The position numbers and the translations under genes were made by a program. 50,724 bases of DNA from a virus. The stretch lies in the IMG/VR virus record IMGVR_UViG_3300036792_000548, positions 1 to 50,724 of that record. One strand, 5' to 3'. The notes beneath the pieces were generated by a model, which was not told the origin of the DNA, searched no databases, and saw nothing but the letters and a program-made list of their open reading frames with translations. Position 1 is the first letter of the stretch. The number at the start of each line of letters is the position of its first letter. Below are positions 1 through 50,724 of this stretch, in pieces.

Positions 1-327
1 CTCGGTTCGCCAGCCGAGGCCGTAGAGCTCGGCGAGCTTCTCCGCGCCCGGCTTGTAGAGCGTGAGCTTCTTCGTGCCGGGGATGATCCCGTAGTCGAGC
101 CCGTCGCGAACGACCTTCACGTGCTCCGTGCCGTCGTTCCACGTCTCGACCCCAGTCTGCGGGCCGTCCATGCACTCCTTCACGAAGGCTTGGAGTCGCT
201 GGAAGCGCTCGATCGCCTCCTTCGGCGAGATGCGCATCACGAGTCCGTCGTAGGCCGGGCTCGGCGAAGACAGGGTCGCGACGGCCGTCGTGCCGTTCGC
301 GTCGGTGAGGGGATCTTGCGCAGTCAT
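1..327 (-). CDS. Conserved phage protein of unknown function, 3' end cut by window edge
   Basis: The ATG at 327 overlaps the upstream stop by ATGA and the frame stays open to base 1, so about 109 N-terminal residues are visible. After a variable first 35 residues comes a segment around residues 70-105 with the pattern DYGIIPGTKKLTLYKPGAEK followed by LAELYGL. I recall this pattern from small phage proteins that often sit in recombination or early modules, but I cannot name a function. It is the sixth gene of the leftward early operon. An integrase or recombination genes could follow to the left, outside the window. Confidence 0.75.
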   Translation of the reverse strand, partial: MTAQDPLTDANGTTAVATLSSPSPAYDGLVMRISPKEAIERFQRLQAFVKECMDGPQTGVETWNDGTEHVKVVRDGLDYGIIPGTKKLTLYKPGAEKLAELYGLGWRTE

Positions 328-683
328 GGTTCGGTTCCGGTCCTTTCGTTCTCGTTCGCGGCGCTCGCCGCCTTCTCGTCCTCGTTCACGATCGCCTCGA
401 GGCGCCGCAGGACGCAGCGCCACGACTCGCGCGTCTCGCCCGCCCACACGCAGCGGTCGAAGACGTTGCTCGCGAGCGTGTGCAGGACCTCGATCGCGTA
501 CGTGCGTGCCGGGACGGCGCCGAGCTGCTCGACGAGGAGCGCGGCCTGCGTCGCCGGCACGTACGTGTCCGATGGCTGCTGCCGGAAGCGCGCCGCCGCG
601 AGCGACGCCATGCACGCCGCGCGGACGGGCCGATCGGCTAGGCGCTGCTCGAGGAGATCGCGCGGATAGGCTCGGTTGGTCAT
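324..683 (-). CDS. Hypothetical protein, leftward early operon
   Basis: The chosen start is the ATG at 683 (MTNRAYPRD), preceded by GGGAGAC as a ribosome site. A longer frame upstream lies inside the neighbouring gene and is rejected. The product has 119 residues, is mostly helical in composition, and contains a stretch of Ala/Leu/Arg-rich helices with two Cys residues. It overlaps its neighbours by four bases at the 3' end and by four at the 5' end, which implies translational coupling. No family is recognised. Confidence 0.72.
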   Translation of the reverse strand: MTNRAYPRDLLEQRLADRPVRAACMASLAAARFRQQPSDTYVPATQAALLVEQLGAVPARTYAIEVLHTLASNVFDRCVWAGETRESWRCVLRRLEAIVNEDEKAASAANENERTGTEP

Positions 684-1141
684 CGACCGTCTCCCTTCGC
701 GGCGGAGTCGGCGGCGGAAGCCGGTTGAAGGTTGGCGCGAGCATGGTTGCCGCGGCATCCGTCATCCGCCGCCGACTTCGGCGCGTCTTTGAGGAGCTCG
801 TCGACGCGGCGGTTCGCCCGTCGCTCTTCACGACGCCACCGCAGATACGCGCGCGCGTGGCGCGAAAGGATCGCCCGCTGTTCGCCTATCCACCTAACGC
901 AGTCCGCGCGACGCGCCGGCAGCGTCGTCTCGGCGAACCACGTCTCGTAATACGCGACGTAGCCGCGCGCGTTGCGGGCCGCATCGAGGTCGCCCTGCGC
1001 GAGCCGCGCGTACGTGCCCGGGCCTTGCTCGACGCGGAGACGGCCGGAGGCGATGAACCCTCGGATCGCTTCCGCGCGCTCGAAAGGGATCGCGATCGGC
1101 GCGGGAGCCGATCCGATCGTGCCGTAGTGGCGGCGGGTCAC
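680..1141 (-). CDS. Hypothetical protein, leftward early operon
   Basis: The start is taken as GTG at 1141 because it gives a GTGA overlap with the upstream stop (1138-1140). A start seven codons earlier is possible. The 153-residue product begins VTRRHYGTIG. It has a central Arg/Ala-rich helical region (roughly residues 60-125) and a small polar C-terminus. It is strongly basic, which would suit nucleic-acid contact, but no known domain is recognised. High third-position GC supports coding. Confidence 0.68.
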   Translation of the reverse strand: MTRRHYGTIGSAPAPIAIPFERAEAIRGFIASGRLRVEQGPGTYARLAQGDLDAARNARGYVAYYETWFAETTLPARRADCVRWIGEQRAILSRHARAYLRWRREERRANRRVDELLKDAPKSAADDGCRGNHARANLQPASAADSAAKGDGR

Positions 1142-1371
1142 GCGGCCTCCGAGTCGCGACACGTCGGACAGCGCGCGATGTCACAATCCTTGATCTCGGT
1201 GACACGCTCGCTGTCGGGCAGCACGAGCTCTCGCGCGGCGTCGACGGCGTCCTCCCACGTGAGACACGCCGACGTGCACTCGACCTCGTGACGCATAGGA
1301 TCGTCCGTGACGATCGCCGCGACGAAGCCGGTGCCGGTCGCGTGGACTTCGATGACGACGGGGAGCTTCAC
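1138..1371 (-). CDS. Hypothetical small acidic protein
   Basis: This 77-residue protein starts MKLPVVIEVHATGTGFVAAI. It contains Cys residues at about 33 and 37 and a C-terminal CDIARCPTC cluster that could bind a metal ion. The N-terminal half looks like a short beta-sheet antitoxin-like or dimerisation fold, but that is only an impression. It overlaps upstream and downstream genes by four bases. Confidence 0.7.
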   Translation of the reverse strand: MKLPVVIEVHATGTGFVAAIVTDDPMRHEVECTSACLTWEDAVDAARELVLPDSERVTEIKDCDIARCPTCRDSEAA

Positions 1372-1646
1372 GGGTCACCTCCGGCGGCGATCACTTCACG
1401 CCCGACGCATCGCCCGACGCATTCGGCTTCGAGCTGCTCGATTCGAGCCTCAAGCATGCCGTTCGCGGTGCGGAGATCGATCACGGCCTGCGCGAGCGCT
1501 TCGAGCTCGGGGCACGTGAGGCCGCCCATGCGCGCGACGCCCTTGCAGGACGCGCCGAGGAGCTTTCGCTCGGCGGCGGAACTGTCAATCGCCGCGCGGA
1601 GGATCTCACGCACGCGCTCGTCGCTGAGCTTCGGGGCGGCGCTCAT
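1368..1646 (-). CDS. Hypothetical protein with C-terminal coiled coil
   Basis: The protein has 92 residues. The N-terminal half (KLSDERVREILRAAIDSS) is helical. Residues 48-75 (LEALAQAVIDLRTANGMLEA and onward) show a heptad pattern typical of a short coiled coil. Function is unknown. It sits in the leftward early operon with a four-base overlap to the next gene and ATGA coupling at its own start. Confidence 0.7.
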   Translation of the reverse strand: MSAAPKLSDERVREILRAAIDSSAAERKLLGASCKGVARMGGLTCPELEALAQAVIDLRTANGMLEARIEQLEAECVGRCVGREVIAAGGDP

Positions 1647-1936
1647 TGGGCCTCCGTGGTGATCGCCGCGAGGCGGATCTCACGCGCGCGGTCTTCGAGT
1701 TCGTCCAAAACGAGCTGACGGGTCAACGCGCTCGACGGCGCGACGCCCGCGATCTGCTCGACGATCTCCCAGCTCGCTTCCGTGAGCCGGCGCGCGACCA
1801 TCGCTTGCGCGAGCGCGTCGTAGGGGCCCTGGCCCTTGCAGTACTTCTTGATGGCCCCGAGGAGGGCGCGGACCTTCGCGTTGCGCGCGCGGGCGGCGCA
1901 CCACTCGCGGAGGTTGATGACGACCGCGCCGCTCAC
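1643..1936 (-). CDS. Hypothetical helical protein
   Basis: The start is GTG at 1936, giving a GTGA overlap with the preceding stop (1933-1935). The longer frame reaching 2080 would lie inside the upstream gene and is rejected. The 97-residue product begins VSGAVVINLREWCAARARNA and is almost all helical, with Ala-rich amphipathic segments. No domain is recognised. It is the second gene of the leftward operon. Confidence 0.68.
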   Translation of the reverse strand: MSGAVVINLREWCAARARNAKVRALLGAIKKYCKGQGPYDALAQAMVARRLTEASWEIVEQIAGVAPSSALTRQLVLDELEDRAREIRLAAITTEAQ

Positions 1937-2274
1937 GACACTGCCTCGATCGCCGCGCCGACGAGCGAGACGATCGTCTCGCTCGTCGGCGCGTTGCTCC
2001 ACGCGTTGAACTCCGGGTACACGGCGACGCAGCCGGACTCGGGCTCGTAGAGCCCCGTCGGGCGCCCGGCGACAGCACACCGCTGCGCTGCGTGAAGACG
2101 CGCGATGCTTGCGATGACGCCGCCCGACCCTTGCACCGGGCCCTCGACGATCGCGCCGCTCGTCGTGCGAATGCGGAACCGCGTCGCCGTCTTGCTCGTC
2201 GGGCGCTGCGCGTGCTCGCCCTTCGCCTTGTTCAGGCCCACCGCCCCAACCGCCGACCGGATTGCCTTGCCCAT
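1933..2274 (-). CDS. First gene of leftward early operon, unknown function
   Basis: The frame extends upstream to a TTG at 2328, but that TTG is the -35 box of the leftward promoter and cannot be translated. The first usable start is ATG at 2274 (MGKAIRSAVG), about 25 bases below the -10 box, with GAAAGG as the likely ribosome site. The product has 113 residues: a basic N-terminus, an SH3-like central segment (TRFRIRTTSGAIVEGPVQG) and an acidic C-terminus. As the promoter-proximal gene it should be made first after derepression. Function is unknown. Confidence 0.7.
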   Translation of the reverse strand: MGKAIRSAVGAVGLNKAKGEHAQRPTSKTATRFRIRTTSGAIVEGPVQGSGGVIASIARLHAAQRCAVAGRPTGLYEPESGCVAVYPEFNAWSNAPTSETIVSLVGAAIEAVS

Positions 2275-2299
2275 TTGCCGCGCCAACCTTTCGAAGGGG

Positions 2300-2339
2300 A
2301 GTATGATTCCCAAAGGAAACGTTGTCAACGGGAAACGCT
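2300..2339 (-). promoter_or_regulatory. Leftward early promoter with operator (pL-like)
   Basis: On the minus strand this reads half-site AGCGTTTCC, then -35 TTGACA (2323-2328), a 17-base spacer and -10 CATACT (2300-2305). The spacer holds the inverted repeat GTTTCC-TTTG-GGAATC (2305-2320). The same 40-bp arrangement recurs at 3305-3344 with 33 identical bases. Repressor binding here would cover the promoter. Confidence 0.85.
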
Positions 2340-2378
2340 AATTTAGTGTGAGGCTATCCCACACGGCACGGGGCCGCC

Positions 2379-2394
2379 TTTTCCTGCGGGAAAC
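2379..2394. promoter_or_regulatory. Operator-like palindrome downstream of repressor gene
   Basis: The sequence TTTTCC-TGCG-GGAAAC has the same 6-4-6 geometry as the operators inside the two early promoters. It lies in the short gap between the repressor stop (2410) and the leftward promoter. It could be an extra repressor site for looping or cooperative binding. A weak role as part of a terminator for the repressor transcript is also possible. Confidence 0.5.
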
Positions 2395-2409
2395 GGTGCG
2401 GCTAGGTGG

Positions 2410-3303
2410 TCAGCCTGCGGCTTTACGGTGCTTCGTACGGCTGCTTTTGGGCGCCGTCGCAGGAGGCTCGGGGGTTTCCCCTCGCGCCTCACGCGCGCGC
2501 GTGAGCTTTTCGGCGGCTTCGGTCATCGCCTGCTCGCGCTCGGCGGCGAGCTTTTTGCGCTCGCGCTCTGCGGCTTCGACCGCGCGCGCGTCGAGGTCTT
2601 CCGCATGCGCGCGACGATGCCGGGCACCGAGGAACGCGTCCCGCCAAAACATGTAGCCCTCTGCCTCGCGGTTCGCATTGAGCTCGAGCGCGTCGAGGAC
2701 GTCTTCGTCCGACGTGTTGTTGAGATTGCGCACATCCGCGTTGGCTTCGGCGCGATGCTCGATGGTGTCCTCGTCGGGGCGCGAGGCCGGCACAAGATTG
2801 CGCCCCACCGACCGCCACCACTCGCGCGCGGACGCGCCTAGCTCGGTCGCGTCGCGCATCTTCAGGCCCAGCGCAAAGGCCTCGGCGAGCGTCTCGCCCA
2901 TAGGCGCGCCACCCCAGACGCGGCGCACCTGCCCGATGGCGAGCCCGCTGCGCCGCGCGATCTCCGTGATGCGCAAGCCCTCTCGGCGCCATGCGCGAAA
3001 GCGGGCGCGCGCGTAGTGGCCGAGTACGACCGGTGAGAGCGGCGCCTCTTCGAACGCGCCTCGCTGTAGCTCGTCGAGCGTGATGCCGAGCTTCTCGGCC
3101 GCGAGCGCGATGGTCTCAAACTCCGGCTTTTTGGTCTCACCGGACTCGATCTTGGAAAGGCCGCCGGGCTCTTTCTCCATGAGGCGGGCGAGTTCGCGCA
3201 GGCCGACGCCGCGCGCTTCCCGAGCCTGCCGGAGCCTTTCGCCGATCCTCACACCGAAACGTTGCCAGGCGGAAACGCTTTCCTCAATCCCTGCCGTTAG
3301 CAT
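2410..3303 (-). CDS. XRE-family lysogeny repressor (cI-like), no peptidase domain
   Basis: The protein has 297 residues. Residues ~18-80 form an XRE/Cro-C1 type helix-turn-helix: ERLRQAREARGVGLRELARL, then GGLSKIESGETKKPEFETIA. A second HTH-like stretch follows at ~110-145 (GLRITEIARRSGLAIGQVRR). The C-terminal third is charged coiled coil ending in a basic tail. There is no LexA/S24 Ser-Lys peptidase domain, so RecA-triggered self-cleavage is not expected. ATG at 3303 is preceded by AGGA, which overlaps the right operator half-site, so the repressor could control its own translation or transcription. Its position between two matching operator-promoters makes the repressor role likely. Confidence 0.85.
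   Translation of the reverse strand: MLTAGIEESVSAWQRFGVRIGERLRQAREARGVGLRELARLMEKEPGGLSKIESGETKKPEFETIALAAEKLGITLDELQRGAFEEAPLSPVVLGHYARARFRAWRREGLRITEIARRSGLAIGQVRRVWGGAPMGETLAEAFALGLKMRDATELGASAREWWRSVGRNLVPASRPDEDTIEHRAEANADVRNLNNTSDEDVLDALELNANREAEGYMFWRDAFLGARHRRAHAEDLDARAVEAAERERKKLAAEREQAMTEAAEKLTRAREARGETPEPPATAPKSSRTKHRKAAG
3271..3283. promoter_or_regulatory. Operator-like inverted repeat inside repressor 5' end
   Basis: GGAAACGCTTTCC contains the same GGAAA/TTTCC half-sites as the early operators but facing outward with a short centre. It lies about 20 bases inside the repressor coding start, where a bound protein could give negative autoregulation. It may also be a chance match within coding sequence. 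Confidence 0.4.
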
Positions 3304-3304
3304 C

Positions 3305-3344
3305 AGCGTTTCCTATTGACGACGTTTCCCAAGGGAATCATATT
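3305..3344 (+). promoter_or_regulatory. Rightward early promoter with operator (pR-like)
   Basis: The element contains half-site AGCGTTTCC (3305-3313), -35 TTGACG (3316-3321), a 17-base spacer and -10 CATATT (3339-3344). The spacer holds GTTTCC-CAAG-GGAATC (3324-3339). Relative to the leftward copy, half-site, boxes and inverted repeat keep identical spacing. The -10 box ends seven bases before the ATG of the next gene, so the transcript should begin at or next to the start codon. Confidence 0.87.
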
Positions 3345-3351
3345 GCGCCCG

Positions 3352-3678
3352 ATGAGCCTTTCGCGCGCGTCGGTGGGTCCGCAGTTCAACGAAGGTTCCC
3401 GGCTGCTCTGGGTGCGGCTGCGCGAGATGAAGCTCAGTTTCTTCGCGGGTGCGAAGCGCGCGGACATCGACCGCACGCAGTTCTATCGATTCGCGTACGG
3501 CGATCGCGTTCCGAGCATGGCGGACGGCGCGAAGATGCGCGACGCGTTCAACATCGCGATCGACGCGTGGTCGCAGAAGCCGACCGCATCCTTCGCGCTC
3601 GTCGACGCGCAGCGCGAGCACGCCGAGGCGATGACGCAGGAGACGACGGCCCCCACCGGCACGCACGACGAGGGCTGA
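3352..3678 (+). CDS. Cro-like HTH regulator, probably leaderless
   Basis: The frame opens at TTG 3316, but that is the -35 box. The ATG at 3352 (MSLSRASVGPQF) lies seven bases past the -10 box, so the mRNA is probably leaderless. An internal ATG at 3427 is a weaker alternative. The 108-residue product has one HTH-like domain at about residues 20-75: LLWVRLREMKLSFFAGAKRA, then FYRFAYGDRVPSMADGAKMR, which matches Cro/C1 helices 2-5 in spacing. The C-terminus is acidic and disordered. By position it is the Cro counterpart to the repressor. Confidence 0.72.
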   Translation: MSLSRASVGPQFNEGSRLLWVRLREMKLSFFAGAKRADIDRTQFYRFAYGDRVPSMADGAKMRDAFNIAIDAWSQKPTASFALVDAQREHAEAMTQETTAPTGTHDEG

Positions 3679-3681
3679 CCG

Positions 3682-3897
3682 ATGGCCTCCCCTCCGCATT
3701 TCGACGCCGCCGACGCTCGCCCGCTGAACGGCAAGATCGCCGTGTCCGTGAAGAACCCGGTCACCGAGTTCGGCGTGACGTGGACGATCTCCAATCGCGT
3801 CGCGCGCGAACTCGCCGCGTCGATCCTCGCATCCGTTGAGGCCAACGAATCCCAAACCGCTGCGGAGAAGTTGTCCGCGGAACCCCGCGGAGGCTGA
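3682..3897 (+). CDS. Small hypothetical early protein
   Basis: The product has 71 residues with a start at ATG 3682, three bases after the Cro-like gene and downstream of GAGGG. The core (IAVSVKNPVTEFGVTWTISN) looks like a beta hairpin followed by a helix (RVARELAASILASVEANE). No family is recognised. It is the second gene of the rightward operon. Confidence 0.68.
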   Translation: MASPPHFDAADARPLNGKIAVSVKNPVTEFGVTWTISNRVARELAASILASVEANESQTAAEKLSAEPRGG

Positions 3898-3900
3898 GCC

Positions 3901-4113
3901 GTGCATAGCGGCAAGCATGCAGCGGCGTTGCGAAACGCGCCGCTGGGCGGAAAAGCAGCACCCAAAACGAGGTGGTTGCATGTTGCACATAAACACGCGG
4001 CGAGTGTCATCCGCACAACGCTGCGCTGTAACCTGAACGACGCTGGGATTCACCACGCGTTCGCACATGAACAAGCGGCGCGGCTGAGCGTCGCGATCGG
4101 AGCGGCGCGATGA
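3901..4113 (+). CDS. Small hypothetical basic protein
   Basis: The start is GTG at 3901 with GGAGG seven bases upstream, and the stop overlaps the next start as ATGA. The 70-residue product is Ala/His/Arg-rich (MHSGKHAAALRNAPLGGKAA) with no recognisable domain. Third-position GC is lower than in neighbours, so the coding call rests on the ribosome site and the four-base overlap. It could be a recently acquired or fast-evolving gene. Confidence 0.5.
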   Translation: MHSGKHAAALRNAPLGGKAAPKTRWLHVAHKHAASVIRTTLRCNLNDAGIHHAFAHEQAARLSVAIGAAR

Positions 4114-4481
4114 GCGCCAACACCCTCACGATCAGCGGCATCGAGGTCGGTCCGACCGCGGGAATGTACCGCTGGCGATCGAAGCATCGCGGCGGGCATC
4201 GCTCCGACAAGCGCCTCACTCCGGTCCAGGCGCGCGCTCTTCTCGCCATCGCGGACTGCATTCGCGAGCGCGGAATTGCACCGACCGGCGTGGAGCTATG
4301 CGATCGACTCGACATCTGCCAGGGCGCCGTCGGTAGCAAAAAGTCTTTCGGGCACCGGTTGTTCTTGGCCCTCGAGAAGAAGGGTTTCGTCGCGCGCGAT
4401 CGACAACACCCAAAGGGCGGGGCTCGCACGGTCCGCGTGATTCGCGATCACGTTGTCGTGCGCCTTGGGGGAATGCCTTGA
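4110..4481 (+). CDS. LexA-like winged-helix DNA-binding protein
   Basis: The protein has 123 residues. Residues ~36-105 match the LexA N-terminal winged helix: LTPVQARALLAIADCIRERG, then IAPTGVELCDRLDI, a helix ending RLFLALEKKGFVARD, and a beta-wing. The serine peptidase half of LexA is absent, so it is a stand-alone DNA-binding module, probably a transcription regulator of the early region. GGAG precedes the ATG at 4110. The stop overlaps the next start (TTGA). Confidence 0.7.
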   Translation: MSANTLTISGIEVGPTAGMYRWRSKHRGGHRSDKRLTPVQARALLAIADCIRERGIAPTGVELCDRLDICQGAVGSKKSFGHRLFLALEKKGFVARDRQHPKGGARTVRVIRDHVVVRLGGMP

Positions 4482-4675
4482 GCACGCGCGCGCCGGTCTT
4501 CGTGTCGTGCCCGCCCGAATCTCGGCACGGACTACCCCGGAAGCCACGGTGCACGCCGCGAGCCGACGTCGAGCACCAATGGTTTCGCGCAGTGCCCGCG
4601 CTCCACAACGTGAGCGTCACGCGCGTTTCGGCGCTGAACGTGGCGCCCGTCCCCACTGAACGAGGTCCACGATGA
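4478..4675 (+). CDS. Small hypothetical protein
   Basis: It starts at TTG 4478, overlapping the preceding TGA, with GGGGGA as the ribosome site, and ends in an ATGA overlap with the next gene. The 65-residue product carries Cys residues near positions 11 and 25 (SCPPESRHGLPRKPRC), possibly metal-binding. Its only support is its fit between two coupled genes and acceptable codon use. Confidence 0.5.
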   Translation: MSTRAPVFVSCPPESRHGLPRKPRCTPRADVEHQWFRAVPALHNVSVTRVSALNVAPVPTERGPR

Positions 4676-4974
4676 CGTCGCAAGAAGAGCTCGAGGCATA
4701 CAACGAGGAGCTCGCCGCGCAGGCCGCGTACGACGACGAGCAGCAGCTCAAGGCCGAGTACGAAGCCGAGCAAGAGGCCGCGTTCGATGACGAGATGCGG
4801 CGCGCCGAGATCAAGGCGCGTCGCGGAGGTCGCACGCGCAGCATCCTCGCGACGCCGGTGATGAGGCCCATTCGCGATCCGGCGACGGGCGACGTCGTCG
4901 ACTTCGGCGTGCAGCTCGTCGCGAACTGGACGCACAAGATGATCGGCGAGCTCTTCTCGCTGGGGCTGCCGTGA
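4672..4974 (+). CDS. Hypothetical protein with acidic coiled-coil N-terminus
   Basis: The protein has 100 residues. Residues 1-45 are Glu/Ala-rich coiled coil (SQEELEAYNEELAAQAAYDD). A basic hinge with RRGGRTR follows, then a beta-rich C-terminus ending in NWTHKMIGELFSLGLP. Function is unknown. Both ends overlap neighbours by four bases. Confidence 0.7.
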   Translation: MTSQEELEAYNEELAAQAAYDDEQQLKAEYEAEQEAAFDDEMRRAEIKARRGGRTRSILATPVMRPIRDPATGDVVDFGVQLVANWTHKMIGELFSLGLP

Positions 4975-5180
4975 GCGCGGCGCGCGCGACGGTGCTCCTC
5001 CGCGGTCGACGCGTGTACGCGGATTCGATCAAGACGAAGGAGCTCTCGCCCGGCGGCGCGGCGATCGTCTACTGCGACGCGGTCGAGCCCTTCTCCGACG
5101 ATTGGGATCGCAACGAGAGGCCGCGCGAGGTGCACCTCACGTTCAACGGCCCGGGCGCCGACCGGGGGCCGCGGCAATGA
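4971..5180 (+). CDS. Small hypothetical beta-rich protein
   Basis: The start is GTG at 4971 (GTGA overlap). The 69-residue product, ATVLLRGRRVYADSIKTKEL then GGAAIVYCDAV, looks like a small beta-barrel. It lies directly upstream of the adenine methyltransferase and overlaps it by four bases, so the two are probably co-expressed. No family is recognised. Confidence 0.66.
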   Translation: MSAARATVLLRGRRVYADSIKTKELSPGGAAIVYCDAVEPFSDDWDRNERPREVHLTFNGPGADRGPRQ

Positions 5181-5788
5181 GCGACCTCGTCGGCCGCGTC
5201 GCGGCGCAACCGAAGACCGTCTACCGCGGGCGACGCGTCAAAAAGCTCCCGCCCGCCGAGCTGCTCGAGCTCACCGACGATCGCTGGACGCCGCGCGCGC
5301 TCTTCGAAGGCCTGCGCGTGCCCTTCACGATCGACGTCGCCGCGTCCGAGAAGAACACGAAGTGCGAGCGCTTCTTCGACCGCGCCGCGGACGGGCTCAT
5401 CCAGTCGTGGGCCGGCGAGATCGTGTGGTGCAACCCGCCGTACTCGAACATCGGCGCGTGGCTCGAGAAGGGTCACGTCGAGATGGCTCGCGGCTGCCGT
5501 CGCGTCACGTACCTCTTGCCCGCGAACCGCACGGAGCAGACGTGGTGGCACGACTTCGTCGAGCCGTGGCGTGACGACGAGCTCGGCATCGAGACGGTCT
5601 ACATCAAGGGCCGAGTCCGCTTCGAGTGCGCGACGGGCGTCGTCAAGAGCGAATCGGGCGCGCGCGGCGGCAAGAAGAACAAGGGCGGGGCGCAGCCTCC
5701 CTTCGCGAGCGTCTTCATCCACTTCACGCAGCCGTGGCGCGTGCCGCTCGTCGTCATGCAGGGCGAGCTCTTCGGGGGCGGCTCGTGA
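5177..5788 (+). CDS. Phage DNA N6-adenine methyltransferase (Dam family)
   Basis: The start is ATG 5177, overlapping the previous stop. The 203-residue product matches the phage Dam-type family (Pfam PF05869 style): DRWTPRALFEGL near residue 35, FTIDVAASEKN at 50-60, DGLIQSWAG, then the catalytic CNPPYSNIGAWLEKG with NPPY at 86-89. The family transfers a methyl group from S-adenosylmethionine to adenine N6. In a phage it would protect DNA from host restriction or mark timing of replication and packaging. Length and motif order are normal. Target site cannot be deduced. Confidence 0.9.
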   Translation: MSDLVGRVAAQPKTVYRGRRVKKLPPAELLELTDDRWTPRALFEGLRVPFTIDVAASEKNTKCERFFDRAADGLIQSWAGEIVWCNPPYSNIGAWLEKGHVEMARGCRRVTYLLPANRTEQTWWHDFVEPWRDDELGIETVYIKGRVRFECATGVVKSESGARGGKKNKGGAQPPFASVFIHFTQPWRVPLVVMQGELFGGGS

Positions 5789-5880
5789 AGCTCAAGCCCG
5801 CAGACGTCGACGCGATCCGCTGCCAGGGGCTCGCGCGTCGCGTTCGCGCGGGCGTGTGGGCGCCGACGGAGGCCGCGTGA
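5785..5880 (+). CDS. 31-residue peptide of unknown function
   Basis: It begins at GTG 5785 (GTGA overlap with the methyltransferase stop) and ends at TGA 5878-5880, which shares its last base with the next ATG. The peptide begins KLKPADVDAIRCQGLARRVR and resembles the first helices of a truncated HTH. Support comes from coupling on both sides and high third-position GC. Confidence 0.5.
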   Translation: MKLKPADVDAIRCQGLARRVRAGVWAPTEAA

Positions 5881-6011
5881 TGCCGCGCTTCGTCGACGTC
5901 GCGATCGATCGCTTCATCGTGCCGATCGTCGCTTTCACGGTCGTCTTGCCGGCGCTCGTCGTCTGGCACGTCGCGACGCAGCGCGATCGCGCGCGCCGAG
6001 GTTGGCGATGA
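5880..6011 (+). CDS. 43-residue single-span membrane peptide
   Basis: It starts at ATG 5880. Residues ~12-32 (FIVPIVAFTVVLPALVVWHV) form one hydrophobic segment, followed by a basic tail, which predicts N-out or loop topology with a cytoplasmic C-terminus. Its stop overlaps the next start by ATGA. Role unknown: possible membrane-targeted early effector or superinfection exclusion peptide, by analogy only. Confidence 0.6.
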   Translation: MPRFVDVAIDRFIVPIVAFTVVLPALVVWHVATQRDRARRGWR

Positions 6012-6514
6012 TCGTCCTCTCGAAGGCGTCGCTCGTCGCGGGCCTGCTCGGGCTCGCCATGCTGCACGACGGCACGGCGCTGCACGCGCCGATCGCGCGG
6101 CTCGCCGATGTCGTCGACGCGATCGCAAGCGCCGCGCTCCGCACCGAGGACCCGGCGCGCTGGGCGGCGATCCTCGACGTGTGGGGCGGCTACGAGACGG
6201 CGTACGGCGGAGGCCTCGGCGCGCTCGCCGCCGGCGGCTGCCCGGGCACGCCGATCGGCACGCTCTGCTCGCGCGATCGCGGCGCGAAGTTCTGCGGCCC
6301 GTGGATGACCTCGTGCGGTCGCGTTCCGCGCGGCGCCACGCTCGAGGACGAGGCGGCGATCGCGATCGCGATGTTTCGCGAGAGCTTCGCCGCGTGCGCC
6401 GCCTTCCCCTTCTCGTTCTACGCCGCCGGCGACTGCGCCTCGCACGACGTCGTCACGTTCCGCATCCCCATCGTCGCGGCCGAGACCGCGGCGCTCGCAG
6501 GAGTTTCGCCATGA
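6008..6514 (+). CDS. Exported protein with lysozyme-like Cys-rich fold (tentative)
   Basis: The start is ATG 6008 (ATGA overlap). Residues 1-25 (MIVLSKASLVAGLLGLAMLH) look like an export signal or membrane anchor. A region with conserved Cys and Gly follows: VWGGYETAYGGG, then GGCPG, CSRDRGAKFCGPWMTSCGR, and near the end FRESFAACAAF and FYAAGDCASHD. The spacing, with Glu in GGYETAYGG, recalls soluble transglycosylase-like proteins of phages that have a GPWQ-type motif. The enzymatic call is an inference and an early-operon cell-wall enzyme would be odd. Confidence 0.55.
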   Translation: MIVLSKASLVAGLLGLAMLHDGTALHAPIARLADVVDAIASAALRTEDPARWAAILDVWGGYETAYGGGLGALAAGGCPGTPIGTLCSRDRGAKFCGPWMTSCGRVPRGATLEDEAAIAIAMFRESFAACAAFPFSFYAAGDCASHDVVTFRIPIVAAETAALAGVSP

Positions 6515-6744
6515 AGCGCAAGAGCAGCCCTCTCCATCGCACCGACCGCGTCCCCGTCCCGCCCGAGCTTCGGCTCGAGTTGGCGCGTCTCGACGTCGCG
6601 CTCGGGCGCAAGCGCACCGCGGCGCTCGCGAAGTGCAGCGTCGATCTCGTCGCAGAGCTCACGACGCCGTACGCGCTCGTCCTGCCCACGACGATCGAGC
6701 GCGCGCGCGCCGCGCTCGCCGAGAGCGCATCGGAGGTCGCGTGA
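6511..6744 (+). CDS. Small hypothetical helical protein
   Basis: The 77-residue product is helical and basic at the N-terminus (MKRKSSPLHRTDRVPVPPEL). It is encoded with four-base overlaps to both neighbours. No domain is recognised. It lies between the exported protein and a tiny membrane peptide. Confidence 0.65.
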   Translation: MKRKSSPLHRTDRVPVPPELRLELARLDVALGRKRTAALAKCSVDLVAELTTPYALVLPTTIERARAALAESASEVA

Positions 6745-6854
6745 ACGCCGCCGACATCTTCGTGTCAATCGGCGTCTTGCTCGGCGCCGGCGGCGCGGGC
6801 GTCGTGATCGCGTGGGCGATTTGTGAATGGGCGCTCCAGTCGAGCGCCTGGTGA
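6741..6854 (+). CDS. 37-residue membrane peptide
   Basis: GTG 6741 overlaps the previous stop. Residues 5-29 (DIFVSIGVLLGAGGAGVVIA, then WAICEW) are one hydrophobic span with glycine-rich packing. It is the second tiny membrane peptide in a 1 kb stretch. Function unknown. Confidence 0.58.
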   Translation: MNAADIFVSIGVLLGAGGAGVVIAWAICEWALQSSAW

Positions 6855-6871
6855 CCGGAGAGGAGATCGAC

Positions 6872-7372
6872 ATGGGAAAGCAGCTGGCGATTGCGAGCAC
6901 GAAACAGAAGCACCATCGCGACATCAGCGACGCCGCCGAGGCGTACGTCGACGTGCGCGACAAGCGGATGGAGCTAAGCGCCGAGGAGCACGAGGCGAAG
7001 TCGCTGCTTCATCAGCGCATGCAGAAGCACGGGCTCAAGGTCTACGACGACCGCGACCTCGAGCTGCGCGTGACCATCGAGGTCACCGAAGAGACGGTGA
7101 AGGTCAAGAAGCTGCCGGCCGACGCCGCGCCGAGCGAGAGCCGCTCCGAGGCTGCCGGCGAGGGCGAGGGCGAGGACGAGAAGGACGAGGAGACCGCGCC
7201 CGAGGCGCCGAAGAGCGAGCCGCGTCGGCGCAGCAAGCCAAAGGGCGACGGCACGCGCGCGTTCGCCGACGGCAAGACGACCGAGATCACCGACCCCAAG
7301 GCGCTGATCGATCTCAAGGACGAGGGCGAGCCTGCGAAGCGCAAGCCGCGCAAGAAGGGCAAGCGGGGCTGA
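6872..7372 (+). CDS. Conserved phage early protein, charged
   Basis: The start is ATG 6872 because GGAGAGGAG sits six bases upstream. A frame to 6827 overlaps the previous gene. The 166-residue product has an N-terminal helical domain (residues 1-75) with AEAYVDVRDKRMELSAEEHE and GLKVYDDRDLELRV, a pattern seen in many small phage proteins of unknown role. A long Glu/Lys-rich disordered tail ends in a very basic RKPRKKGKRG. The tail suggests nucleic-acid or protein binding. Confidence 0.7.
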   Translation: MGKQLAIASTKQKHHRDISDAAEAYVDVRDKRMELSAEEHEAKSLLHQRMQKHGLKVYDDRDLELRVTIEVTEETVKVKKLPADAAPSESRSEAAGEGEGEDEKDEETAPEAPKSEPRRRSKPKGDGTRAFADGKTTEITDPKALIDLKDEGEPAKRKPRKKGKRG

Positions 7373-7375
7373 GCC

Positions 7376-7816
7376 ATGGGCGGTCAGTCGGGTCCGAAGA
7401 ACAGCCAGTGGAGGGGCGGCCGCTCGGTCGCCTCCAACGGCTATGTGCTCGTGCGCGTCGGGAAGGATCATCGCCTCGCCGACGTGCGCGGGTACGCGTA
7501 CGAGCATCGGCTCGTCGCCGAGCGCAAGCTCGGTCGGCGTCTTCGGCCCGGCGAGGTCGTGCACCACGTCGACGGCAACAAGGCCAACAACGCGCCCGTG
7601 AACATCGAGGTCTGCGCGTCGACGGCGGAGCACCTCGTCCGCCATCGGCAGCGTGCCGATCTTCGTCTGCCGCACGAGCCGAATCCTATCGTCTCGTGCG
7701 CGTGCGGTTGCGGGGTGACGTTCGACAAATACGACGCCTCTTGTCGGCCGCGTCGCTTCGTGACTGGGCACAACATCCGTCACGGCGCTGACGGGCGCTG
7801 GGAGGCGCGCTCGTGA
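7376..7816 (+). CDS. HNH endonuclease-like protein
   Basis: The product has 146 residues. Residues 40-80 carry the HNH_3-type signature: YAYEHRLVAERKLGRRLRPG, then EVVHHVDGNKANN, with HH at 63-64, D66, N68 and NN at 71-72. A C-terminal Cys pair (SCACGCG) could bind zinc. Such proteins are usually free-standing mobile endonucleases nicking near their own locus. No intron or split host gene is evident around it. The start ATG 7376 follows the previous stop by three bases. Confidence 0.85.
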   Translation: MGGQSGPKNSQWRGGRSVASNGYVLVRVGKDHRLADVRGYAYEHRLVAERKLGRRLRPGEVVHHVDGNKANNAPVNIEVCASTAEHLVRHRQRADLRLPHEPNPIVSCACGCGVTFDKYDASCRPRRFVTGHNIRHGADGRWEARS

Positions 7817-8193
7817 CGCTCCGCGAAGATCGCTCCCTGGGCCCGGAGATGACCGCCGAGGGTTGGCATGTCATCGGCGGCGACTGGATTATCTGGCTGC
7901 ATCCGGCGTCGCGCCGAGTCGTAAGCCTCGAAGGCGGTTTCTTGTGGAAGAACTGCGTCAACATCCCAGCTTGGCGCGGTTCGCCATCGCCCGACGACGA
8001 GGTCCTCATCGTCGGGTGTTCGTACCGCGACGAGGGGGGATATCCCACGAGCGGCGAATCGGTCGCCGTGCTCGAGTACGGGCTTGCGGTGAAGCTCGCG
8101 CGGCGCATCCGCGCCGACATCCTCGCCGAGCGTCCGGTGCGCGTGGCCGAGCAGCTCACGCTCGACGACGCGCTCGAAGGAGCTCGCTCGTGA
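7813..8193 (+). CDS. Hypothetical early protein
   Basis: GTG 7813 overlaps the HNH gene stop. The product has 126 residues, with a Trp-rich beta-like N-terminal half (GWHVIGGDWIIWLHPASRRV) and a helical C-terminal half rich in Ala/Arg. No family recognised. Confidence 0.68.
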   Translation: MTLREDRSLGPEMTAEGWHVIGGDWIIWLHPASRRVVSLEGGFLWKNCVNIPAWRGSPSPDDEVLIVGCSYRDEGGYPTSGESVAVLEYGLAVKLARRIRADILAERPVRVAEQLTLDDALEGARS

Positions 8194-8423
8194 ACGTCAT
8201 CCGTCGCCCCGCGCGCAGGGCGATCGTCGCCGCCGCTCCCGTCGCGCCCGCGATCGCGGTGCCCAAGCCGACGCCCGCCGATAAGCGCGATCGTCTCGTG
8301 CGCAATCGCGACCGTCGCATCCACGGCGAGGTCGAAGCGCTGTTCCGCGAGCACGGCGCGAAGATCTTCAACGGCGATCCGCTGCGCATCGCGCTTGCTG
8401 TCGCGAGCGGAGGCGACTCGTGA
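8190..8423 (+). CDS. Small basic hypothetical protein
   Basis: GTG 8190 overlaps the previous stop. The 77-residue product has a Pro/Ala-rich N-terminus and a basic helical C-terminus (KRDRLVRNRDRRIHGEVEAL). The frame upstream of 8190 lies inside the preceding gene and is not used. Function unknown. Confidence 0.62.
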   Translation: MNVIRRPARRAIVAAAPVAPAIAVPKPTPADKRDRLVRNRDRRIHGEVEALFREHGAKIFNGDPLRIALAVASGGDS

Positions 8424-9118
8424 AACCCTTGAATCTGACCGGACGTCGATTCGGCCGTCTCGTCGTCGGCGACAGAGCGGAGAACGACGTGCGCGGGAAG
8501 ACGCGCTGGGCGGTCCGATGCGATTGCGGGACGACATTCATTGCCGACGGGACCAAGATCGTCTCGGGTCACACGCAGTCGTGCGGCTGCCTCCAGCGCG
8601 CGCGGGCGAAGGCTGCCCAACACGCGCTGCGTGGCACGCGGCATCCGCTCCGCAGCATCTGGAAAGAGATCGTTGCGCGCTGCACAAATCCTCGCAACCA
8701 CGCCTACCCCCTGTATGGCGGGCGCGGCATCACCATCTGCGCCCGCTGGCTGGGATCGTTCGAGGCTTTCGTCTCCGACATGGGTGCGCGGCCGAGCCCG
8801 AAGCATTCGATTGATCGGCGCGAGAATGATCGCGGATACGAGCCCGGGAACTGCCGATGGGCTACGCGCGTCGAACAGGCAAACAACACACGCACAAACC
8901 GTCGACTTACGGCAAACGGCATCACACACACGCTCGCTGAGTGGTCGCGCATCAGTGGCATTCCGGCGTCGACGATCCGGGTGCGCGTCGATCGCTTGAG
9001 GTGGCCCGTGGGGCGCGCGGTGTCCAAACCGCTCCGCGCTAAAAAGCTCGGCGTCGTCGATCTCGGCGACCCCCTCAAAGCCGCGCGCGGGCAGTACCGC
9101 GCAGGAGGCGACGCGTGA
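8420..9118 (+). CDS. HNH-like homing endonuclease-type protein with zinc ribbon
   Basis: GTG 8420 overlaps the upstream stop. The 232-residue product has a recognisable order: LTGRRFGRLVVGD at the N-terminus, a zinc ribbon VRCDCGTTF...SCGCLQ (~32-58), YPLYGGRGITICARW (~95-110), then SIDRRENDRGYEPGNCRWAT (~130-150). A C-terminal HTH follows (LAEWSRISGIPASTIRVRVD). This is a common phage family related to HNH mobile endonucleases. It is the second such gene within 2 kb, so this stretch is a hotspot for selfish endonuclease genes. Confidence 0.82.
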   Translation: MKPLNLTGRRFGRLVVGDRAENDVRGKTRWAVRCDCGTTFIADGTKIVSGHTQSCGCLQRARAKAAQHALRGTRHPLRSIWKEIVARCTNPRNHAYPLYGGRGITICARWLGSFEAFVSDMGARPSPKHSIDRRENDRGYEPGNCRWATRVEQANNTRTNRRLTANGITHTLAEWSRISGIPASTIRVRVDRLRWPVGRAVSKPLRAKKLGVVDLGDPLKAARGQYRAGGDA

Positions 9119-9498
9119 GCGGAAACCCGTATCACCCGAAGCGTCGCCTGCGCGCGACGGGCAAGGCTCCTCCGGCCATGGTTCACGAGCACGACGCCGC
9201 GCGCCTCGCGAAGGCGTTCGCCGAGCCCATCGAGTACGCGAAGGCGTGCGCGATCGTCCACGAGATTTGCTCGTGGGGTCGCGCTGGAAGCAGCACGACG
9301 CGGTGGCTCCTCGGCTGGGGCGTGCTCACGTGGGTAGAGCCAGTCCCCGCACGCGAGAAGCGGGCGCCGCGTTCGCGCTGTCCGACGTGCACGACGCGAG
9401 CGGCGTGTTCGCCGTTCAGTGAGTGCGCCGCTTGTTTCAACAGCCGCATCCGCGCGCTCGTCCGCGCCTCCGCCGACCAGTCTCGAGGTGCAGCGTGA
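9115..9498 (+). CDS. Hypothetical protein with C-terminal zinc-binding cysteines
   Basis: GTG 9115 follows AGGAGG and overlaps the previous stop. The 127-residue product has a helical N-terminal domain and a C-terminal Cys cluster (CPTCTTRAACSPFSECAACF) with two CxxC pairs, likely one zinc knuckle. It ends with the shared junction GAGGTGCAGCGTGA. Possible nucleic-acid binding, not further assignable. Confidence 0.65.
   Translation: MSGNPYHPKRRLRATGKAPPAMVHEHDAARLAKAFAEPIEYAKACAIVHEICSWGRAGSSTTRWLLGWGVLTWVEPVPAREKRAPRSRCPTCTTRAACSPFSECAACFNSRIRALVRASADQSRGAA
9485..9498 (+). repeat. Gene-junction repeat, copy 1 of 3
   Basis: GAGGTGCAGCGTGA combines a ribosome site, three C-terminal codons (ending Ala-Ala), a stop and the overlapping next start GTG. 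The identical 14-mer recurs at 10213-10226 and 10819-10832, always at a gene junction. Confidence 0.85.
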
Positions 9499-10226
9499 AG
9501 CTCGAGCTCTTCCCCTGCTCCGGCGGCATGGCCGAGGGTTTCCGGCGCGCCGGCATCACGTTCGACATGTCCTTCGACTGGTCGTGCGACGCGTGCGATT
9601 CGTACGAGAAGAACCTCGGCCACCGCCCGATCCAGATGGACGTGCGCGATCTCGTTCGCATGGCGATCGCGGGATGGCGTCCGGGTCGCGTCGATCTCGT
9701 CGCGCGCGCGACTCGCTGGGTCCGCGCCCGCCACTACCCGATCGTTCTCGCTGATGTCCGCACGATCGCGACGAGCGAGCAGCCGGACGTCATCGGCTTC
9801 CGCACGGGCGGCGACACGCTGCTCGTCGAGTGCAAAGCGTCGCTCGAAGACTTCAAGCGGGATGCGTCCAAGCCGTTCCGACGCGAGCCGGGCTCCGGCA
9901 TGGGTTACTTTCGCTGGTACTTCGCGCCCGCCGGCATCGTGCTCGTGGACGCGCTCCCCCCATCGTGGGGGCTCGCGGAGGTCGGCGCGCGCGGCAAGGT
10001 CGCGATCGCCAAACGCCCGCAGCCGTTCCACCAGCGCAACCTCGCCGAGGAAGCGCGCTTGCTCGTCACCGCGCTGCGTCGCGCGACGGAGGGATGGGGC
10101 CGCGGCATATTCGGCGACGCCGACCCGCATCCGAAGGTGACCGCGGAGCTGCGCGAGCTCCGCAAAGAGAATCGGCGGCTTCGCATCTCGGCGAACGCTG
10201 CTGCGATGCGCGGAGGTGCAGCGTGA
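9495..10226 (+). CDS. Chimera: cytosine methyltransferase N-terminus fused to PD-(D/E)XK nuclease domain
   Basis: The product has 243 residues from GTG 9495. Residues 1-68 look like the start of a C5-cytosine methyltransferase: ELFPCSGGMAEGFRRAG (motif I), FDWSCDACDSYEKN and a DVRDLVRM segment. The family's catalytic PPC (motif IV) should follow RPGRVDLV but is missing. From residue ~70 the sequence is a different family: ARATRWVRARHYPIVLADVR, then EQPDVIGF with D98 and VECK with E112/K114, a PD-(D/E)XK nuclease core, and GYFRWYFAPAGIVLVDALPP. The N-terminal part cannot methylate alone. This is either a true fusion or the scar of an in-frame deletion joining two adjacent genes near 9702. Confidence 0.72.
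   Translation: MKLELFPCSGGMAEGFRRAGITFDMSFDWSCDACDSYEKNLGHRPIQMDVRDLVRMAIAGWRPGRVDLVARATRWVRARHYPIVLADVRTIATSEQPDVIGFRTGGDTLLVECKASLEDFKRDASKPFRREPGSGMGYFRWYFAPAGIVLVDALPPSWGLAEVGARGKVAIAKRPQPFHQRNLAEEARLLVTALRRATEGWGRGIFGDADPHPKVTAELRELRKENRRLRISANAAAMRGGAA
10213..10226 (+). repeat. Gene-junction repeat, copy 2 of 3
   Basis: Exact GAGGTGCAGCGTGA joining the chimeric nuclease gene to the frameshifted PPC-motif gene. GTG start of the next gene is at 10223. Confidence 0.85.
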
Positions 10227-10514
10227 TCGCCGCGCTCTTCGTTCACACGAGCGGGATCTACTTCGGCCTGCCCAATGTCGATCCGTGGGACGAGATGCGC
10301 GACGCCCGCAAGTACGCCGGCCCGCATCCGGTCGTCGCGCATCCGCCGTGCTCGCGATGGTGCCGTCTCGCCGGGCTCGTCGAGGCGCGCTGGGGTCACA
10401 AGCGAGGCGACGACGGAGGATGTTTCGCGAGTGCGCTGCGATCGGTCCGTACGTACGGCGGCGTCTTGGAGCATCCCGCTTACTCCGACGCGTGGTCTGC
10501 GTTCGATCTCCCAG

Positions 10515-10524
10515 CCCCCCCCCC
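10515..10524 (+). repeat. Poly-C tract (C10) at frameshift point
   Basis: Ten consecutive C residues lie inside coding sequence. Nine would keep the reading frame. Homopolymers of this length are prone to slipped-strand change in vivo and to miscalls in some sequencing chemistries. Confidence 0.95.
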
Positions 10525-10818
10525 GTTGCGGCGGATGGGTGCGCGGCATCTGCGGCGGCTGGTCGTGTCACGTCGAGCAGGGCCGATACGGGCACGTCGC
10601 GAAGAAGGCGACGTGGCTCTACGCGTTCGGCGTGAGCGAGCTGCCGTCGCTTCGGTGGGGTCACGTCGCGGATCAAAAGTCGACTGCGCTCGTCTCGTGG
10701 TGCGGCAATCACGTCAAGTCGAACGAGACGAGGCCGCGCGTGGGTAAGGCGGCGGCGGCGGCGACTCCGATCGTGTTTCGTGACGTGCTGATTTCAATCG
10801 CGCGAAGCGCGCGGGAAC

Positions 10819-10832
10819 GAGGTGCAGCGTGA
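10819..10832 (+). repeat. Gene-junction repeat, copy 3 of 3
   Basis: Exact GAGGTGCAGCGTGA at the end of the frameshifted gene and start (GTG 10829) of the next. Confidence 0.85.
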
Positions 10833-11062
10833 CGGTCGAGTGGTTCCGCAACCCTCGCTCCGGGCGTCGCGTCGCGCACGCGCTCATCGACGGCGCGTGG
10901 GGATGTTCGCGCGCGAAGAAAAACTCGGCTCTCGGGGAGGCGGTGCCCAAGAGCAACACGGGACACCCGCTCGGGCGGATCTGCGCGTTCTGCGCGACCG
11001 AAGTAGACGCACGCGCGGCCATCGCGCGTGAAGAACAAACACGGGAGGCGCGGGGCGAATGA
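10829..11062 (+). CDS. Small hypothetical protein with CxxC
   Basis: The start is GTG 10829 and the product has 77 residues. It contains RICAFCATEVDARAA, a CxxC that could be half of a zinc site, with another Cys near residue 26. The N-terminus (VEWFRNPRSGRRVAHALIDG) looks beta-rich. It overlaps the next ATG by four bases. Function unknown. Confidence 0.65.
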   Translation: MTVEWFRNPRSGRRVAHALIDGAWGCSRAKKNSALGEAVPKSNTGHPLGRICAFCATEVDARAAIAREEQTREARGE

Positions 11063-11427
11063 GCGTCTACATCCGACTCGATCCGGAGGTGGCGCACGAC
11101 CTCTTCAACGCCGAGTGTCGCTGCCAGTGGTGTCAGCTGTATCGCCTCCGCACGCCGACATGGGCGCGCGAGGACTACGTCTACTTCCTACAGGAGGGCG
11201 TCGACGGGCCAATCAAGATTGGCCACGGAAGATGCCCCGACCGACGCCTTCGTGGGTGTCAGAGCGGCAACCCGCGCGAACTGAGACTGCTCGGATATCG
11301 ACCTGGCTACCGGCGCGACGAGCGAACCCTGCACCTGCGGTTCAAGCGCCTGCGCATACGTGGAGAATGGTTTCAGCCCGCCGACGAGCTGCTTGCTTTC
11401 ATCAAGGAGACGATCCGCCATGCGTGA
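11059..11427 (+). CDS. GIY-YIG-like protein (T5orf172/MUG113 type)
   Basis: The product has 122 residues. The pattern YVYFLQEGVDGPIKIGHG, a basic turn RRLRGCQSGNPRELRLLGYR, then ERTLHLRFKRLRIRGEWFQP and a C-terminal helix matches the short GIY-YIG relatives annotated T5orf172 or MUG113. The first Tyr pair is replaced by YVYFLQ...IKIG as usual in this subgroup. Members are probably nucleases or DNA-binding proteins. It ends with an eight-base overlap into the replication gene. Confidence 0.78.
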   Translation: MSVYIRLDPEVAHDLFNAECRCQWCQLYRLRTPTWAREDYVYFLQEGVDGPIKIGHGRCPDRRLRGCQSGNPRELRLLGYRPGYRRDERTLHLRFKRLRIRGEWFQPADELLAFIKETIRHA

Positions 11428-12475
11428 CTACGCGAAGTTCGCCGGCACGTTCTGGACGCGCGGGAGCGGCAAGAAGCTCCGCGGCAAGCCCGAGGCACAG
11501 GTGCTCGCGACGTACCTGATGACGTCGCCGCACGCGAACATGATCGGGCTCTACTACCTGCCACTCGTCACGATCACGCACGAGACCGGGCTCTCCGAGC
11601 GTACCGTGCGCGCCGCTCTCGCCGTACTCGCCAGCCCCGAGATCGACATCGCGCATTACGACGCCGACGCCGACCTTGTGTGGCTGCCCGCGATGGCGAG
11701 CTACCAGATCGCGCCGGAGCTCAAGGCCGGCGACAAGCGGCGCGGCGGCCCCATCGTCGCCGAGGCGTCCAAGGTCGGCGCCCACCGGTTCACCCGTGCG
11801 TTTTGGGATCGATACGGTGTCGCATTCGGCCTCGGTGCCTACGCTTATCCGACCCCCGAGCAAGGCCCATCCCATGCCCCATCCCACGCCCCCCCGAAGG
11901 GGGATGAGGCTCAATCGGGAAGAGCAGGAGAAGAGCAGGCACAGGAGCAGGAGCAAGAACAAGAACAGGCACAGGTCTCCGACGCCAAGCCGTCGGGTGG
12001 GAGCGATGTGGCTCGCAGGGTCTTTCGCTACTACGCCGAGCAGCGAGCCTTCCACCTCGGGGCGCGCTCCACCGTGCAGGTCACCGACGCGCGGCTGAAG
12101 CTCGTTCGAGCGCGGCTGAAAGAGGGCTTCTCCGAGGACGATCTCCTGCGCGCGGTCGACGGGCTCTTCGCGACGCCGTGGAACATGGGTGAGAACGATC
12201 GCCACACGAAGTACGTCGACGTCGAGCACGTGTTCCGCGAGGCGAAGCAGGTCGAGCGCCACCGCGCGACGGCGGACGAGCGCGCGTCGAACGCAGCGGA
12301 GGCGCGGGCCGCGCCGCCCGCCGGCCCGCTATTCGGCGAGAACGACCGGCCGATGACCGAGGCGGACGCGAAGAAGCTCGAGCTCGCGCTGTCTCCGAAA
12401 ACGGTCGCGAAGATCGCCGATCCCGGGGCCGACGTGCGCTGGACACCGAAACCCAAAACGGGGGCGACGCCGTGA
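11420..12475 (+). CDS. Replication initiator / replisome organizer-like protein
   Basis: ATG 11420 has AAGGAG upstream. The 351-residue product has an N-terminal winged-helix region (residues 1-110) with YAKFAGTFWTRGSGKKLRGK, MIGLYYLPLVTITHETGLSE and RTVRAALAVLA. A Pro- and Gln/Glu-rich linker (~150-190) follows. The C-terminal domain, VARRVFRYYAEQRAFHLGAR through VDGLFATPWNMGEND, resembles phage replisome organizers that load DnaB. It sits directly before dnaB, overlapping by four bases, as O/P-type genes do. Its linker DNA is repetitive and may hold the replication origin. Confidence 0.72.
   Translation: MRDYAKFAGTFWTRGSGKKLRGKPEAQVLATYLMTSPHANMIGLYYLPLVTITHETGLSERTVRAALAVLASPEIDIAHYDADADLVWLPAMASYQIAPELKAGDKRRGGPIVAEASKVGAHRFTRAFWDRYGVAFGLGAYAYPTPEQGPSHAPSHAPPKGDEAQSGRAGEEQAQEQEQEQEQAQVSDAKPSGGSDVARRVFRYYAEQRAFHLGARSTVQVTDARLKLVRARLKEGFSEDDLLRAVDGLFATPWNMGENDRHTKYVDVEHVFREAKQVERHRATADERASNAAEARAAPPAGPLFGENDRPMTEADAKKLELALSPKTVAKIADPGADVRWTPKPKTGATP
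11866..11976 (+). other. Candidate replication origin (repeats and hairpin inside initiator gene)
   Basis: The stretch begins with CCCATCCCATGCCCCATCCC direct repeats. A perfect CCCCC-GAA-GGGGG hairpin (about 11891-11903) and a 60-base purine-rich array of imperfect CAGGAG/CAAGAA hexamers (11917-11976) follow. Lambda and related phages place iterons in the linker region of the O gene; this has the same location. No origin activity can be shown from sequence alone. Confidence 0.35.
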
Positions 12476-14016
12476 GCATGGCGGAGGTCATCGACTTTGC
12501 GAGCGCGCGCGAGCGGCAGGGCGACCAGACGGCCGACGGCGAAGGCCGTGTGCCCCCGATGGATCTCGACGCGGAGGCGGCGACGATCTGCGCGATCATG
12601 CTCGACCCGCAAGCGCTTCCGCGCGTGCAGGCGATCGGGTTTCAGCCGGAGCACGCCTACTCCGAGGCGCACCGCCGGATCGTCGAGGCGGCGTACGATC
12701 TCGCGCGCGCGGGCAAGCCGACGGACGTGGTCACGGTCGGTTCGTGGCTGAAAGACCACGACCGCATCGCGCAGGTCGGCGGCATGGCGTATCTGACCGA
12801 GCTTCTCAACGCGGCGCCGACCACGACGCGCATCGAGGACTACGCGGCGATCGTCTTCGAGAAGTGGCGCGCGCGCCAGATCATCGCGCTCGCCGCGCGC
12901 GTCGCCGCGGAGGGGTACCTCGGCGTCACCGACGTGCAGGCGTGGGCGGACGGCGCCGCGCGCTCGATCGGCGCGATCGCGGCGCGCTCGATCGGGACGC
13001 GTTGTGAGACCAACGTCGAGACGATCAAGCGCCTCCTCGCCGAGACGCGCGAGCGATCGCAAAACCGCACGGCGAAGGTGCCGGGTATCCCGACGGGCTT
13101 CGCGTCGCTCGACCGCGCCATCGGCGGACTTCACGCGAATTGGAAGTTCACCGTGTGCGCGCTCTCGAACGTCGGCAAGACGGCGTTCGCGATGCAGGCG
13201 GCGATCAACGTCGCGCGGCTCGGGCTCGGCGTGCAGATCTTCATCACCGAGGGCTCGCGCGACGAATGGTTCCAGCGCGCCATCGCGCAGACGGCGCACG
13301 TCGACTTCCGCAAGCTCAAAGCCGGCCGCATGAGCGACGGCGAGTGGACGCGCGTGACCGACGCGTCGACGGAGCTGAGCAAGCTGCCGATCTGGATCGA
13401 TGCGACGACGTCGCTCCACATCGGGCAGGTGCGCTCGGCGCTCATCTCGCGCGCGGAGTCGGCGCTGCGAATCGACAAGGTGCCGCTCGGCCTCGCGATC
13501 GTCGACCACATCCACCGGCTCGAGCCGGCGCCCGAGGTCGCACGGCAGCCGTACCGTTTGCAACTGAAGCACGCGACGCAGACGCTCAAGGCGACGCTCA
13601 AGCGCCTGCGCATCCCCGGCATCGAGCTCGCGCAGATGCGCGACAACCCGATCGACCCAAAGACGAAGACGCGCGCGCGGCCAGGCCCGGGATTCGTCGC
13701 CGAGTGCCGCGACATCGAACGCGAGGCCGATGCGGTGCTCTACCTGCACCAGAAGCCGCTGCACAACCCGAAGGGCACGGTGATCGGCGAGGACCGGCGC
13801 GCCATCCTCGGCATCCTGAGCAAGGTGCGCGCGGTCGACAACGACGACATCGAGTTCGGATACATCGTCGAAGAGTCGCGCTTCGTCGATGAGTGCGGGC
13901 AGGTCGACGACACGATAGACCAGCTGATTCCGCCGACGCGCGCGATGATGAATCAGCCCGATTCGCGCCTGCCACCGGAGCGCGACGAGCCCACGTTCAC
14001 GACGGAGGACTTATGA
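12472..14016 (+). CDS. dnaB: Replicative DNA helicase, DnaB family
   Basis: GTG 12472 overlaps the previous stop (ATG 12478 is an alternative). The 514-residue product has the DnaB N-terminal domain (residues ~28-135, DLDAEAATICAIMLDP; HAYSEAHRRIVEAAYDLARA; YLTELLNAAPTT). A linker and RecA-type ATPase follow: GIPTGFASLDRAIGGL, Walker A LSNVGKT (GKT 235-237), TEGSRDEWFQRAIAQ, Walker B LAIVDHIHRLEP, and IELAQMRDNP equivalent to the usual LSQLNR. Walker A lacks the common RP. It unwinds DNA at the phage fork. A C-terminal acidic extension ends FTTEDL. Confidence 0.93.
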   Translation: MSMAEVIDFASARERQGDQTADGEGRVPPMDLDAEAATICAIMLDPQALPRVQAIGFQPEHAYSEAHRRIVEAAYDLARAGKPTDVVTVGSWLKDHDRIAQVGGMAYLTELLNAAPTTTRIEDYAAIVFEKWRARQIIALAARVAAEGYLGVTDVQAWADGAARSIGAIAARSIGTRCETNVETIKRLLAETRERSQNRTAKVPGIPTGFASLDRAIGGLHANWKFTVCALSNVGKTAFAMQAAINVARLGLGVQIFITEGSRDEWFQRAIAQTAHVDFRKLKAGRMSDGEWTRVTDASTELSKLPIWIDATTSLHIGQVRSALISRAESALRIDKVPLGLAIVDHIHRLEPAPEVARQPYRLQLKHATQTLKATLKRLRIPGIELAQMRDNPIDPKTKTRARPGPGFVAECRDIEREADAVLYLHQKPLHNPKGTVIGEDRRAILGILSKVRAVDNDDIEFGYIVEESRFVDECGQVDDTIDQLIPPTRAMMNQPDSRLPPERDEPTFTTEDL

Positions 14017-14348
14017 CCGTCCACGACATCAGCAGCCGCATCCGACGGCGCAACGGCGCTCACTCGACGGCGCTCAACTTCGCGCGGAAACGCGCGGTGC
14101 GAGACGCCGACCGGCGTGCGGTCGAATCGACGGGGTGGAACGGGACGATCGAACAGCATGTTTGGGATCTCTCCAAGCCCGATACGGACGGGCGCGCCGC
14201 GTCCGCGCGCGAGCTGGCATGGCTCGCGTACGTGAACTCGGCGGAGCACCGGCAAGCCGAGATGCTGCGACGCATGGAGGACGAGGACTACGCGGCCGCG
14301 GTGGCTCGCTTGGAGCGGCGGCTCGCCGACGAGGAGGAAAGCAAATGA
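14013..14348 (+). CDS. Hypothetical protein, replication block
   Basis: ATG 14013 overlaps the helicase stop. The 111-residue product is helical and charged, with RDADRRAVESTGWNGTIEQH in the middle and a C-terminal coiled segment (EDYAAAVARLERRLADEEES). It is placed between helicase and resolvase, so a role in replication is possible but unproven. Confidence 0.68.
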   Translation: MTVHDISSRIRRRNGAHSTALNFARKRAVRDADRRAVESTGWNGTIEQHVWDLSKPDTDGRAASARELAWLAYVNSAEHRQAEMLRRMEDEDYAAAVARLERRLADEEESK

Positions 14349-14923
14349 TCGTCGTGTTCGGATTCGATCCATCCACCGAGCGCACCGCAGCGTGGGCGCG
14401 ACTCACGTGCGGCCGCGTGAGCGGCGAGCGCGAGTACGAAGACAAGGGCGAGAACACGCTCGACGAGATCCGAGCGATGCTCAAGGTCGCGGTAGCCGCC
14501 GCGAACGACGGCGCGGTCGACGGGGTCGTCGTCGGCATCGAGCGACCGCCGCCGCAGCTCAACGTCCACGTGATGCCCGGGCGCATCAAGGTGAAGGGCA
14601 TCGTCGAAGCGCACAAGGAGGCGCTCTGGGCGGCGCGGGCGAAGGCGGGCTCGCTCATCGACGCGTCGTACGTCGCCGGCGCACTCGCGTGGATGGCCCG
14701 CGAGCTCGGCGCACGCGTCGTGGAGCTGACACCCGATGCGTGGCGAGCGGCGCTCAACGTGCGGCGCACGACCAAGGGGACCGACCAGGGCGCGATGATC
14801 AAGGACGCGATCGTCGCGATGATTTCCGGCTGGCCGAAGGTGAGCAACGAGCACGTGAGAGACGGAGCAGGTGTGGCGCTCGCGGCGTACTGGCAGGTGC
14901 GAGCGGAAAGAAAGGCGGTGTGA
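14345..14923 (+). CDS. RuvC-like Holliday junction resolvase
   Basis: ATG 14345 overlaps the previous stop. The 192-residue product has the RNase H-like resolvase pattern: GFDPSTERTAAW (D8), VVVGIERPPPQ (E66), TPDAWRAALNVR, and the final NEHVRDGAGVALAAYW with H170 and D173 in place of the RuvC acidic pair. Lengths between motifs match RuvC. It would cut branched recombination or replication intermediates before packaging. Confidence 0.83.
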   Translation: MIVVFGFDPSTERTAAWARLTCGRVSGEREYEDKGENTLDEIRAMLKVAVAAANDGAVDGVVVGIERPPPQLNVHVMPGRIKVKGIVEAHKEALWAARAKAGSLIDASYVAGALAWMARELGARVVELTPDAWRAALNVRRTTKGTDQGAMIKDAIVAMISGWPKVSNEHVRDGAGVALAAYWQVRAERKAV

Positions 14924-14925
14924 CG

Positions 14926-15102
14926 ATGGCGCGGAAGAAAAAGCAGATGATGCATCTCGTGGTCGTGGAGATCGCGACGTGCGAGCCGATGTTGGAGCAG
15001 GACGTCATCGAGTACGTGCAGATGGCGCTAGGGCGCGTCACCAACTTCGCGAACGTGGAAGTAGACGTCGCCGTCTTCGGCGACGCGGAGACGCGCTCAT
15101 GA
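14926..15102 (+). CDS. Small hypothetical protein
   Basis: ATG 14926 follows the resolvase stop by two bases with AAAGGCGG upstream. The 58-residue product (MARKKKQMMHLVVVEIATCE) has a basic start and an alternating beta/alpha pattern. Function unknown. Confidence 0.66.
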   Translation: MARKKKQMMHLVVVEIATCEPMLEQDVIEYVQMALGRVTNFANVEVDVAVFGDAETRS

Positions 15103-15350
15103 GGCCCGATGCCCTCCGCCTCGTGACCCGCTCCGAGCGCGACCGCGCCGAGATCATCAAGGCGCTCGAAGACGCGCTCGAACACGTGCGCGCGCAGCCC
15201 GACGAGCCCGGCGCGTGGGCCATCGTCGTAGGCGTGAACTGCGCCGGCCGCGCGAACACGACGTACGTCGGCAACGCTCACGAGGTCCTCGCCCTGGCGA
15301 CGAGGCTCCAGCATCGCGCGAACGTTGCGATCGACGAGATGAACGAATGA
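15099..15350 (+). CDS. Small hypothetical alpha/beta protein
   Basis: ATG 15099 overlaps the previous stop. The 83-residue product contains AWAIVVGVNCAGRANTTYVG followed by a helix (NAHEVLALATRLQHRANVAI), an arrangement seen in many small phage proteins of unknown role. Confidence 0.68.
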   Translation: MRPDALRLVTRSERDRAEIIKALEDALEHVRAQPDEPGAWAIVVGVNCAGRANTTYVGNAHEVLALATRLQHRANVAIDEMNE

Positions 15351-15559
15351 GCTCCGCGGCCTTCGCCATCTCGGACGCGGCGCTACGTCGACGCGCGGCC
15401 ACCGCCCTGCGCAAGCTCGCGCGGCTCGTGGAAAGCGGCGGTCTGCTCGGCGCGACGACGGTCGAGACGAACCGCGAAGGCGTCTTCGATATCGAGACGT
15501 GGCACGTGGCGGTCGGCGAGTATGACGTGAAGACGACGATTCGGAGGCCGCGATGGTGA
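15347..15559 (+). CDS. Small hypothetical protein
   Basis: ATG 15347 overlaps the previous stop. The product has 70 residues, with an N-terminal helix (ALRRRAATALRKLARLVESG) and a beta-rich C-terminus (VFDIETWHVAVGEYDVKTTI). It overlaps the next gene by seven bases. Confidence 0.66.
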   Translation: MSSAAFAISDAALRRRAATALRKLARLVESGGLLGATTVETNREGVFDIETWHVAVGEYDVKTTIRRPRW

Positions 15560-15880
15560 CGCGCGACCTCAACGCCGCCTTCCTCCCGAACGCGATCGCT
15601 CTCGTGCGCGCGCACCTCGCGGCGGCGATCGACCCGAAGGCGCGCCTCGTCGCGAACCGCCCGGCGTGCTTCGCCGTGCGCCGAGGCGGAGAGCTGACGC
15701 CGGCGGAAATCTGGGACGTGTGCGTCCGGTTCGTGGATTGCGCAAACGTGGAGCAACAAGGCCGAGGTGCTGGACACGTTGCGCGAGCACCTCAAGGTGA
15801 GAGCCTACGACGGGCGGATGCTCACGCTGGACGAAGCGGCGAACTACTTGGCGTCGGACATGCCGTACGCGGGAGGATGA
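15553..15880 (+). pseudogene. Hypothetical gene with probable frameshift near 15744-15746
   Basis: From ATG 15553 codon use is strongly GC3-biased through WDVCVRFVDCAN (to ~15747). In that frame the following 140 bases lose the bias, while the +1 frame becomes strongly biased and reads NKAEVLDTLREHLKVRAYDG and LDEAANYLASDMPYAGG, ending at 15880. One extra base near the AAA at 15744-15746 explains this and would give a 108-residue protein. The uninterrupted frame instead ends at 15888. A separate 37-residue gene from GTG 15767 is the alternative. Confidence 0.6.
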
Positions 15881-15884
15881 AGCG

Positions 15885-16103
15885 ATGACGGACCGAGTCA
15901 AAGGATGCTGGGTGGCTTTCGATTGCGACATTCGTACGGATGACGTCGAGCCGCTGCTCAACGCGATCCGGCACCTGCGGCACGTGCAGGCCGTGACCAC
16001 GTCGGTCCGCGACCCGGACGACTGGATGAACCGCGAGCGCATCCGTCGCGAACTGGGCGAGGAGATTCTCAACGTGCTCAGGGAGAACCGCGAGACCAAA
16101 TAA
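15885..16103 (+). CDS. Conserved small phage protein, end of early operon
   Basis: ATG 15885 has GGAGG ten bases upstream. The 72-residue product (MTDRVKGCWVAFDCDIRTDD) has a ferredoxin-like beta-alpha-beta pattern: CWVAFDCDIR, VEPLLNAIRHLRHVQAVTTS, then a polar helix. Similar proteins are frequent in siphovirus and myovirus early regions. Function unknown. Confidence 0.72.
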   Translation: MTDRVKGCWVAFDCDIRTDDVEPLLNAIRHLRHVQAVTTSVRDPDDWMNRERIRRELGEEILNVLRENRETK

Positions 16104-16110
16104 ACGAAAC

Positions 16111-16137
16111 GCGCCGGGTCTCGCGAACCCGACGCGC
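16111..16137 (+). terminator. GC-rich hairpin at end of early operon
   Basis: GCGC-CGGGT, loop CTCGCGA, ACCCG, two-base bulge, GCGC forms a nine-pair stem seven bases after the last early stop codon. No T-run follows, so it is not a classical intrinsic terminator. It may terminate with a factor or act as an anti-termination or processing site. Confidence 0.45.
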
Positions 16138-16162
16138 TCCAACGCAACCACGACCGGACATC

Positions 16163-16193
16163 GTGTTTGTAACACAACGAGCGGGACTCGTTG
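16163..16193 (+). promoter_or_regulatory. Two adjacent inverted repeats upstream of 16206 gene
   Basis: GTGTT-TGT-AACAC (16163-16175) is followed, sharing one base, by CAACGAG-CGGGA-CTCGTTG (16175-16193). The second is a perfect seven-base stem. They lie directly before the ribosome site AAGGAG of the next gene. They could be a regulator binding site or an RNA structure controlling the first gene of the middle region. Confidence 0.5.
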
Positions 16194-16205
16194 AAGGAGC
16201 GACGC

Positions 16206-17051
16206 ATGATGGCCCTGAAGATCGACGACAGCGGACCGAAGACCTTCACGACGAGCGAGCGCGACGAGCGCGGCGCACGGCAGCACGTCCCTCGCCTCAC
16301 CGGGCCCGAGCTTCAAGACCTGCGCGATCTCTGGACGGGCCTCGGCCCGCGCGTCGGCGTCGGCAGTCCGCAGCTCGCGCTCGAGAACAGCCTGCTCCGC
16401 GCGCCACCGCGCGACGTGAGCGGCCCGCTCCTCGAAGAGCTCGACCGCTGGCCCGGCTGGGTGTCGGAAGGCCGCGTCTTCCGCGTCGTGATGCTTGAGG
16501 GCTGGGGCCTCAAGCGCGAGCTCCGTCGCTCGCTCGCGCAGCTCGTCGACGCGGGGAAGGTGGAGCGCCGCGCGCTCGTCGCGCCCGAGCTCCCGCCGCC
16601 CACGCGCTTCGATCCCGACGTGAAGGGGTACGTCGCCGGCCGCTCGCCGAAGGAGCAGGAGCGCATCGACGACTGGGACGGCTTCGAGGTCCGCAGCACG
16701 ACGCGCCTCGCGCTGAAGATCGTCCCCCTCGAGCGCGCGGAGAAGTGGCGCCGGCAGGACGAAGCCCTCGAGCGCGAGTGGCGAATCGTGCACGGGACCG
16801 AAACCCGCAACGCTTCGACCTACGAGCCCCCGGATGACCCCCACGCAGCGGGTGCGAGACGCGCACGCGCAGCGCTCGCCAAGCTCTCGGAGCGGCACGA
16901 GAAGATCCTCCGCACGCTCTACGCAGGTCACGGGGGGACGGACGAGAGTGGCATCGACGCGGTGCGTGCGCTCGTCGGCGGCGAACGCGAGGCGGCGATC
17001 GAAGTGATCGGCGCGGCCTGCGCGGCGTACCGGCAGGCGCGCCGGTCGTGA
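16206..17051 (+). CDS. Hypothetical middle-region protein, possible regulator
   Basis: ATG 16206 is six bases after AAGGAG. The 281-residue product is charged, with an N-terminal region rich in Pro/Leu (LTGPELQDLRDLWTGLGPRV), a central winged-helix-like stretch (VFRVVMLEGWGLKRELRRSL) and a C-terminal segment LSERHEKILRTLYAGHGG reminiscent of sigma region 4-type helices. It stands alone after the early operon and before packaging genes, where late regulators often sit. No family could be assigned. Confidence 0.62.
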   Translation: MMALKIDDSGPKTFTTSERDERGARQHVPRLTGPELQDLRDLWTGLGPRVGVGSPQLALENSLLRAPPRDVSGPLLEELDRWPGWVSEGRVFRVVMLEGWGLKRELRRSLAQLVDAGKVERRALVAPELPPPTRFDPDVKGYVAGRSPKEQERIDDWDGFEVRSTTRLALKIVPLERAEKWRRQDEALEREWRIVHGTETRNASTYEPPDDPHAAGARRARAALAKLSERHEKILRTLYAGHGGTDESGIDAVRALVGGEREAAIEVIGAACAAYRQARRS

Positions 17052-17350
17052 GCCGGTTCGTCGCGCCCAAGGGGTACTACAGCGTCGCCGACATTGCAGA
17101 TCTGGAAGAAAAAGACCGCACGTCGGCCTATCGCTGGTTGCAGCGTAATTGTGCGGCGGATCTGAAGTACATCGGGCGGTACCCCGTTATCGGCAAGGAA
17201 CGGTACAGGCGGCGCCGACTCGCCAGGTACATCGAGGACAAACTTGCGACAGTCGAGGCAAAATTGTTCTCGCTGGACGAGCGATTCACCGAAGAAGTCA
17301 TGCGGCTGGACGGCAGAATCAACGCGATGAGTCGCCAAACGCCACGGTGA
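17048..17350 (+). CDS. Small putative DNA-binding protein
   Basis: GTG 17048 overlaps the previous stop. The product has 100 residues. Residues 8-55 (GYYSVADIADLEEKDRTSAY, then RWLQRN...VIGKERYRRRRL) look like a MerR/excisionase-style helix-turn-helix with a wing. The C-terminal half is a coiled coil (LATVEAKLFSLDERFTEEVM). It could act with the upstream protein at the late promoter. Inference only. Confidence 0.6.
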   Translation: MSRFVAPKGYYSVADIADLEEKDRTSAYRWLQRNCAADLKYIGRYPVIGKERYRRRRLARYIEDKLATVEAKLFSLDERFTEEVMRLDGRINAMSRQTPR

Positions 17351-17506
17351 GGCGTTCGTGGGCCTTCGTTGCCGTCGATGGGGGTAATAGGGGGAGCGTC
17401 GCGAACGACGGCCGCACGCCGAAACGCCACGGCCTACTGCTCGCGTGAACAGGTGCCCGGACGGGTCATGCAGGCCTGATGGCGGTCGGACGCGCAGGCG
17501 GTGGCA

Positions 17507-17542
17507 TTGCGTGGCGGCGTTTGCCGGTGTCACATTGTACCC
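17507..17542 (+). promoter_or_regulatory. Possible late promoter before small terminase gene
   Basis: The 192-base gap 17351-17542 holds no credible gene. Near its end are TTGCGT (17507-17512), 18 bases, and CACATT (17531-17536), six bases before the ATG at 17543. No ribosome site precedes that ATG, so a leaderless start like the one at 3352 is possible. The boxes are weak matches. Confidence 0.3.
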
Positions 17543-18070
17543 ATGCCAAACAAGCGTCCGAAGTTCGACGCCGCCAGGGCGGCAAGAGTGCTCGCCGAAG
17601 CAGTGGCAACCGGCGATGCAGCCGCAGCCAAGCGGCATGGTGTGGCAGAGCGAACTATTCGACATTGGCGGAAAAAGCTCGAAGGCGATCCGGTCCTTGC
17701 CGGTCTTTGCCAGGAAAAAGTCGCCATCGTCGAGGCGGACTGGGCCGAGTCCCTCCCCTCGGCGATCCGCAAGTGCATCGAGTTCCTGGCCGACGCGACC
17801 GAGAAGTGCGACGCGCGGTCACCCGAAGCGGTCCACGCGATCGCCGGGGCGATGAAGCTCCTCACGGACGTGGCGCTGGCGAGGCAGATGCTCGATGTTC
17901 GACTCGCTCGACAAGCTGGACAGGCTGGAGCGGCGAATGGCGCGCCTCCTGGGTCCGGAAGCGGGTCCAACGTCCTCGCCCTCCGACCTGCGCGCCCTGT
18001 CGCTGATGGAGTTCATCCCGGCGGCGAGCAAAAGATTTCAGGCACCGACGCACCTCGCGCCCCTCGTTGA
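17543..18070 (+). CDS. terS: Terminase small subunit
   Basis: ATG 17543. The 175-residue product has an N-terminal HTH (residues ~8-45: RAARVLAEAVATGDAAAAKR, HGVAERTIRHWRKKLEGDP) and a helical oligomerisation region to ~115 (EADWAESLPSAIRKCIEFLA; HAIAGAMKLLTDVALARQML). It would bind the packaging site and recruit the large subunit. The last ~58 codons overlap the large subunit in another frame, where codon bias is poor, so the C-terminus may be dispensable or frameshifted. Assignment rests on fold pattern and location. Confidence 0.75.
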   Translation: MPNKRPKFDAARAARVLAEAVATGDAAAAKRHGVAERTIRHWRKKLEGDPVLAGLCQEKVAIVEADWAESLPSAIRKCIEFLADATEKCDARSPEAVHAIAGAMKLLTDVALARQMLDVRLARQAGQAGAANGAPPGSGSGSNVLALRPARPVADGVHPGGEQKISGTDAPRAPR

Positions 18071-19301
18071 GGGAATCGAGCGCTCGTGCACCGAGCGGAC
18101 GTGGTTCGCGTCGGCGACGCCACCTCGGCACGCCAAGACAGAAACGCTTCTCCATGCGATGGCGTGGATGCTCCTCCGGGAGCCGCGACTCCAGATCGCC
18201 TACATCACGCACGGCATCACGATCGCCGGCACGAAGAGCCGAAAGGCGCGGGCGATTGCCGAGCGCGTGGGCGTCCCGACGGCGCGCGACATGCGCAGCC
18301 GGCTCAACTGGCGGACGGGCCACGACGACGGCGGCGTGTACGCGACGGGCGTGCGCGGTCAGCTGACCGGCGAAGGCTTCCACGTGATGATCATCGACGA
18401 CCCGGTCAAGGGTCGCGCGGCGGCCGAGAGCGCCGTTGAACGAGACGCGGTTTGGGAGTGGCTCCGCGACGACGCGCTCACGCGGCTCGAGCCCAACGGC
18501 TCGGTCATCGTGAACATGGCGCGGTGGCATCCCGACGACGTCAGCGGCCGACTCATCGCTGAGTACGGCGTCCCCTACATCAATCTTCCGGCAATCGGCA
18601 AAGACGGCGTGCCGCTCTGGCCCGACCGCTTTTCGTTCGAAGCGCTCGACGAGGTCCGTCGCCACAACGAGTACGGCTGGAACTCGCTCTACATGGGCGA
18701 GCCGCGCGGCAAGGGACAGCGCGTCTTCGGCGACACGCGCATCGGACCGAAGCCCGAGACGTTCGCGGTCGCCATCGGCGCCGACTTCGCGTACTCGGCC
18801 AAGAGCCACGCCGACTACTCCACGGCGGTCGCGCTCGCGCGCGTCGGCAGCGGCAAGACGGCGACGTTTCACGTCCTCGAGGTCCTGCGCGAGCAGAGTC
18901 CCGCGCCGGCTTTCGCGGCGAAGCTCAAAAAGTTCAGCGAGCGGCACGGCGCTGCCCGGATTTACTGGGACGCATCGACGACTGAGCGCGGCATGGGCGA
19001 TCTCATGCACGATCTCCTCGAGATCCCCGTCAAGACGAGGCTCGCCAAGGGCGACCCATTTCAGCGCGCGCAGCCGGTCGCCGGAGCGTGGAACGCCGGG
19101 CGCATCACCATCCCCGCGTCGGCGCCGTGGCTCAATGCGTTCCTCGACGAGCTTGCGTCGTTCACGGGCGTCCGCGACCGAAACGACGATCAGGTTGCCG
19201 CGTTCGCGTCGGCGTTTGATGCGCTCGAGCTAGCGACGCCGATCGCGCCGCCACAGACCACACACGTCTCCCGCTGGGGCAATCGCGCCCGCGGCTACTG
19301 A
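17895..19301 (+). CDS. terL: Terminase large subunit (packaging ATPase and nuclease)
   Basis: The start chosen is ATG 17895, because third-position bias favours this frame from there. ATG 18006 (MEFIPAASKRF) is an alternative. The product has 468 residues. The ATPase has Walker A-like ATPPRHAKTE (KT 81-82, Gly replaced by Ala), QIAYITHGI, and Walker B HVMIIDDP (D168/D169). The nuclease half shows IGADFAYSAKSHADYSTA, IYWDASTTERGMGDL and RNDDQVAAFASAFDAL. It translocates DNA into the prohead and cuts concatemers. Length fits the family. Confidence 0.9.
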   Translation: MFDSLDKLDRLERRMARLLGPEAGPTSSPSDLRALSLMEFIPAASKRFQAPTHLAPLVEGIERSCTERTWFASATPPRHAKTETLLHAMAWMLLREPRLQIAYITHGITIAGTKSRKARAIAERVGVPTARDMRSRLNWRTGHDDGGVYATGVRGQLTGEGFHVMIIDDPVKGRAAAESAVERDAVWEWLRDDALTRLEPNGSVIVNMARWHPDDVSGRLIAEYGVPYINLPAIGKDGVPLWPDRFSFEALDEVRRHNEYGWNSLYMGEPRGKGQRVFGDTRIGPKPETFAVAIGADFAYSAKSHADYSTAVALARVGSGKTATFHVLEVLREQSPAPAFAAKLKKFSERHGAARIYWDASTTERGMGDLMHDLLEIPVKTRLAKGDPFQRAQPVAGAWNAGRITIPASAPWLNAFLDELASFTGVRDRNDDQVAAFASAFDALELATPIAPPQTTHVSRWGNRARGY

Positions 19302-19318
19302 CCTCGGAGAATTCTCAC

Positions 19319-19966
19319 ATGGCACTGCCGCAATACGAAACCGGCGCACGACTCGCCCTCAGCGTCATTCGTCCCAACGTCGCCAGCGTCGCGGCCCTCG
19401 CCGCGCTGGGGAAGGACGAGTGCATCGACGGCCGCTTCTGCGCCGTGCAGGACGGCACGCAGGGCACCGGCTCGGAGTGGATGTTCTCGGCCGCGAGCGC
19501 AGCTGTCGCGGACGGTCAAAACCTCCTCGCCATCGCCCCGTCGTCGGGCTCGGGCATGTGGCTTCGCGCCGACAAGCTCGTCGACCTCAAGATCCCCGTC
19601 GGCTTCGGCGACACGGACGCGCAGGTGCTCCTCACGGTGCCGGCCGGCTTCCGCTTGCGCATCCAGCGCGCATTCTGGGAAGTGACCACGAGCTTCACCG
19701 GCGGCGCGTCGAGCGCGATCGGTCTCTCGTCGTCGGACCTCGCCTATGCGACGAAGGGCGACCTGCTCGGCGGCGCCTCGGGCGACATCGCTGCGACGCT
19801 CGTTTCGAACGGCAACTCAGTCTTCGTCGGCACCGCCGGCGCGAAGACCGCGGGCGCGGCCCCGGTCGTGCTCGTCGCGGGCGACACCATTCTGTTCAAT
19901 CGCATCACGTCGGCGTTCACCGCGGGCGCCGGCTTCGCGCACGTGCTCGCCGAAATGGCGGCCTGA
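19319..19966 (+). CDS. Putative virion protein, unknown role
   Basis: ATG 19319 has TCGGAGAA upstream. The 215-residue product is rich in Ala/Gly/Thr/Ser and beta-prone (GFRLRIQRAFWEVTTSFTGG, GDTILFNRITSAFTAGAGF), typical of phage structural or fibre-like domains. Located between terminase and portal, it may be a head-associated protein. The stop and the next ATG share a base. Confidence 0.65.
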   Translation: MALPQYETGARLALSVIRPNVASVAALAALGKDECIDGRFCAVQDGTQGTGSEWMFSAASAAVADGQNLLAIAPSSGSGMWLRADKLVDLKIPVGFGDTDAQVLLTVPAGFRLRIQRAFWEVTTSFTGGASSAIGLSSSDLAYATKGDLLGGASGDIAATLVSNGNSVFVGTAGAKTAGAAPVVLVAGDTILFNRITSAFTAGAGFAHVLAEMAA

Positions 19967-20424
19967 TGTCGCGCGTGGTCGCAGGGTTCGCTCGCGGCAC
20001 GTTCGGCGTCGCGCGCTCGGCGCTCACCGCGGCCGACAGCGCGACCCTTACGGACGCGAACATCCCCGTCGCGCAGGCGCTCGACTGCCGCGGGTTCGAC
20101 ACGATCTGGGTCGGCGTCGAGTTCACCGCCGGCACGAGCCCGACAGCGACGTTCGAGGCGCTCATGCGCGATTCCAACGCGCCAGACGGGCTCCGCTGGA
20201 AACGCATGCTGCTCGGCTCTGTCGACGGCGTGACGGCGGTGGCATCCGCCGCAGCGCTCACCACCGGGGCGCTCGACGGGACAGCCGCATACGAGCTTCG
20301 CGTCGACGGGCAAAAGAACGTCTTCATCCGCTGCACCGCAGTGACCGGCACGCCGACGTCGTTCGACGTGCTCGTCGCGCAAGGCAAGGCGCGACCGCAG
20401 CGAGACATCAGCGCAAACGACTGA
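19966..20424 (+). CDS. Putative virion protein, unknown role
   Basis: ATG 19966 overlaps the previous TGA by one base. The 152-residue product is beta-rich and jelly-roll-like in composition (GFDTIWVGVEFTAGTSPTAT; TAAYELRVDGQKNVFIRCTA). It resembles small head decoration or fibre-linked domains but no family is identified. It is encoded just before the portal. Confidence 0.65.
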   Translation: MSRVVAGFARGTFGVARSALTAADSATLTDANIPVAQALDCRGFDTIWVGVEFTAGTSPTATFEALMRDSNAPDGLRWKRMLLGSVDGVTAVASAAALTTGALDGTAAYELRVDGQKNVFIRCTAVTGTPTSFDVLVAQGKARPQRDISAND

Positions 20425-20437
20425 CGAAAGGGCATCC

Positions 20438-21949
20438 ATGAGCTGGTACCAGCGCGCGCTTGCCTGGGCCGGCGTCGGAAGCGTTCAGGAGCGTCTCGCG
20501 GGCGGCGTCCGCCGTCCCGATCCGCGGCTAGTCGTTCCGCAGCTCCCGATCTCGTTGCAGCTGCAACGCATCGGCGGATCGCTCACGCCGATGCAGGTTT
20601 CGGAGATCATACGCCTCGCGGACTCCGGGTACATGTACGGACTGATGGATCTCGGCAACGAGATGCGTCAGAAAGACAACCATCTCCAAAGCGTTTTGCA
20701 GACGCGGGAGATCGCGATTCAGGGCCTCGACTGGCAGATCGTGCCCGCCGGCAACGGCGAGAAGCTCAAGAATCGGAAGCGCGCGCAGTTCGTGACCGAT
20801 TGCCTCCAGCAAATGGACGGCGCGAGCGGACTCGAAAACATCGTCGGACTGCCCGACGTGATCGCGCACACGGCGGCCGGCGACTTCTACGGCCACGCCG
20901 TCACCGAGACGCTCTGGATCAAAGACTCAAAGTACATCGTGCCGATGGGCGGCAAGCCCGTCGCGTCGCGACGCTTCGTCTACGGCATCCGTGACGGCGC
21001 GCTGCGGTGGTTCGACGTCGCCGGCGGCGTTCCCGGAGAGGGCACGACGTATCCCGGCGTCGATCTCCAAGGCGAGTACCCCGGCCGCTTCATCGTCTAC
21101 CAGCCTCGCATAACCGGCGACGTCTCGTGCCGCGAAGGCCTCATTCGCCCGCTCATGTGGGCCGCGCTCTTCCGCAACTGGACGATGCGCGACTGGCTCA
21201 CGCTCGCCGAGCTCGCGTGGAAGCCGTGGCGCACGGCGCAGTACGAAGAGGGCGCGCGCGCAGCGGACATCGCTGCGCTCGAAAGCATCCTCGACTCGAT
21301 GACGTCGAGCGGAATCGCGGTTTACCCGAGCACTGCGAAGCTCGAGTTTCACTGGCCCGATCATCCGTCGAACGGCAACAGTCAGCACAAGTCGCTCATC
21401 GACGCGATGGGCAACGAGATGTCCAAGGCCGTCCTCGGACAGACCGAGACGACGCAGCCGACACGCGGCGGACTCGGCGGTCAGGGCAAAAACTCTCAGC
21501 ACAACGACGTCCGCAAGGACATTCGCGATGCGCGCGCCAAGGCGATCGCGAAGTGCCTTCAGCGCGATCTCGTCGACTGGATCGTCCGAATCAACTTCGG
21601 CGACGACGTCGCGCTCCACGAGGCGCCGCAGCTTCAGTTCCTCACCGATGACCAGGTCGACCGCGTCGCGTTCTCCCAGATGATCGTCAACCTGCGCGCG
21701 CCCGGCGTCGCGATGGAGATTCCGGCGAAGTGGGTCCGCGATCAGCTCGGCATCCCCGAGCCCGACGATGACGACGAGCTCGTCGGCGCGGAAGACATTC
21801 CGATCGACCCGGCGACGGGATTGCCCAAAGAGCCGGACGCGGACGACGCCGATCCAAGCGATGACGGTGCGTCCGAAGACGCACCGGACGCCTCCGAGCC
21901 GCAGGGCGATGACGACGGCACCGAGAACCCCGCGGAAGAGGCCACATGA
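20438..21949 (+). CDS. Portal protein, DUF935 / Mu gp29-like
   Basis: ATG 20438. The 503-residue product has the DUF935 arrangement: MRQKDNHLQSVLQTREIAIQ near residue 80, LDWQIVPAG, a central LIRPLMWAALFRNWTMRDWL and LAELAWKPWRTAQYEEGA segment (~230-270), then GGQGKNSQHNDVRKDI and RDLVDWIVRINFG. The C-terminus is very acidic (DDDDELVGAED...). It forms the dodecameric head vertex for DNA entry and tail joining. Mu-like portals paired with a non-Mu terminase show a mosaic origin. Confidence 0.9.
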   Translation: MSWYQRALAWAGVGSVQERLAGGVRRPDPRLVVPQLPISLQLQRIGGSLTPMQVSEIIRLADSGYMYGLMDLGNEMRQKDNHLQSVLQTREIAIQGLDWQIVPAGNGEKLKNRKRAQFVTDCLQQMDGASGLENIVGLPDVIAHTAAGDFYGHAVTETLWIKDSKYIVPMGGKPVASRRFVYGIRDGALRWFDVAGGVPGEGTTYPGVDLQGEYPGRFIVYQPRITGDVSCREGLIRPLMWAALFRNWTMRDWLTLAELAWKPWRTAQYEEGARAADIAALESILDSMTSSGIAVYPSTAKLEFHWPDHPSNGNSQHKSLIDAMGNEMSKAVLGQTETTQPTRGGLGGQGKNSQHNDVRKDIRDARAKAIAKCLQRDLVDWIVRINFGDDVALHEAPQLQFLTDDQVDRVAFSQMIVNLRAPGVAMEIPAKWVRDQLGIPEPDDDDELVGAEDIPIDPATGLPKEPDADDADPSDDGASEDAPDASEPQGDDDGTENPAEEAT

Positions 21950-22938
21950 CCGTCGAGATTGTCACGCGCGAGCTTTGTATTCGCGCCAAGCGCCTCGAGA
22001 CGCGCGAAGCGGACTTCGTCGCGTCCACCGATGCGGTCGACGCGTACGATGAGATCGTCGCGCAGAACTGGGACCTCGACCGCTTCAAGGCGAATCCGGT
22101 CATCCTTTGGGCTCACAACTCGCGCGAGTTGCCGATCGGCAAGGCGACGCGCTGCGAGATGGTGGGCGGCCGGCTCGAGTGCACGATCAAGTTCGCGAGC
22201 GAGAAGGCCAACCCTCAGGCCGAGCAGGTCTGGCAGCTCGTGCAAGACGACATGCTGCGCGCGGTGAGCGTCGGATTTTATCCGCGCACGGTGCGCAGCG
22301 AAAAGCGTGACGACAAGGACGTCTACGTCCTCGACGACAATGAGCTCCACGAAATTTCCGTGGTGCCCGTCCCGGCCAACCCAGAAGCCCTCGCCAAGAT
22401 GAAACAGCGCGCGCTCGAGCGCGCTCACGTGGAGATCGAAGCCATGACGTTGAAAGAGATGCAGGACCGCGCCGAAGTGGCCGAGAAGCTCGCGAAAGAC
22501 CACGAGGAGCGCGCGGCTGCGGCCGAGAATGCGTCCAAAGCGCTCAAGGTCGAGTCCGAGAAGCTCGCCGCCGACCTCGCCTCGGAAAAAGCCGCGCACG
22601 TCGCGACGACCGAGAAGCTCGCCGCAGCGACGAAGGCGCAAGCCGAAGCGGCCGACGCGCTCCTCGTCAAAGAGGTGGATGCACTCGTCGGCGTCAAGTT
22701 CACGCCCGCGGAGCGCGACGCGCAGCTCGAGTTCGCGCGCGCGAATCCGGAGATGTTCAAGAAGCTCGCCGACGCGCGCCCCGCGCTCGCGATTCTCGGA
22801 TCATCGGTCGTGACGCCGGAAGCGACGCCGCTCGAAAATACCGCGACGGATCCGGGCGACGGCGGCTCGCTCGCGGCCGAAGTGAAGCAGCTCGCCGCGA
22901 AGAAACCCGACGCCCCCACTGCTGCGCCCTGGGGCTGA
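21946..22938 (+). CDS. HK97-type prohead protease fused to scaffold
   Basis: ATG 21946 overlaps the portal stop. The 330-residue product has an N-terminal serine protease domain (residues 1-150) with VILWAHNSRELPIG (H57), MLRAVSVGFYP (S108) and NELHEISVVPVPANPEA. A long Ala/Glu/Lys coiled coil (160-250) serves as internal scaffold. A C-terminal region (FTPAERDAQLEFARANPEMF) follows. It should cleave itself and head proteins after shell assembly. Protease plus scaffold in one chain is common in phages. Confidence 0.9.
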   Translation: MTVEIVTRELCIRAKRLETREADFVASTDAVDAYDEIVAQNWDLDRFKANPVILWAHNSRELPIGKATRCEMVGGRLECTIKFASEKANPQAEQVWQLVQDDMLRAVSVGFYPRTVRSEKRDDKDVYVLDDNELHEISVVPVPANPEALAKMKQRALERAHVEIEAMTLKEMQDRAEVAEKLAKDHEERAAAAENASKALKVESEKLAADLASEKAAHVATTEKLAAATKAQAEAADALLVKEVDALVGVKFTPAERDAQLEFARANPEMFKKLADARPALAILGSSVVTPEATPLENTATDPGDGGSLAAEVKQLAAKKPDAPTAAPWG

Positions 22939-22989
22939 TCGCTCTCAACGCACAACCCATCGCAACACGAACGGCGGCTTGCCCGTGAG

Positions 22990-23006
22990 GGCGTGATCCG
23001 CACGCC
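22990..23006 (+). promoter_or_regulatory. Leader hairpin before decoration protein gene
   Basis: GGCGTG-ATCCG-CACGCC is a perfect six-pair stem in a 95-base gap that is rare in this tightly packed genome. The gap may stabilise or initiate a transcript for an abundant virion protein. Confidence 0.45.
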
Positions 23007-23033
23007 ACGGAACCAAGTTTTTCAGGAGTCACC

Positions 23034-23504
23034 ATGACCTCGCCCATTCGCGCAAACACCGATCTCAAAAACGCACTCATCAAGCGATACTTCGTCGCCG
23101 CGAGCCAGACCATCACGGCTGGTACGCGCGTGAAGTTCTCGAGCACGACCGTCGCGCCGTACGCCGGCGTCCTCGGCCAAGAGGTCACCCCGAGCACGTC
23201 CGACGAAGACGTGAGCATCGGCGTGGCGCTCGAGACGGCGGGCTCCGGCTCGGTCGCCGCCGGCACCACGCTCGTCGACATCGCGCTCGATGGGTTCGCG
23301 ATACTTCCGTACACGGTCGGCTCCGGCGGATCGACCGCCGGCAAAAAGCAGGTGTGGAGCTCGACGGGCTGCACCGACGCGCCCGCGAACGGCGGCGGAA
23401 CGACCGCGCACACCGTCATCGGCACCGCCATGCAGACGGGCGTGCAGAACGATCAAATCGGCGTGCTCGTCGGCGGCTCGAGCCGAGGCGTATCCGCTAC
23501 CTGA
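23034..23504 (+). CDS. Head decoration / stabilising protein
   Basis: ATG 23034 with AGGAG upstream. The 156-residue product, NALIKRYFVAASQTITAGTR then VKFSSTTVAPYAGVLGQEV, is a compact beta-rich protein of the capsid-cement type (DUF2190-like in pattern) and lies between protease and major capsid protein. It would trimerise on the capsid surface. The family call is by pattern and location. Confidence 0.72.
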   Translation: MTSPIRANTDLKNALIKRYFVAASQTITAGTRVKFSSTTVAPYAGVLGQEVTPSTSDEDVSIGVALETAGSGSVAAGTTLVDIALDGFAILPYTVGSGGSTAGKKQVWSSTGCTDAPANGGGTTAHTVIGTAMQTGVQNDQIGVLVGGSSRGVSAT

Positions 23505-23510
23505 ACCCGC

Positions 23511-23527
23511 GGGCGCCGGCTGCGCCC
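23511..23527 (+). promoter_or_regulatory. Leader hairpin before major capsid gene
   Basis: GGGCGC-CGGCT-GCGCCC forms a perfect six-pair stem seven bases after the decoration-gene stop, in a 101-base gap before the capsid start. Confidence 0.45.
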
Positions 23528-23605
23528 AACCATTTTCGCGCAACACCCTAACGGGCCATCGCTCGCTGGGGCCGTCGCGCTTTGTCCAAACGAAGGCAGA
23601 ACACG

Positions 23606-24706
23606 ATGACCCTCATCGCCCCCAGCGACTCCACCGTCAAGAACAAGCGACTGCTCGCAAAGGTCGCGAAGTACGAGCGCTACTCCGAGTCCCTCAAGGA
23701 GCTCATCGCCGAAAACGGTCCGAAGGTCCGTGCGGCGAACGCGGCCATGCGCCAGAAGCTCCTGACCCCCGGCCAGGTCCACGTCGACGCGGCGCTGAGC
23801 AACCTCAGCGTGCAGTACGCGAACGAGGAGTACATCGGCGAGGAGATCATGCCGGCGACGACCGTCGCCAAGCTCTCCGACGTCTTCTTCAAGTACGACC
23901 GGCGCAGCCGCTTCGGCTACCCGGACGACGCGATGGGCTCGCGTTCAAGCGCGAACGAGATCAACGAGTCTCGCACGACCGACAACTACTCGTGCAAGCC
24001 GTACGCGCTGAAGAACTACATCGACGCGCTCACCGTCGCGGCGGAAGACGCCCCGCTGAACGAGATGGTGGACCTCGTCGCGGCAACCGCCGAAGGCATC
24101 GCGTTCAAGCGTGAGGTGCGCCTCGCGTCCATCCTCTCGACGACCTCGAACTTCGCATCATCGAACACCGTCTCGCTCGCGTCCGGCGTTCGCTGGGACT
24201 CATCGGCCGGCGGCAATCCCATCGCCGACATTCAGGCCGCGCGCGCCGCGATCTGGCAGGGCATGGGCGGCTCCAAGGTTATCGGCTACTGCGACCTCGG
24301 CACGTGGAACGTGCTCTCGCGTCACCCGATGATCCTCGACCTTTTCAAGTACACGGGCAGCTCGCCAGGCATCGCGACCCCGTCGATGCTCGCCGGCTGG
24401 TTCGACCTCGACGACATCCTCGTCGCGAAGGGTCGTCAGGACACCGCCAACAGCGGACAGACCGCCGCCTTCTCGCGCATCTGGCCCAACTGCTTCGGCA
24501 TCGCGCGCGTCGCGCCGCCCGGCGTGCGCAACGTGAGCTTCGGCCGCACGTTCCGCTTCGGCCAGGTGCAGACGGACCAGTGGTACGACCCGAGCCTCGG
24601 CACGAAGGGCGGTTACTACGCCCGCGTCTCGACGCACGAAGACCACCACGTCATCGCGAACGACGCCGGCTACCTCATCGCCACGCCGGTCGTGCAGACC
24701 GTCTGA
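23606..24706 (+). CDS. Major capsid protein
   Basis: ATG 23606 (MTLIAPSDSTVKNK) with GAAGG upstream is preferred over a frame-internal TTG at 23582. The product has 366 residues and HK97-fold-like order: an N-terminal helical arm, YIGEEIMPATTVAKLSDVFF, the spine helix region APLNEMVDLVAATAEGIAFK, NPIADIQAARAAIWQGMGGS, and a C-terminal beta-rich part with YYARVSTHEDHHVIANDAGY. Position and length fit a major head protein. Confidence 0.85.
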   Translation: MTLIAPSDSTVKNKRLLAKVAKYERYSESLKELIAENGPKVRAANAAMRQKLLTPGQVHVDAALSNLSVQYANEEYIGEEIMPATTVAKLSDVFFKYDRRSRFGYPDDAMGSRSSANEINESRTTDNYSCKPYALKNYIDALTVAAEDAPLNEMVDLVAATAEGIAFKREVRLASILSTTSNFASSNTVSLASGVRWDSSAGGNPIADIQAARAAIWQGMGGSKVIGYCDLGTWNVLSRHPMILDLFKYTGSSPGIATPSMLAGWFDLDDILVAKGRQDTANSGQTAAFSRIWPNCFGIARVAPPGVRNVSFGRTFRFGQVQTDQWYDPSLGTKGGYYARVSTHEDHHVIANDAGYLIATPVVQTV

Positions 24707-25062
24707 TGGCTGCCGAGAAGAAAAAGCCGCAGGCCGGCGAGAAGCGCGAGGCCATCCTGGACTCGCGGCAACCCGCCGCGCCCACAGCGCGCCCGCATCA
24801 CACGCGGGTCAAGATCCTCTCGTCGCTCCGCGTGCTCGACGGGCAGGAGATCGTCTCTCTGCTCGCGGGCACCGAAGCGGAAGTGCCCAACTCGGCCCTT
24901 GCCGATCCGCTTCTCGCGCACTGCTTCAGCGATGCGGCTGAAGCGCCCGCGCCGCCGTCAGCGCCTCCTTCGCCGGACGCCGTCGACGGTGGTTCTCCAG
25001 GCTCCGAACCTCCGCTCGCGGCGAACGACAAGCCCACGAGCGCCGAGCGCGCTGGGTACTGA
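24706..25062 (+). CDS. Hypothetical head-region protein
   Basis: ATG 24706 shares one base with the capsid stop. The 118-residue product has a Lys-rich start, a short folded middle (RVKILSSLRVLDGQEIVSLL) and a disordered Pro/Ala/Glu-rich C-terminus. Similar short proteins follow capsid genes in many Mu-like clusters. Function unknown. Confidence 0.65.
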   Translation: MAAEKKKPQAGEKREAILDSRQPAAPTARPHHTRVKILSSLRVLDGQEIVSLLAGTEAEVPNSALADPLLAHCFSDAAEAPAPPSAPPSPDAVDGGSPGSEPPLAANDKPTSAERAGY

Positions 25063-25071
25063 GGAAACGCC

Positions 25072-25584
25072 ATGACCGTCGGCTACTTGATCGCGCAAGA
25101 CCTCGTCGACGCGATCAGCGAGCCGACGTACATGGCGATTTTCGACGACACCAACAGCGGAGATCGGGCGACGGTCGACGCGTCCAGTGGAGTCGTCGGT
25201 CTGATGCGCCGCGCCCACGCGCGATGCGTCGCGCTGCTTCCGCGCATCTATACGGCCTTCCCGCCGGAGTCCCCCGCTGGCATCCCCACGGGCGGCGACC
25301 AAATCCCGATCCTCCTCAAGGATCTCGAAGTTCAGCTCCTCACGATGTATGCGTGCGAGCGTCATCCGGAGCTGATGAAGACCTACGGCATCGCTGGGCC
25401 GGCGGAAGCGTCGTGGCGTGCGTTCGCGAAAGACATCGCGGAAGCCGCGCTCATGGTCGCGCCTTCCGACAATCCTCCGCAGCAGCAGCCGGCGAACGTC
25501 GGCGGTGTGGTGCACTCCGGATCGTCCACCGATCCGACCAAGACCGGCACGCGCTACTTCGCGGACGGCACCTCAGACTTTTGA
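25072..25584 (+). CDS. Head-tail connector, DUF1320 / Mu gp36-like
   Basis: ATG 25072. The 170-residue product begins VGYLIAQDLVDAISEPTYMA, then helices with ASSGVVGLMRRAHARCVALL and LLKDLEVQLLTMYACERHPE, the helical bundle of gp36/DUF1320 adaptors that bind the portal ring. The C-terminal third is flexible and ends with TGTRYFADGTSDF. The stop overlaps the next ATG by one base. Confidence 0.8.
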   Translation: MTVGYLIAQDLVDAISEPTYMAIFDDTNSGDRATVDASSGVVGLMRRAHARCVALLPRIYTAFPPESPAGIPTGGDQIPILLKDLEVQLLTMYACERHPELMKTYGIAGPAEASWRAFAKDIAEAALMVAPSDNPPQQQPANVGGVVHSGSSTDPTKTGTRYFADGTSDF

Positions 25585-25955
25585 TGCTCGCCCTCACCCT
25601 CGACGACGCCGACTTTCTCCACGACGCCGACCGAGGCCTCGACACGCTCGAGCACGCGACCGATCGCGCCGCCCACAACGCAGGCGACGAAGGCGTGCGC
25701 GCCGAGCAGGCCGATCACCCGTATCAGGACCGGACGCAAAACCTCACAGGCGGCGCGCACGTCGAACCGACCGGCGACGGCACCCCCGGCGTCGACATGG
25801 TGTGGCCCGCGGACTACGCGAGCTTCGTGAACAACGGCACCGAGCGCGCGAAGCCATATCCGTTCGCGCCGATCGCGGAAGAGCGTGCGGATCAAGTTCT
25901 CCACTACGACCTCGCGAACGCGGTCGATGCATTCACGGACGACGTCAGCAAATAG
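25584..25955 (+). CDS. Neck / tail completion protein, HK97 gp10-like
   Basis: ATG 25584. The 123-residue product has HPYQDRTQNLTGGAHVEP, VWPADYASFVNNGTERAKPY and PFAPIAEERADQVLHYDLAN, matching the gp10-like family (an inserted glycine turn, then Y...E.GT..M.PRPFL-like motif). It joins head and tail. The position after the connector fits. Confidence 0.78.
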   Translation: MLALTLDDADFLHDADRGLDTLEHATDRAAHNAGDEGVRAEQADHPYQDRTQNLTGGAHVEPTGDGTPGVDMVWPADYASFVNNGTERAKPYPFAPIAEERADQVLHYDLANAVDAFTDDVSK

Positions 25956-25964
25956 GGGTGATCG

Positions 25965-26918
25965 ATGGCCGACCAACTCGGCACCGTCCAGATCCCCGCC
26001 CTGGCGACTGACGCGCCGCTCGGCGATCCGTTCCTCGGTTACCTGCTCGGCTTCTACGCGCAGGCGCTCACGAACGCGCTCGCGGACGTGTGGGCTGTCG
26101 CCGCGCCGAACGTGCCGGTCGTTCGCACGACCGACGCGCGTGACCCGTCGACGTACACGCTCACGACGACCGAGCTCCCGGCGCTCTTCATCGACCGCAT
26201 GGGTTGGGACGAGACTGTTTGGGAGGCGACCGACTACGGCCGCGTCCCTTCTCGGCTACGACTTTGGTGGGTGCTCCCGCGGCTCGAGCTCAAGTGGCGC
26301 CGGCAGCGCTCGAACATCACGAACGCGGCCTACGCCGCGCTTGCGTTCGGCACCGACTGGACCGGCCGCGTGCCGGGCTATGTCGTTCCCGGCGATCTCG
26401 ACCCGGTCGCAGCCTCGAAGGGCTCGCTGATTTGGAAGTACGCGAAGATTTGGTCGCTCGACTTCAAAAAGGGCGGTCCGCAGAAGCTCGTCATCGACCT
26501 CGGCAAAGAAGGCAAGCAAACCTTCGACGCGGTCGTCTGGAACATCGATTGTTCCGAGCGCCTCACGAACGACATCACGCAGCGGTCCGCTCCGCTCGCC
26601 GGGCTGACGGATTCCGTCGCCGACGACGGGTTGCCGCTCATCTCGATCTCCGCGCAGCTCCGCGCGTCGAGCATCACGCCGAGCTCCGGCACGCATCTCG
26701 GCGGAACGCCCATCACGATCTACGGCACGCAGTTCGTTGACGGTCTGACCGTCTCGATCGGCGGAACGCTTTGCGACCAGGACTCGCCGGGCGTCTCGGC
26801 CGACGGCACGAACATCACGGCGACGACGCCGCCCGGCACGGTCGGCGCGCGCGACGTCGTCGTCACGAATCCCGGAGGCGAGACGGTCACAATGATCGGC
26901 GCCTTCACGTTCACCTGA
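25965..26918 (+). CDS. Tail terminator-like protein with C-terminal IPT/TIG domain
   Basis: ATG 25965. The product has 317 residues. Residues 1-225 (PFLGYLLGFYAQALTNALAD, LPALFIDRMGWDETVWEATD, RLRLWWVLPRLELKWRRQRS) look like a tail terminator or neck protein given the place before the sheath gene. Residues ~235-317 form an Ig-like IPT/TIG domain: SITPSSGTHLGGTPITIYGT, GLTVSIGGTLC, and VGARDVVVTNPGGETVTMIG. Such domains on virions usually bind weakly to surface sugars. The two-domain layout is unusual for a terminator. Confidence 0.7.
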   Translation: MADQLGTVQIPALATDAPLGDPFLGYLLGFYAQALTNALADVWAVAAPNVPVVRTTDARDPSTYTLTTTELPALFIDRMGWDETVWEATDYGRVPSRLRLWWVLPRLELKWRRQRSNITNAAYAALAFGTDWTGRVPGYVVPGDLDPVAASKGSLIWKYAKIWSLDFKKGGPQKLVIDLGKEGKQTFDAVVWNIDCSERLTNDITQRSAPLAGLTDSVADDGLPLISISAQLRASSITPSSGTHLGGTPITIYGTQFVDGLTVSIGGTLCDQDSPGVSADGTNITATTPPGTVGARDVVVTNPGGETVTMIGAFTFT

Positions 26919-26929
26919 CGGAGTCACCG

Positions 26930-27313
26930 ATGAAGGTTCGCAGCAACCCGAAGCACTCGCCCGCTGCGGTGATGTGGCCCTTCCTTCGCGGCGTCTACGT
27001 CGGCGCGAGCGTCGACGTCGAGGCGTCCAAGAAGGCGGGCGCGCCTCGCTACAAGTTCGACGAAGAGCCGGTCGATCTCGGCGCGGACTTCTTCAAGCGC
27101 GCGCCGCTCGAGTACGCCTATTTCGTCAAGAAGGTCCTAGAGGAAGAGCTCCTCGCCGCGGACGAAGAGATGGCGGAGGCCGCGGGCGTGAAGCTCGAAG
27201 TCGTGAGCGCCGCCAAGGCGGCCTCGGCCGAGATCCGCTCGATGGCTTCCGACATGGCGAAGCTCGTCGCCGACGAGTCGGCCAAGCCCGGACCGCCGCC
27301 CGCCGCGGCTTGA
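26930..27313 (+). CDS. Hypothetical tail-region protein
   Basis: ATG 26930 with CGGAG upstream. The 127-residue product contains AAVMWPFLRGVYVGASVDVE and RYKFDEEPVDLGADFFKRAP, then a helical Ala/Glu-rich C-terminus. It occupies the place of Mu gp38-type small proteins before the sheath, but no sequence match is clear. Confidence 0.68.
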   Translation: MKVRSNPKHSPAAVMWPFLRGVYVGASVDVEASKKAGAPRYKFDEEPVDLGADFFKRAPLEYAYFVKKVLEEELLAADEEMAEAAGVKLEVVSAAKAASAEIRSMASDMAKLVADESAKPGPPPAAA

Positions 27314-27347
27314 ACCGATTCCGCGCGCGCCGCGCGCTCTGACACGT

Positions 27348-27366
27348 CGCCGCTCTGGACGCGGCG
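27348..27366 (+). promoter_or_regulatory. Leader hairpin before sheath gene
   Basis: CGCCGC-TCTGGAC-GCGGCG is a perfect six-pair stem in the 68-base gap upstream of the sheath start. A second GC palindrome (GCGCGCGCCGCGCGC) precedes it. Confidence 0.45.
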
Positions 27367-27381
27367 CGAAGGGACACATCC

Positions 27382-28944
27382 ATGTCGTACGCGATCCCCG
27401 GCTTCGACGACACCTGGCTCTTGCCGTTCTTCGGCATCCAGATCAACCTCGCCACCGGCCCCAATCTCGCTCCCGGCGAGATGAACGTGCTCCTCATGGG
27501 GAACCGCACGAGCGCCGGCAACCTTGTCGCCGACTCGGAGATCCGCCAGGTCTTCTCGCGCACGGACATCAACACCGCGGCCGGCGAAGGCAGCGAGCTC
27601 GCGCTCATGGGCCTCGCCGCACTCGCGGCCGCTCCGAACGTCTCGCTCTTCCTCATGGCGATCACCGAAGCCGGAGGCGGAGCCGCGGCGACGGTCACGA
27701 TCACCGTCACCGGCTCGCCGACAGCGGCCGGCACCTACGCCCTCTGGATCAACGGCAAGAAGATCAGCGCGAGCTACGCGAGCGGCGCAAGCGTCACGAC
27801 GATCGCCGCAGCCATCGTTGCAGCCGTGAGCGCGCAACCCGATTGCCCATTCACCGCGGCCAACGCCGCCGGCGTCGTCACCCTCACGAGCCGCAGCAAG
27901 GGCATCCGCCAGAACGACTGGATCCTCTACCAGGACACCGTGAACGCGTCGGGCGCGGCCTTCGCGATCGCCGGCTCGGCCAACGTGAACAGCTCCGGAA
28001 CCGTCTCCGGCGTGCGCGCGGGCGCATCGGCCGGCACCGGCACGGACAGCGTCACGACGGCGCTCGCCTCGGCGAACTTCCTCAACACGCGCTGGGCGCG
28101 CATCGGCGTCGCACAAAACGACGTCACGAACGCAGCGCTGGTCAAAGCCGCGCTCGCCGCGCAGGCCGCGGTGACGAAACAGGTCTACGACCAGGCCTGC
28201 TACGGCTTCAATGGCACGCAGTCGAACACGGCGACGCTCTCGCAGACGACGCTGAACGACCCGCGTGAGAACGTCTTCACCTGCCGCAACTGCGAGACGC
28301 ATCCCGCGCTCATCGCGGCCGGCTGGGCGGCGACGCGCGCCGCGGTCGAGGCCGTCTCGTACGTCCCGGACTACGACGGTTACGACTGCTCCGCCTGGGT
28401 CGCGCCGCAGCGATTCGGCTCGGACGTGTGGCTCGACTCGGAAGCCAACGCGCTGCTCAACGCGGGCGCATCGCCGATCACGACCGTCAACGGTGTGGCG
28501 AAGCTCACGCGCGGCGTGACGACGTACTGCCTCAACGGCTCGTCGCAGGATACGCGCTGCCTCGACATCGGCGACGCGGTCGTGCCGGACCAGTTCGCGC
28601 TCGCGCTCACGAACCTTTACTGGACGCAGTTCCGCGCAGCGAACCCGCGCGTCGAGGCCAACCCGGACTTCGCGAACGGCGAGCCGTTCCCGGCGGCTGG
28701 CATCGGTTACCCGCTTCTCTGGGATCAGACGAAGAAGGCCATGATGGCCGACTGGGCAAGCGGCGCCGTCGGCTCGACCCCGTGGGCGTCGAGCATCAAG
28801 GACACGTTTAGCGGGACGAATCCGAAATACCCCGTCGTGAGCGGATTCGACGACGTCGCAGAGCGCATCACGGGCGCGACGACGATCGTGCCGGTGCGCG
28901 TCGCGCACACGATCAGCGAGATCATCAACCAGGCCGCGGCCTGA
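27382..28944 (+). CDS. Contractile tail sheath protein, Mu gpL-like
   Basis: ATG 27382. The 520-residue product matches the Mu-like sheath: IPGFDDTWLLPFFGIQINLA at the start, LMGNRTSAGNLVADSEIRQV, GEGSELALMGLAALAAAPNV, an inserted beta domain (~95-180), then RENVFTCRNCETHPALIAAG and the C-terminal LYWTQFRAANPRVEANPDFA segment. It contracts around the tube on adsorption. This gene makes the phage a myovirus. Confidence 0.92.
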   Translation: MSYAIPGFDDTWLLPFFGIQINLATGPNLAPGEMNVLLMGNRTSAGNLVADSEIRQVFSRTDINTAAGEGSELALMGLAALAAAPNVSLFLMAITEAGGGAAATVTITVTGSPTAAGTYALWINGKKISASYASGASVTTIAAAIVAAVSAQPDCPFTAANAAGVVTLTSRSKGIRQNDWILYQDTVNASGAAFAIAGSANVNSSGTVSGVRAGASAGTGTDSVTTALASANFLNTRWARIGVAQNDVTNAALVKAALAAQAAVTKQVYDQACYGFNGTQSNTATLSQTTLNDPRENVFTCRNCETHPALIAAGWAATRAAVEAVSYVPDYDGYDCSAWVAPQRFGSDVWLDSEANALLNAGASPITTVNGVAKLTRGVTTYCLNGSSQDTRCLDIGDAVVPDQFALALTNLYWTQFRAANPRVEANPDFANGEPFPAAGIGYPLLWDQTKKAMMADWASGAVGSTPWASSIKDTFSGTNPKYPVVSGFDDVAERITGATTIVPVRVAHTISEIINQAAA

Positions 28945-28951
28945 CGACACC

Positions 28952-28986
28952 CGCGCCGCGCTGACCCTGCCGCCCACGTTGGCGCG
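28952..28986 (+). promoter_or_regulatory. Leader stem before tail tube gene
   Basis: CGCGCC (28952-28957) pairs with GGCGCG (28981-28986) across a 23-base loop, in a 78-base gap between sheath and tube genes. Confidence 0.35.
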
Positions 28987-29022
28987 CGGGGCGGCGGCGC
29001 ATGACCCAACGGAGTCACGCTC

Positions 29023-29397
29023 ATGGCGCAAGTGCAAACACGCTACTGGCCGATCTTCATCAACTCGAAGAAGGTCGCTGAAGCGCACGAACAATCGTTC
29101 GACGTGAATCCGAACAAGTCGATCTTGTTCGACGCGGAAGGCGCGGCGGGGCTCGCCATCGGCGCGGCTCACACGCAGATGACGCTCAGCGCGATCGACC
29201 CGATCGGCGGCACGACGATCGACTGGATCGCCCAAGCGCTCCAAACACAGCTCGTCGAGGTCGCGTTTCTTCAGCCAAGCGGCACGTTCGTCACGCAGCA
29301 GATGACCGTCACGAACGTCCAGAAGAAGTCGAACGCCGAAACCGGGCGCTCGGACATCTCCGTCACGTTCCTCGGCCTCGCGCCGAAAGAGACGTGA
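29023..29397 (+). CDS. Tail tube protein
   Basis: ATG 29023 with CGGAG upstream. The 124-residue product is beta-barrel-like: YWPIFINSKKVAEAHEQSFD, HTQMTLSAIDPIGGTTIDWI, QQMTVTNVQKKSNAETGRSD, and it directly follows the sheath gene, as tube genes do. It polymerises as hexameric rings beneath the sheath. Confidence 0.85.
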   Translation: MAQVQTRYWPIFINSKKVAEAHEQSFDVNPNKSILFDAEGAAGLAIGAAHTQMTLSAIDPIGGTTIDWIAQALQTQLVEVAFLQPSGTFVTQQMTVTNVQKKSNAETGRSDISVTFLGLAPKET

Positions 29398-29403
29398 TCG
29401 AGA

Positions 29404-30036
29404 ATGGCTAAATTCTCGGACATCGTCGCCGGCACGCGCGCGTTCAGCGAGCCCGAGACGATCGAGATCGCGCCCGACGTCAAAATCACCATCCGGTTTC
29501 GGTGCCTCACGCCCGTCGAAGCCCAAGGCGTCTACGGCGCCGCGCGCGCGGAAGCCAAAGGCCTCGGCGTCGAGGCGCCCGAGTTCGGCGAGCCGATCTA
29601 CGACTGCGCCATCGCCAAGCACACGATCGCCGTTGCGCTCGTCGACCCCGACAGCAAGCCGGGCGAACCGCTCCCGTTCTTCGATGGTGGCATCCGGCAG
29701 GTGGAGCAGTCGAAGCTCCTCACCACGGACGTCATCGCGTACCTCTTCGAGCTCTGGCAGGCGTACAGCGAAAGCGTCTCGATCCAGAAAGACGACCTGA
29801 ACGAGACGACGTTCGGGCGGATCCTCGAGGAGGCGTCGGTCGGAAACCTCCGCCCTTTTTTGCGGCGACGGCGCGGCTCGCAGTTGAACTTCACGCGTTC
29901 TTTGGCCGCCCGTCATGTGAGCTTACTGAGGAGCAACTGGCCCTCTACGTCTGGCTCAACCCCGACGCCCGCGACGCCGTCCGCGAGCTCTTCGCCCGCA
30001 TCCCCGCCGGAGGCTCACCAGCCGCCCGCTGAATAA
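29404..30036 (+). CDS. Tail assembly chaperone with candidate -1 frameshift
   Basis: ATG 29404. The product reads as a typical tail chaperone to residue ~152: APDVKITIRFRCLTPVEAQG, LLTTDVIAYLFELWQAYSES, TFGRILEEASVGNLRPF. At T TTT TTG (29856-29862) a -1 shift gives FFAATARLAVELHAFFGRPS and LTEEQLALYVWLNPDARDAV, ending at 30032 (209 residues). The zero frame continues to 30036 with a Ser/Pro-rich, codon-poor tail. This is the place where phages make G/GT-type chaperones before the tape measure. Unlike lambda, both products would be nearly the same length. Confidence 0.8.
   Translation: MAKFSDIVAGTRAFSEPETIEIAPDVKITIRFRCLTPVEAQGVYGAARAEAKGLGVEAPEFGEPIYDCAIAKHTIAVALVDPDSKPGEPLPFFDGGIRQVEQSKLLTTDVIAYLFELWQAYSESVSIQKDDLNETTFGRILEEASVGNLRPFLRRRRGSQLNFTRSLAARHVSLLRSNWPSTSGSTPTPATPSASSSPASPPEAHQPPAE
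29856..29862 (+). other. Candidate -1 ribosomal slippery heptamer
   Basis: In zero-frame phase the codons are CCT TTT TTG, giving the X XXY YYZ heptamer T TTT TTG. Slippage by -1 re-pairs both tRNAs and opens a well-biased downstream frame. A missing T (T6 for T7) in the assembly would look the same. Confidence 0.62.
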
Positions 30037-30053
30037 TCCGAGGTCACCAATCG

Positions 30054-30635
30054 ATGTCTGCGTTCTCGCAAGTCGAACAGGTGGCCGCAGCACGAAAGCC
30101 CGTGCACACCTGCGTCGTGCCCCTTTCCGCGTTCTCGGACGCCTGGAAAGCGCGCCCGAAAGCGCCGGTGTGCGCGGGCTTTCGTGCTTTGTCCGCCGCG
30201 GACGTGCGCGAGATCCGCAACATGGCGAGCGAAGAGGCGTGGAAACTCCACGAACGCCCCCTCGACGAAGCCAATCGCATCGACGCGTTCAACGACGCCC
30301 TCATGCGTCTCGCGGTCGCGCGATCATCGTGCGACCCGAACGACGTCGAGCGACCGTGGAGCGTGCTCGGCGTCGCGCGCGACGACAACGTCGCCATCGC
30401 CCTCAGCGAAGGCGGCGTGAAGATGCTTTACGACGAAGTCGAGCGCGCGAGCGTCTTGGCGAGTCCGACGCGCGCCGACGCAACGAACGCCGACGTGCTC
30501 GAGCTTTTCGATCTGCTCGAAACGACGCTCGACAAGATGACGCCCGAGCGCGCCGCGCGCGTCCGTCGCTGGCTCGGGTTCTGCCTCGACGAGATCCGCG
30601 CGTTCGCGGTGAACGAGGAGCCTGACGGTGGCTGA
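30054..30635 (+). CDS. Hypothetical tail-assembly-region protein
   Basis: ATG 30054. The product has 193 residues. The N-terminus is Ala-rich, then a helical domain (LSAADVREIRNMASEEAWKL; RIDAFNDALMRLAVARSSCD; VLELFDLLETTLDKMTPERA). It overlaps the tape measure start by eight bases. The location suggests a second tail assembly chaperone or tape-measure partner. Confidence 0.68.
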   Translation: MSAFSQVEQVAAARKPVHTCVVPLSAFSDAWKARPKAPVCAGFRALSAADVREIRNMASEEAWKLHERPLDEANRIDAFNDALMRLAVARSSCDPNDVERPWSVLGVARDDNVAIALSEGGVKMLYDEVERASVLASPTRADATNADVLELFDLLETTLDKMTPERAARVRRWLGFCLDEIRAFAVNEEPDGG

Positions 30636-32763
30636 GCTCCGCGTTCGGATCGGTCCATCCGTCGACCGCGCGGCTTTCGACGCGGCGTTCTCGTCGATCG
30701 GGCAGTCCGCGAAGCGCGCGTTCGAAAAGGTCGCGAGCGAATCGGCGAAGGCTGGCGATCAAGAGGTTCGCGCGGCGAAAAAGACCGCGGCGACGGTGGG
30801 CCAAACGCGGCTCACCGAAACCGAGCGCACCGGCCGCAAGGTCGCCGACGCCGTCGCGCGCGAGGAGCGGAAGAAGATCGCCGCTGCCGAGCGCGCCGCG
30901 CGCGAGCGCGCAGCCATCGAGGTCATGCACTTCCGAGGGCTCACGGCGCAGCACCGCGCCGCCGAGCGCTCCTCCGCGCGCATGTACACGGAGATGCAGC
31001 GGCAGGCGAAAGACGCCGCCAACGCGATGAAGTTCGAGGCAGCGAAGGCGCGGCCGCGATTCGGCGTGAGCCTCGGTCACGGCGCCAGCGTCGCGATGAG
31101 CGGCATTTGGGGCGCAGGCGCGTCGCTCGCTCGCATGGGCCTCGGCGTCGCCGGGGACATCGCCCACGCGTACGGCGTGAACACGAGCGTCGGCACTGCG
31201 ATGGAGCGCAACGCCGATCTCGAGACGTTGGCGATGCAGATCACCAACGAAGCGCACGAGAAGGGCCAGGCGTTCGCGAATCCCGAAGACCTGAAAGAGC
31301 AAGCGTTCAACGTCGGCAACAAGACCGGCACGAGCGCCAACAAGGTCATGGAGGGGTTTCAGGAGTTCGTCGGCAAGACGGGCGACCTGAAGACGGCGTC
31401 GGCGACGATGGAACAGTTGGCCAAGATCGCCAAGAGCACCGGCTCGTCATTGAAGGACGTGGTTGGTGCGGCGGCCGATGTCAGCAATCAGCTCGGCGAC
31501 ATCCCCAACAAGGGCGCCAAGGTCATCAGCGTCATGCAGGGCTTCGCGGGCGAGGCCAAGCGGGGCGCGGTCCCAATGCGCGCACTGGCGTCGCAGATGT
31601 CGAAGGTCGTTGCGTCCGCCAACATGTACGAGGGCGACGTGGGCCACAACATGGTCCTACTCGGCGCTCTCGCTCAGCAGACGAAGCTGCGCGGCGGCGC
31701 GGCGAACGCAGCGCAAGCAACCACGGCGGTCAATTCGTTGTCTTCCGTCTTCCGTACCAAGGCGCGCGTCGCCGCATTCGACAAGGCCGGCATCAACATA
31801 AACGGTGCGGGCGGCAAGCTCAAGGGCATCGACGACATCATCGTCGAGTCGTTGCAGAAGACGCAGCGCGGAACGCGCAGCCAGAGCAACGTCGCCCTGA
31901 ATAATCTCTGGGGCGGCAAGCTGCCAGGGAAGACGATCGGCGGCGTTGAAGACGTCTTCCGTTCCACCTACGCCAGCGCAAGCGGCACCGAACAAGAGCG
32001 TCTTGCGGAGGCGACCAAGGCGGCGCGCAAGACGCTCGATGATCTGGTGCGCTCCGGGATGGACGAGAAGGAAGTGCAGGACTCCTTCACGCGCGCGATG
32101 CAGACCGGTCAGTCGCAGGCCGAGCTCTGGAACAACGCGACGCAGAAGGCAGCGGGCGAGATGCAGAAGCAGCTCTTGCCGGCGATGATCGCGTTCACGC
32201 CGAAAGTCGTCGAGGCCGCAGGCGCGTTCGCGCGATTCATCGACTTCCTCGCTGGTAAAGACCATCCGCCGGACGGAAGCCCGCTCAGCCAGGACATGGA
32301 CGCGATCCACAAGGCGATGCGCGCACCGGGCGGCAAGGTCGACAAGGCGCTCGTCGACAAGGCGATCAAGGACTCGCAAGTCCTCGGCGCGGCGGCGACG
32401 GAAAAAGAGAACGAGGCGCGCGGTCTGAAAAACAACCGAGCCGGGAACGTCGCATTTCACGCCGCCGACATTGCTGGCTCGAGCCACATGGATCGCTACA
32501 CCGACTTCACCGGCCTCGGCGGCATCTACGACTTCGTCAAAAACATCACGAGCGGCAAGGCCGGCAAGGCGGCTGACGCGGAACAATCGACGGCGGCGCG
32601 CCAAGCGAAAGACGCGAGCGATCAGGCGATGAAGGCATTCGACGAGCTTCGTTCCGCCACGCTCAAAGTCCACATCGTCTCGAGCGACGTGAAGGCCGGC
32701 GAAGTGAACGGCGCGGCGACCCCGTCCACCGACACGCTCTCGCATCACCCGAGCGGACCGTAA
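30628..32763 (+). CDS. Tail tape measure protein
   Basis: GTG 30628. The product has 711 residues, mostly helical, with a coiled-coil N-terminus rich in Ala/Lys/Arg/Glu (KKTAATVGQTRLTETERTGR; AAAERAARERAAIEVMHFRG). A Gly-rich hydrophobic stretch lies near 150-190 (SVAMSGIWGAGASLARMGLG) and a TMP-like core contains GTSANKVMEGFQEFVGKTGD and SSLKDVVGAAADVSNQLGD. It sets tail length and plugs the tube. By the usual 0.15 nm per residue rule the tail would be about 100 nm. Confidence 0.88.
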   Translation: MAELRVRIGPSVDRAAFDAAFSSIGQSAKRAFEKVASESAKAGDQEVRAAKKTAATVGQTRLTETERTGRKVADAVAREERKKIAAAERAARERAAIEVMHFRGLTAQHRAAERSSARMYTEMQRQAKDAANAMKFEAAKARPRFGVSLGHGASVAMSGIWGAGASLARMGLGVAGDIAHAYGVNTSVGTAMERNADLETLAMQITNEAHEKGQAFANPEDLKEQAFNVGNKTGTSANKVMEGFQEFVGKTGDLKTASATMEQLAKIAKSTGSSLKDVVGAAADVSNQLGDIPNKGAKVISVMQGFAGEAKRGAVPMRALASQMSKVVASANMYEGDVGHNMVLLGALAQQTKLRGGAANAAQATTAVNSLSSVFRTKARVAAFDKAGININGAGGKLKGIDDIIVESLQKTQRGTRSQSNVALNNLWGGKLPGKTIGGVEDVFRSTYASASGTEQERLAEATKAARKTLDDLVRSGMDEKEVQDSFTRAMQTGQSQAELWNNATQKAAGEMQKQLLPAMIAFTPKVVEAAGAFARFIDFLAGKDHPPDGSPLSQDMDAIHKAMRAPGGKVDKALVDKAIKDSQVLGAAATEKENEARGLKNNRAGNVAFHAADIAGSSHMDRYTDFTGLGGIYDFVKNITSGKAGKAADAEQSTAARQAKDASDQAMKAFDELRSATLKVHIVSSDVKAGEVNGAATPSTDTLSHHPSGP

Positions 32764-32768
32764 CCCTC

Positions 32769-33656
32769 ATGTTTTGGGACAATGTTCAGCAAGCCTCGTG
32801 GGCCGGGTTCCCGTTCCCCGTGAACGAGATCCAGATCATCGGGCAGGCGCGCATCTACGTGCACGAGTACCCGCACGCCGACGGCGGGAACATCGAGCCG
32901 CTCGGCCGCAAGCCGTACCGCATTCGGATGCGGATGACGATGGACGAAAACGACGTGTTCTATCCGGACGCGTACCCGACGCAGCTCGACAACCTGCGCT
33001 TCCTCGCCGAATCCGGCACGTCAGCGAAGCTCGTGATTCCGAACGTCGGCACCATCACGGCGTTCTGTCCGAGTTGGACCCAGACGTGGCGCGCGACGGT
33101 GCGCAGCGGAGAAAACGCGGACTACGAATTCATCGAGGATCAGCGCGCGACGCTGAAGCAGGTGTTCTTCACCGGCATCTCGTCGGCGACGTCGATGCAG
33201 CAAAAGGCAAGCGACCTCACGGCGCAAAAGCCCACGCTCGACGCGCTCGGGACCGATCCGTCGCTCCTCACGAACGTCCTCAACGCCGCGAACGACGTCA
33301 TCGCAATTCGCGACCGCGCGGATCTCACCGCGCAGCTCGCCGCTGACAAGATCGCGTCGCTCAACAACGCGCTCGCTGCGCTCGACGACGCGCTCACGAC
33401 GCCCTACGCGGTCAATGTCATCGAGTCGCTGAAGCAGCTCTGGCAGACGAACATCGACTTCGCGCAGGACGTGACGTCGACGCTCGCGCCGCCCGCGACG
33501 TACACGGTGCCGTCGCTCCTCGGCATCGCGGACGTGAGCCGCAACATCTACGGCGACACCGCGCACCAGGTCGACTTGCTCGCGTGGAACGCGATCGAGG
33601 ACGCGTTCGCAATCCCGGCGGGCACGCCGATCCGATACCTGCCGAACGCGGCGTGA
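32769..33656 (+). CDS. Baseplate/tail protein, Mu gpN (DNA circularisation)-like
   Basis: ATG 32769. The 295-residue product has an N-terminal beta domain (VNEIQIIGQARIYVHEYPHA; RKPYRIRMRMTMDENDVFY), a central helical region (170-235) and a C-terminal LysM-like fold (YTVPSLLGIADVSRNIYGDT, AIPAGTPIRYLP). It follows the tape measure, like gpN of Mu. It probably forms the hub-proximal ring of the baseplate. Confidence 0.78.
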   Translation: MFWDNVQQASWAGFPFPVNEIQIIGQARIYVHEYPHADGGNIEPLGRKPYRIRMRMTMDENDVFYPDAYPTQLDNLRFLAESGTSAKLVIPNVGTITAFCPSWTQTWRATVRSGENADYEFIEDQRATLKQVFFTGISSATSMQQKASDLTAQKPTLDALGTDPSLLTNVLNAANDVIAIRDRADLTAQLAADKIASLNNALAALDDALTTPYAVNVIESLKQLWQTNIDFAQDVTSTLAPPATYTVPSLLGIADVSRNIYGDTAHQVDLLAWNAIEDAFAIPAGTPIRYLPNAA

Positions 33657-33674
33657 TTCAGCGAGGCCGCTCCG

Positions 33675-35132
33675 ATGGCGATCGACACCTACGCCGTCGG
33701 CGACGACCGCGTGCAGATCCGCACGGCGGACGACACGCTCCACATCTGCACGAGCTACGACGTTCAGACCGGCATCTTCAATCAGCCGAGCACGTTTTCG
33801 GTGCGTCTCGGCGACGGCTCGACGGCCGCCGCGCTCCTCAGACGCTTTGGTCCAAACACGCCGTTTCAGCTCCTCGTCGGCGGCAGGCCGCAGTTCAGCG
33901 GCTACGTCGAAGGGCGCGCCGCAGACGGATCGGCGAATCAGGGCACGGAGATCAATCTCCACGGCCGCAGCATCCTCGCCAAGCTGCTGACCGACCTCGA
34001 AAAAGAGGCGAGCTTCAACGGCAAGACGCACCGCGAGCTCGTCGAAAAAGCGCTCGCGGATCTCGAGATCGTCAAACCGTTCTCGAACGGCGCGCGCCCG
34101 AGCGTCATCGCTAGCAATGCCGACGCGAGGCAGGCGCGCAGCGGGACGAACATCTCGGCGTACGGCCCCGACGACTGGAACGCGATCCTCGCGATGCCGG
34201 CCGGCAACGAGGGCGACACGTACCCGGTCCTTCGGACGAAGCTCGCGGAAAAGTACCTCGACCTCATTCGCAAGCACCTCGACACGGTCGGGATGTTTCC
34301 GTGGGACTCGCCGACGGGCGACGTCATCATCGGGCGGCCCAACTGGCGACAGAAGCCCGCGGCGCGCGCCGTCCGCAAGACGGGCCGCGCGTCGGCGACG
34401 AACATCGAGGGGCACCGGTTTCGCGAGGACTACTCGCAGCGCTTCAGCGAGATCGCCGTCTACGGCAAGACGCACGGCCGCAAGTACAACAAGTACACGG
34501 TCAGTGGCGCGTTCACCGACGACGAGATCGTCGCGCTCGGCATCCACAAGGTCAAAGTCCTTCGCGACGTGAACGTCACGTCGATCGCGCACGCTGAGGC
34601 GATTGCAAAAAAGCATCTCGCCGCCGGACGCCGCGCGGCCTTCACGCTCGAATACAAGATGCGCGGTCACACGACCGAGAACGTGCTCACGGGCGGACAG
34701 CTCGTGTGGGCGCCGGACATCACGGTCGACGTCATCGACGACGAGCTCGGCCTGTCGGGAACGTACTACCTCGAGTCGTGCCGCTTCTCGCGCGACAAGG
34801 ACGGCACGCACACGACGATCAAGCTGCTCGAGCTCGCGACGCTCATCTTCGGCGACGACGACGGGCCGCCGGGCGGCATCTCGGCGAAGTCGAACGCCGC
34901 GACGACGCTCCCGTCTGGACAGAAATCGTATTTCGTTGCGGCCGACACGAGCCTCACGGACCTGAGCTTGCAGCTCTACGGTGACGCGAAGCACATCCCG
35001 AACATCACGTCGCTCAACCCGACCGCGTATCAACAAGCGTCGCCGCACAACATCTTTTCGCCGGACGGCTTCTATGTCCCGGCCGACACAACGATCGTCT
35101 ACGTGCCCGGCGCCGCGCCGGAAGGGGTCTGA
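33675..35132 (+). CDS. Baseplate hub protein, Mu gpP/P2 gpD-like
   Basis: ATG 33675. The 485-residue product begins DDRVQIRTADDTLHICTSYD, FSVRLGDGSTAAALLRRFGP and FQLLVGGRPQFSGYVEGRAA, the beta-domain order of gp44/gpD hubs. It continues with FREDYSQRFSEIAVYGKTHG and ends with a LysM-like segment (YFVAADTSLTDLSLQLYGDA; GFYVPADTTIVYVP). It anchors the central spike. Confidence 0.87.
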   Translation: MAIDTYAVGDDRVQIRTADDTLHICTSYDVQTGIFNQPSTFSVRLGDGSTAAALLRRFGPNTPFQLLVGGRPQFSGYVEGRAADGSANQGTEINLHGRSILAKLLTDLEKEASFNGKTHRELVEKALADLEIVKPFSNGARPSVIASNADARQARSGTNISAYGPDDWNAILAMPAGNEGDTYPVLRTKLAEKYLDLIRKHLDTVGMFPWDSPTGDVIIGRPNWRQKPAARAVRKTGRASATNIEGHRFREDYSQRFSEIAVYGKTHGRKYNKYTVSGAFTDDEIVALGIHKVKVLRDVNVTSIAHAEAIAKKHLAAGRRAAFTLEYKMRGHTTENVLTGGQLVWAPDITVDVIDDELGLSGTYYLESCRFSRDKDGTHTTIKLLELATLIFGDDDGPPGGISAKSNAATTLPSGQKSYFVAADTSLTDLSLQLYGDAKHIPNITSLNPTAYQQASPHNIFSPDGFYVPADTTIVYVPGAAPEGV

Positions 35133-35135
35133 ACG

Positions 35136-35669
35136 TTGGAAATCGGCATCCTCATCGGCGCCAAGTACAACGACGGCGGCGCGCTCGAGTCGCAAGTCGC
35201 TCTCCAGGGCAACGATGCGTCGTGTACGCCGGGCCTCGCGTACTCGCCGTTCGGGTTCAAGGGCCGACCTCGCAGTGCTGACCCGCCCGACGCGCAAGGC
35301 AACTACCAGAACGGCGCGCTCGTCCTCTACTGGTACGAGGGCAGCGTCCTTCACACGATGCCGCTCGACGACGGGCGACGGAGCACGAAACTCCCTCAGC
35401 TCGACGAAGGTTGCAGCATCTTCTACGCGGACGTCGATGACGCTTACGCGCAGTGGGCGACTGACGGATCGCTGAACGTCAAGACCGCCAACGGCAAGAT
35501 GAACGTGGGCGACGACCCCGTCGCACTCGCCCTGGGGTCGGCGCTCAAAGCTCTGCTCGATGCCATCGCGGGCGTCACGGCGAGCAATACGGAGACTGGC
35601 CTCGCAGCGCTACAGCAGGCCATCAAGACGATCACCGACATCCAAACCAACACGTTGATGGGCACCTGA
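35136..35669 (+). CDS. Baseplate spike protein, Mu gp45/P2 gpV-like
   Basis: TTG 35136 has GGAAGGGG eight bases upstream. The 177-residue product starts with an OB-like domain (EIGILIGAKYNDGGALESQV; GALVLYWYEGSVLHTMPLDD) and is followed by a short beta region (WATDGSLNVKTANGKMNVGD) expected of the membrane-piercing needle, then a helical tail. It pierces the outer membrane on contraction. An unusual TTG start may limit synthesis to three copies. Confidence 0.8.
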   Translation: MEIGILIGAKYNDGGALESQVALQGNDASCTPGLAYSPFGFKGRPRSADPPDAQGNYQNGALVLYWYEGSVLHTMPLDDGRRSTKLPQLDEGCSIFYADVDDAYAQWATDGSLNVKTANGKMNVGDDPVALALGSALKALLDAIAGVTASNTETGLAALQQAIKTITDIQTNTLMGT

Positions 35670-35670
35670 G

Positions 35671-36129
35671 ATGGCGATCCCTCCCATCGGCGCAGGCTCC
35701 GCGGTCGCCGGCGGCGGCTACGCTGGCGCGGACATCCCAGGCCTCTCGCCCGTCGTTGCCCCGATCTCGAACCCGGAGTTTTACGTTCCGCTCGCGCGCG
35801 CGACCGCGCTCAACGCCGACGGCTCGATTCAGACGCTGCACCCGGTCGATCAAGAGGTCATCTTCGACCTATCGAACAAGCTCGGGAGCGTCCCGAACGA
35901 TCCGACGCGAGGGCTCGACACCGACGCAATCCGGCGCGCGCCTGACAGTCGCAAGCTGCTGACCGCGCAGGACCGCGTGAACGTCTGCCTCGCGAAGTCG
36001 ATCGCGAACGGCGACATCACGGTGGACGACGTCTCATTGCAGGCGAACCCGCCGCCGGGGCGCCTCGGCATCTCGATCACGTACACGAACCTGCGCACGA
36101 AAAAGACGGCGCCGCCCGTCACGCTCTGA
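35671..36129 (+). CDS. Baseplate wedge protein, Mu gp46 / gp25-like
   Basis: ATG 35671. The 152-residue product has a Gly-rich start, then VDQEVIFDLSNKLGSVPNDP, TRGLDTDAIRRAPDSRKLLT and LGISITYTNLRTKKTAPPVT, the pattern of the gp25-like (Mu gp46) wedge. It initiates sheath assembly. Located as expected between spike and the J-like protein. Confidence 0.83.
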   Translation: MAIPPIGAGSAVAGGGYAGADIPGLSPVVAPISNPEFYVPLARATALNADGSIQTLHPVDQEVIFDLSNKLGSVPNDPTRGLDTDAIRRAPDSRKLLTAQDRVNVCLAKSIANGDITVDDVSLQANPPPGRLGISITYTNLRTKKTAPPVTL

Positions 36130-36135
36130 GGTCCG

Positions 36136-37650
36136 ATGGCCGCTCCCGTTCTACCCGACGCGCTCGTCGTTCCGAGCCGCGACGACATCGCCGCGACTTG
36201 GAAGCGCGACCTGCAGATCGCCGCAACGCGCAGTGGCATCACCATCTCGGTCGCCGACGGGTCGCTGCCGGATCTGAAGTCCAAGGTCTTCGCCGACTCG
36301 ATGCTGCCCCTCTACGGCGAGGCCGCGCGGCAATCGAACGTCGGCACGCTTGACGGCAAGAGCGGGACTGAGCTCCAGCAGGAAGCGGTCGACTCGGGCT
36401 TGCCCGGCCAGCTCGCCGCCGCGGGCGCGTCGGGCTTCGTCGTCATCCGGGGCGCGACCGGCGGAGGCTTCATCACGGCGGGTGCCGAGATCCGAAACCT
36501 CGCCACGGGCAAGCGGTATCAGTCGCTCGTCTCAGGGCTCTACACGCCGGGCTCCCTCGTCACCGTTTCAGGCATCGACACCGGGCCAAGCACGAACGTC
36601 GCCGCAGGCACGATCCTCACCTGGACGTCGCCGCCTCCGGGCATCGACGCGAGCGCAACGGTGTTCGAGGACTCCGACGGCAACGGCCTCACCGGTGGGC
36701 GCGACGTCGAGACGGACCAGCAGATCCGCGACCGCATCCGCGCATCGCGCTCGAATCCGGCGGCGTCGGGCAACGACGCCGCGTACCAGACGGCGGCGAT
36801 GCAGACGCCGGGCGTCGGCATCCAGGCCGTGTTCACGATTCCGGCGATCCTCGGCCCCGGGTCGTCGTGCCTTCTCTTTCTGCTGCGGCCCGCGTCGTCG
36901 GGTCAGTCGCGCGTCCCGAACAACGCGCAAATCGGACTCGTCAAAGGCTACGTCACTGGACAGATGCCCAAGGGCGACTCGGTCACCTACGGCACCGTGA
37001 TCGAGCAGAGCACCGACATCGAGATGACTGTCGTTTGGGCCACGGGCGTCGCGCAATGGACCGACGGCGTCCCGTGGCCGCCTTTCTCCGCGGTCGCCGA
37101 CTACGGCGTCTCGAATGACACCGTGCCCACGGCGACGTCGTTTTCGGTGAGCACGTCCGACCCGAGCCCGGTGACGCCGCAAGCCGGCCAGACCGTCGCG
37201 CTCTTCGATCGCACGAATCTCGTCTTCGTCGAGAAGCGCATCGGCGCGGTGACGACGATCAGCGCGGGGCACTGGACGCTCACCATCGACACGACCGACA
37301 ACGCGAGCGACACGCAGTTCACGCCCGCCGTCCTCGATCCGGTTTCGCCGTGGAGCGATTCGCTCAACCTGCTCCCACCGCTCGTCGCCGCGTACTTCGA
37401 TGGGCTCGGCCCCGGCGAGCAGGTGAGCTCGTTTTTCGACGCGGGCTATCGGCAGCGCCGCTCGCCGCCCGATCCGCAGTTCTGGCCCATCTCGCTCACC
37501 ACGAAGATGCTCATTCCGATCTTGCAGCTCTCGGCGATCGGCGACGCGGAGATCAAGAGCCCGTCCCTGCCGCATGCGCCCACCGTCGGCACGCCAGGCG
37601 TGTCGAGCAACCTCCTCACCTTCGGACGGTTCGCCGTCCTGCCGGGATAG
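36136..37650 (+). CDS. Baseplate J-like protein, Mu gp47
   Basis: ATG 36136. The 504-residue product matches Baseplate_J: LQQEAVDSGLPGQLAAAGAS, GFVVIRGATGGGFITAGAEI, TVSGIDTGPSTNVAAGTILT, NGLTGGRDVETDQQIRDRIR, and SGNDAAYQTAAMQTPGVGIQ. It is the main wedge scaffold and changes shape during contraction. Confidence 0.93.
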   Translation: MAAPVLPDALVVPSRDDIAATWKRDLQIAATRSGITISVADGSLPDLKSKVFADSMLPLYGEAARQSNVGTLDGKSGTELQQEAVDSGLPGQLAAAGASGFVVIRGATGGGFITAGAEIRNLATGKRYQSLVSGLYTPGSLVTVSGIDTGPSTNVAAGTILTWTSPPPGIDASATVFEDSDGNGLTGGRDVETDQQIRDRIRASRSNPAASGNDAAYQTAAMQTPGVGIQAVFTIPAILGPGSSCLLFLLRPASSGQSRVPNNAQIGLVKGYVTGQMPKGDSVTYGTVIEQSTDIEMTVVWATGVAQWTDGVPWPPFSAVADYGVSNDTVPTATSFSVSTSDPSPVTPQAGQTVALFDRTNLVFVEKRIGAVTTISAGHWTLTIDTTDNASDTQFTPAVLDPVSPWSDSLNLLPPLVAAYFDGLGPGEQVSSFFDAGYRQRRSPPDPQFWPISLTTKMLIPILQLSAIGDAEIKSPSLPHAPTVGTPGVSSNLLTFGRFAVLPG

Positions 37651-37656
37651 CCCACG

Positions 37657-38127
37657 ATGACCACCTCACCCTTCGATGCAAGCCCGGCTCGGCGTCCGAC
37701 GCTCCAAGACCTCGGCGGCGGCGCGAAAACCGAAGAGGATCCGAAGCCGAACCCGGTGACGATGATCACCGCGGACGACGCGAATCAGTGGGGCAACGTC
37801 GGCGCCGGAGTTGGCGCGGTGTGCCCGCTTGCGATCGTCGTCGTCACGCAGACGGCGGGCGCGTACTCGGTGGCGAGCGTTCGCGCGCCTGGGACCGGCG
37901 TCGTCGCCGGAACGTTTACGGTCACGAAGAACGCGACCGGCGACGTCACGCTGTCGTGGACGGCTGGGGTGCTGCCCGGCACCATCGCCGCGCACGCGAG
38001 CTTGCAGGGCGGCCTCGGCGACTACGGCGCTCAGGTGACGCTCCCGTCCGCGACGAGCGTCGAGATCAAGATCAAAGACAACAGCGGCACCGCGCAAGAG
38101 TGCTCGTTCACGATTTTCATCTACTGA
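37657..38127 (+). CDS. Hypothetical baseplate-region protein
   Basis: ATG 37657. The 156-residue product has a disordered N-terminus and a beta-rich C-terminal domain from ~50 (LAIVVVTQTAGAYSVASVRA; GTFTVTKNATGDVTLSWTAG). It is inserted between gp47- and gp48-like genes. Possibly a small virion subunit that decorates the baseplate. Confidence 0.66.
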   Translation: MTTSPFDASPARRPTLQDLGGGAKTEEDPKPNPVTMITADDANQWGNVGAGVGAVCPLAIVVVTQTAGAYSVASVRAPGTGVVAGTFTVTKNATGDVTLSWTAGVLPGTIAAHASLQGGLGDYGAQVTLPSATSVEIKIKDNSGTAQECSFTIFIY

Positions 38128-38130
38128 CCC

Positions 38131-39102
38131 ATGCCCGTCCTCAGCGCCTTCACGCCGATCGGGTTGCTCGAGCTGAGCGCCTCCGACTCGGACGCGAAAA
38201 ACATCTACGCGACGATCAAGGCGCAGATGGCCCCCGCCTTCAAGGTCGACGACACGACCTACGAAGGTTGCGAGGTATACGCGATTGCGATGGCCATCGC
38301 GCGCGCGCGCAAGATGCTCGAACGCGTGCCGCGGGAGATGCACCCGCTCACGTGCTTCGATCTCCTCACGACGAACGAGAAGGATTGGGCGTGCGTTCCG
38401 ACCGCGTCGGACACGCTCTACCAGCGGCAACTCCGCATCGCGGCGCGCAAGCTCCTCATGCGCGGCTCGCGCGAAGAGGCGATCGTCACGGATCTCATCG
38501 CCGCGATCGGCTCGGACTTCCTCAAGATCAATGCGCTGCCCGCGGGCGACGCGGTGAACTTTCCGGCGACGGCTACGGATGTCGGGACGTTTCCGAACCC
38601 GAACCTCGCGCCGAAGTTTTATCAGACGACGACGAGCGTGCCGGTGACGGGCATTACGTATCCGCTCGTGCTTGCCGCGGTGAACGCGAGCGACGCGCCA
38701 CTCGTTGGCGAAAAGATCACCATCGAGCCTGACGTCGTGGGCAACGCGGAAGCGGTGACGGTGACCGCGGTGTCGCCGGGCACCGCTGCGGGCGGCCCGT
38801 CGCCGTACACGGTGTTTGCGACGTTCACGAAGGCCCACTCGGTGGGCGCGTGGGTCGGGACGGCGATGCCGTTGTGGCTCTCGAATCGGTATCAGCTGCA
38901 AGTCGTCATCACCGACGCGGCGAGCAAGAGCGCCGTGAAGCGTAGCGCCGCGAATGCGGTCTTGGCGCGCCACTGCCGCACTTGTGAGCGGTGGAAGCTC
39001 GTCGCCGCGTCGAGTGCGTCTCAAGTCGGTCCGTTCGTTTTCGGCGCCGGACACAACATCTTTGGCGCAACGGCCCTCGGGTCGAGCGCCGTGAATTTCT
39101 GA
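38131..39102 (+). CDS. Baseplate wedge protein, Mu gp48 / P2 gpI position
   Basis: ATG 38131. The product has 323 residues. The N-terminal 130 residues are helical (CEVYAIAMAIARARKMLERV; RREAQ-like CFDLLTTNEKDWACV; SDTLYQRQLRIAARKLLMRG), matching gp48/YmfQ-type proteins that accept fibres. A beta domain (160-260) and a Cys-containing tail (HCRTCERWKLVAASSASQVG) follow. The identification is by architecture and location. Confidence 0.78.
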   Translation: MPVLSAFTPIGLLELSASDSDAKNIYATIKAQMAPAFKVDDTTYEGCEVYAIAMAIARARKMLERVPREMHPLTCFDLLTTNEKDWACVPTASDTLYQRQLRIAARKLLMRGSREEAIVTDLIAAIGSDFLKINALPAGDAVNFPATATDVGTFPNPNLAPKFYQTTTSVPVTGITYPLVLAAVNASDAPLVGEKITIEPDVVGNAEAVTVTAVSPGTAAGGPSPYTVFATFTKAHSVGAWVGTAMPLWLSNRYQLQVVITDAASKSAVKRSAANAVLARHCRTCERWKLVAASSASQVGPFVFGAGHNIFGATALGSSAVNF

Positions 39103-39108
39103 GGGACG

Positions 39109-40443
39109 ATGGCTCATCATTCCAAAGTTTGGCCGACACCTCCGACGGACGGCGTCGACTCGCTCACGGCTGCGGAGGCCATCGCGCTCGACAACGGGCA
39201 GTTCGGAGCGATCGACGGCGATACGGGCGGCACTTGGGCGCCGTCCGCGGTCATCGAGATCGGCGGCGCAGGACTTCAGCTCGACAAGGCTCTTGAGAAC
39301 GTCCGCGCGCTCGGCAACGGAACGTACGTACTCGACGCGAGCGGACCGGATCTGATCCTTCTCTGCACCGCGTCGTCCGGAAACTGCTCGATCGATCTTC
39401 CCGCCGCGTCCGCGTCGCTGAACCGCGTCGTCAAGATCAAGGCGCAGTCGGTGAGCGGCGGCGACATCCTCATTGTCCCGAACGGCACCGACACGATCGA
39501 GGGCCTCAACGCCGATTACACGCTCACGACGAGCGGCAGCTTCATCACGCTCGTGGGGATCACTGGCGGCTGGGCGATCATCGGGCGCGGAGAGAACATC
39601 GCGAGCAAGACGTTTACTGCGTCGCAGTCGAACGCGTTCCTCGTGCCCGCCGGATGCCACTACGTCGAGCTCGACATGTGGGGCGGAGGCGCGGGCGGCT
39701 CCGGCGGCGCCGCCGGTTCGAGCGGAGCGAGCGCAGCGTCTGGTGGTGGTCCTGGGGGCGGAGCGGCGAAGCGAAAGCGCGTGCGCGCTGCGGTCACGCC
39801 GGGATCGTTCTACGACGTCAACATCGGTGCGGGTGGTGCGGGTGGCGCTGCGGGCGCGACCGGAAACCTCGGAGGCACGACGTCGTTTCAGTTGCACGGC
39901 GGAGCGATCGTCGAGCAAGCCATTGGTGGCGGTTCCGGCACGTTGCCGGCAACTGTCAGCACGGGCGGAACGCTCGCTCCTGGCGGTACGGATAACAGCG
40001 CTCCGGCTGCGCAGGGAACGTCGTGGGCGAATACGCCCATCATGGGCGTCGCTGGACAAGGCGGCTTCGGTGGCAACGCCATCACGAACGCGCTGTCGAC
40101 GGCCGGCGGCAGTAGTGCCGAGGGCAAGACGGGTGGCGCGGCGGGACTCAACGCCGGATTTGTAAGCACGTCACTCGGCGGCGGCGGCGGCGGTGGCGGC
40201 GGTGCTGGTCCGGGCGGCAACGGCGGTACTGGCGGCAACGGTGGAGCTGGCTCGGCCTCGGCTGGCGCTGCGGGATCCGGCGGCTTCAACCCGGCCGGCA
40301 CCCAATCGACCGCTGCTGCGACAACCAACACTGGCGCGGGCGGTGGGGGAGGTGGCGGAGGTGGGTGCGGAACTTCCGGTGGCGCGGGCGGCGCTGGTGG
40401 TGGCGGCGACAGCGGCAAACTTACGATTTACTGGATCGAGTGA
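39109..40443 (+). CDS. Glycine-rich tail adhesin / fibre tip
   Basis: ATG 39109. The product has 444 residues. Residues 1-165 form a beta-rich attachment region (NGTYVLDASGPDLILLCTAS; IKAQSVSGGDILIVPNGTDT). From ~175 the chain is dominated by Gly tracts (MWGGGAGGSGGAAGSS; STSLGGGGGGGGGAGPGG; GAGGGGGGGGGCGTSGG), ending KLTIYWIE. This resembles phage adhesins with polyglycine-II sandwich domains (S16 gp38 type) and other Gly-rich fibre tips. It probably contacts the host receptor. Confidence 0.78.
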   Translation: MAHHSKVWPTPPTDGVDSLTAAEAIALDNGQFGAIDGDTGGTWAPSAVIEIGGAGLQLDKALENVRALGNGTYVLDASGPDLILLCTASSGNCSIDLPAASASLNRVVKIKAQSVSGGDILIVPNGTDTIEGLNADYTLTTSGSFITLVGITGGWAIIGRGENIASKTFTASQSNAFLVPAGCHYVELDMWGGGAGGSGGAAGSSGASAASGGGPGGGAAKRKRVRAAVTPGSFYDVNIGAGGAGGAAGATGNLGGTTSFQLHGGAIVEQAIGGGSGTLPATVSTGGTLAPGGTDNSAPAAQGTSWANTPIMGVAGQGGFGGNAITNALSTAGGSSAEGKTGGAAGLNAGFVSTSLGGGGGGGGGAGPGGNGGTGGNGGAGSASAGAAGSGGFNPAGTQSTAAATTNTGAGGGGGGGGGCGTSGGAGGAGGGGDSGKLTIYWIE

Positions 40444-40447
40444 TCGC

Positions 40448-40966
40448 TCACTTCACGCAGTAGAGCCACACGCCGGCATCACCAATCGGAGACGGAGAGC
40501 ATCCGGTTTGCGGCGCCATACCTGGCGGACACGCAATCTCGTTCGGATAAGGTCCGTCGACGCAATTGCCCGCGGCGCAGTTCGTAGCCGGATTTCCAAC
40601 GTCCGGCACGCACGCGCTCTGCGTGCAGCAGTAATCGCTATTCCCGACGCTCAGGCAATCGAGCGCCACGGGCGGCGTGTTATTCGGCTCGCACGAGTAG
40701 TGGTGCGCGCGACCGCACGCCGCCGCGCACTTGTCGTCGATGACGGGCTCACATTGCGAGTGAAGCACGTTCGGGTCGGCGACCGGATATGGGCACGAGC
40801 TCGCGTCGGTCGCCGGGTCCGCGTCGACTCCTGAATCGAGCGCGACGCCGAGCTTATGATCGTCGGCGCCGTCCGCGCTCCCGCCGTCGTCGAGCGGATC
40901 GCCCGCGGCACCGGAACAGCCCATCGCCAAAAAGGAAAACCCAACGGCCAAAAGCCACGCCCTCAT
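40448..40966 (-). CDS. Secreted lipoprotein, cargo gene in reverse orientation
   Basis: ATG 40966 is preferred (MRAWLLAVGFSFLAMGCSGA), because a signal peptide starts here. Upstream starts have no clear ribosome site. The lipobox is LAMGC, followed by an Asp/Gly/Ala linker (DPLDDGGSADGADD) and a Cys-rich domain with about 14 Cys (SCPYPVADPNVLHSQCEPVI; CAAACGRAHHYSCEP; DYCCTQSACVPD). The protein has 172 residues. Such Cys-rich lipoproteins are widespread in Myxococcota hosts. The reverse orientation inside the tail fibre block suggests a lysogenic conversion gene. Confidence 0.75.
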   Translation of the reverse strand: MRAWLLAVGFSFLAMGCSGAAGDPLDDGGSADGADDHKLGVALDSGVDADPATDASSCPYPVADPNVLHSQCEPVIDDKCAAACGRAHHYSCEPNNTPPVALDCLSVGNSDYCCTQSACVPDVGNPATNCAAGNCVDGPYPNEIACPPGMAPQTGCSPSPIGDAGVWLYCVK

Positions 40967-41047
40967 GCGGCAAAACGTAACCGCAGAGCCACGGCGCGGC
41001 CACTGCACAACTCACTGAACGCGGACGACCGCGCCATGCGAGCAAAA

Positions 41048-41338
41048 TCACTTCAGCGCATCGCCAAACACCGCTGCGGCGACGCCGAACGCCAGATACC
41101 CGATCCCGTGCGCGATGGGCGTGAAAATACTGGTTTCGGACGCTGATTGAACCGTGATCAGCGTTGCGCCAGCCACGCAACACGTCAGACACGCAGCAAA
41201 GCCGATCAGCACGCGCAAGACGCGACTGACGGACACCAAGTCCACGCGCTTGTGACCGCACCGCGGACACGTCTCCGCCGTCGAGGCGAGCGGTCCGGTC
41301 TGACACGCCGGGCACGCCATCAATTTCACACCAGCCAT
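41048..41338 (-). CDS. Zinc-ribbon membrane protein, cargo gene in reverse orientation
   Basis: ATG 41338 has AGGAGG upstream. The 96-residue product has a zinc ribbon ACPACQTG...CPRCGHKR (residues 8-30) and two hydrophobic spans (VLIGFAACLTCCVAGATLIT and GIGYLAFGVAAAVFGDALK). Membrane proteins like this may alter the host envelope or block superinfection. Function unknown. Confidence 0.7.
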   Translation of the reverse strand: MAGVKLMACPACQTGPLASTAETCPRCGHKRVDLVSVSRVLRVLIGFAACLTCCVAGATLITVQSASETSIFTPIAHGIGYLAFGVAAAVFGDALK

Positions 41339-41393
41339 GCGTCCTCCTCTCGCGACGAGCGCGAAGAGCCGAGCGTAACGCCACGAGGTCTAC

Positions 41394-42245
41394 GTGCCCA
41401 CATCTCCGTTCTGCACGGTGCAGATCAGCGTCAACTCCGGCGGACCCCAGCAAGGCGGCCTCACGGTCGCGGGCGCATCGACCATCCAGCTCTCGCTCAC
41501 GAACATCTCGCTCCTCACGTCCGTGCGATGGGAGATTTACGCGTACCCGCCGAGCTGGCCGACGCCATCGGGCTGGACGCTCGACGCGTCGACCGGGATC
41601 ATCTACTCGACCGACACGACGCCCGCGCTCATCACGCTCGAAGCATCGAGCGTGCGCTGGGGCAAGTGGCTCGTGCGCTGCATCGGCAACGGCGGCACGA
41701 AGAACGGCGTTCCTCCGGTCAGCGATCCGATTACCGGGAGCTATCTGCCGAACGACGTGATCGACATCGCGAGCGGATGGCAGGTGCTCTCGCCGAATCA
41801 CTCGCTCGTCGACGTGGCGCTCTACGAAGGGACGCAGTTCGGCGCGCTGCTCCGCTGGGTCGCCGGACTCCAGACGTCGCTGCGTCAGATCGACGGCATC
41901 ACGGGTGGCGGAGGCGGCTCCTCAATCGTCCAGCACGCCGGCCAGACCGGCGACTACACGGTCACCGAGACGAGCGGCATCGTCTACGTCGGATTCAAGA
42001 CGTTCGCCGCGCCGCACACGCTCACCGTGCCTGCGGCCCCCGGCAGTCCGCTCGTGGTCATCGCATACAGCGAGGACGACTCGATCACCGACACAAACAC
42101 GCTCACGTGGACGGCGGGCGGCACCGTGCAGTTCGAGCGCGCGAACACCAGCGCGACGACCTTCGTCCAGAACCGCACGACGTTCGGGAAGAACGGCAAG
42201 TGCCAATTCCACTTCGACGGCCTCCTCTACCGCGCGGATTCCTAA
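41394..42245 (+). CDS. Putative fibre / virion surface protein
   Basis: GTG 41394 with GAGG upstream. The product has 283 residues. The N-terminal domain (VQISVNSGGPQQGGLTVAGA; VRWEIYAYPPSWPTPSGWTL) looks like an Ig/jelly-roll fold. A Gly-rich hinge near 170 (DGITGGGGGSS) leads to a C-terminal beta domain (IVYVGFKTFAAPHTLTVPAA). Similar C-terminal domains occur in phage fibres. The stop TAA overlaps the next ATG (TAATG). Confidence 0.65.
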   Translation: MPTSPFCTVQISVNSGGPQQGGLTVAGASTIQLSLTNISLLTSVRWEIYAYPPSWPTPSGWTLDASTGIIYSTDTTPALITLEASSVRWGKWLVRCIGNGGTKNGVPPVSDPITGSYLPNDVIDIASGWQVLSPNHSLVDVALYEGTQFGALLRWVAGLQTSLRQIDGITGGGGGSSIVQHAGQTGDYTVTETSGIVYVGFKTFAAPHTLTVPAAPGSPLVVIAYSEDDSITDTNTLTWTAGGTVQFERANTSATTFVQNRTTFGKNGKCQFHFDGLLYRADS

Positions 42246-44146
42246 TGAAAAACCTCTTCGCAAAACTCGGCGCTCGCATCGTCGCCGCGTGGCTCTTCGC
42301 GTGCTGGTTCGGCTGGCGCTGGCTCGTCGCGCTCCCCGCGCTCGCGATCCTCGCGCTGGGCGGACACGGCGCGTACGCCGACCACGTCGCGCTCGCGCAG
42401 CTCCGCGCGCAGATGGCCTCGCCGCAAGTCGCGGTCATTGACCCCGCGGCGCTCGCCGACGCGGCGAAGCACGGGCACAAGCTCGGCGCGCCCATCTACA
42501 CGAACGCGGGCGACTTCATCGTCACGTCGGGCGGCAAGCGCGCGGGCCTCGAACAATTCGGCGCGCACGGCGACGGGACCACGAACGACTCGGCCGCGAT
42601 GACCGCGGCGCTCGCGGCGCTCTCCGGTGGCGGCACGCTGCATCTCGGGTGCAACAAGACGTACCTCGTCGGCGCGTCGTCGCCGTACACGGTGCCCACC
42701 GGAGTCTCGATCATCGGATGCGGTGACACGAGCATCGTCAAAACGGCGACAAACGCCGCGGTGTTCGTTCCCGGCGGCGAGTTCACGCAGTACGAGGGGT
42801 TTCAGATCCTCGGCAGCGGCGTCGGTACGAGCCAGATCGGAATCGCGAACCAGCCAGTCGGCGGCGCGACTGGCTTCCAACGCATGGTCGTGCACAATCT
42901 CACGTGCACGAACCTCGGCGAGACGTGCATCCTCACAAACAACCTGCCCGGTCCGACCGGCGGCGTCGTGCCGTATTACACGACCGAGCTCGACGGCATT
43001 CGCGTCTTCGGACCGAGCACGACCTACGGGCTCTGGCTCCTCGGCGAGTACTCGACCGCGACGAACATCAAGATCGACTCGGTCGGTGAAGGCATCCGCG
43101 CGCAGGGCGGCAATCAGACGTACAGCGGCGGCACCATCACGAACTGCACGACGGGTTTCCACCTCGTCGGCGGAGGCAACGATGCGCACGGCACGGTGAC
43201 CGGGTTCCTCATCAACCACAACACGACGAACCTGCTCGTCGACAACTCGGCCGCGAATACCGAGCACTTCGTGAACGACGCCTTCTACGGCGCGAGCACG
43301 TCGATTCAGCTCGTCTCGTCGCACAACGTCTACTTCGACTCGTGCCAGATCGACGTCACCGATCTCTACCTCGACGGATCGATCGGGACGACGTTTTCGA
43401 ACTGCACGTGGCCGGGCTCGTTCACGAACACGATTACGCAGAGCGGCTCGACGACATTCGCGACCGGGTCCAACGTCGACCTGAACGGCAACCCGTCGAG
43501 CATTGTCGCGGGCTCCGGCTGGGTGCTGGATACTCCGACTACGCCGCACGGAGCGCTCACGTGCGGCGGCGGGGGCAGCGACTTCGCGGTCACGATCGGA
43601 CCCGATCCCAGTGCGGAGACGGCGGCCGGAACGATCCACATTTTGCCTATCGGCACGGCGCGCACCGCGACCAACTACGCGCTCCAATCCGACGGTAGCC
43701 ACACCATCGTCGACGCCCCCGCGAACAGCTTCGTCTACCTCTACGAGGGCGGTTCGAATCAGCTCGCCGCCTTCTCGCTCGCGTCGAACACGATCGGCTT
43801 TTCCGACTCGCGCGCGGTCAACACGATCTTGGGGTCACTGTCGCTTACGCCCCGCACGACGACGTCGGCTCTGACGGTCGACAGCGGCGGCATCAGCGAC
43901 CACACCATCATCGTCGACACGTCGGCCGGCGTCGTCACGGTCACGCTTCCCGCGCAAGTGGCCGGCGTGAGCCGTGATCTCTATCTCATCGACAAGTCGA
44001 ACAGCTTCGCGACGCACAACTGCACGCTTGCGGAGCACGCGTCCGAGAAGATCGACGGGACCGCCGCGAGCAAGACGCTCGCGACGAACGGCGAACGCTG
44101 CTGGATCTCTGGCGACGGATCCGACTGGTACACGCGCTGTAACTGA
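42245..44146 (+). CDS. Beta-helix (pectate lyase 3-like) protein with hydrophobic N-terminus
   Basis: ATG 42245. The 633-residue product has residues 8-48 hydrophobic in two parts (LGARIVAAWLFACWFGWRWL; VALPALAILALGGHGAYA). Residues ~95-430 show right-handed beta-helix features: FGAHGDGTTNDSAAMTAALA, GGTLHLGCNKTYLVGA, SIIGCGDTS, NLTCTNLGETCILTNN, GGTITNCTTGFHLVGGGNDA. The DGTTNDSAA motif marks pectate_lyase_3 tailspikes. The C-terminal 130 residues form a trimer-tip-like domain. A tailspike depolymerase is likely, but the hydrophobic N-terminus is unusual and may mean export or membrane anchoring. Confidence 0.78.
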   Translation: MKNLFAKLGARIVAAWLFACWFGWRWLVALPALAILALGGHGAYADHVALAQLRAQMASPQVAVIDPAALADAAKHGHKLGAPIYTNAGDFIVTSGGKRAGLEQFGAHGDGTTNDSAAMTAALAALSGGGTLHLGCNKTYLVGASSPYTVPTGVSIIGCGDTSIVKTATNAAVFVPGGEFTQYEGFQILGSGVGTSQIGIANQPVGGATGFQRMVVHNLTCTNLGETCILTNNLPGPTGGVVPYYTTELDGIRVFGPSTTYGLWLLGEYSTATNIKIDSVGEGIRAQGGNQTYSGGTITNCTTGFHLVGGGNDAHGTVTGFLINHNTTNLLVDNSAANTEHFVNDAFYGASTSIQLVSSHNVYFDSCQIDVTDLYLDGSIGTTFSNCTWPGSFTNTITQSGSTTFATGSNVDLNGNPSSIVAGSGWVLDTPTTPHGALTCGGGGSDFAVTIGPDPSAETAAGTIHILPIGTARTATNYALQSDGSHTIVDAPANSFVYLYEGGSNQLAAFSLASNTIGFSDSRAVNTILGSLSLTPRTTTSALTVDSGGISDHTIIVDTSAGVVTVTLPAQVAGVSRDLYLIDKSNSFATHNCTLAEHASEKIDGTAASKTLATNGERCWISGDGSDWYTRCN

Positions 44147-44154
44147 GGAAGCAC

Positions 44155-44562
44155 ATGCCCAAAGTTCCCGATCCGCCCCCGACGCCGCCGCGCGGCGGCG
44201 CGCACGCCCATGTCGACCCGGCCGCGCTCGCTGAGCGTGCGGCGGACAGGGCGCACGACGCGATTCAGATCGCGCGGCACTCCGACGATCGCGCCTCCGA
44301 AGCGCTGCTCCTTTCGCGCAAGCACGCCGACATCATCGAGACGATTCCGGCGATGCACGTGAAGCTCGACCTCGCGCTGCGTCCCACCATCACGCCAGCG
44401 TACGTCCGCGTCTCTGCCGTCGCAGCAGCGGCGGCGATGATCGTCGGCGCCTGCGCGCTCGTCGCGCTCGTCGTCATCCTCGCCAAGCCCACGGCCGCCA
44501 GCGCATCGACGCAGGCCGCGGGCGCGCAGGCAAGCAACCGAATCGCAGCACCCGTCCCATGA
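44155..44562 (+). CDS. Single-span membrane protein, lysis-region
   Basis: ATG 44155. The 135-residue product has a proline-rich start, a helical segment (AADRAHDAIQIARHSDDRAS) and one membrane span at ~90-112 (VSAVAAAAAMIVGACALVAL, VVILA). A short periplasmic or cytoplasmic tail follows. It overlaps the next gene by ATGA. Candidate holin or pinholin partner, or a spanin-type inner-membrane subunit. Confidence 0.62.
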   Translation: MPKVPDPPPTPPRGGAHAHVDPAALAERAADRAHDAIQIARHSDDRASEALLLSRKHADIIETIPAMHVKLDLALRPTITPAYVRVSAVAAAAAMIVGACALVALVVILAKPTAASASTQAAGAQASNRIAAPVP

Positions 44563-44942
44563 ACAACGACGACGAACGAACGACGCCGACCTCGCCCATT
44601 CCGCCGTCCTTCGACGACTTCGAAGAGACGACGATGAACGGTGTCGATGCGCTGCCAAAGCCCATGAAGAAGTGGGCGGAGTCGCAGTCGCGTCGCATTC
44701 GCAAGGTCGAGAAACACTTCGAGCGCGGCGGCATGGTCGCTGAGCTGCACTCGGACTGGACCGCGGTGAAGAAGGGCGTCGGTTTCTTCAAGTGGGCCGC
44801 GCCGATGGTCGCTAGCGCGATCGTCGCGTGCATCGTCGGCATCATCTGGCTCGTGACTCACGCCGCGACGCAGCCGCCTCCGCCGAACGCGCAGGACATC
44901 GCGCGCGAAGTCGCGAAGCACCAGGCCGCGCAGCAGAGGTAA
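44559..44942 (+). CDS. Single-span membrane protein, holin candidate
   Basis: ATG 44559. The 127-residue product has an acidic N-terminus, a basic amphipathic region (KKWAESQSRRIRKVEKHFER) and a membrane segment at ~78-101 (FFKWAAPMVASAIVACIVGI, IWLVTHA), then a proline/Gln-rich tail. Size and topology fit a class-III-like holin or a membrane anchor. Not proven. Confidence 0.62.
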   Translation: MNNDDERTTPTSPIPPSFDDFEETTMNGVDALPKPMKKWAESQSRRIRKVEKHFERGGMVAELHSDWTAVKKGVGFFKWAAPMVASAIVACIVGIIWLVTHAATQPPPPNAQDIAREVAKHQAAQQR

Positions 44943-45112
44943 AGGAAACGGCGCCGGCGTCTCACGACGCGGGCTGAAAGGTCGCCGCCACATAGAGCGA
45001 CCAACCAACGGCATCGGCGCACGGGACGCCAAGGTCCCGCACGCCCGTGCCGTGACCGAAGCGTCGGCTGTCAGCTCCTATCCGAGCTGGGCCGTCGCGA
45101 CCGTGATGTTTC

Positions 45113-45130
45113 GCGCGCCGCGTGGCGCGC
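45113..45130 (+). promoter_or_regulatory. Hairpin before ribosome site of membrane protein gene
   Basis: GCGCGCC-GCGT-GGCGCGC is a perfect seven-pair stem that ends three bases before AGGAG of the gene at 45148. The 205-base gap 44943-45147 also contains CGGGAC-GCCAAG-GTCCCG at about 45026-45043. No credible coding sequence lies in the gap. It may hold a leader RNA. Confidence 0.5.
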
Positions 45131-45147
45131 TTCAGGAGAAATCGATC

Positions 45148-45789
45148 ATGAAAAAGTTTGTGCTCATCGTCCTTCCGTACCTCATCGCCGGAGGCATCGG
45201 CATCGCCGGGTACGCCGCGCACTCGTCCGACGCGCTCGTCGCGATGATCGGCGCGTTCGTCCTCTCGGCGCTCGCGCACTACAACCTCACGCAGGACCCG
45301 AAGGCCCTCGGAGCGTCGAGTGACGCGGCTGCGAAGGCGGCGAACAAGATCGGCCCGGCCGTCGTGCTCTGGCTTCTCGTCGGCGGAGCGGTCGCGCTCG
45401 CGACCCATCAGGCGCCGACGACGGTGGAATCGGATTGCATGGTCGTCGATACGGTCGCCGCGCTCTCGCAGGCAGTCGGCGGCCCGCTCCTCGCGCTCGA
45501 GGGCTGCACGAATCAGCAAGCGACGCAGGTGAAGACGATCATCACCGACCCGAACGCGGCCCAATGCGTCGAGGCGGTGATCTCCGACGTCACCGGCAGC
45601 ATCGACATCGCGGGGACGATCGCGCACTGCGGCGTCACCATCGAGCAGCTCGTCGCGTACCTCGAGAGCTACTTCTCGCGCGGCGACGGCGGAGCCGATG
45701 CGGCGGTCGCGGGCGCGAGCCCAGCCAAGGTGCAGCGCGTCCAGGCGCTTCTCGACGCGGCCAAGGCCTACCAAGCGGCGCACCAGTGA
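45148..45789 (+). CDS. Three-span membrane protein, holin candidate
   Basis: ATG 45148 (MKKFVLIVLPYLIAGGIGIA) with AGGAG upstream. A longer frame upstream crosses the hairpin and is rejected. The product has 213 residues. The N-terminal 90 residues hold three spans: KKFVLIVLPYLIAGGIGIAG, LVAMIGAFVLSALAHY, AVVLWLLVGGAVALA. The C-terminal 120 residues are a soluble domain with three Cys residues and a coiled-coil tail. Three spans near the endolysin cluster fit a holin fused to an extra domain. Confidence 0.66.
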   Translation: MKKFVLIVLPYLIAGGIGIAGYAAHSSDALVAMIGAFVLSALAHYNLTQDPKALGASSDAAAKAANKIGPAVVLWLLVGGAVALATHQAPTTVESDCMVVDTVAALSQAVGGPLLALEGCTNQQATQVKTIITDPNAAQCVEAVISDVTGSIDIAGTIAHCGVTIEQLVAYLESYFSRGDGGADAAVAGASPAKVQRVQALLDAAKAYQAAHQ

Positions 45790-46643
45790 GCTTCGTCTCG
45801 GTCGAAGGCATCCCGCGGCAGTACGGCGGGCCCGCCGGATATGGCCACGCGGGCTACCGTCGCCGCGTGCTCGGGGTTTGGGAGAAGCTCCCTGGCCCCG
45901 CGCGATCCGCGTTCGATCACCTCGTCGCGCGCCTCGGTCTCGCGACGTCGCCCGCGCCGCGCGATCTCCGCTCGGCCGTGCTCGACCCGAAGGGGCCTGG
46001 CATCTTCGATCAGTCGAGCTCCAGCTCATGCACCGGCCAGGCGACCGTCGGCTCGACGATGACTCGGCTCGTCGTGATGGGCGCGCCGGCTCCGTACAAG
46101 CTCTCGCCCTTCGATGCGTACGCCAAGGGTCGACTCATCGACAACCCGAGCGCGCCGCTCGAAGACACCGGCGCGATCCCCGAGCAGGTAACGCGCGCGT
46201 GCTCCGAGATCGGGATCTGCGCGTATGACTTGCGACCGAACGATCCGACGCACGTGAACGATCACCCGACGTTCGGGCAGATCGAGCAGGGCCTTCGCAC
46301 GGTCGTGCGCGGCATCTACGGCCTGCGCGGCGACGTCGAGGCGACAACGCAGATCGCGGTCTCGGCAGGCTTCCCCGTGAAGCTCGGCGCGCTCGTCGAT
46401 CCGCCCATGGAGGAGTGGAGCGGCGGCGACCCGATCGGACCTCCCGATCCGGCGCGCGTGCTCGGCGGACACGCGATGTACGTCTGCGGCTGGGCGCCTT
46501 GGTCCGGCGGCGTCGAGTATATCCTCGGCAACTCGTGGGGCACGGGGTACGGCGAGGGCGGCTTCGTGCGCGTGAACGGGCTTTGGCTTCGCCAGGCGAG
46601 CGATTTCGAGATCACCGACGTGACCGCGTTGGAGGCAGCATGA
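45786..46643 (+). CDS. Papain-like cysteine protease (C1-type) in lysis region
   Basis: GTG 45786 overlaps the previous stop. The 285-residue product has all papain-type elements: Q76 in DQSSSSSCTGQ with nucleophile C82 exactly six residues on (papain Q19/C25), H229 in GGHAMYVCGWA, and N249 in ILGNSWGTGYGEGGFVRV. There is no signal peptide or propeptide. Papain-family enzymes cut proteins. In this position it could degrade host envelope or defence proteins. It is rarely seen in phages. The stop overlaps the next start. Confidence 0.82.
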   Translation: MSFVSVEGIPRQYGGPAGYGHAGYRRRVLGVWEKLPGPARSAFDHLVARLGLATSPAPRDLRSAVLDPKGPGIFDQSSSSSCTGQATVGSTMTRLVVMGAPAPYKLSPFDAYAKGRLIDNPSAPLEDTGAIPEQVTRACSEIGICAYDLRPNDPTHVNDHPTFGQIEQGLRTVVRGIYGLRGDVEATTQIAVSAGFPVKLGALVDPPMEEWSGGDPIGPPDPARVLGGHAMYVCGWAPWSGGVEYILGNSWGTGYGEGGFVRVNGLWLRQASDFEITDVTALEAA

Positions 46644-46882
46644 GCCAGTTGCCGGGTTGGGTCGTCGACCCATTGAAATACTTCGCGGCGGACGTCAAAG
46701 CGCGAGAGGCGGAACGACGGAGTCGCATCGCGTATCGCGCCTGGGTCGAGGCGTCGGCGCGCGTGGGCGTGAACGTTGAGAAGCCGTGGGAAGAGCTTCT
46801 CCAAGACGAGAAGGCGCAGTGGTCCGACGTCTACGGCGTTTGTTGTCGCGCCGACCTCGACCACGAAGCGGGTGTCTCGTGA
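46640..46882 (+). CDS. Small hypothetical protein
   Basis: ATG 46640 overlaps the protease stop. The 80-residue product (LPGWVVDPLKYFAADVKARE; EASARVGVNVEKPWEELLQD) is helical and charged. Function unknown. The C-terminal CCRAD could hold a metal. Confidence 0.64.
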   Translation: MSQLPGWVVDPLKYFAADVKAREAERRSRIAYRAWVEASARVGVNVEKPWEELLQDEKAQWSDVYGVCCRADLDHEAGVS

Positions 46883-47190
46883 GCTTGTTCAAGTGCACCA
46901 TCACGGCGATCGGCCTTGTTCTACTTTCGGCGTGCCGAGAACCACAAGCGCCCGCGGCGGACAGCGGCGACGCGTCCTTCGTGCTCGACGCTCCCGACGG
47001 CGGCATCTGTCCAGCGATGTGCGCGAACCTTCGCGCGATCGGCTGCGCCGCCGGCTCCGATCCGAAGTGCCTGCCCGCGTGCGCGCAGGACATCGTGATC
47101 TTGCCGCGCGCATGCTGGGCGAACGCGCCGACGAAAGCCGCGGCGATCGCATGCGGCGACGATACGACAGGACACCTCGCGTGCGAGTGA
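46879..47190 (+). CDS. Small lipoprotein with Asp-rich linker
   Basis: GTG 46879 overlaps the previous stop. The 103-residue product starts SLFKCTITAIGLVLLSACRE, a short signal with lipobox LLSAC. It then has an acidic linker (PAADSGDASFVLDAPDGG) and a Cys-rich domain (CPAMCANLRAIGCAAGS; KCLPACAQDIV). The likely location is the inner leaflet of the outer membrane. Candidate host-envelope modifier or spanin-like outer component. Confidence 0.7.
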   Translation: MSLFKCTITAIGLVLLSACREPQAPAADSGDASFVLDAPDGGICPAMCANLRAIGCAAGSDPKCLPACAQDIVILPRACWANAPTKAAAIACGDDTTGHLACE

Positions 47191-47423
47191 TCGCTTTCCT
47201 CGCTGCGCTCGCGCTCGCCGGATGCAGTCCTGCATTCCACCACTTCGTCGGCGACGGCGTCACGCCAGGCACGTGGGGGGAGGGCGGTTACCTCCCGTGT
47301 CTCGGCTACGCGGCTCATTACTGCATGTCGACATCGTGCGAACGCGGCGGGTGCGTGACGACGTTTTCGTCGCCTGTCGTGCCGAAGTCGCAGCCGCTCC
47401 GCTGCGGGAGCGCGACGCGATGA
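47181..47423 (+). CDS. Small Cys-rich lipoprotein
   Basis: GTG 47181 is chosen because it gives the basic start VRVIAFLAALALAGC with lipobox ALAGC and has AGGA eight bases upstream. GTG 47187 would overlap as GTGA. The 80-residue product is Cys-rich (YLPCLGYAAHYCMSTSCERG), likely disulfide-bonded in the periplasm. It follows another lipoprotein, so the two may form a pair. It is not proline-rich like Rz1. Confidence 0.66.
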   Translation: MRVIAFLAALALAGCSPAFHHFVGDGVTPGTWGEGGYLPCLGYAAHYCMSTSCERGGCVTTFSSPVVPKSQPLRCGSATR

Positions 47424-47815
47424 TCGGAAAGGACCCGCGCCCGAGCGAAGACCACATGCGGCGCGTGCGCGAGATGCACGCGTTCCTCACGCCCGCGCTC
47501 CGCGAGGTCGCGCGCCAGCACGGATACGCCCTCGCCGTCCACGGCTCGCTCGAGCGAGACATCGACCTCATCGCCGTCCCGTGGCGCGACCACCCGACGA
47601 GCGCAGAAGCGCTCATCGACGGGCTCTTCGCAGTCATCAAGGCCGTGGTCCACGCGACGTGGAGCGGCGGTCGCGACGAGAAGCCGCCGGCCGAGCAGAA
47701 GCCGCACGGTCGCCTCGCGTGGTCGATTGTCTGCGGGGGCGGTCCGTACTTCGACATCAGCGTCATGCCGCGCGTCGTCGCGCCGAAAGAGAAGCCGAAG
47801 CGAGCTCGCAAGTGA
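47420..47815 (+). CDS. Nucleotidyltransferase-like protein
   Basis: ATG 47420 overlaps the previous stop. The 131-residue product has YALAVHGSLERDIDLIAVPW, where HGS and D.D fit the nucleotidyltransferase GS/DxD motif, followed by helices and a second acidic strand (YFDISVMPRV). Similar small proteins occur in many phages with unknown role. The substrate is unknown. Confidence 0.72.
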   Translation: MIGKDPRPSEDHMRRVREMHAFLTPALREVARQHGYALAVHGSLERDIDLIAVPWRDHPTSAEALIDGLFAVIKAVVHATWSGGRDEKPPAEQKPHGRLAWSIVCGGGPYFDISVMPRVVAPKEKPKRARK

Positions 47816-48003
47816 ACTACGACCCAAACGACCCGACGAACCGCGCCGAGTTCGACGCGTACGAAGAGAGCCAGAAGCGCGAGCCCATCGCGGAGCGCGC
47901 GGACGATCTCGGCAACCGCGAGCCGTGGTGGATCTGGACCGCGGCCGCGGCGACGCTCCTCGCGGCGGTCGGCATCTTCGCTCACGCGCTCGGGGCCTGC
48001 TGA
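47812..48003 (+). CDS. Small membrane protein
   Basis: GTG 47812 overlaps the previous stop. The 63-residue product has an acidic N-terminus (YDPNDPTNRAEFDAYEESQK) and a C-terminal hydrophobic span (WWIWTAAAATLLAAVGIFAH). Tail-anchored topology. The stop and the next ATG share a base. Function unknown. Confidence 0.64.
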   Translation: MNYDPNDPTNRAEFDAYEESQKREPIAERADDLGNREPWWIWTAAAATLLAAVGIFAHALGAC

Positions 48004-48329
48004 TGTGCATGCTCCTGGCCGGCTTCATCGCCGATTACATCAATAAGCCCGCGCCGCGCACCATCCCGGAGATCAAGATCCGCCGGTACGTGCGCGACGT
48101 CGTAGACGCCGAGCCGGCCGAGGTCATCGATCTCGACGAGTACCGCGAGACGCGCGCCGCAGCGTGCCTCGTGCCTGGCTGCTACGCGCCGGCGACGCAG
48201 GGGCGGCACTCGTTCTGCGCCGCGTGCTGGCGAGCGCTTCCGCGCGATCTCCGCGTCGACATCCTCGTCGGGCGGAACGGTCGATTCGCCGCGCTCCGCG
48301 ACTACGCCGTGCAGCGACTCGCGCGATGA
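48003..48329 (+). CDS. Hypothetical protein with zinc finger
   Basis: ATG 48003. The 108-residue product has a short hydrophobic start and a Cys pattern CLVPGCYAPATQGRHSFCAA then CW that resembles a treble-clef or knuckle zinc site (~55-75). The C-terminal helix is basic. The first of five adjacent miniproteins with Cys/His metal motifs. Confidence 0.62.
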   Translation: MCMLLAGFIADYINKPAPRTIPEIKIRRYVRDVVDAEPAEVIDLDEYRETRAAACLVPGCYAPATQGRHSFCAACWRALPRDLRVDILVGRNGRFAALRDYAVQRLAR

Positions 48330-48550
48330 TTTGTTTCGAGTGCCGGGCCCGCGACGCACACCCGGAAGCGATCGGCCGATGCGAGCCGTGTGACGACGCG
48401 CTGAACGCGTTTGCGAACGCCGACTGGACGATTCCGAGCGCGGCCGAACTTCGAGCGAGGGAACGATGTCCACTCCCGACGACACCGACCGAACGCCAAC
48501 CGCGTGTCCCGCGGCCAAGCGGTCCAGCGGAGAGCTGCGCATTCTCGTGA
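48326..48550 (+). CDS. Small Cys-rich protein
   Basis: ATG 48326 overlaps the previous stop. The 74-residue product has CFECRARDAHPEAIGRCEPC, two CxxC pairs for one zinc site. The last 28 codons overlap the next gene in another frame and are codon-poor. The true end may matter little. Confidence 0.58.
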   Translation: MICFECRARDAHPEAIGRCEPCDDALNAFANADWTIPSAAELRARERCPLPTTPTERQPRVPRPSGPAESCAFS

Positions 48551-48726
48551 CGACGTGCCCGAAGTGCGAAGGGCGCGGGTCCCTCGGCCCGTTCTCGCAG
48601 CCGCCGTCCGAGACGATCTGCGATCTCTGCAACGGCGGCCGCAAGATCGGTCACGCGGAAGCGATCGACTGGATCCTCACGAGCTCGTCGAGCGCGCCGC
48701 CTCCGCCCGACACCGAGCGGCCGTGA
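48466..48726 (+). CDS. Zinc-binding miniprotein (DnaJ-like CxxCxGxG pattern)
   Basis: ATG 48466 with GAGGGAA upstream. The 86-residue product contains TTCPKCEGRGSL and TICDLCNGGRKIG, two CxxC(D/E)GxG-like half-sites as in DnaJ zinc centres. It likely folds around one zinc ion. Function unknown. Confidence 0.66.
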   Translation: MSTPDDTDRTPTACPAAKRSSGELRILVTTCPKCEGRGSLGPFSQPPSETICDLCNGGRKIGHAEAIDWILTSSSSAPPPPDTERP

Positions 48727-48881
48727 AAACGCTCGTGCTCACGTGCCCGGACGGTCATCGGCGCGAGTTGCCGAAGTGCGACGACGAGCTCCGCGCGGCG
48801 ATCGAGCGGTGCGTCCGCGGGCGCGTCGCGCAGTGCGCCACATGCGGAAAGAAAATCGTAAGCGTGGAGGTCATGTCGTGA
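48723..48881 (+). CDS. 52-residue zinc-binding peptide
   Basis: GTG 48723 overlaps the previous stop. The peptide (KTLVLTCPDGHRRELPKCDD; AQCATCGKKIVSVEVMS) has Cys-His and CxxC pairs, probably a zinc ribbon. Function unknown. Confidence 0.6.
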   Translation: MKTLVLTCPDGHRRELPKCDDELRAAIERCVRGRVAQCATCGKKIVSVEVMS

Positions 48882-49186
48882 CGGTCCTGATTCGACGCGC
48901 CGGCGAGCCGAGCCGCTTCGGCGACAGCTTCCACAACAGCGGCGGTCCCCTCACGTGGCGACCGATCATCGGGCCGACGCCGGAGCAGGACCCAAAGGGT
49001 CACTGGCAGAAGATGTTCGGCGACGACCTTGCGCTCGTCACGTGCGCGAACGGTCACGAGCTCCGCTTGAGCGGTCGCGTCCACCGCGTCGCGCCCGACG
49101 GCACGGTGACGCCCTCCGACGTGTGCACGGTTCCGGGCTGCACGTTCCACGAGTTTATTCGCCTCGAAGGATGGCCAGGACGATGA
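48878..49186 (+). CDS. Hypothetical protein with Cys/His motif
   Basis: GTG 48878 overlaps the previous stop. The 102-residue product includes ALVTCANGHELRLSGRVHRV and DVCTVPGCTFHEFIRL, which give CxxxH and CxxxxC pairs suited to zinc. It precedes the endolysin and overlaps it by ATGA. Function unknown. Confidence 0.64.
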   Translation: MTVLIRRAGEPSRFGDSFHNSGGPLTWRPIIGPTPEQDPKGHWQKMFGDDLALVTCANGHELRLSGRVHRVAPDGTVTPSDVCTVPGCTFHEFIRLEGWPGR

Positions 49187-49845
49187 CGACAACCCAAGGC
49201 ATCGATGTCTCCGGCTGGTCCGGCAACCTCGACCTCGACAAGATCGCCGCCGAGTGCGCGTTCGTCTTTATGCAGGCGACGGACGGCGTCGGCACGATCG
49301 ACAAGATGCTCATGCCGCGCTCCAACGCGCTCCGCGGCGTCGGGATGGGGAAGGTGCTCGGCTGTTACCACTTCCTCCGCGTCCGGCACGGCATGAAGCA
49401 GGACGCCGACGAGCAGTGCAAACAGTTCCTCGACGCGCGCGCGAACGCCGGATGCCCGCTCCCCGCCATGCTCGACATCGAGCTCGGCGAGCCAGGATCG
49501 AGCAACCGCGCGGCGACGCATGACGAGGTCCGCGCGGCGCTCGAGCTCTTCATCGAGACGAACGACAAGTGCCTCGGCGGCGAGCTCTTCGGCTACACGT
49601 CACCCGGCGAGGGCAAGGTGATGGGCTCGTATCTCGTCGACGCGTTCACCGCGTTGCGCCCCGCGATCGCCGAGTACGTGCTCGCGCCCGGCCACGCCCC
49701 CGCGACGCCGCCGCTCGCACCCAAGCTGCCCGCGCCGTACACCGATTGGTCGCTTTGGCAGTGGGCCGGCAACGTCATGCGCTTCGGCGGCGTCGTCGAT
49801 CTGCTCGCGTTCAACGGCACGATCGACGACCTCATCGCCATGTAA
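49183..49845 (+). CDS. Endolysin, GH25 muramidase
   Basis: ATG 49183 overlaps the upstream stop (ATGA). ATG 49171 is an alternative. The 220-residue product has GH25 signatures: GIDVSGWSGNLDLDKI (D8), FVFMQATDGVGTIDK, GCYHFLRVRHGMKQDADEQC, and catalytic MLDIELGEPG (D98, E100), then WSLWQWAGNVMRFGGVVDLL near the end. It hydrolyses beta-1,4 bonds between MurNAc and GlcNAc. No wall-binding repeat is added. It depends on a holin for release, likely one of the upstream membrane proteins. Confidence 0.93.
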   Translation: MTTTQGIDVSGWSGNLDLDKIAAECAFVFMQATDGVGTIDKMLMPRSNALRGVGMGKVLGCYHFLRVRHGMKQDADEQCKQFLDARANAGCPLPAMLDIELGEPGSSNRAATHDEVRAALELFIETNDKCLGGELFGYTSPGEGKVMGSYLVDAFTALRPAIAEYVLAPGHAPATPPLAPKLPAPYTDWSLWQWAGNVMRFGGVVDLLAFNGTIDDLIAM

Positions 49846-49875
49846 TCCACGGCCGTCCCTCTCCTCCGGCCCACC

Positions 49876-49922
49876 GCGGCGTCCTTGCTCTTCGGAGCAG
49901 GGGCGCCGCTTTTCTCATTTTG
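49876..49922 (+). terminator. Strong intrinsic terminator after endolysin
   Basis: A 15-pair stem (49876-49890 with 49895-49909, two G-U pairs) is closed by a TTCG loop and followed by TTTTCTCATTTT. It lies 31 bases after the endolysin stop and ends the late transcript. Confidence 0.92.
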
Positions 49923-50088
49923 TCGTCCGCGCGTCCGGCTTGGCCTCGAGGTCCTCCGGCAGCCACCGCACGACGACCTCGCCGATCTGGCTCGCGTGCT
50001 TGCCGCCGTGGTCGCGCTCGAGCGCGCACGGGTACGGCATCCCGCGGTGGGTCGCGGCGCACTTCGGTCGCTCCGGCTCGGTGGGCAT
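49915..50088 (-). CDS. Small leftward phage-type protein
   Basis: ATG 50088 (MPTEPERPKCAATHRG) to TGA 49915. The 57-residue product contains CAATHRGMPYPCALERDHGG then KHAS, a Cys-His-Cys-His cluster seen in small phage proteins that bind zinc, and an acidic C-terminus. The frame is strongly GC3-biased. It is opposed to the late operon and shares the terminator region with the endolysin transcript. Confidence 0.68.
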   Translation of the reverse strand: MPTEPERPKCAATHRGMPYPCALERDHGGKHASQIGEVVVRWLPEDLEAKPDARTTK

Positions 50089-50099
50089 GACCAAGGTTT

Positions 50100-50129
50100 A
50101 CGTTTCGCGTGCACGGCCAGCAACGTTTC
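50100..50129. promoter_or_regulatory. Two ACGTTTC half-sites upstream of leftward gene
   Basis: ACGTTTC occurs at 50100-50106 and 50123-50129, just upstream of the leftward gene. This is the core of the half-site found in the two early operators (ACGTTTCC). The outer bases differ and no inverted partner is seen, so the match is weak. The remaining gap to 50238 shows no credible gene. Confidence 0.3.
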
Positions 50130-50238
50130 ATCCGCTCGGCTATGCTCGGCAGTCCCGATGGTCGGCCGCCTTTTAGCCCGCTCCGCGCTTTTTCTTGGCC
50201 GCGACGTCAACCGCATTCGAGTCCCGGTCGACCCACTC

Positions 50239-50724
50239 GTGAGAAAATTCGTTCTCGTCTTCGGTATCGCGGCGGTCGCGGCGTGCGGCAAGTCGTCGCC
50301 CGCCGGCACCGTCGTCGCGGACTGGACGTACGAGGACGACGCCCAGCCGGTGCCCACGCCGAAGAGCCCGCCGAAAATCGTGACGTCGAACGCCGAGTGG
50401 CCGGTGGACGGCAAGCCGCCGGTGAAGCTTCGGTTCGAGGTCGAGATCGGCGATCTGGCCGACGACGGCGTTCATTGGAATTGGCCGCGCCACGTCCACG
50501 TCACGCTGGCGGAGGCGACGAGCGCCAAACTTCCGAACGTGATGTGCATGCCCGGTCCACCGGGAAACACGGTCGACGGCGGCGCGCTCGTGCGGCCCGT
50601 CGGACGCGACGGCAAGACGCCGACCGGTATGGTCGCGTGCTTCTTCACGACGGCGCAACCCGACAGCTACGTGTTCGAGATCAACGGCGACGGCGACGTG
50701 AAACGCAATCAGACCAAGCGCTGA
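50239..50724 (+). CDS. Lipoprotein of unknown function, ends at window edge
   Basis: GTG 50239 (RKFVLVFGIAAVAACGKSSP) gives a basic start, hydrophobic core and lipobox AVAAC. The 161-residue product continues with a Pro/Asp linker and a beta-rich domain (VKLRFEVEIGDLADDGVHWN; MVACFFTTAQPDSYVFEING), ending in a basic tail. It is separated from the phage late operon by the terminator and could be a cargo gene or the first host gene. Confidence 0.7.
   Translation: MRKFVLVFGIAAVAACGKSSPAGTVVADWTYEDDAQPVPTPKSPPKIVTSNAEWPVDGKPPVKLRFEVEIGDLADDGVHWNWPRHVHVTLAEATSAKLPNVMCMPGPPGNTVDGGALVRPVGRDGKTPTGMVACFFTTAQPDSYVFEINGDGDVKRNQTKR

Follow-up and report, generated by a model that had tools for sequence, protein, structure and literature searches.

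A repressor gene between two predicted outward-facing promoters

The window analysed here, an entire IMG/VR record of 50,724 bases, is linear with a GC content of 67.5% and encodes a terminase, a portal, an S78 protease, a contractile tail sheath, a baseplate and a tape-measure protein, and we therefore regard its source as a myovirus-like phage. It is an unclassified bacterial virus, and close sequenced relatives are absent from the collections searched; its terminase-based relatives reach 41% at best, have only the terminase, the portal, the methylase and one further protein in common with the window, and carry no related repressor. The genes and predicted promoters of the region under study are the following:

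1933 to 2274, minus strand: 113-aa gene that opens the leftward operon, without a family match
2300 to 2328, minus strand: predicted leftward promoter pL, TTGACA-17-CATACT, 10/12 to the sigma-70 consensus
2410 to 3303, minus strand: repressor gene, with an XRE helix-turn-helix (HTH) domain at residues 21 to 82 (HTH_19, E = 2e-10); alternative start GTG 3255
3316 to 3344, plus strand: predicted rightward promoter pR, TTGACG-17-CATATT, 9/12 to the sigma-70 consensus
3352 to 3678, plus strand: 108-aa gene that opens the rightward operon, its start codon coinciding with the predicted start of transcription

The 297-residue reading frame that an earlier note on this DNA had assigned to a repressor is present at 2410-3303 on the minus strand and begins either at ATG 3303 or at GTG 3255. 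The former is preceded by an SD-like AGGAAA; the latter lies directly at the HTH and follows 16 codons that are low in GC3 (9/16 vs. 0.81, P = 0.02). A second HTH is possible at residues 106 to 128, and the closest solved structures are HTH proteins of the XRE, DdrO, ClgR and SinR types. The C-terminus is predicted to form a long helix (residues 199-273), with confidence confined to approximately residues 231-270. The C-terminal S24 peptidase domain that marks self-cleaving repressors of the LexA/CI type was found neither in this protein nor anywhere else in the window. Scans of viral and genome collections, which reach close relatives only, returned no relatives of the repressor, and the tblastn matches in named phages were rejected as covering only the HTH of unrelated repressors.

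Each flank contains the -35 box, 17-base spacer and -10 box that had been described for it, and the repressor gene sits between two outward early promoters, assigned by consensus only. In a strict sigma-70 scan of positions 1900-4200 (2.3 kb), pL and pR were the only matches, with 0.2 expected, and the whole 50.7-kb window gave three, namely these two and one more at 7863. No convincing promoter was found for the repressor gene itself, the best being GCGAAA-16-TATGAT (8/12, minus strand, 3364-3337). Between the repressor stop codon and pL lies a short inverted repeat, GTGTG...CACAC (2346-2364), possibly a weak terminator.

ATG 3352 of the 108-aa gene lies only 7-8 bases beyond the pR -10 box, and the rightward mRNA is therefore predicted to be leaderless. 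The product gave a weak match to RstR that fell below the cut-off (E = 0.006) and had neither a Pfam match nor PDB support; its predicted fold (pLDDT 53) was too poor for use, and the structure matches obtained with it are meaningless. We treat the gene as a candidate Cro on this weak evidence.

On the other side, positions 1-2274 (minus strand) hold a leftward operon of small ORFs, almost all of them without a family match, which continues off the left contig end. Searches of the window for a tyrosine or serine integrase, a resolvase, a protelomerase and a ParA found none of them; the contig is possibly incomplete at its left end, and an integrase could lie left of the contig start. Among the plus-strand genes, 4110-4481 is an early gene for a LexA-type winged-helix DNA-binding domain (PF01726, E = 4e-7) without a protease domain, possibly a second early regulator; 5102-5788, close to the switch region, encodes a Dam-type N6-adenine methyltransferase (PF05869, E = 3e-22); and 48955-49845 encodes a GH25 lysozyme-type muramidase (PF01183, E = 1e-12) that is probably the endolysin.

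Twin elements and predicted operators

When the minus strand of 2300-2339 was compared with the plus strand of 3305-3344, 33 of the 40 positions were identical, exactly as the earlier note had reported. The two 40-bp elements point outward, one on each side of the repressor gene and ~1.0 kb apart. In 1000 dinucleotide shuffles of both flanks (2275-2409 and 3256-3351), the best 40-mer match never exceeded 25 (mean 20.5, SD 1.2), which excludes chance for the pair. When the first 6 kb were scanned blind, this pair again came out on top with 33, followed by an unrelated pair with 27. Identity at this level is limited to the functional 40 bp and ends at the promoter/operator boundaries; most mismatches affect bases of the spacer and the loop, and the half-sites, the -35 box and the -10 box are retained. 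The predicted operators are:

2305 to 2320: OL1, 16 bp, GATTCCCAAAGGAAAC, occupying the pL spacer, 1 mismatch to GTTTCC-N4-GGAAAC
2321 to 2336: OL2, adjoining OL1 and overlapping the pL -35 box, 2 mismatches
2379 to 2394: OL3, just beyond the repressor stop codon, its centre 58 bp from that of OL2, 1 mismatch
3261 to 3276: OR3, at the repressor gene's 5' end, its centre 47 bp from that of OR2, 1 mismatch
3308 to 3323: OR2, adjoining OR1 and overlapping the pR -35 box, one good half-site, 3 mismatches, exact direct-repeat register
3324 to 3339: OR1, 16 bp, GTTTCCCAAGGGAATC, occupying the pR spacer, 1 mismatch

At up to two mismatches, the 16-bp pattern GTTTCC-N4-GGAAAC occurs five times in 50.7 kb, all within 2305-3339 and nowhere else in the whole window; 0.92 copies were expected, and none of 100 shuffles reached five. 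Half-site spacers from 0 to 15 were scanned, and a concentration in the switch region was seen with N4 only. Three operators lie in register on each side, five fitting the consensus and one weaker (OR2, a poor palindrome), and on either side the half-sites recur as direct repeats with a period of exactly 16 bp. The same operator sequence overlaps both promoters, in multiple copies on each side: predicted O1 takes up the promoter spacer, with O2 adjoining it over the -35 box, 16 bp away centre to centre.

These positions refine the original description of the sites. The 6-4-6 inverted repeat is real but does not lie strictly inside the spacer, since it spans 3324-3339 and 2305-2320 and ends on the base with which the -10 box begins. 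The extra upstream half-site is present as well; in register its distance is 16 bp (3308 vs. 3324), and the 19 bases given for it are obtained by counting from where AGCGTTTCC begins. The further site proposed at 2379-2394 was borne out, and an operator does exist where one had been drawn at 3271-3283, but it is better placed at 3261-3276, where it has the same 6-4-6 geometry. Beside OR3 there is an additional half-site at 3255-3260, and positions 3255-3283, at the start of the repressor gene, hold a third, degenerate half-site pair on the minus strand (AGCGTTTCC...ACGTTTCG) with no -10 box. The earlier note had passed over the abutment of O1 and O2, the count of three operators on either side, the absence of a self-cleavage domain from the repressor, and the coincidence of the rightward start codon with the predicted start of transcription.

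Comparison with known immunity regions

The earlier note had implied that such near-identical elements are special, and this did not hold up. In the same 40-bp test, the OL and OR promoter elements agreed at 29/40 positions in lambda (pL/pR), 24/40 in P22 and 23/40 in N15, and a blind pair in HK022, whose record leaves the operators unannotated, agreed at 26/40; set against these values, 33 is high yet the same in kind. We also conducted a blind survey of 151 sequences of at least 5 kb (150 other loci and the first 8 kb of the window), looking for inverted 40-mers that lie 0.5-2.5 kb apart and agree at 31/40 positions or more. Besides the window, it returned three viral loci, in each of which the pair (33-34/40, 992-1037 bp apart) surrounds a phage repressor and a small HTH (YdaS/Cro-like) gene begins just outside:

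L124, 3703 to 4734: inverted operator-like pair
L136, 4722 to 5756: inverted operator-like pair
L148, 3178 to 4254: inverted operator-like pair

All three differ from the window in having operator sequences of their own; the L136 repressor has an S24 domain, and L148 carries two extra small ORFs between its elements, one of them RelE/ParE toxin-like by eye. Because L124 and L136 are mutually related, the three loci amount to two independent cases. Their pairs flank repressors likewise, so the arrangement is recurrent and the near-identity of the copies is not unique. The operator pattern itself did not occur in the viral contig collection; the genome contig collection gave two chance-level matches, which had no second operator or related repressor and were discarded.

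The proposed switch is not novel in kind and has an ordinary lambda-type layout. Like lambda, the region has two predicted sets of three operators, with O1 within the pL and pR spacers, and early promoters that face away from the repressor on both sides. Unlike lambda CI, the repressor here has no S24 self-cleavage domain, and its predicted long C-terminal helix is a further difference; lambda operators are 17 bp long and 20-24 bp apart centre to centre, whereas the distances here are 16 bp for O1-O2 and 47-58 bp for O3; and in lambda, rexAB lies between OL and cI and OL-OR spans 2.3 kb, compared with 1.0 kb here. The c2/cro immC region of P22 likewise has the repressor alone between OL and OR and three operators on each side, with cro to the right of OR, the place occupied here by the rightward gene, but P22 has the further immunity genes mnt, arc and ant and its elements agree at only 24/40.

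The nearest layout, on our best reading, is that of the immB region of N15, phiKO2 and PY54, in which the repressor gene is also alone between OL and OR and 16-bp operators overlap outward promoters, with a separation of less than ~1 kb. The phiKO2/N15 repressor (CB) lacks the Ser/Lys required for self-cleavage (PMC4997575), which may be compared with the lack of an S24 domain here, and the cI and cro mRNAs of PY54 are leaderless (PMC4488713), as predicted for the rightward mRNA of the window. N15 differs in having five operators (three OR and two OL) of another motif, in the control of repA by OL, and in its prophage, a linear plasmid with a protelomerase, an enzyme not found in this window. 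The distinguishing details of the switch, as predicted, are a repressor without a self-cleavage domain and abutting operators.

The proposed switch and its alternatives

The lambda-type reading offered at the outset agrees with the operator anatomy, with the promoter placement and with the position of the XRE repressor between outward promoters, and we consider it quite likely that the whole region is a lambda-type OL/OR immunity switch. From the sites, their spacing, their overlap with the promoters, the gene order and the HTH domain, all of which can be read in the DNA, we infer binding, repression, looping, autoregulation and the identity of Cro. A dimer of the XRE repressor would bind the 16-bp palindromic GTTTCC-N4-GGAAAC operators, three of which flank its gene on each side, and on O1 and O2 it would occlude pL and pR from -35 to -10. 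Since O1 occupies the space between the -35 and -10 boxes and O2 covers the -35 box, bound repressor would block RNA polymerase at both promoters, and the two early operons would be silenced together. The two O3 sites probably serve to set the repressor level, to bridge the two sides through a ~1 kb DNA loop, or both. The rightward operon would open with a probable Cro-type regulator expressed from a leaderless mRNA.

More tentatively, the region may be a compact switch with a non-cleavable XRE repressor, a reading that we find somewhat doubtful. The 16-bp operators abut, and dimers on O1 and O2 would lie on opposite faces of the DNA; cooperativity and looping would therefore need the helical C-terminal domain instead of CI-style contacts, and induction would not proceed by RecA-driven self-cleavage.

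The elements might instead be bound chiefly by the rightward, Cro-type product, or by both proteins, with the XRE protein recognising some other target. The Cro and prophage repressor proteins of phiKO2 and PY54 do bind differing operators (PMC4997575, PMC4488713), and the rightward gene stands directly downstream of OR; however, that gene is only weakly HTH-like, whereas the XRE gene encodes a clear HTH protein and lies between the sites, and we think this arrangement unlikely. Far less probable still is a recent duplication or inverted repeat that has no function in regulation, for instance the end of a mobile element. It would account for elements that are highly identical and inverted, but not for an identity that stops at the promoter/operator boundaries, for differences that mostly spare the half-sites and both promoter boxes, or for the further copies of the operator outside the duplicated stretch. 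We give just as little credence to a stoperator-like system, in which repressor sites would act elsewhere too, as in L5-type mycobacteriophages. The possible second HTH recalls the two-domain mycobacteriophage repressors described in PMC9283540, yet the sites are palindromic, not asymmetric, and at up to two mismatches are confined to 2305-3339, and the many asymmetric repressor sites spread genome-wide in L5-type phages were not found in the window.

As a lambda-type immunity switch, the region would imply a temperate lifestyle for this phage. For a high-GC phage with a contractile tail, it provides an immunity region whose predicted operators and promoters can be read cleanly from the sequence. 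Because the small blind survey gave repressor loci only, inverted, near-identical operator/promoter pairs ~1 kb apart suggest themselves as a practical means of finding repressors without protein homology.
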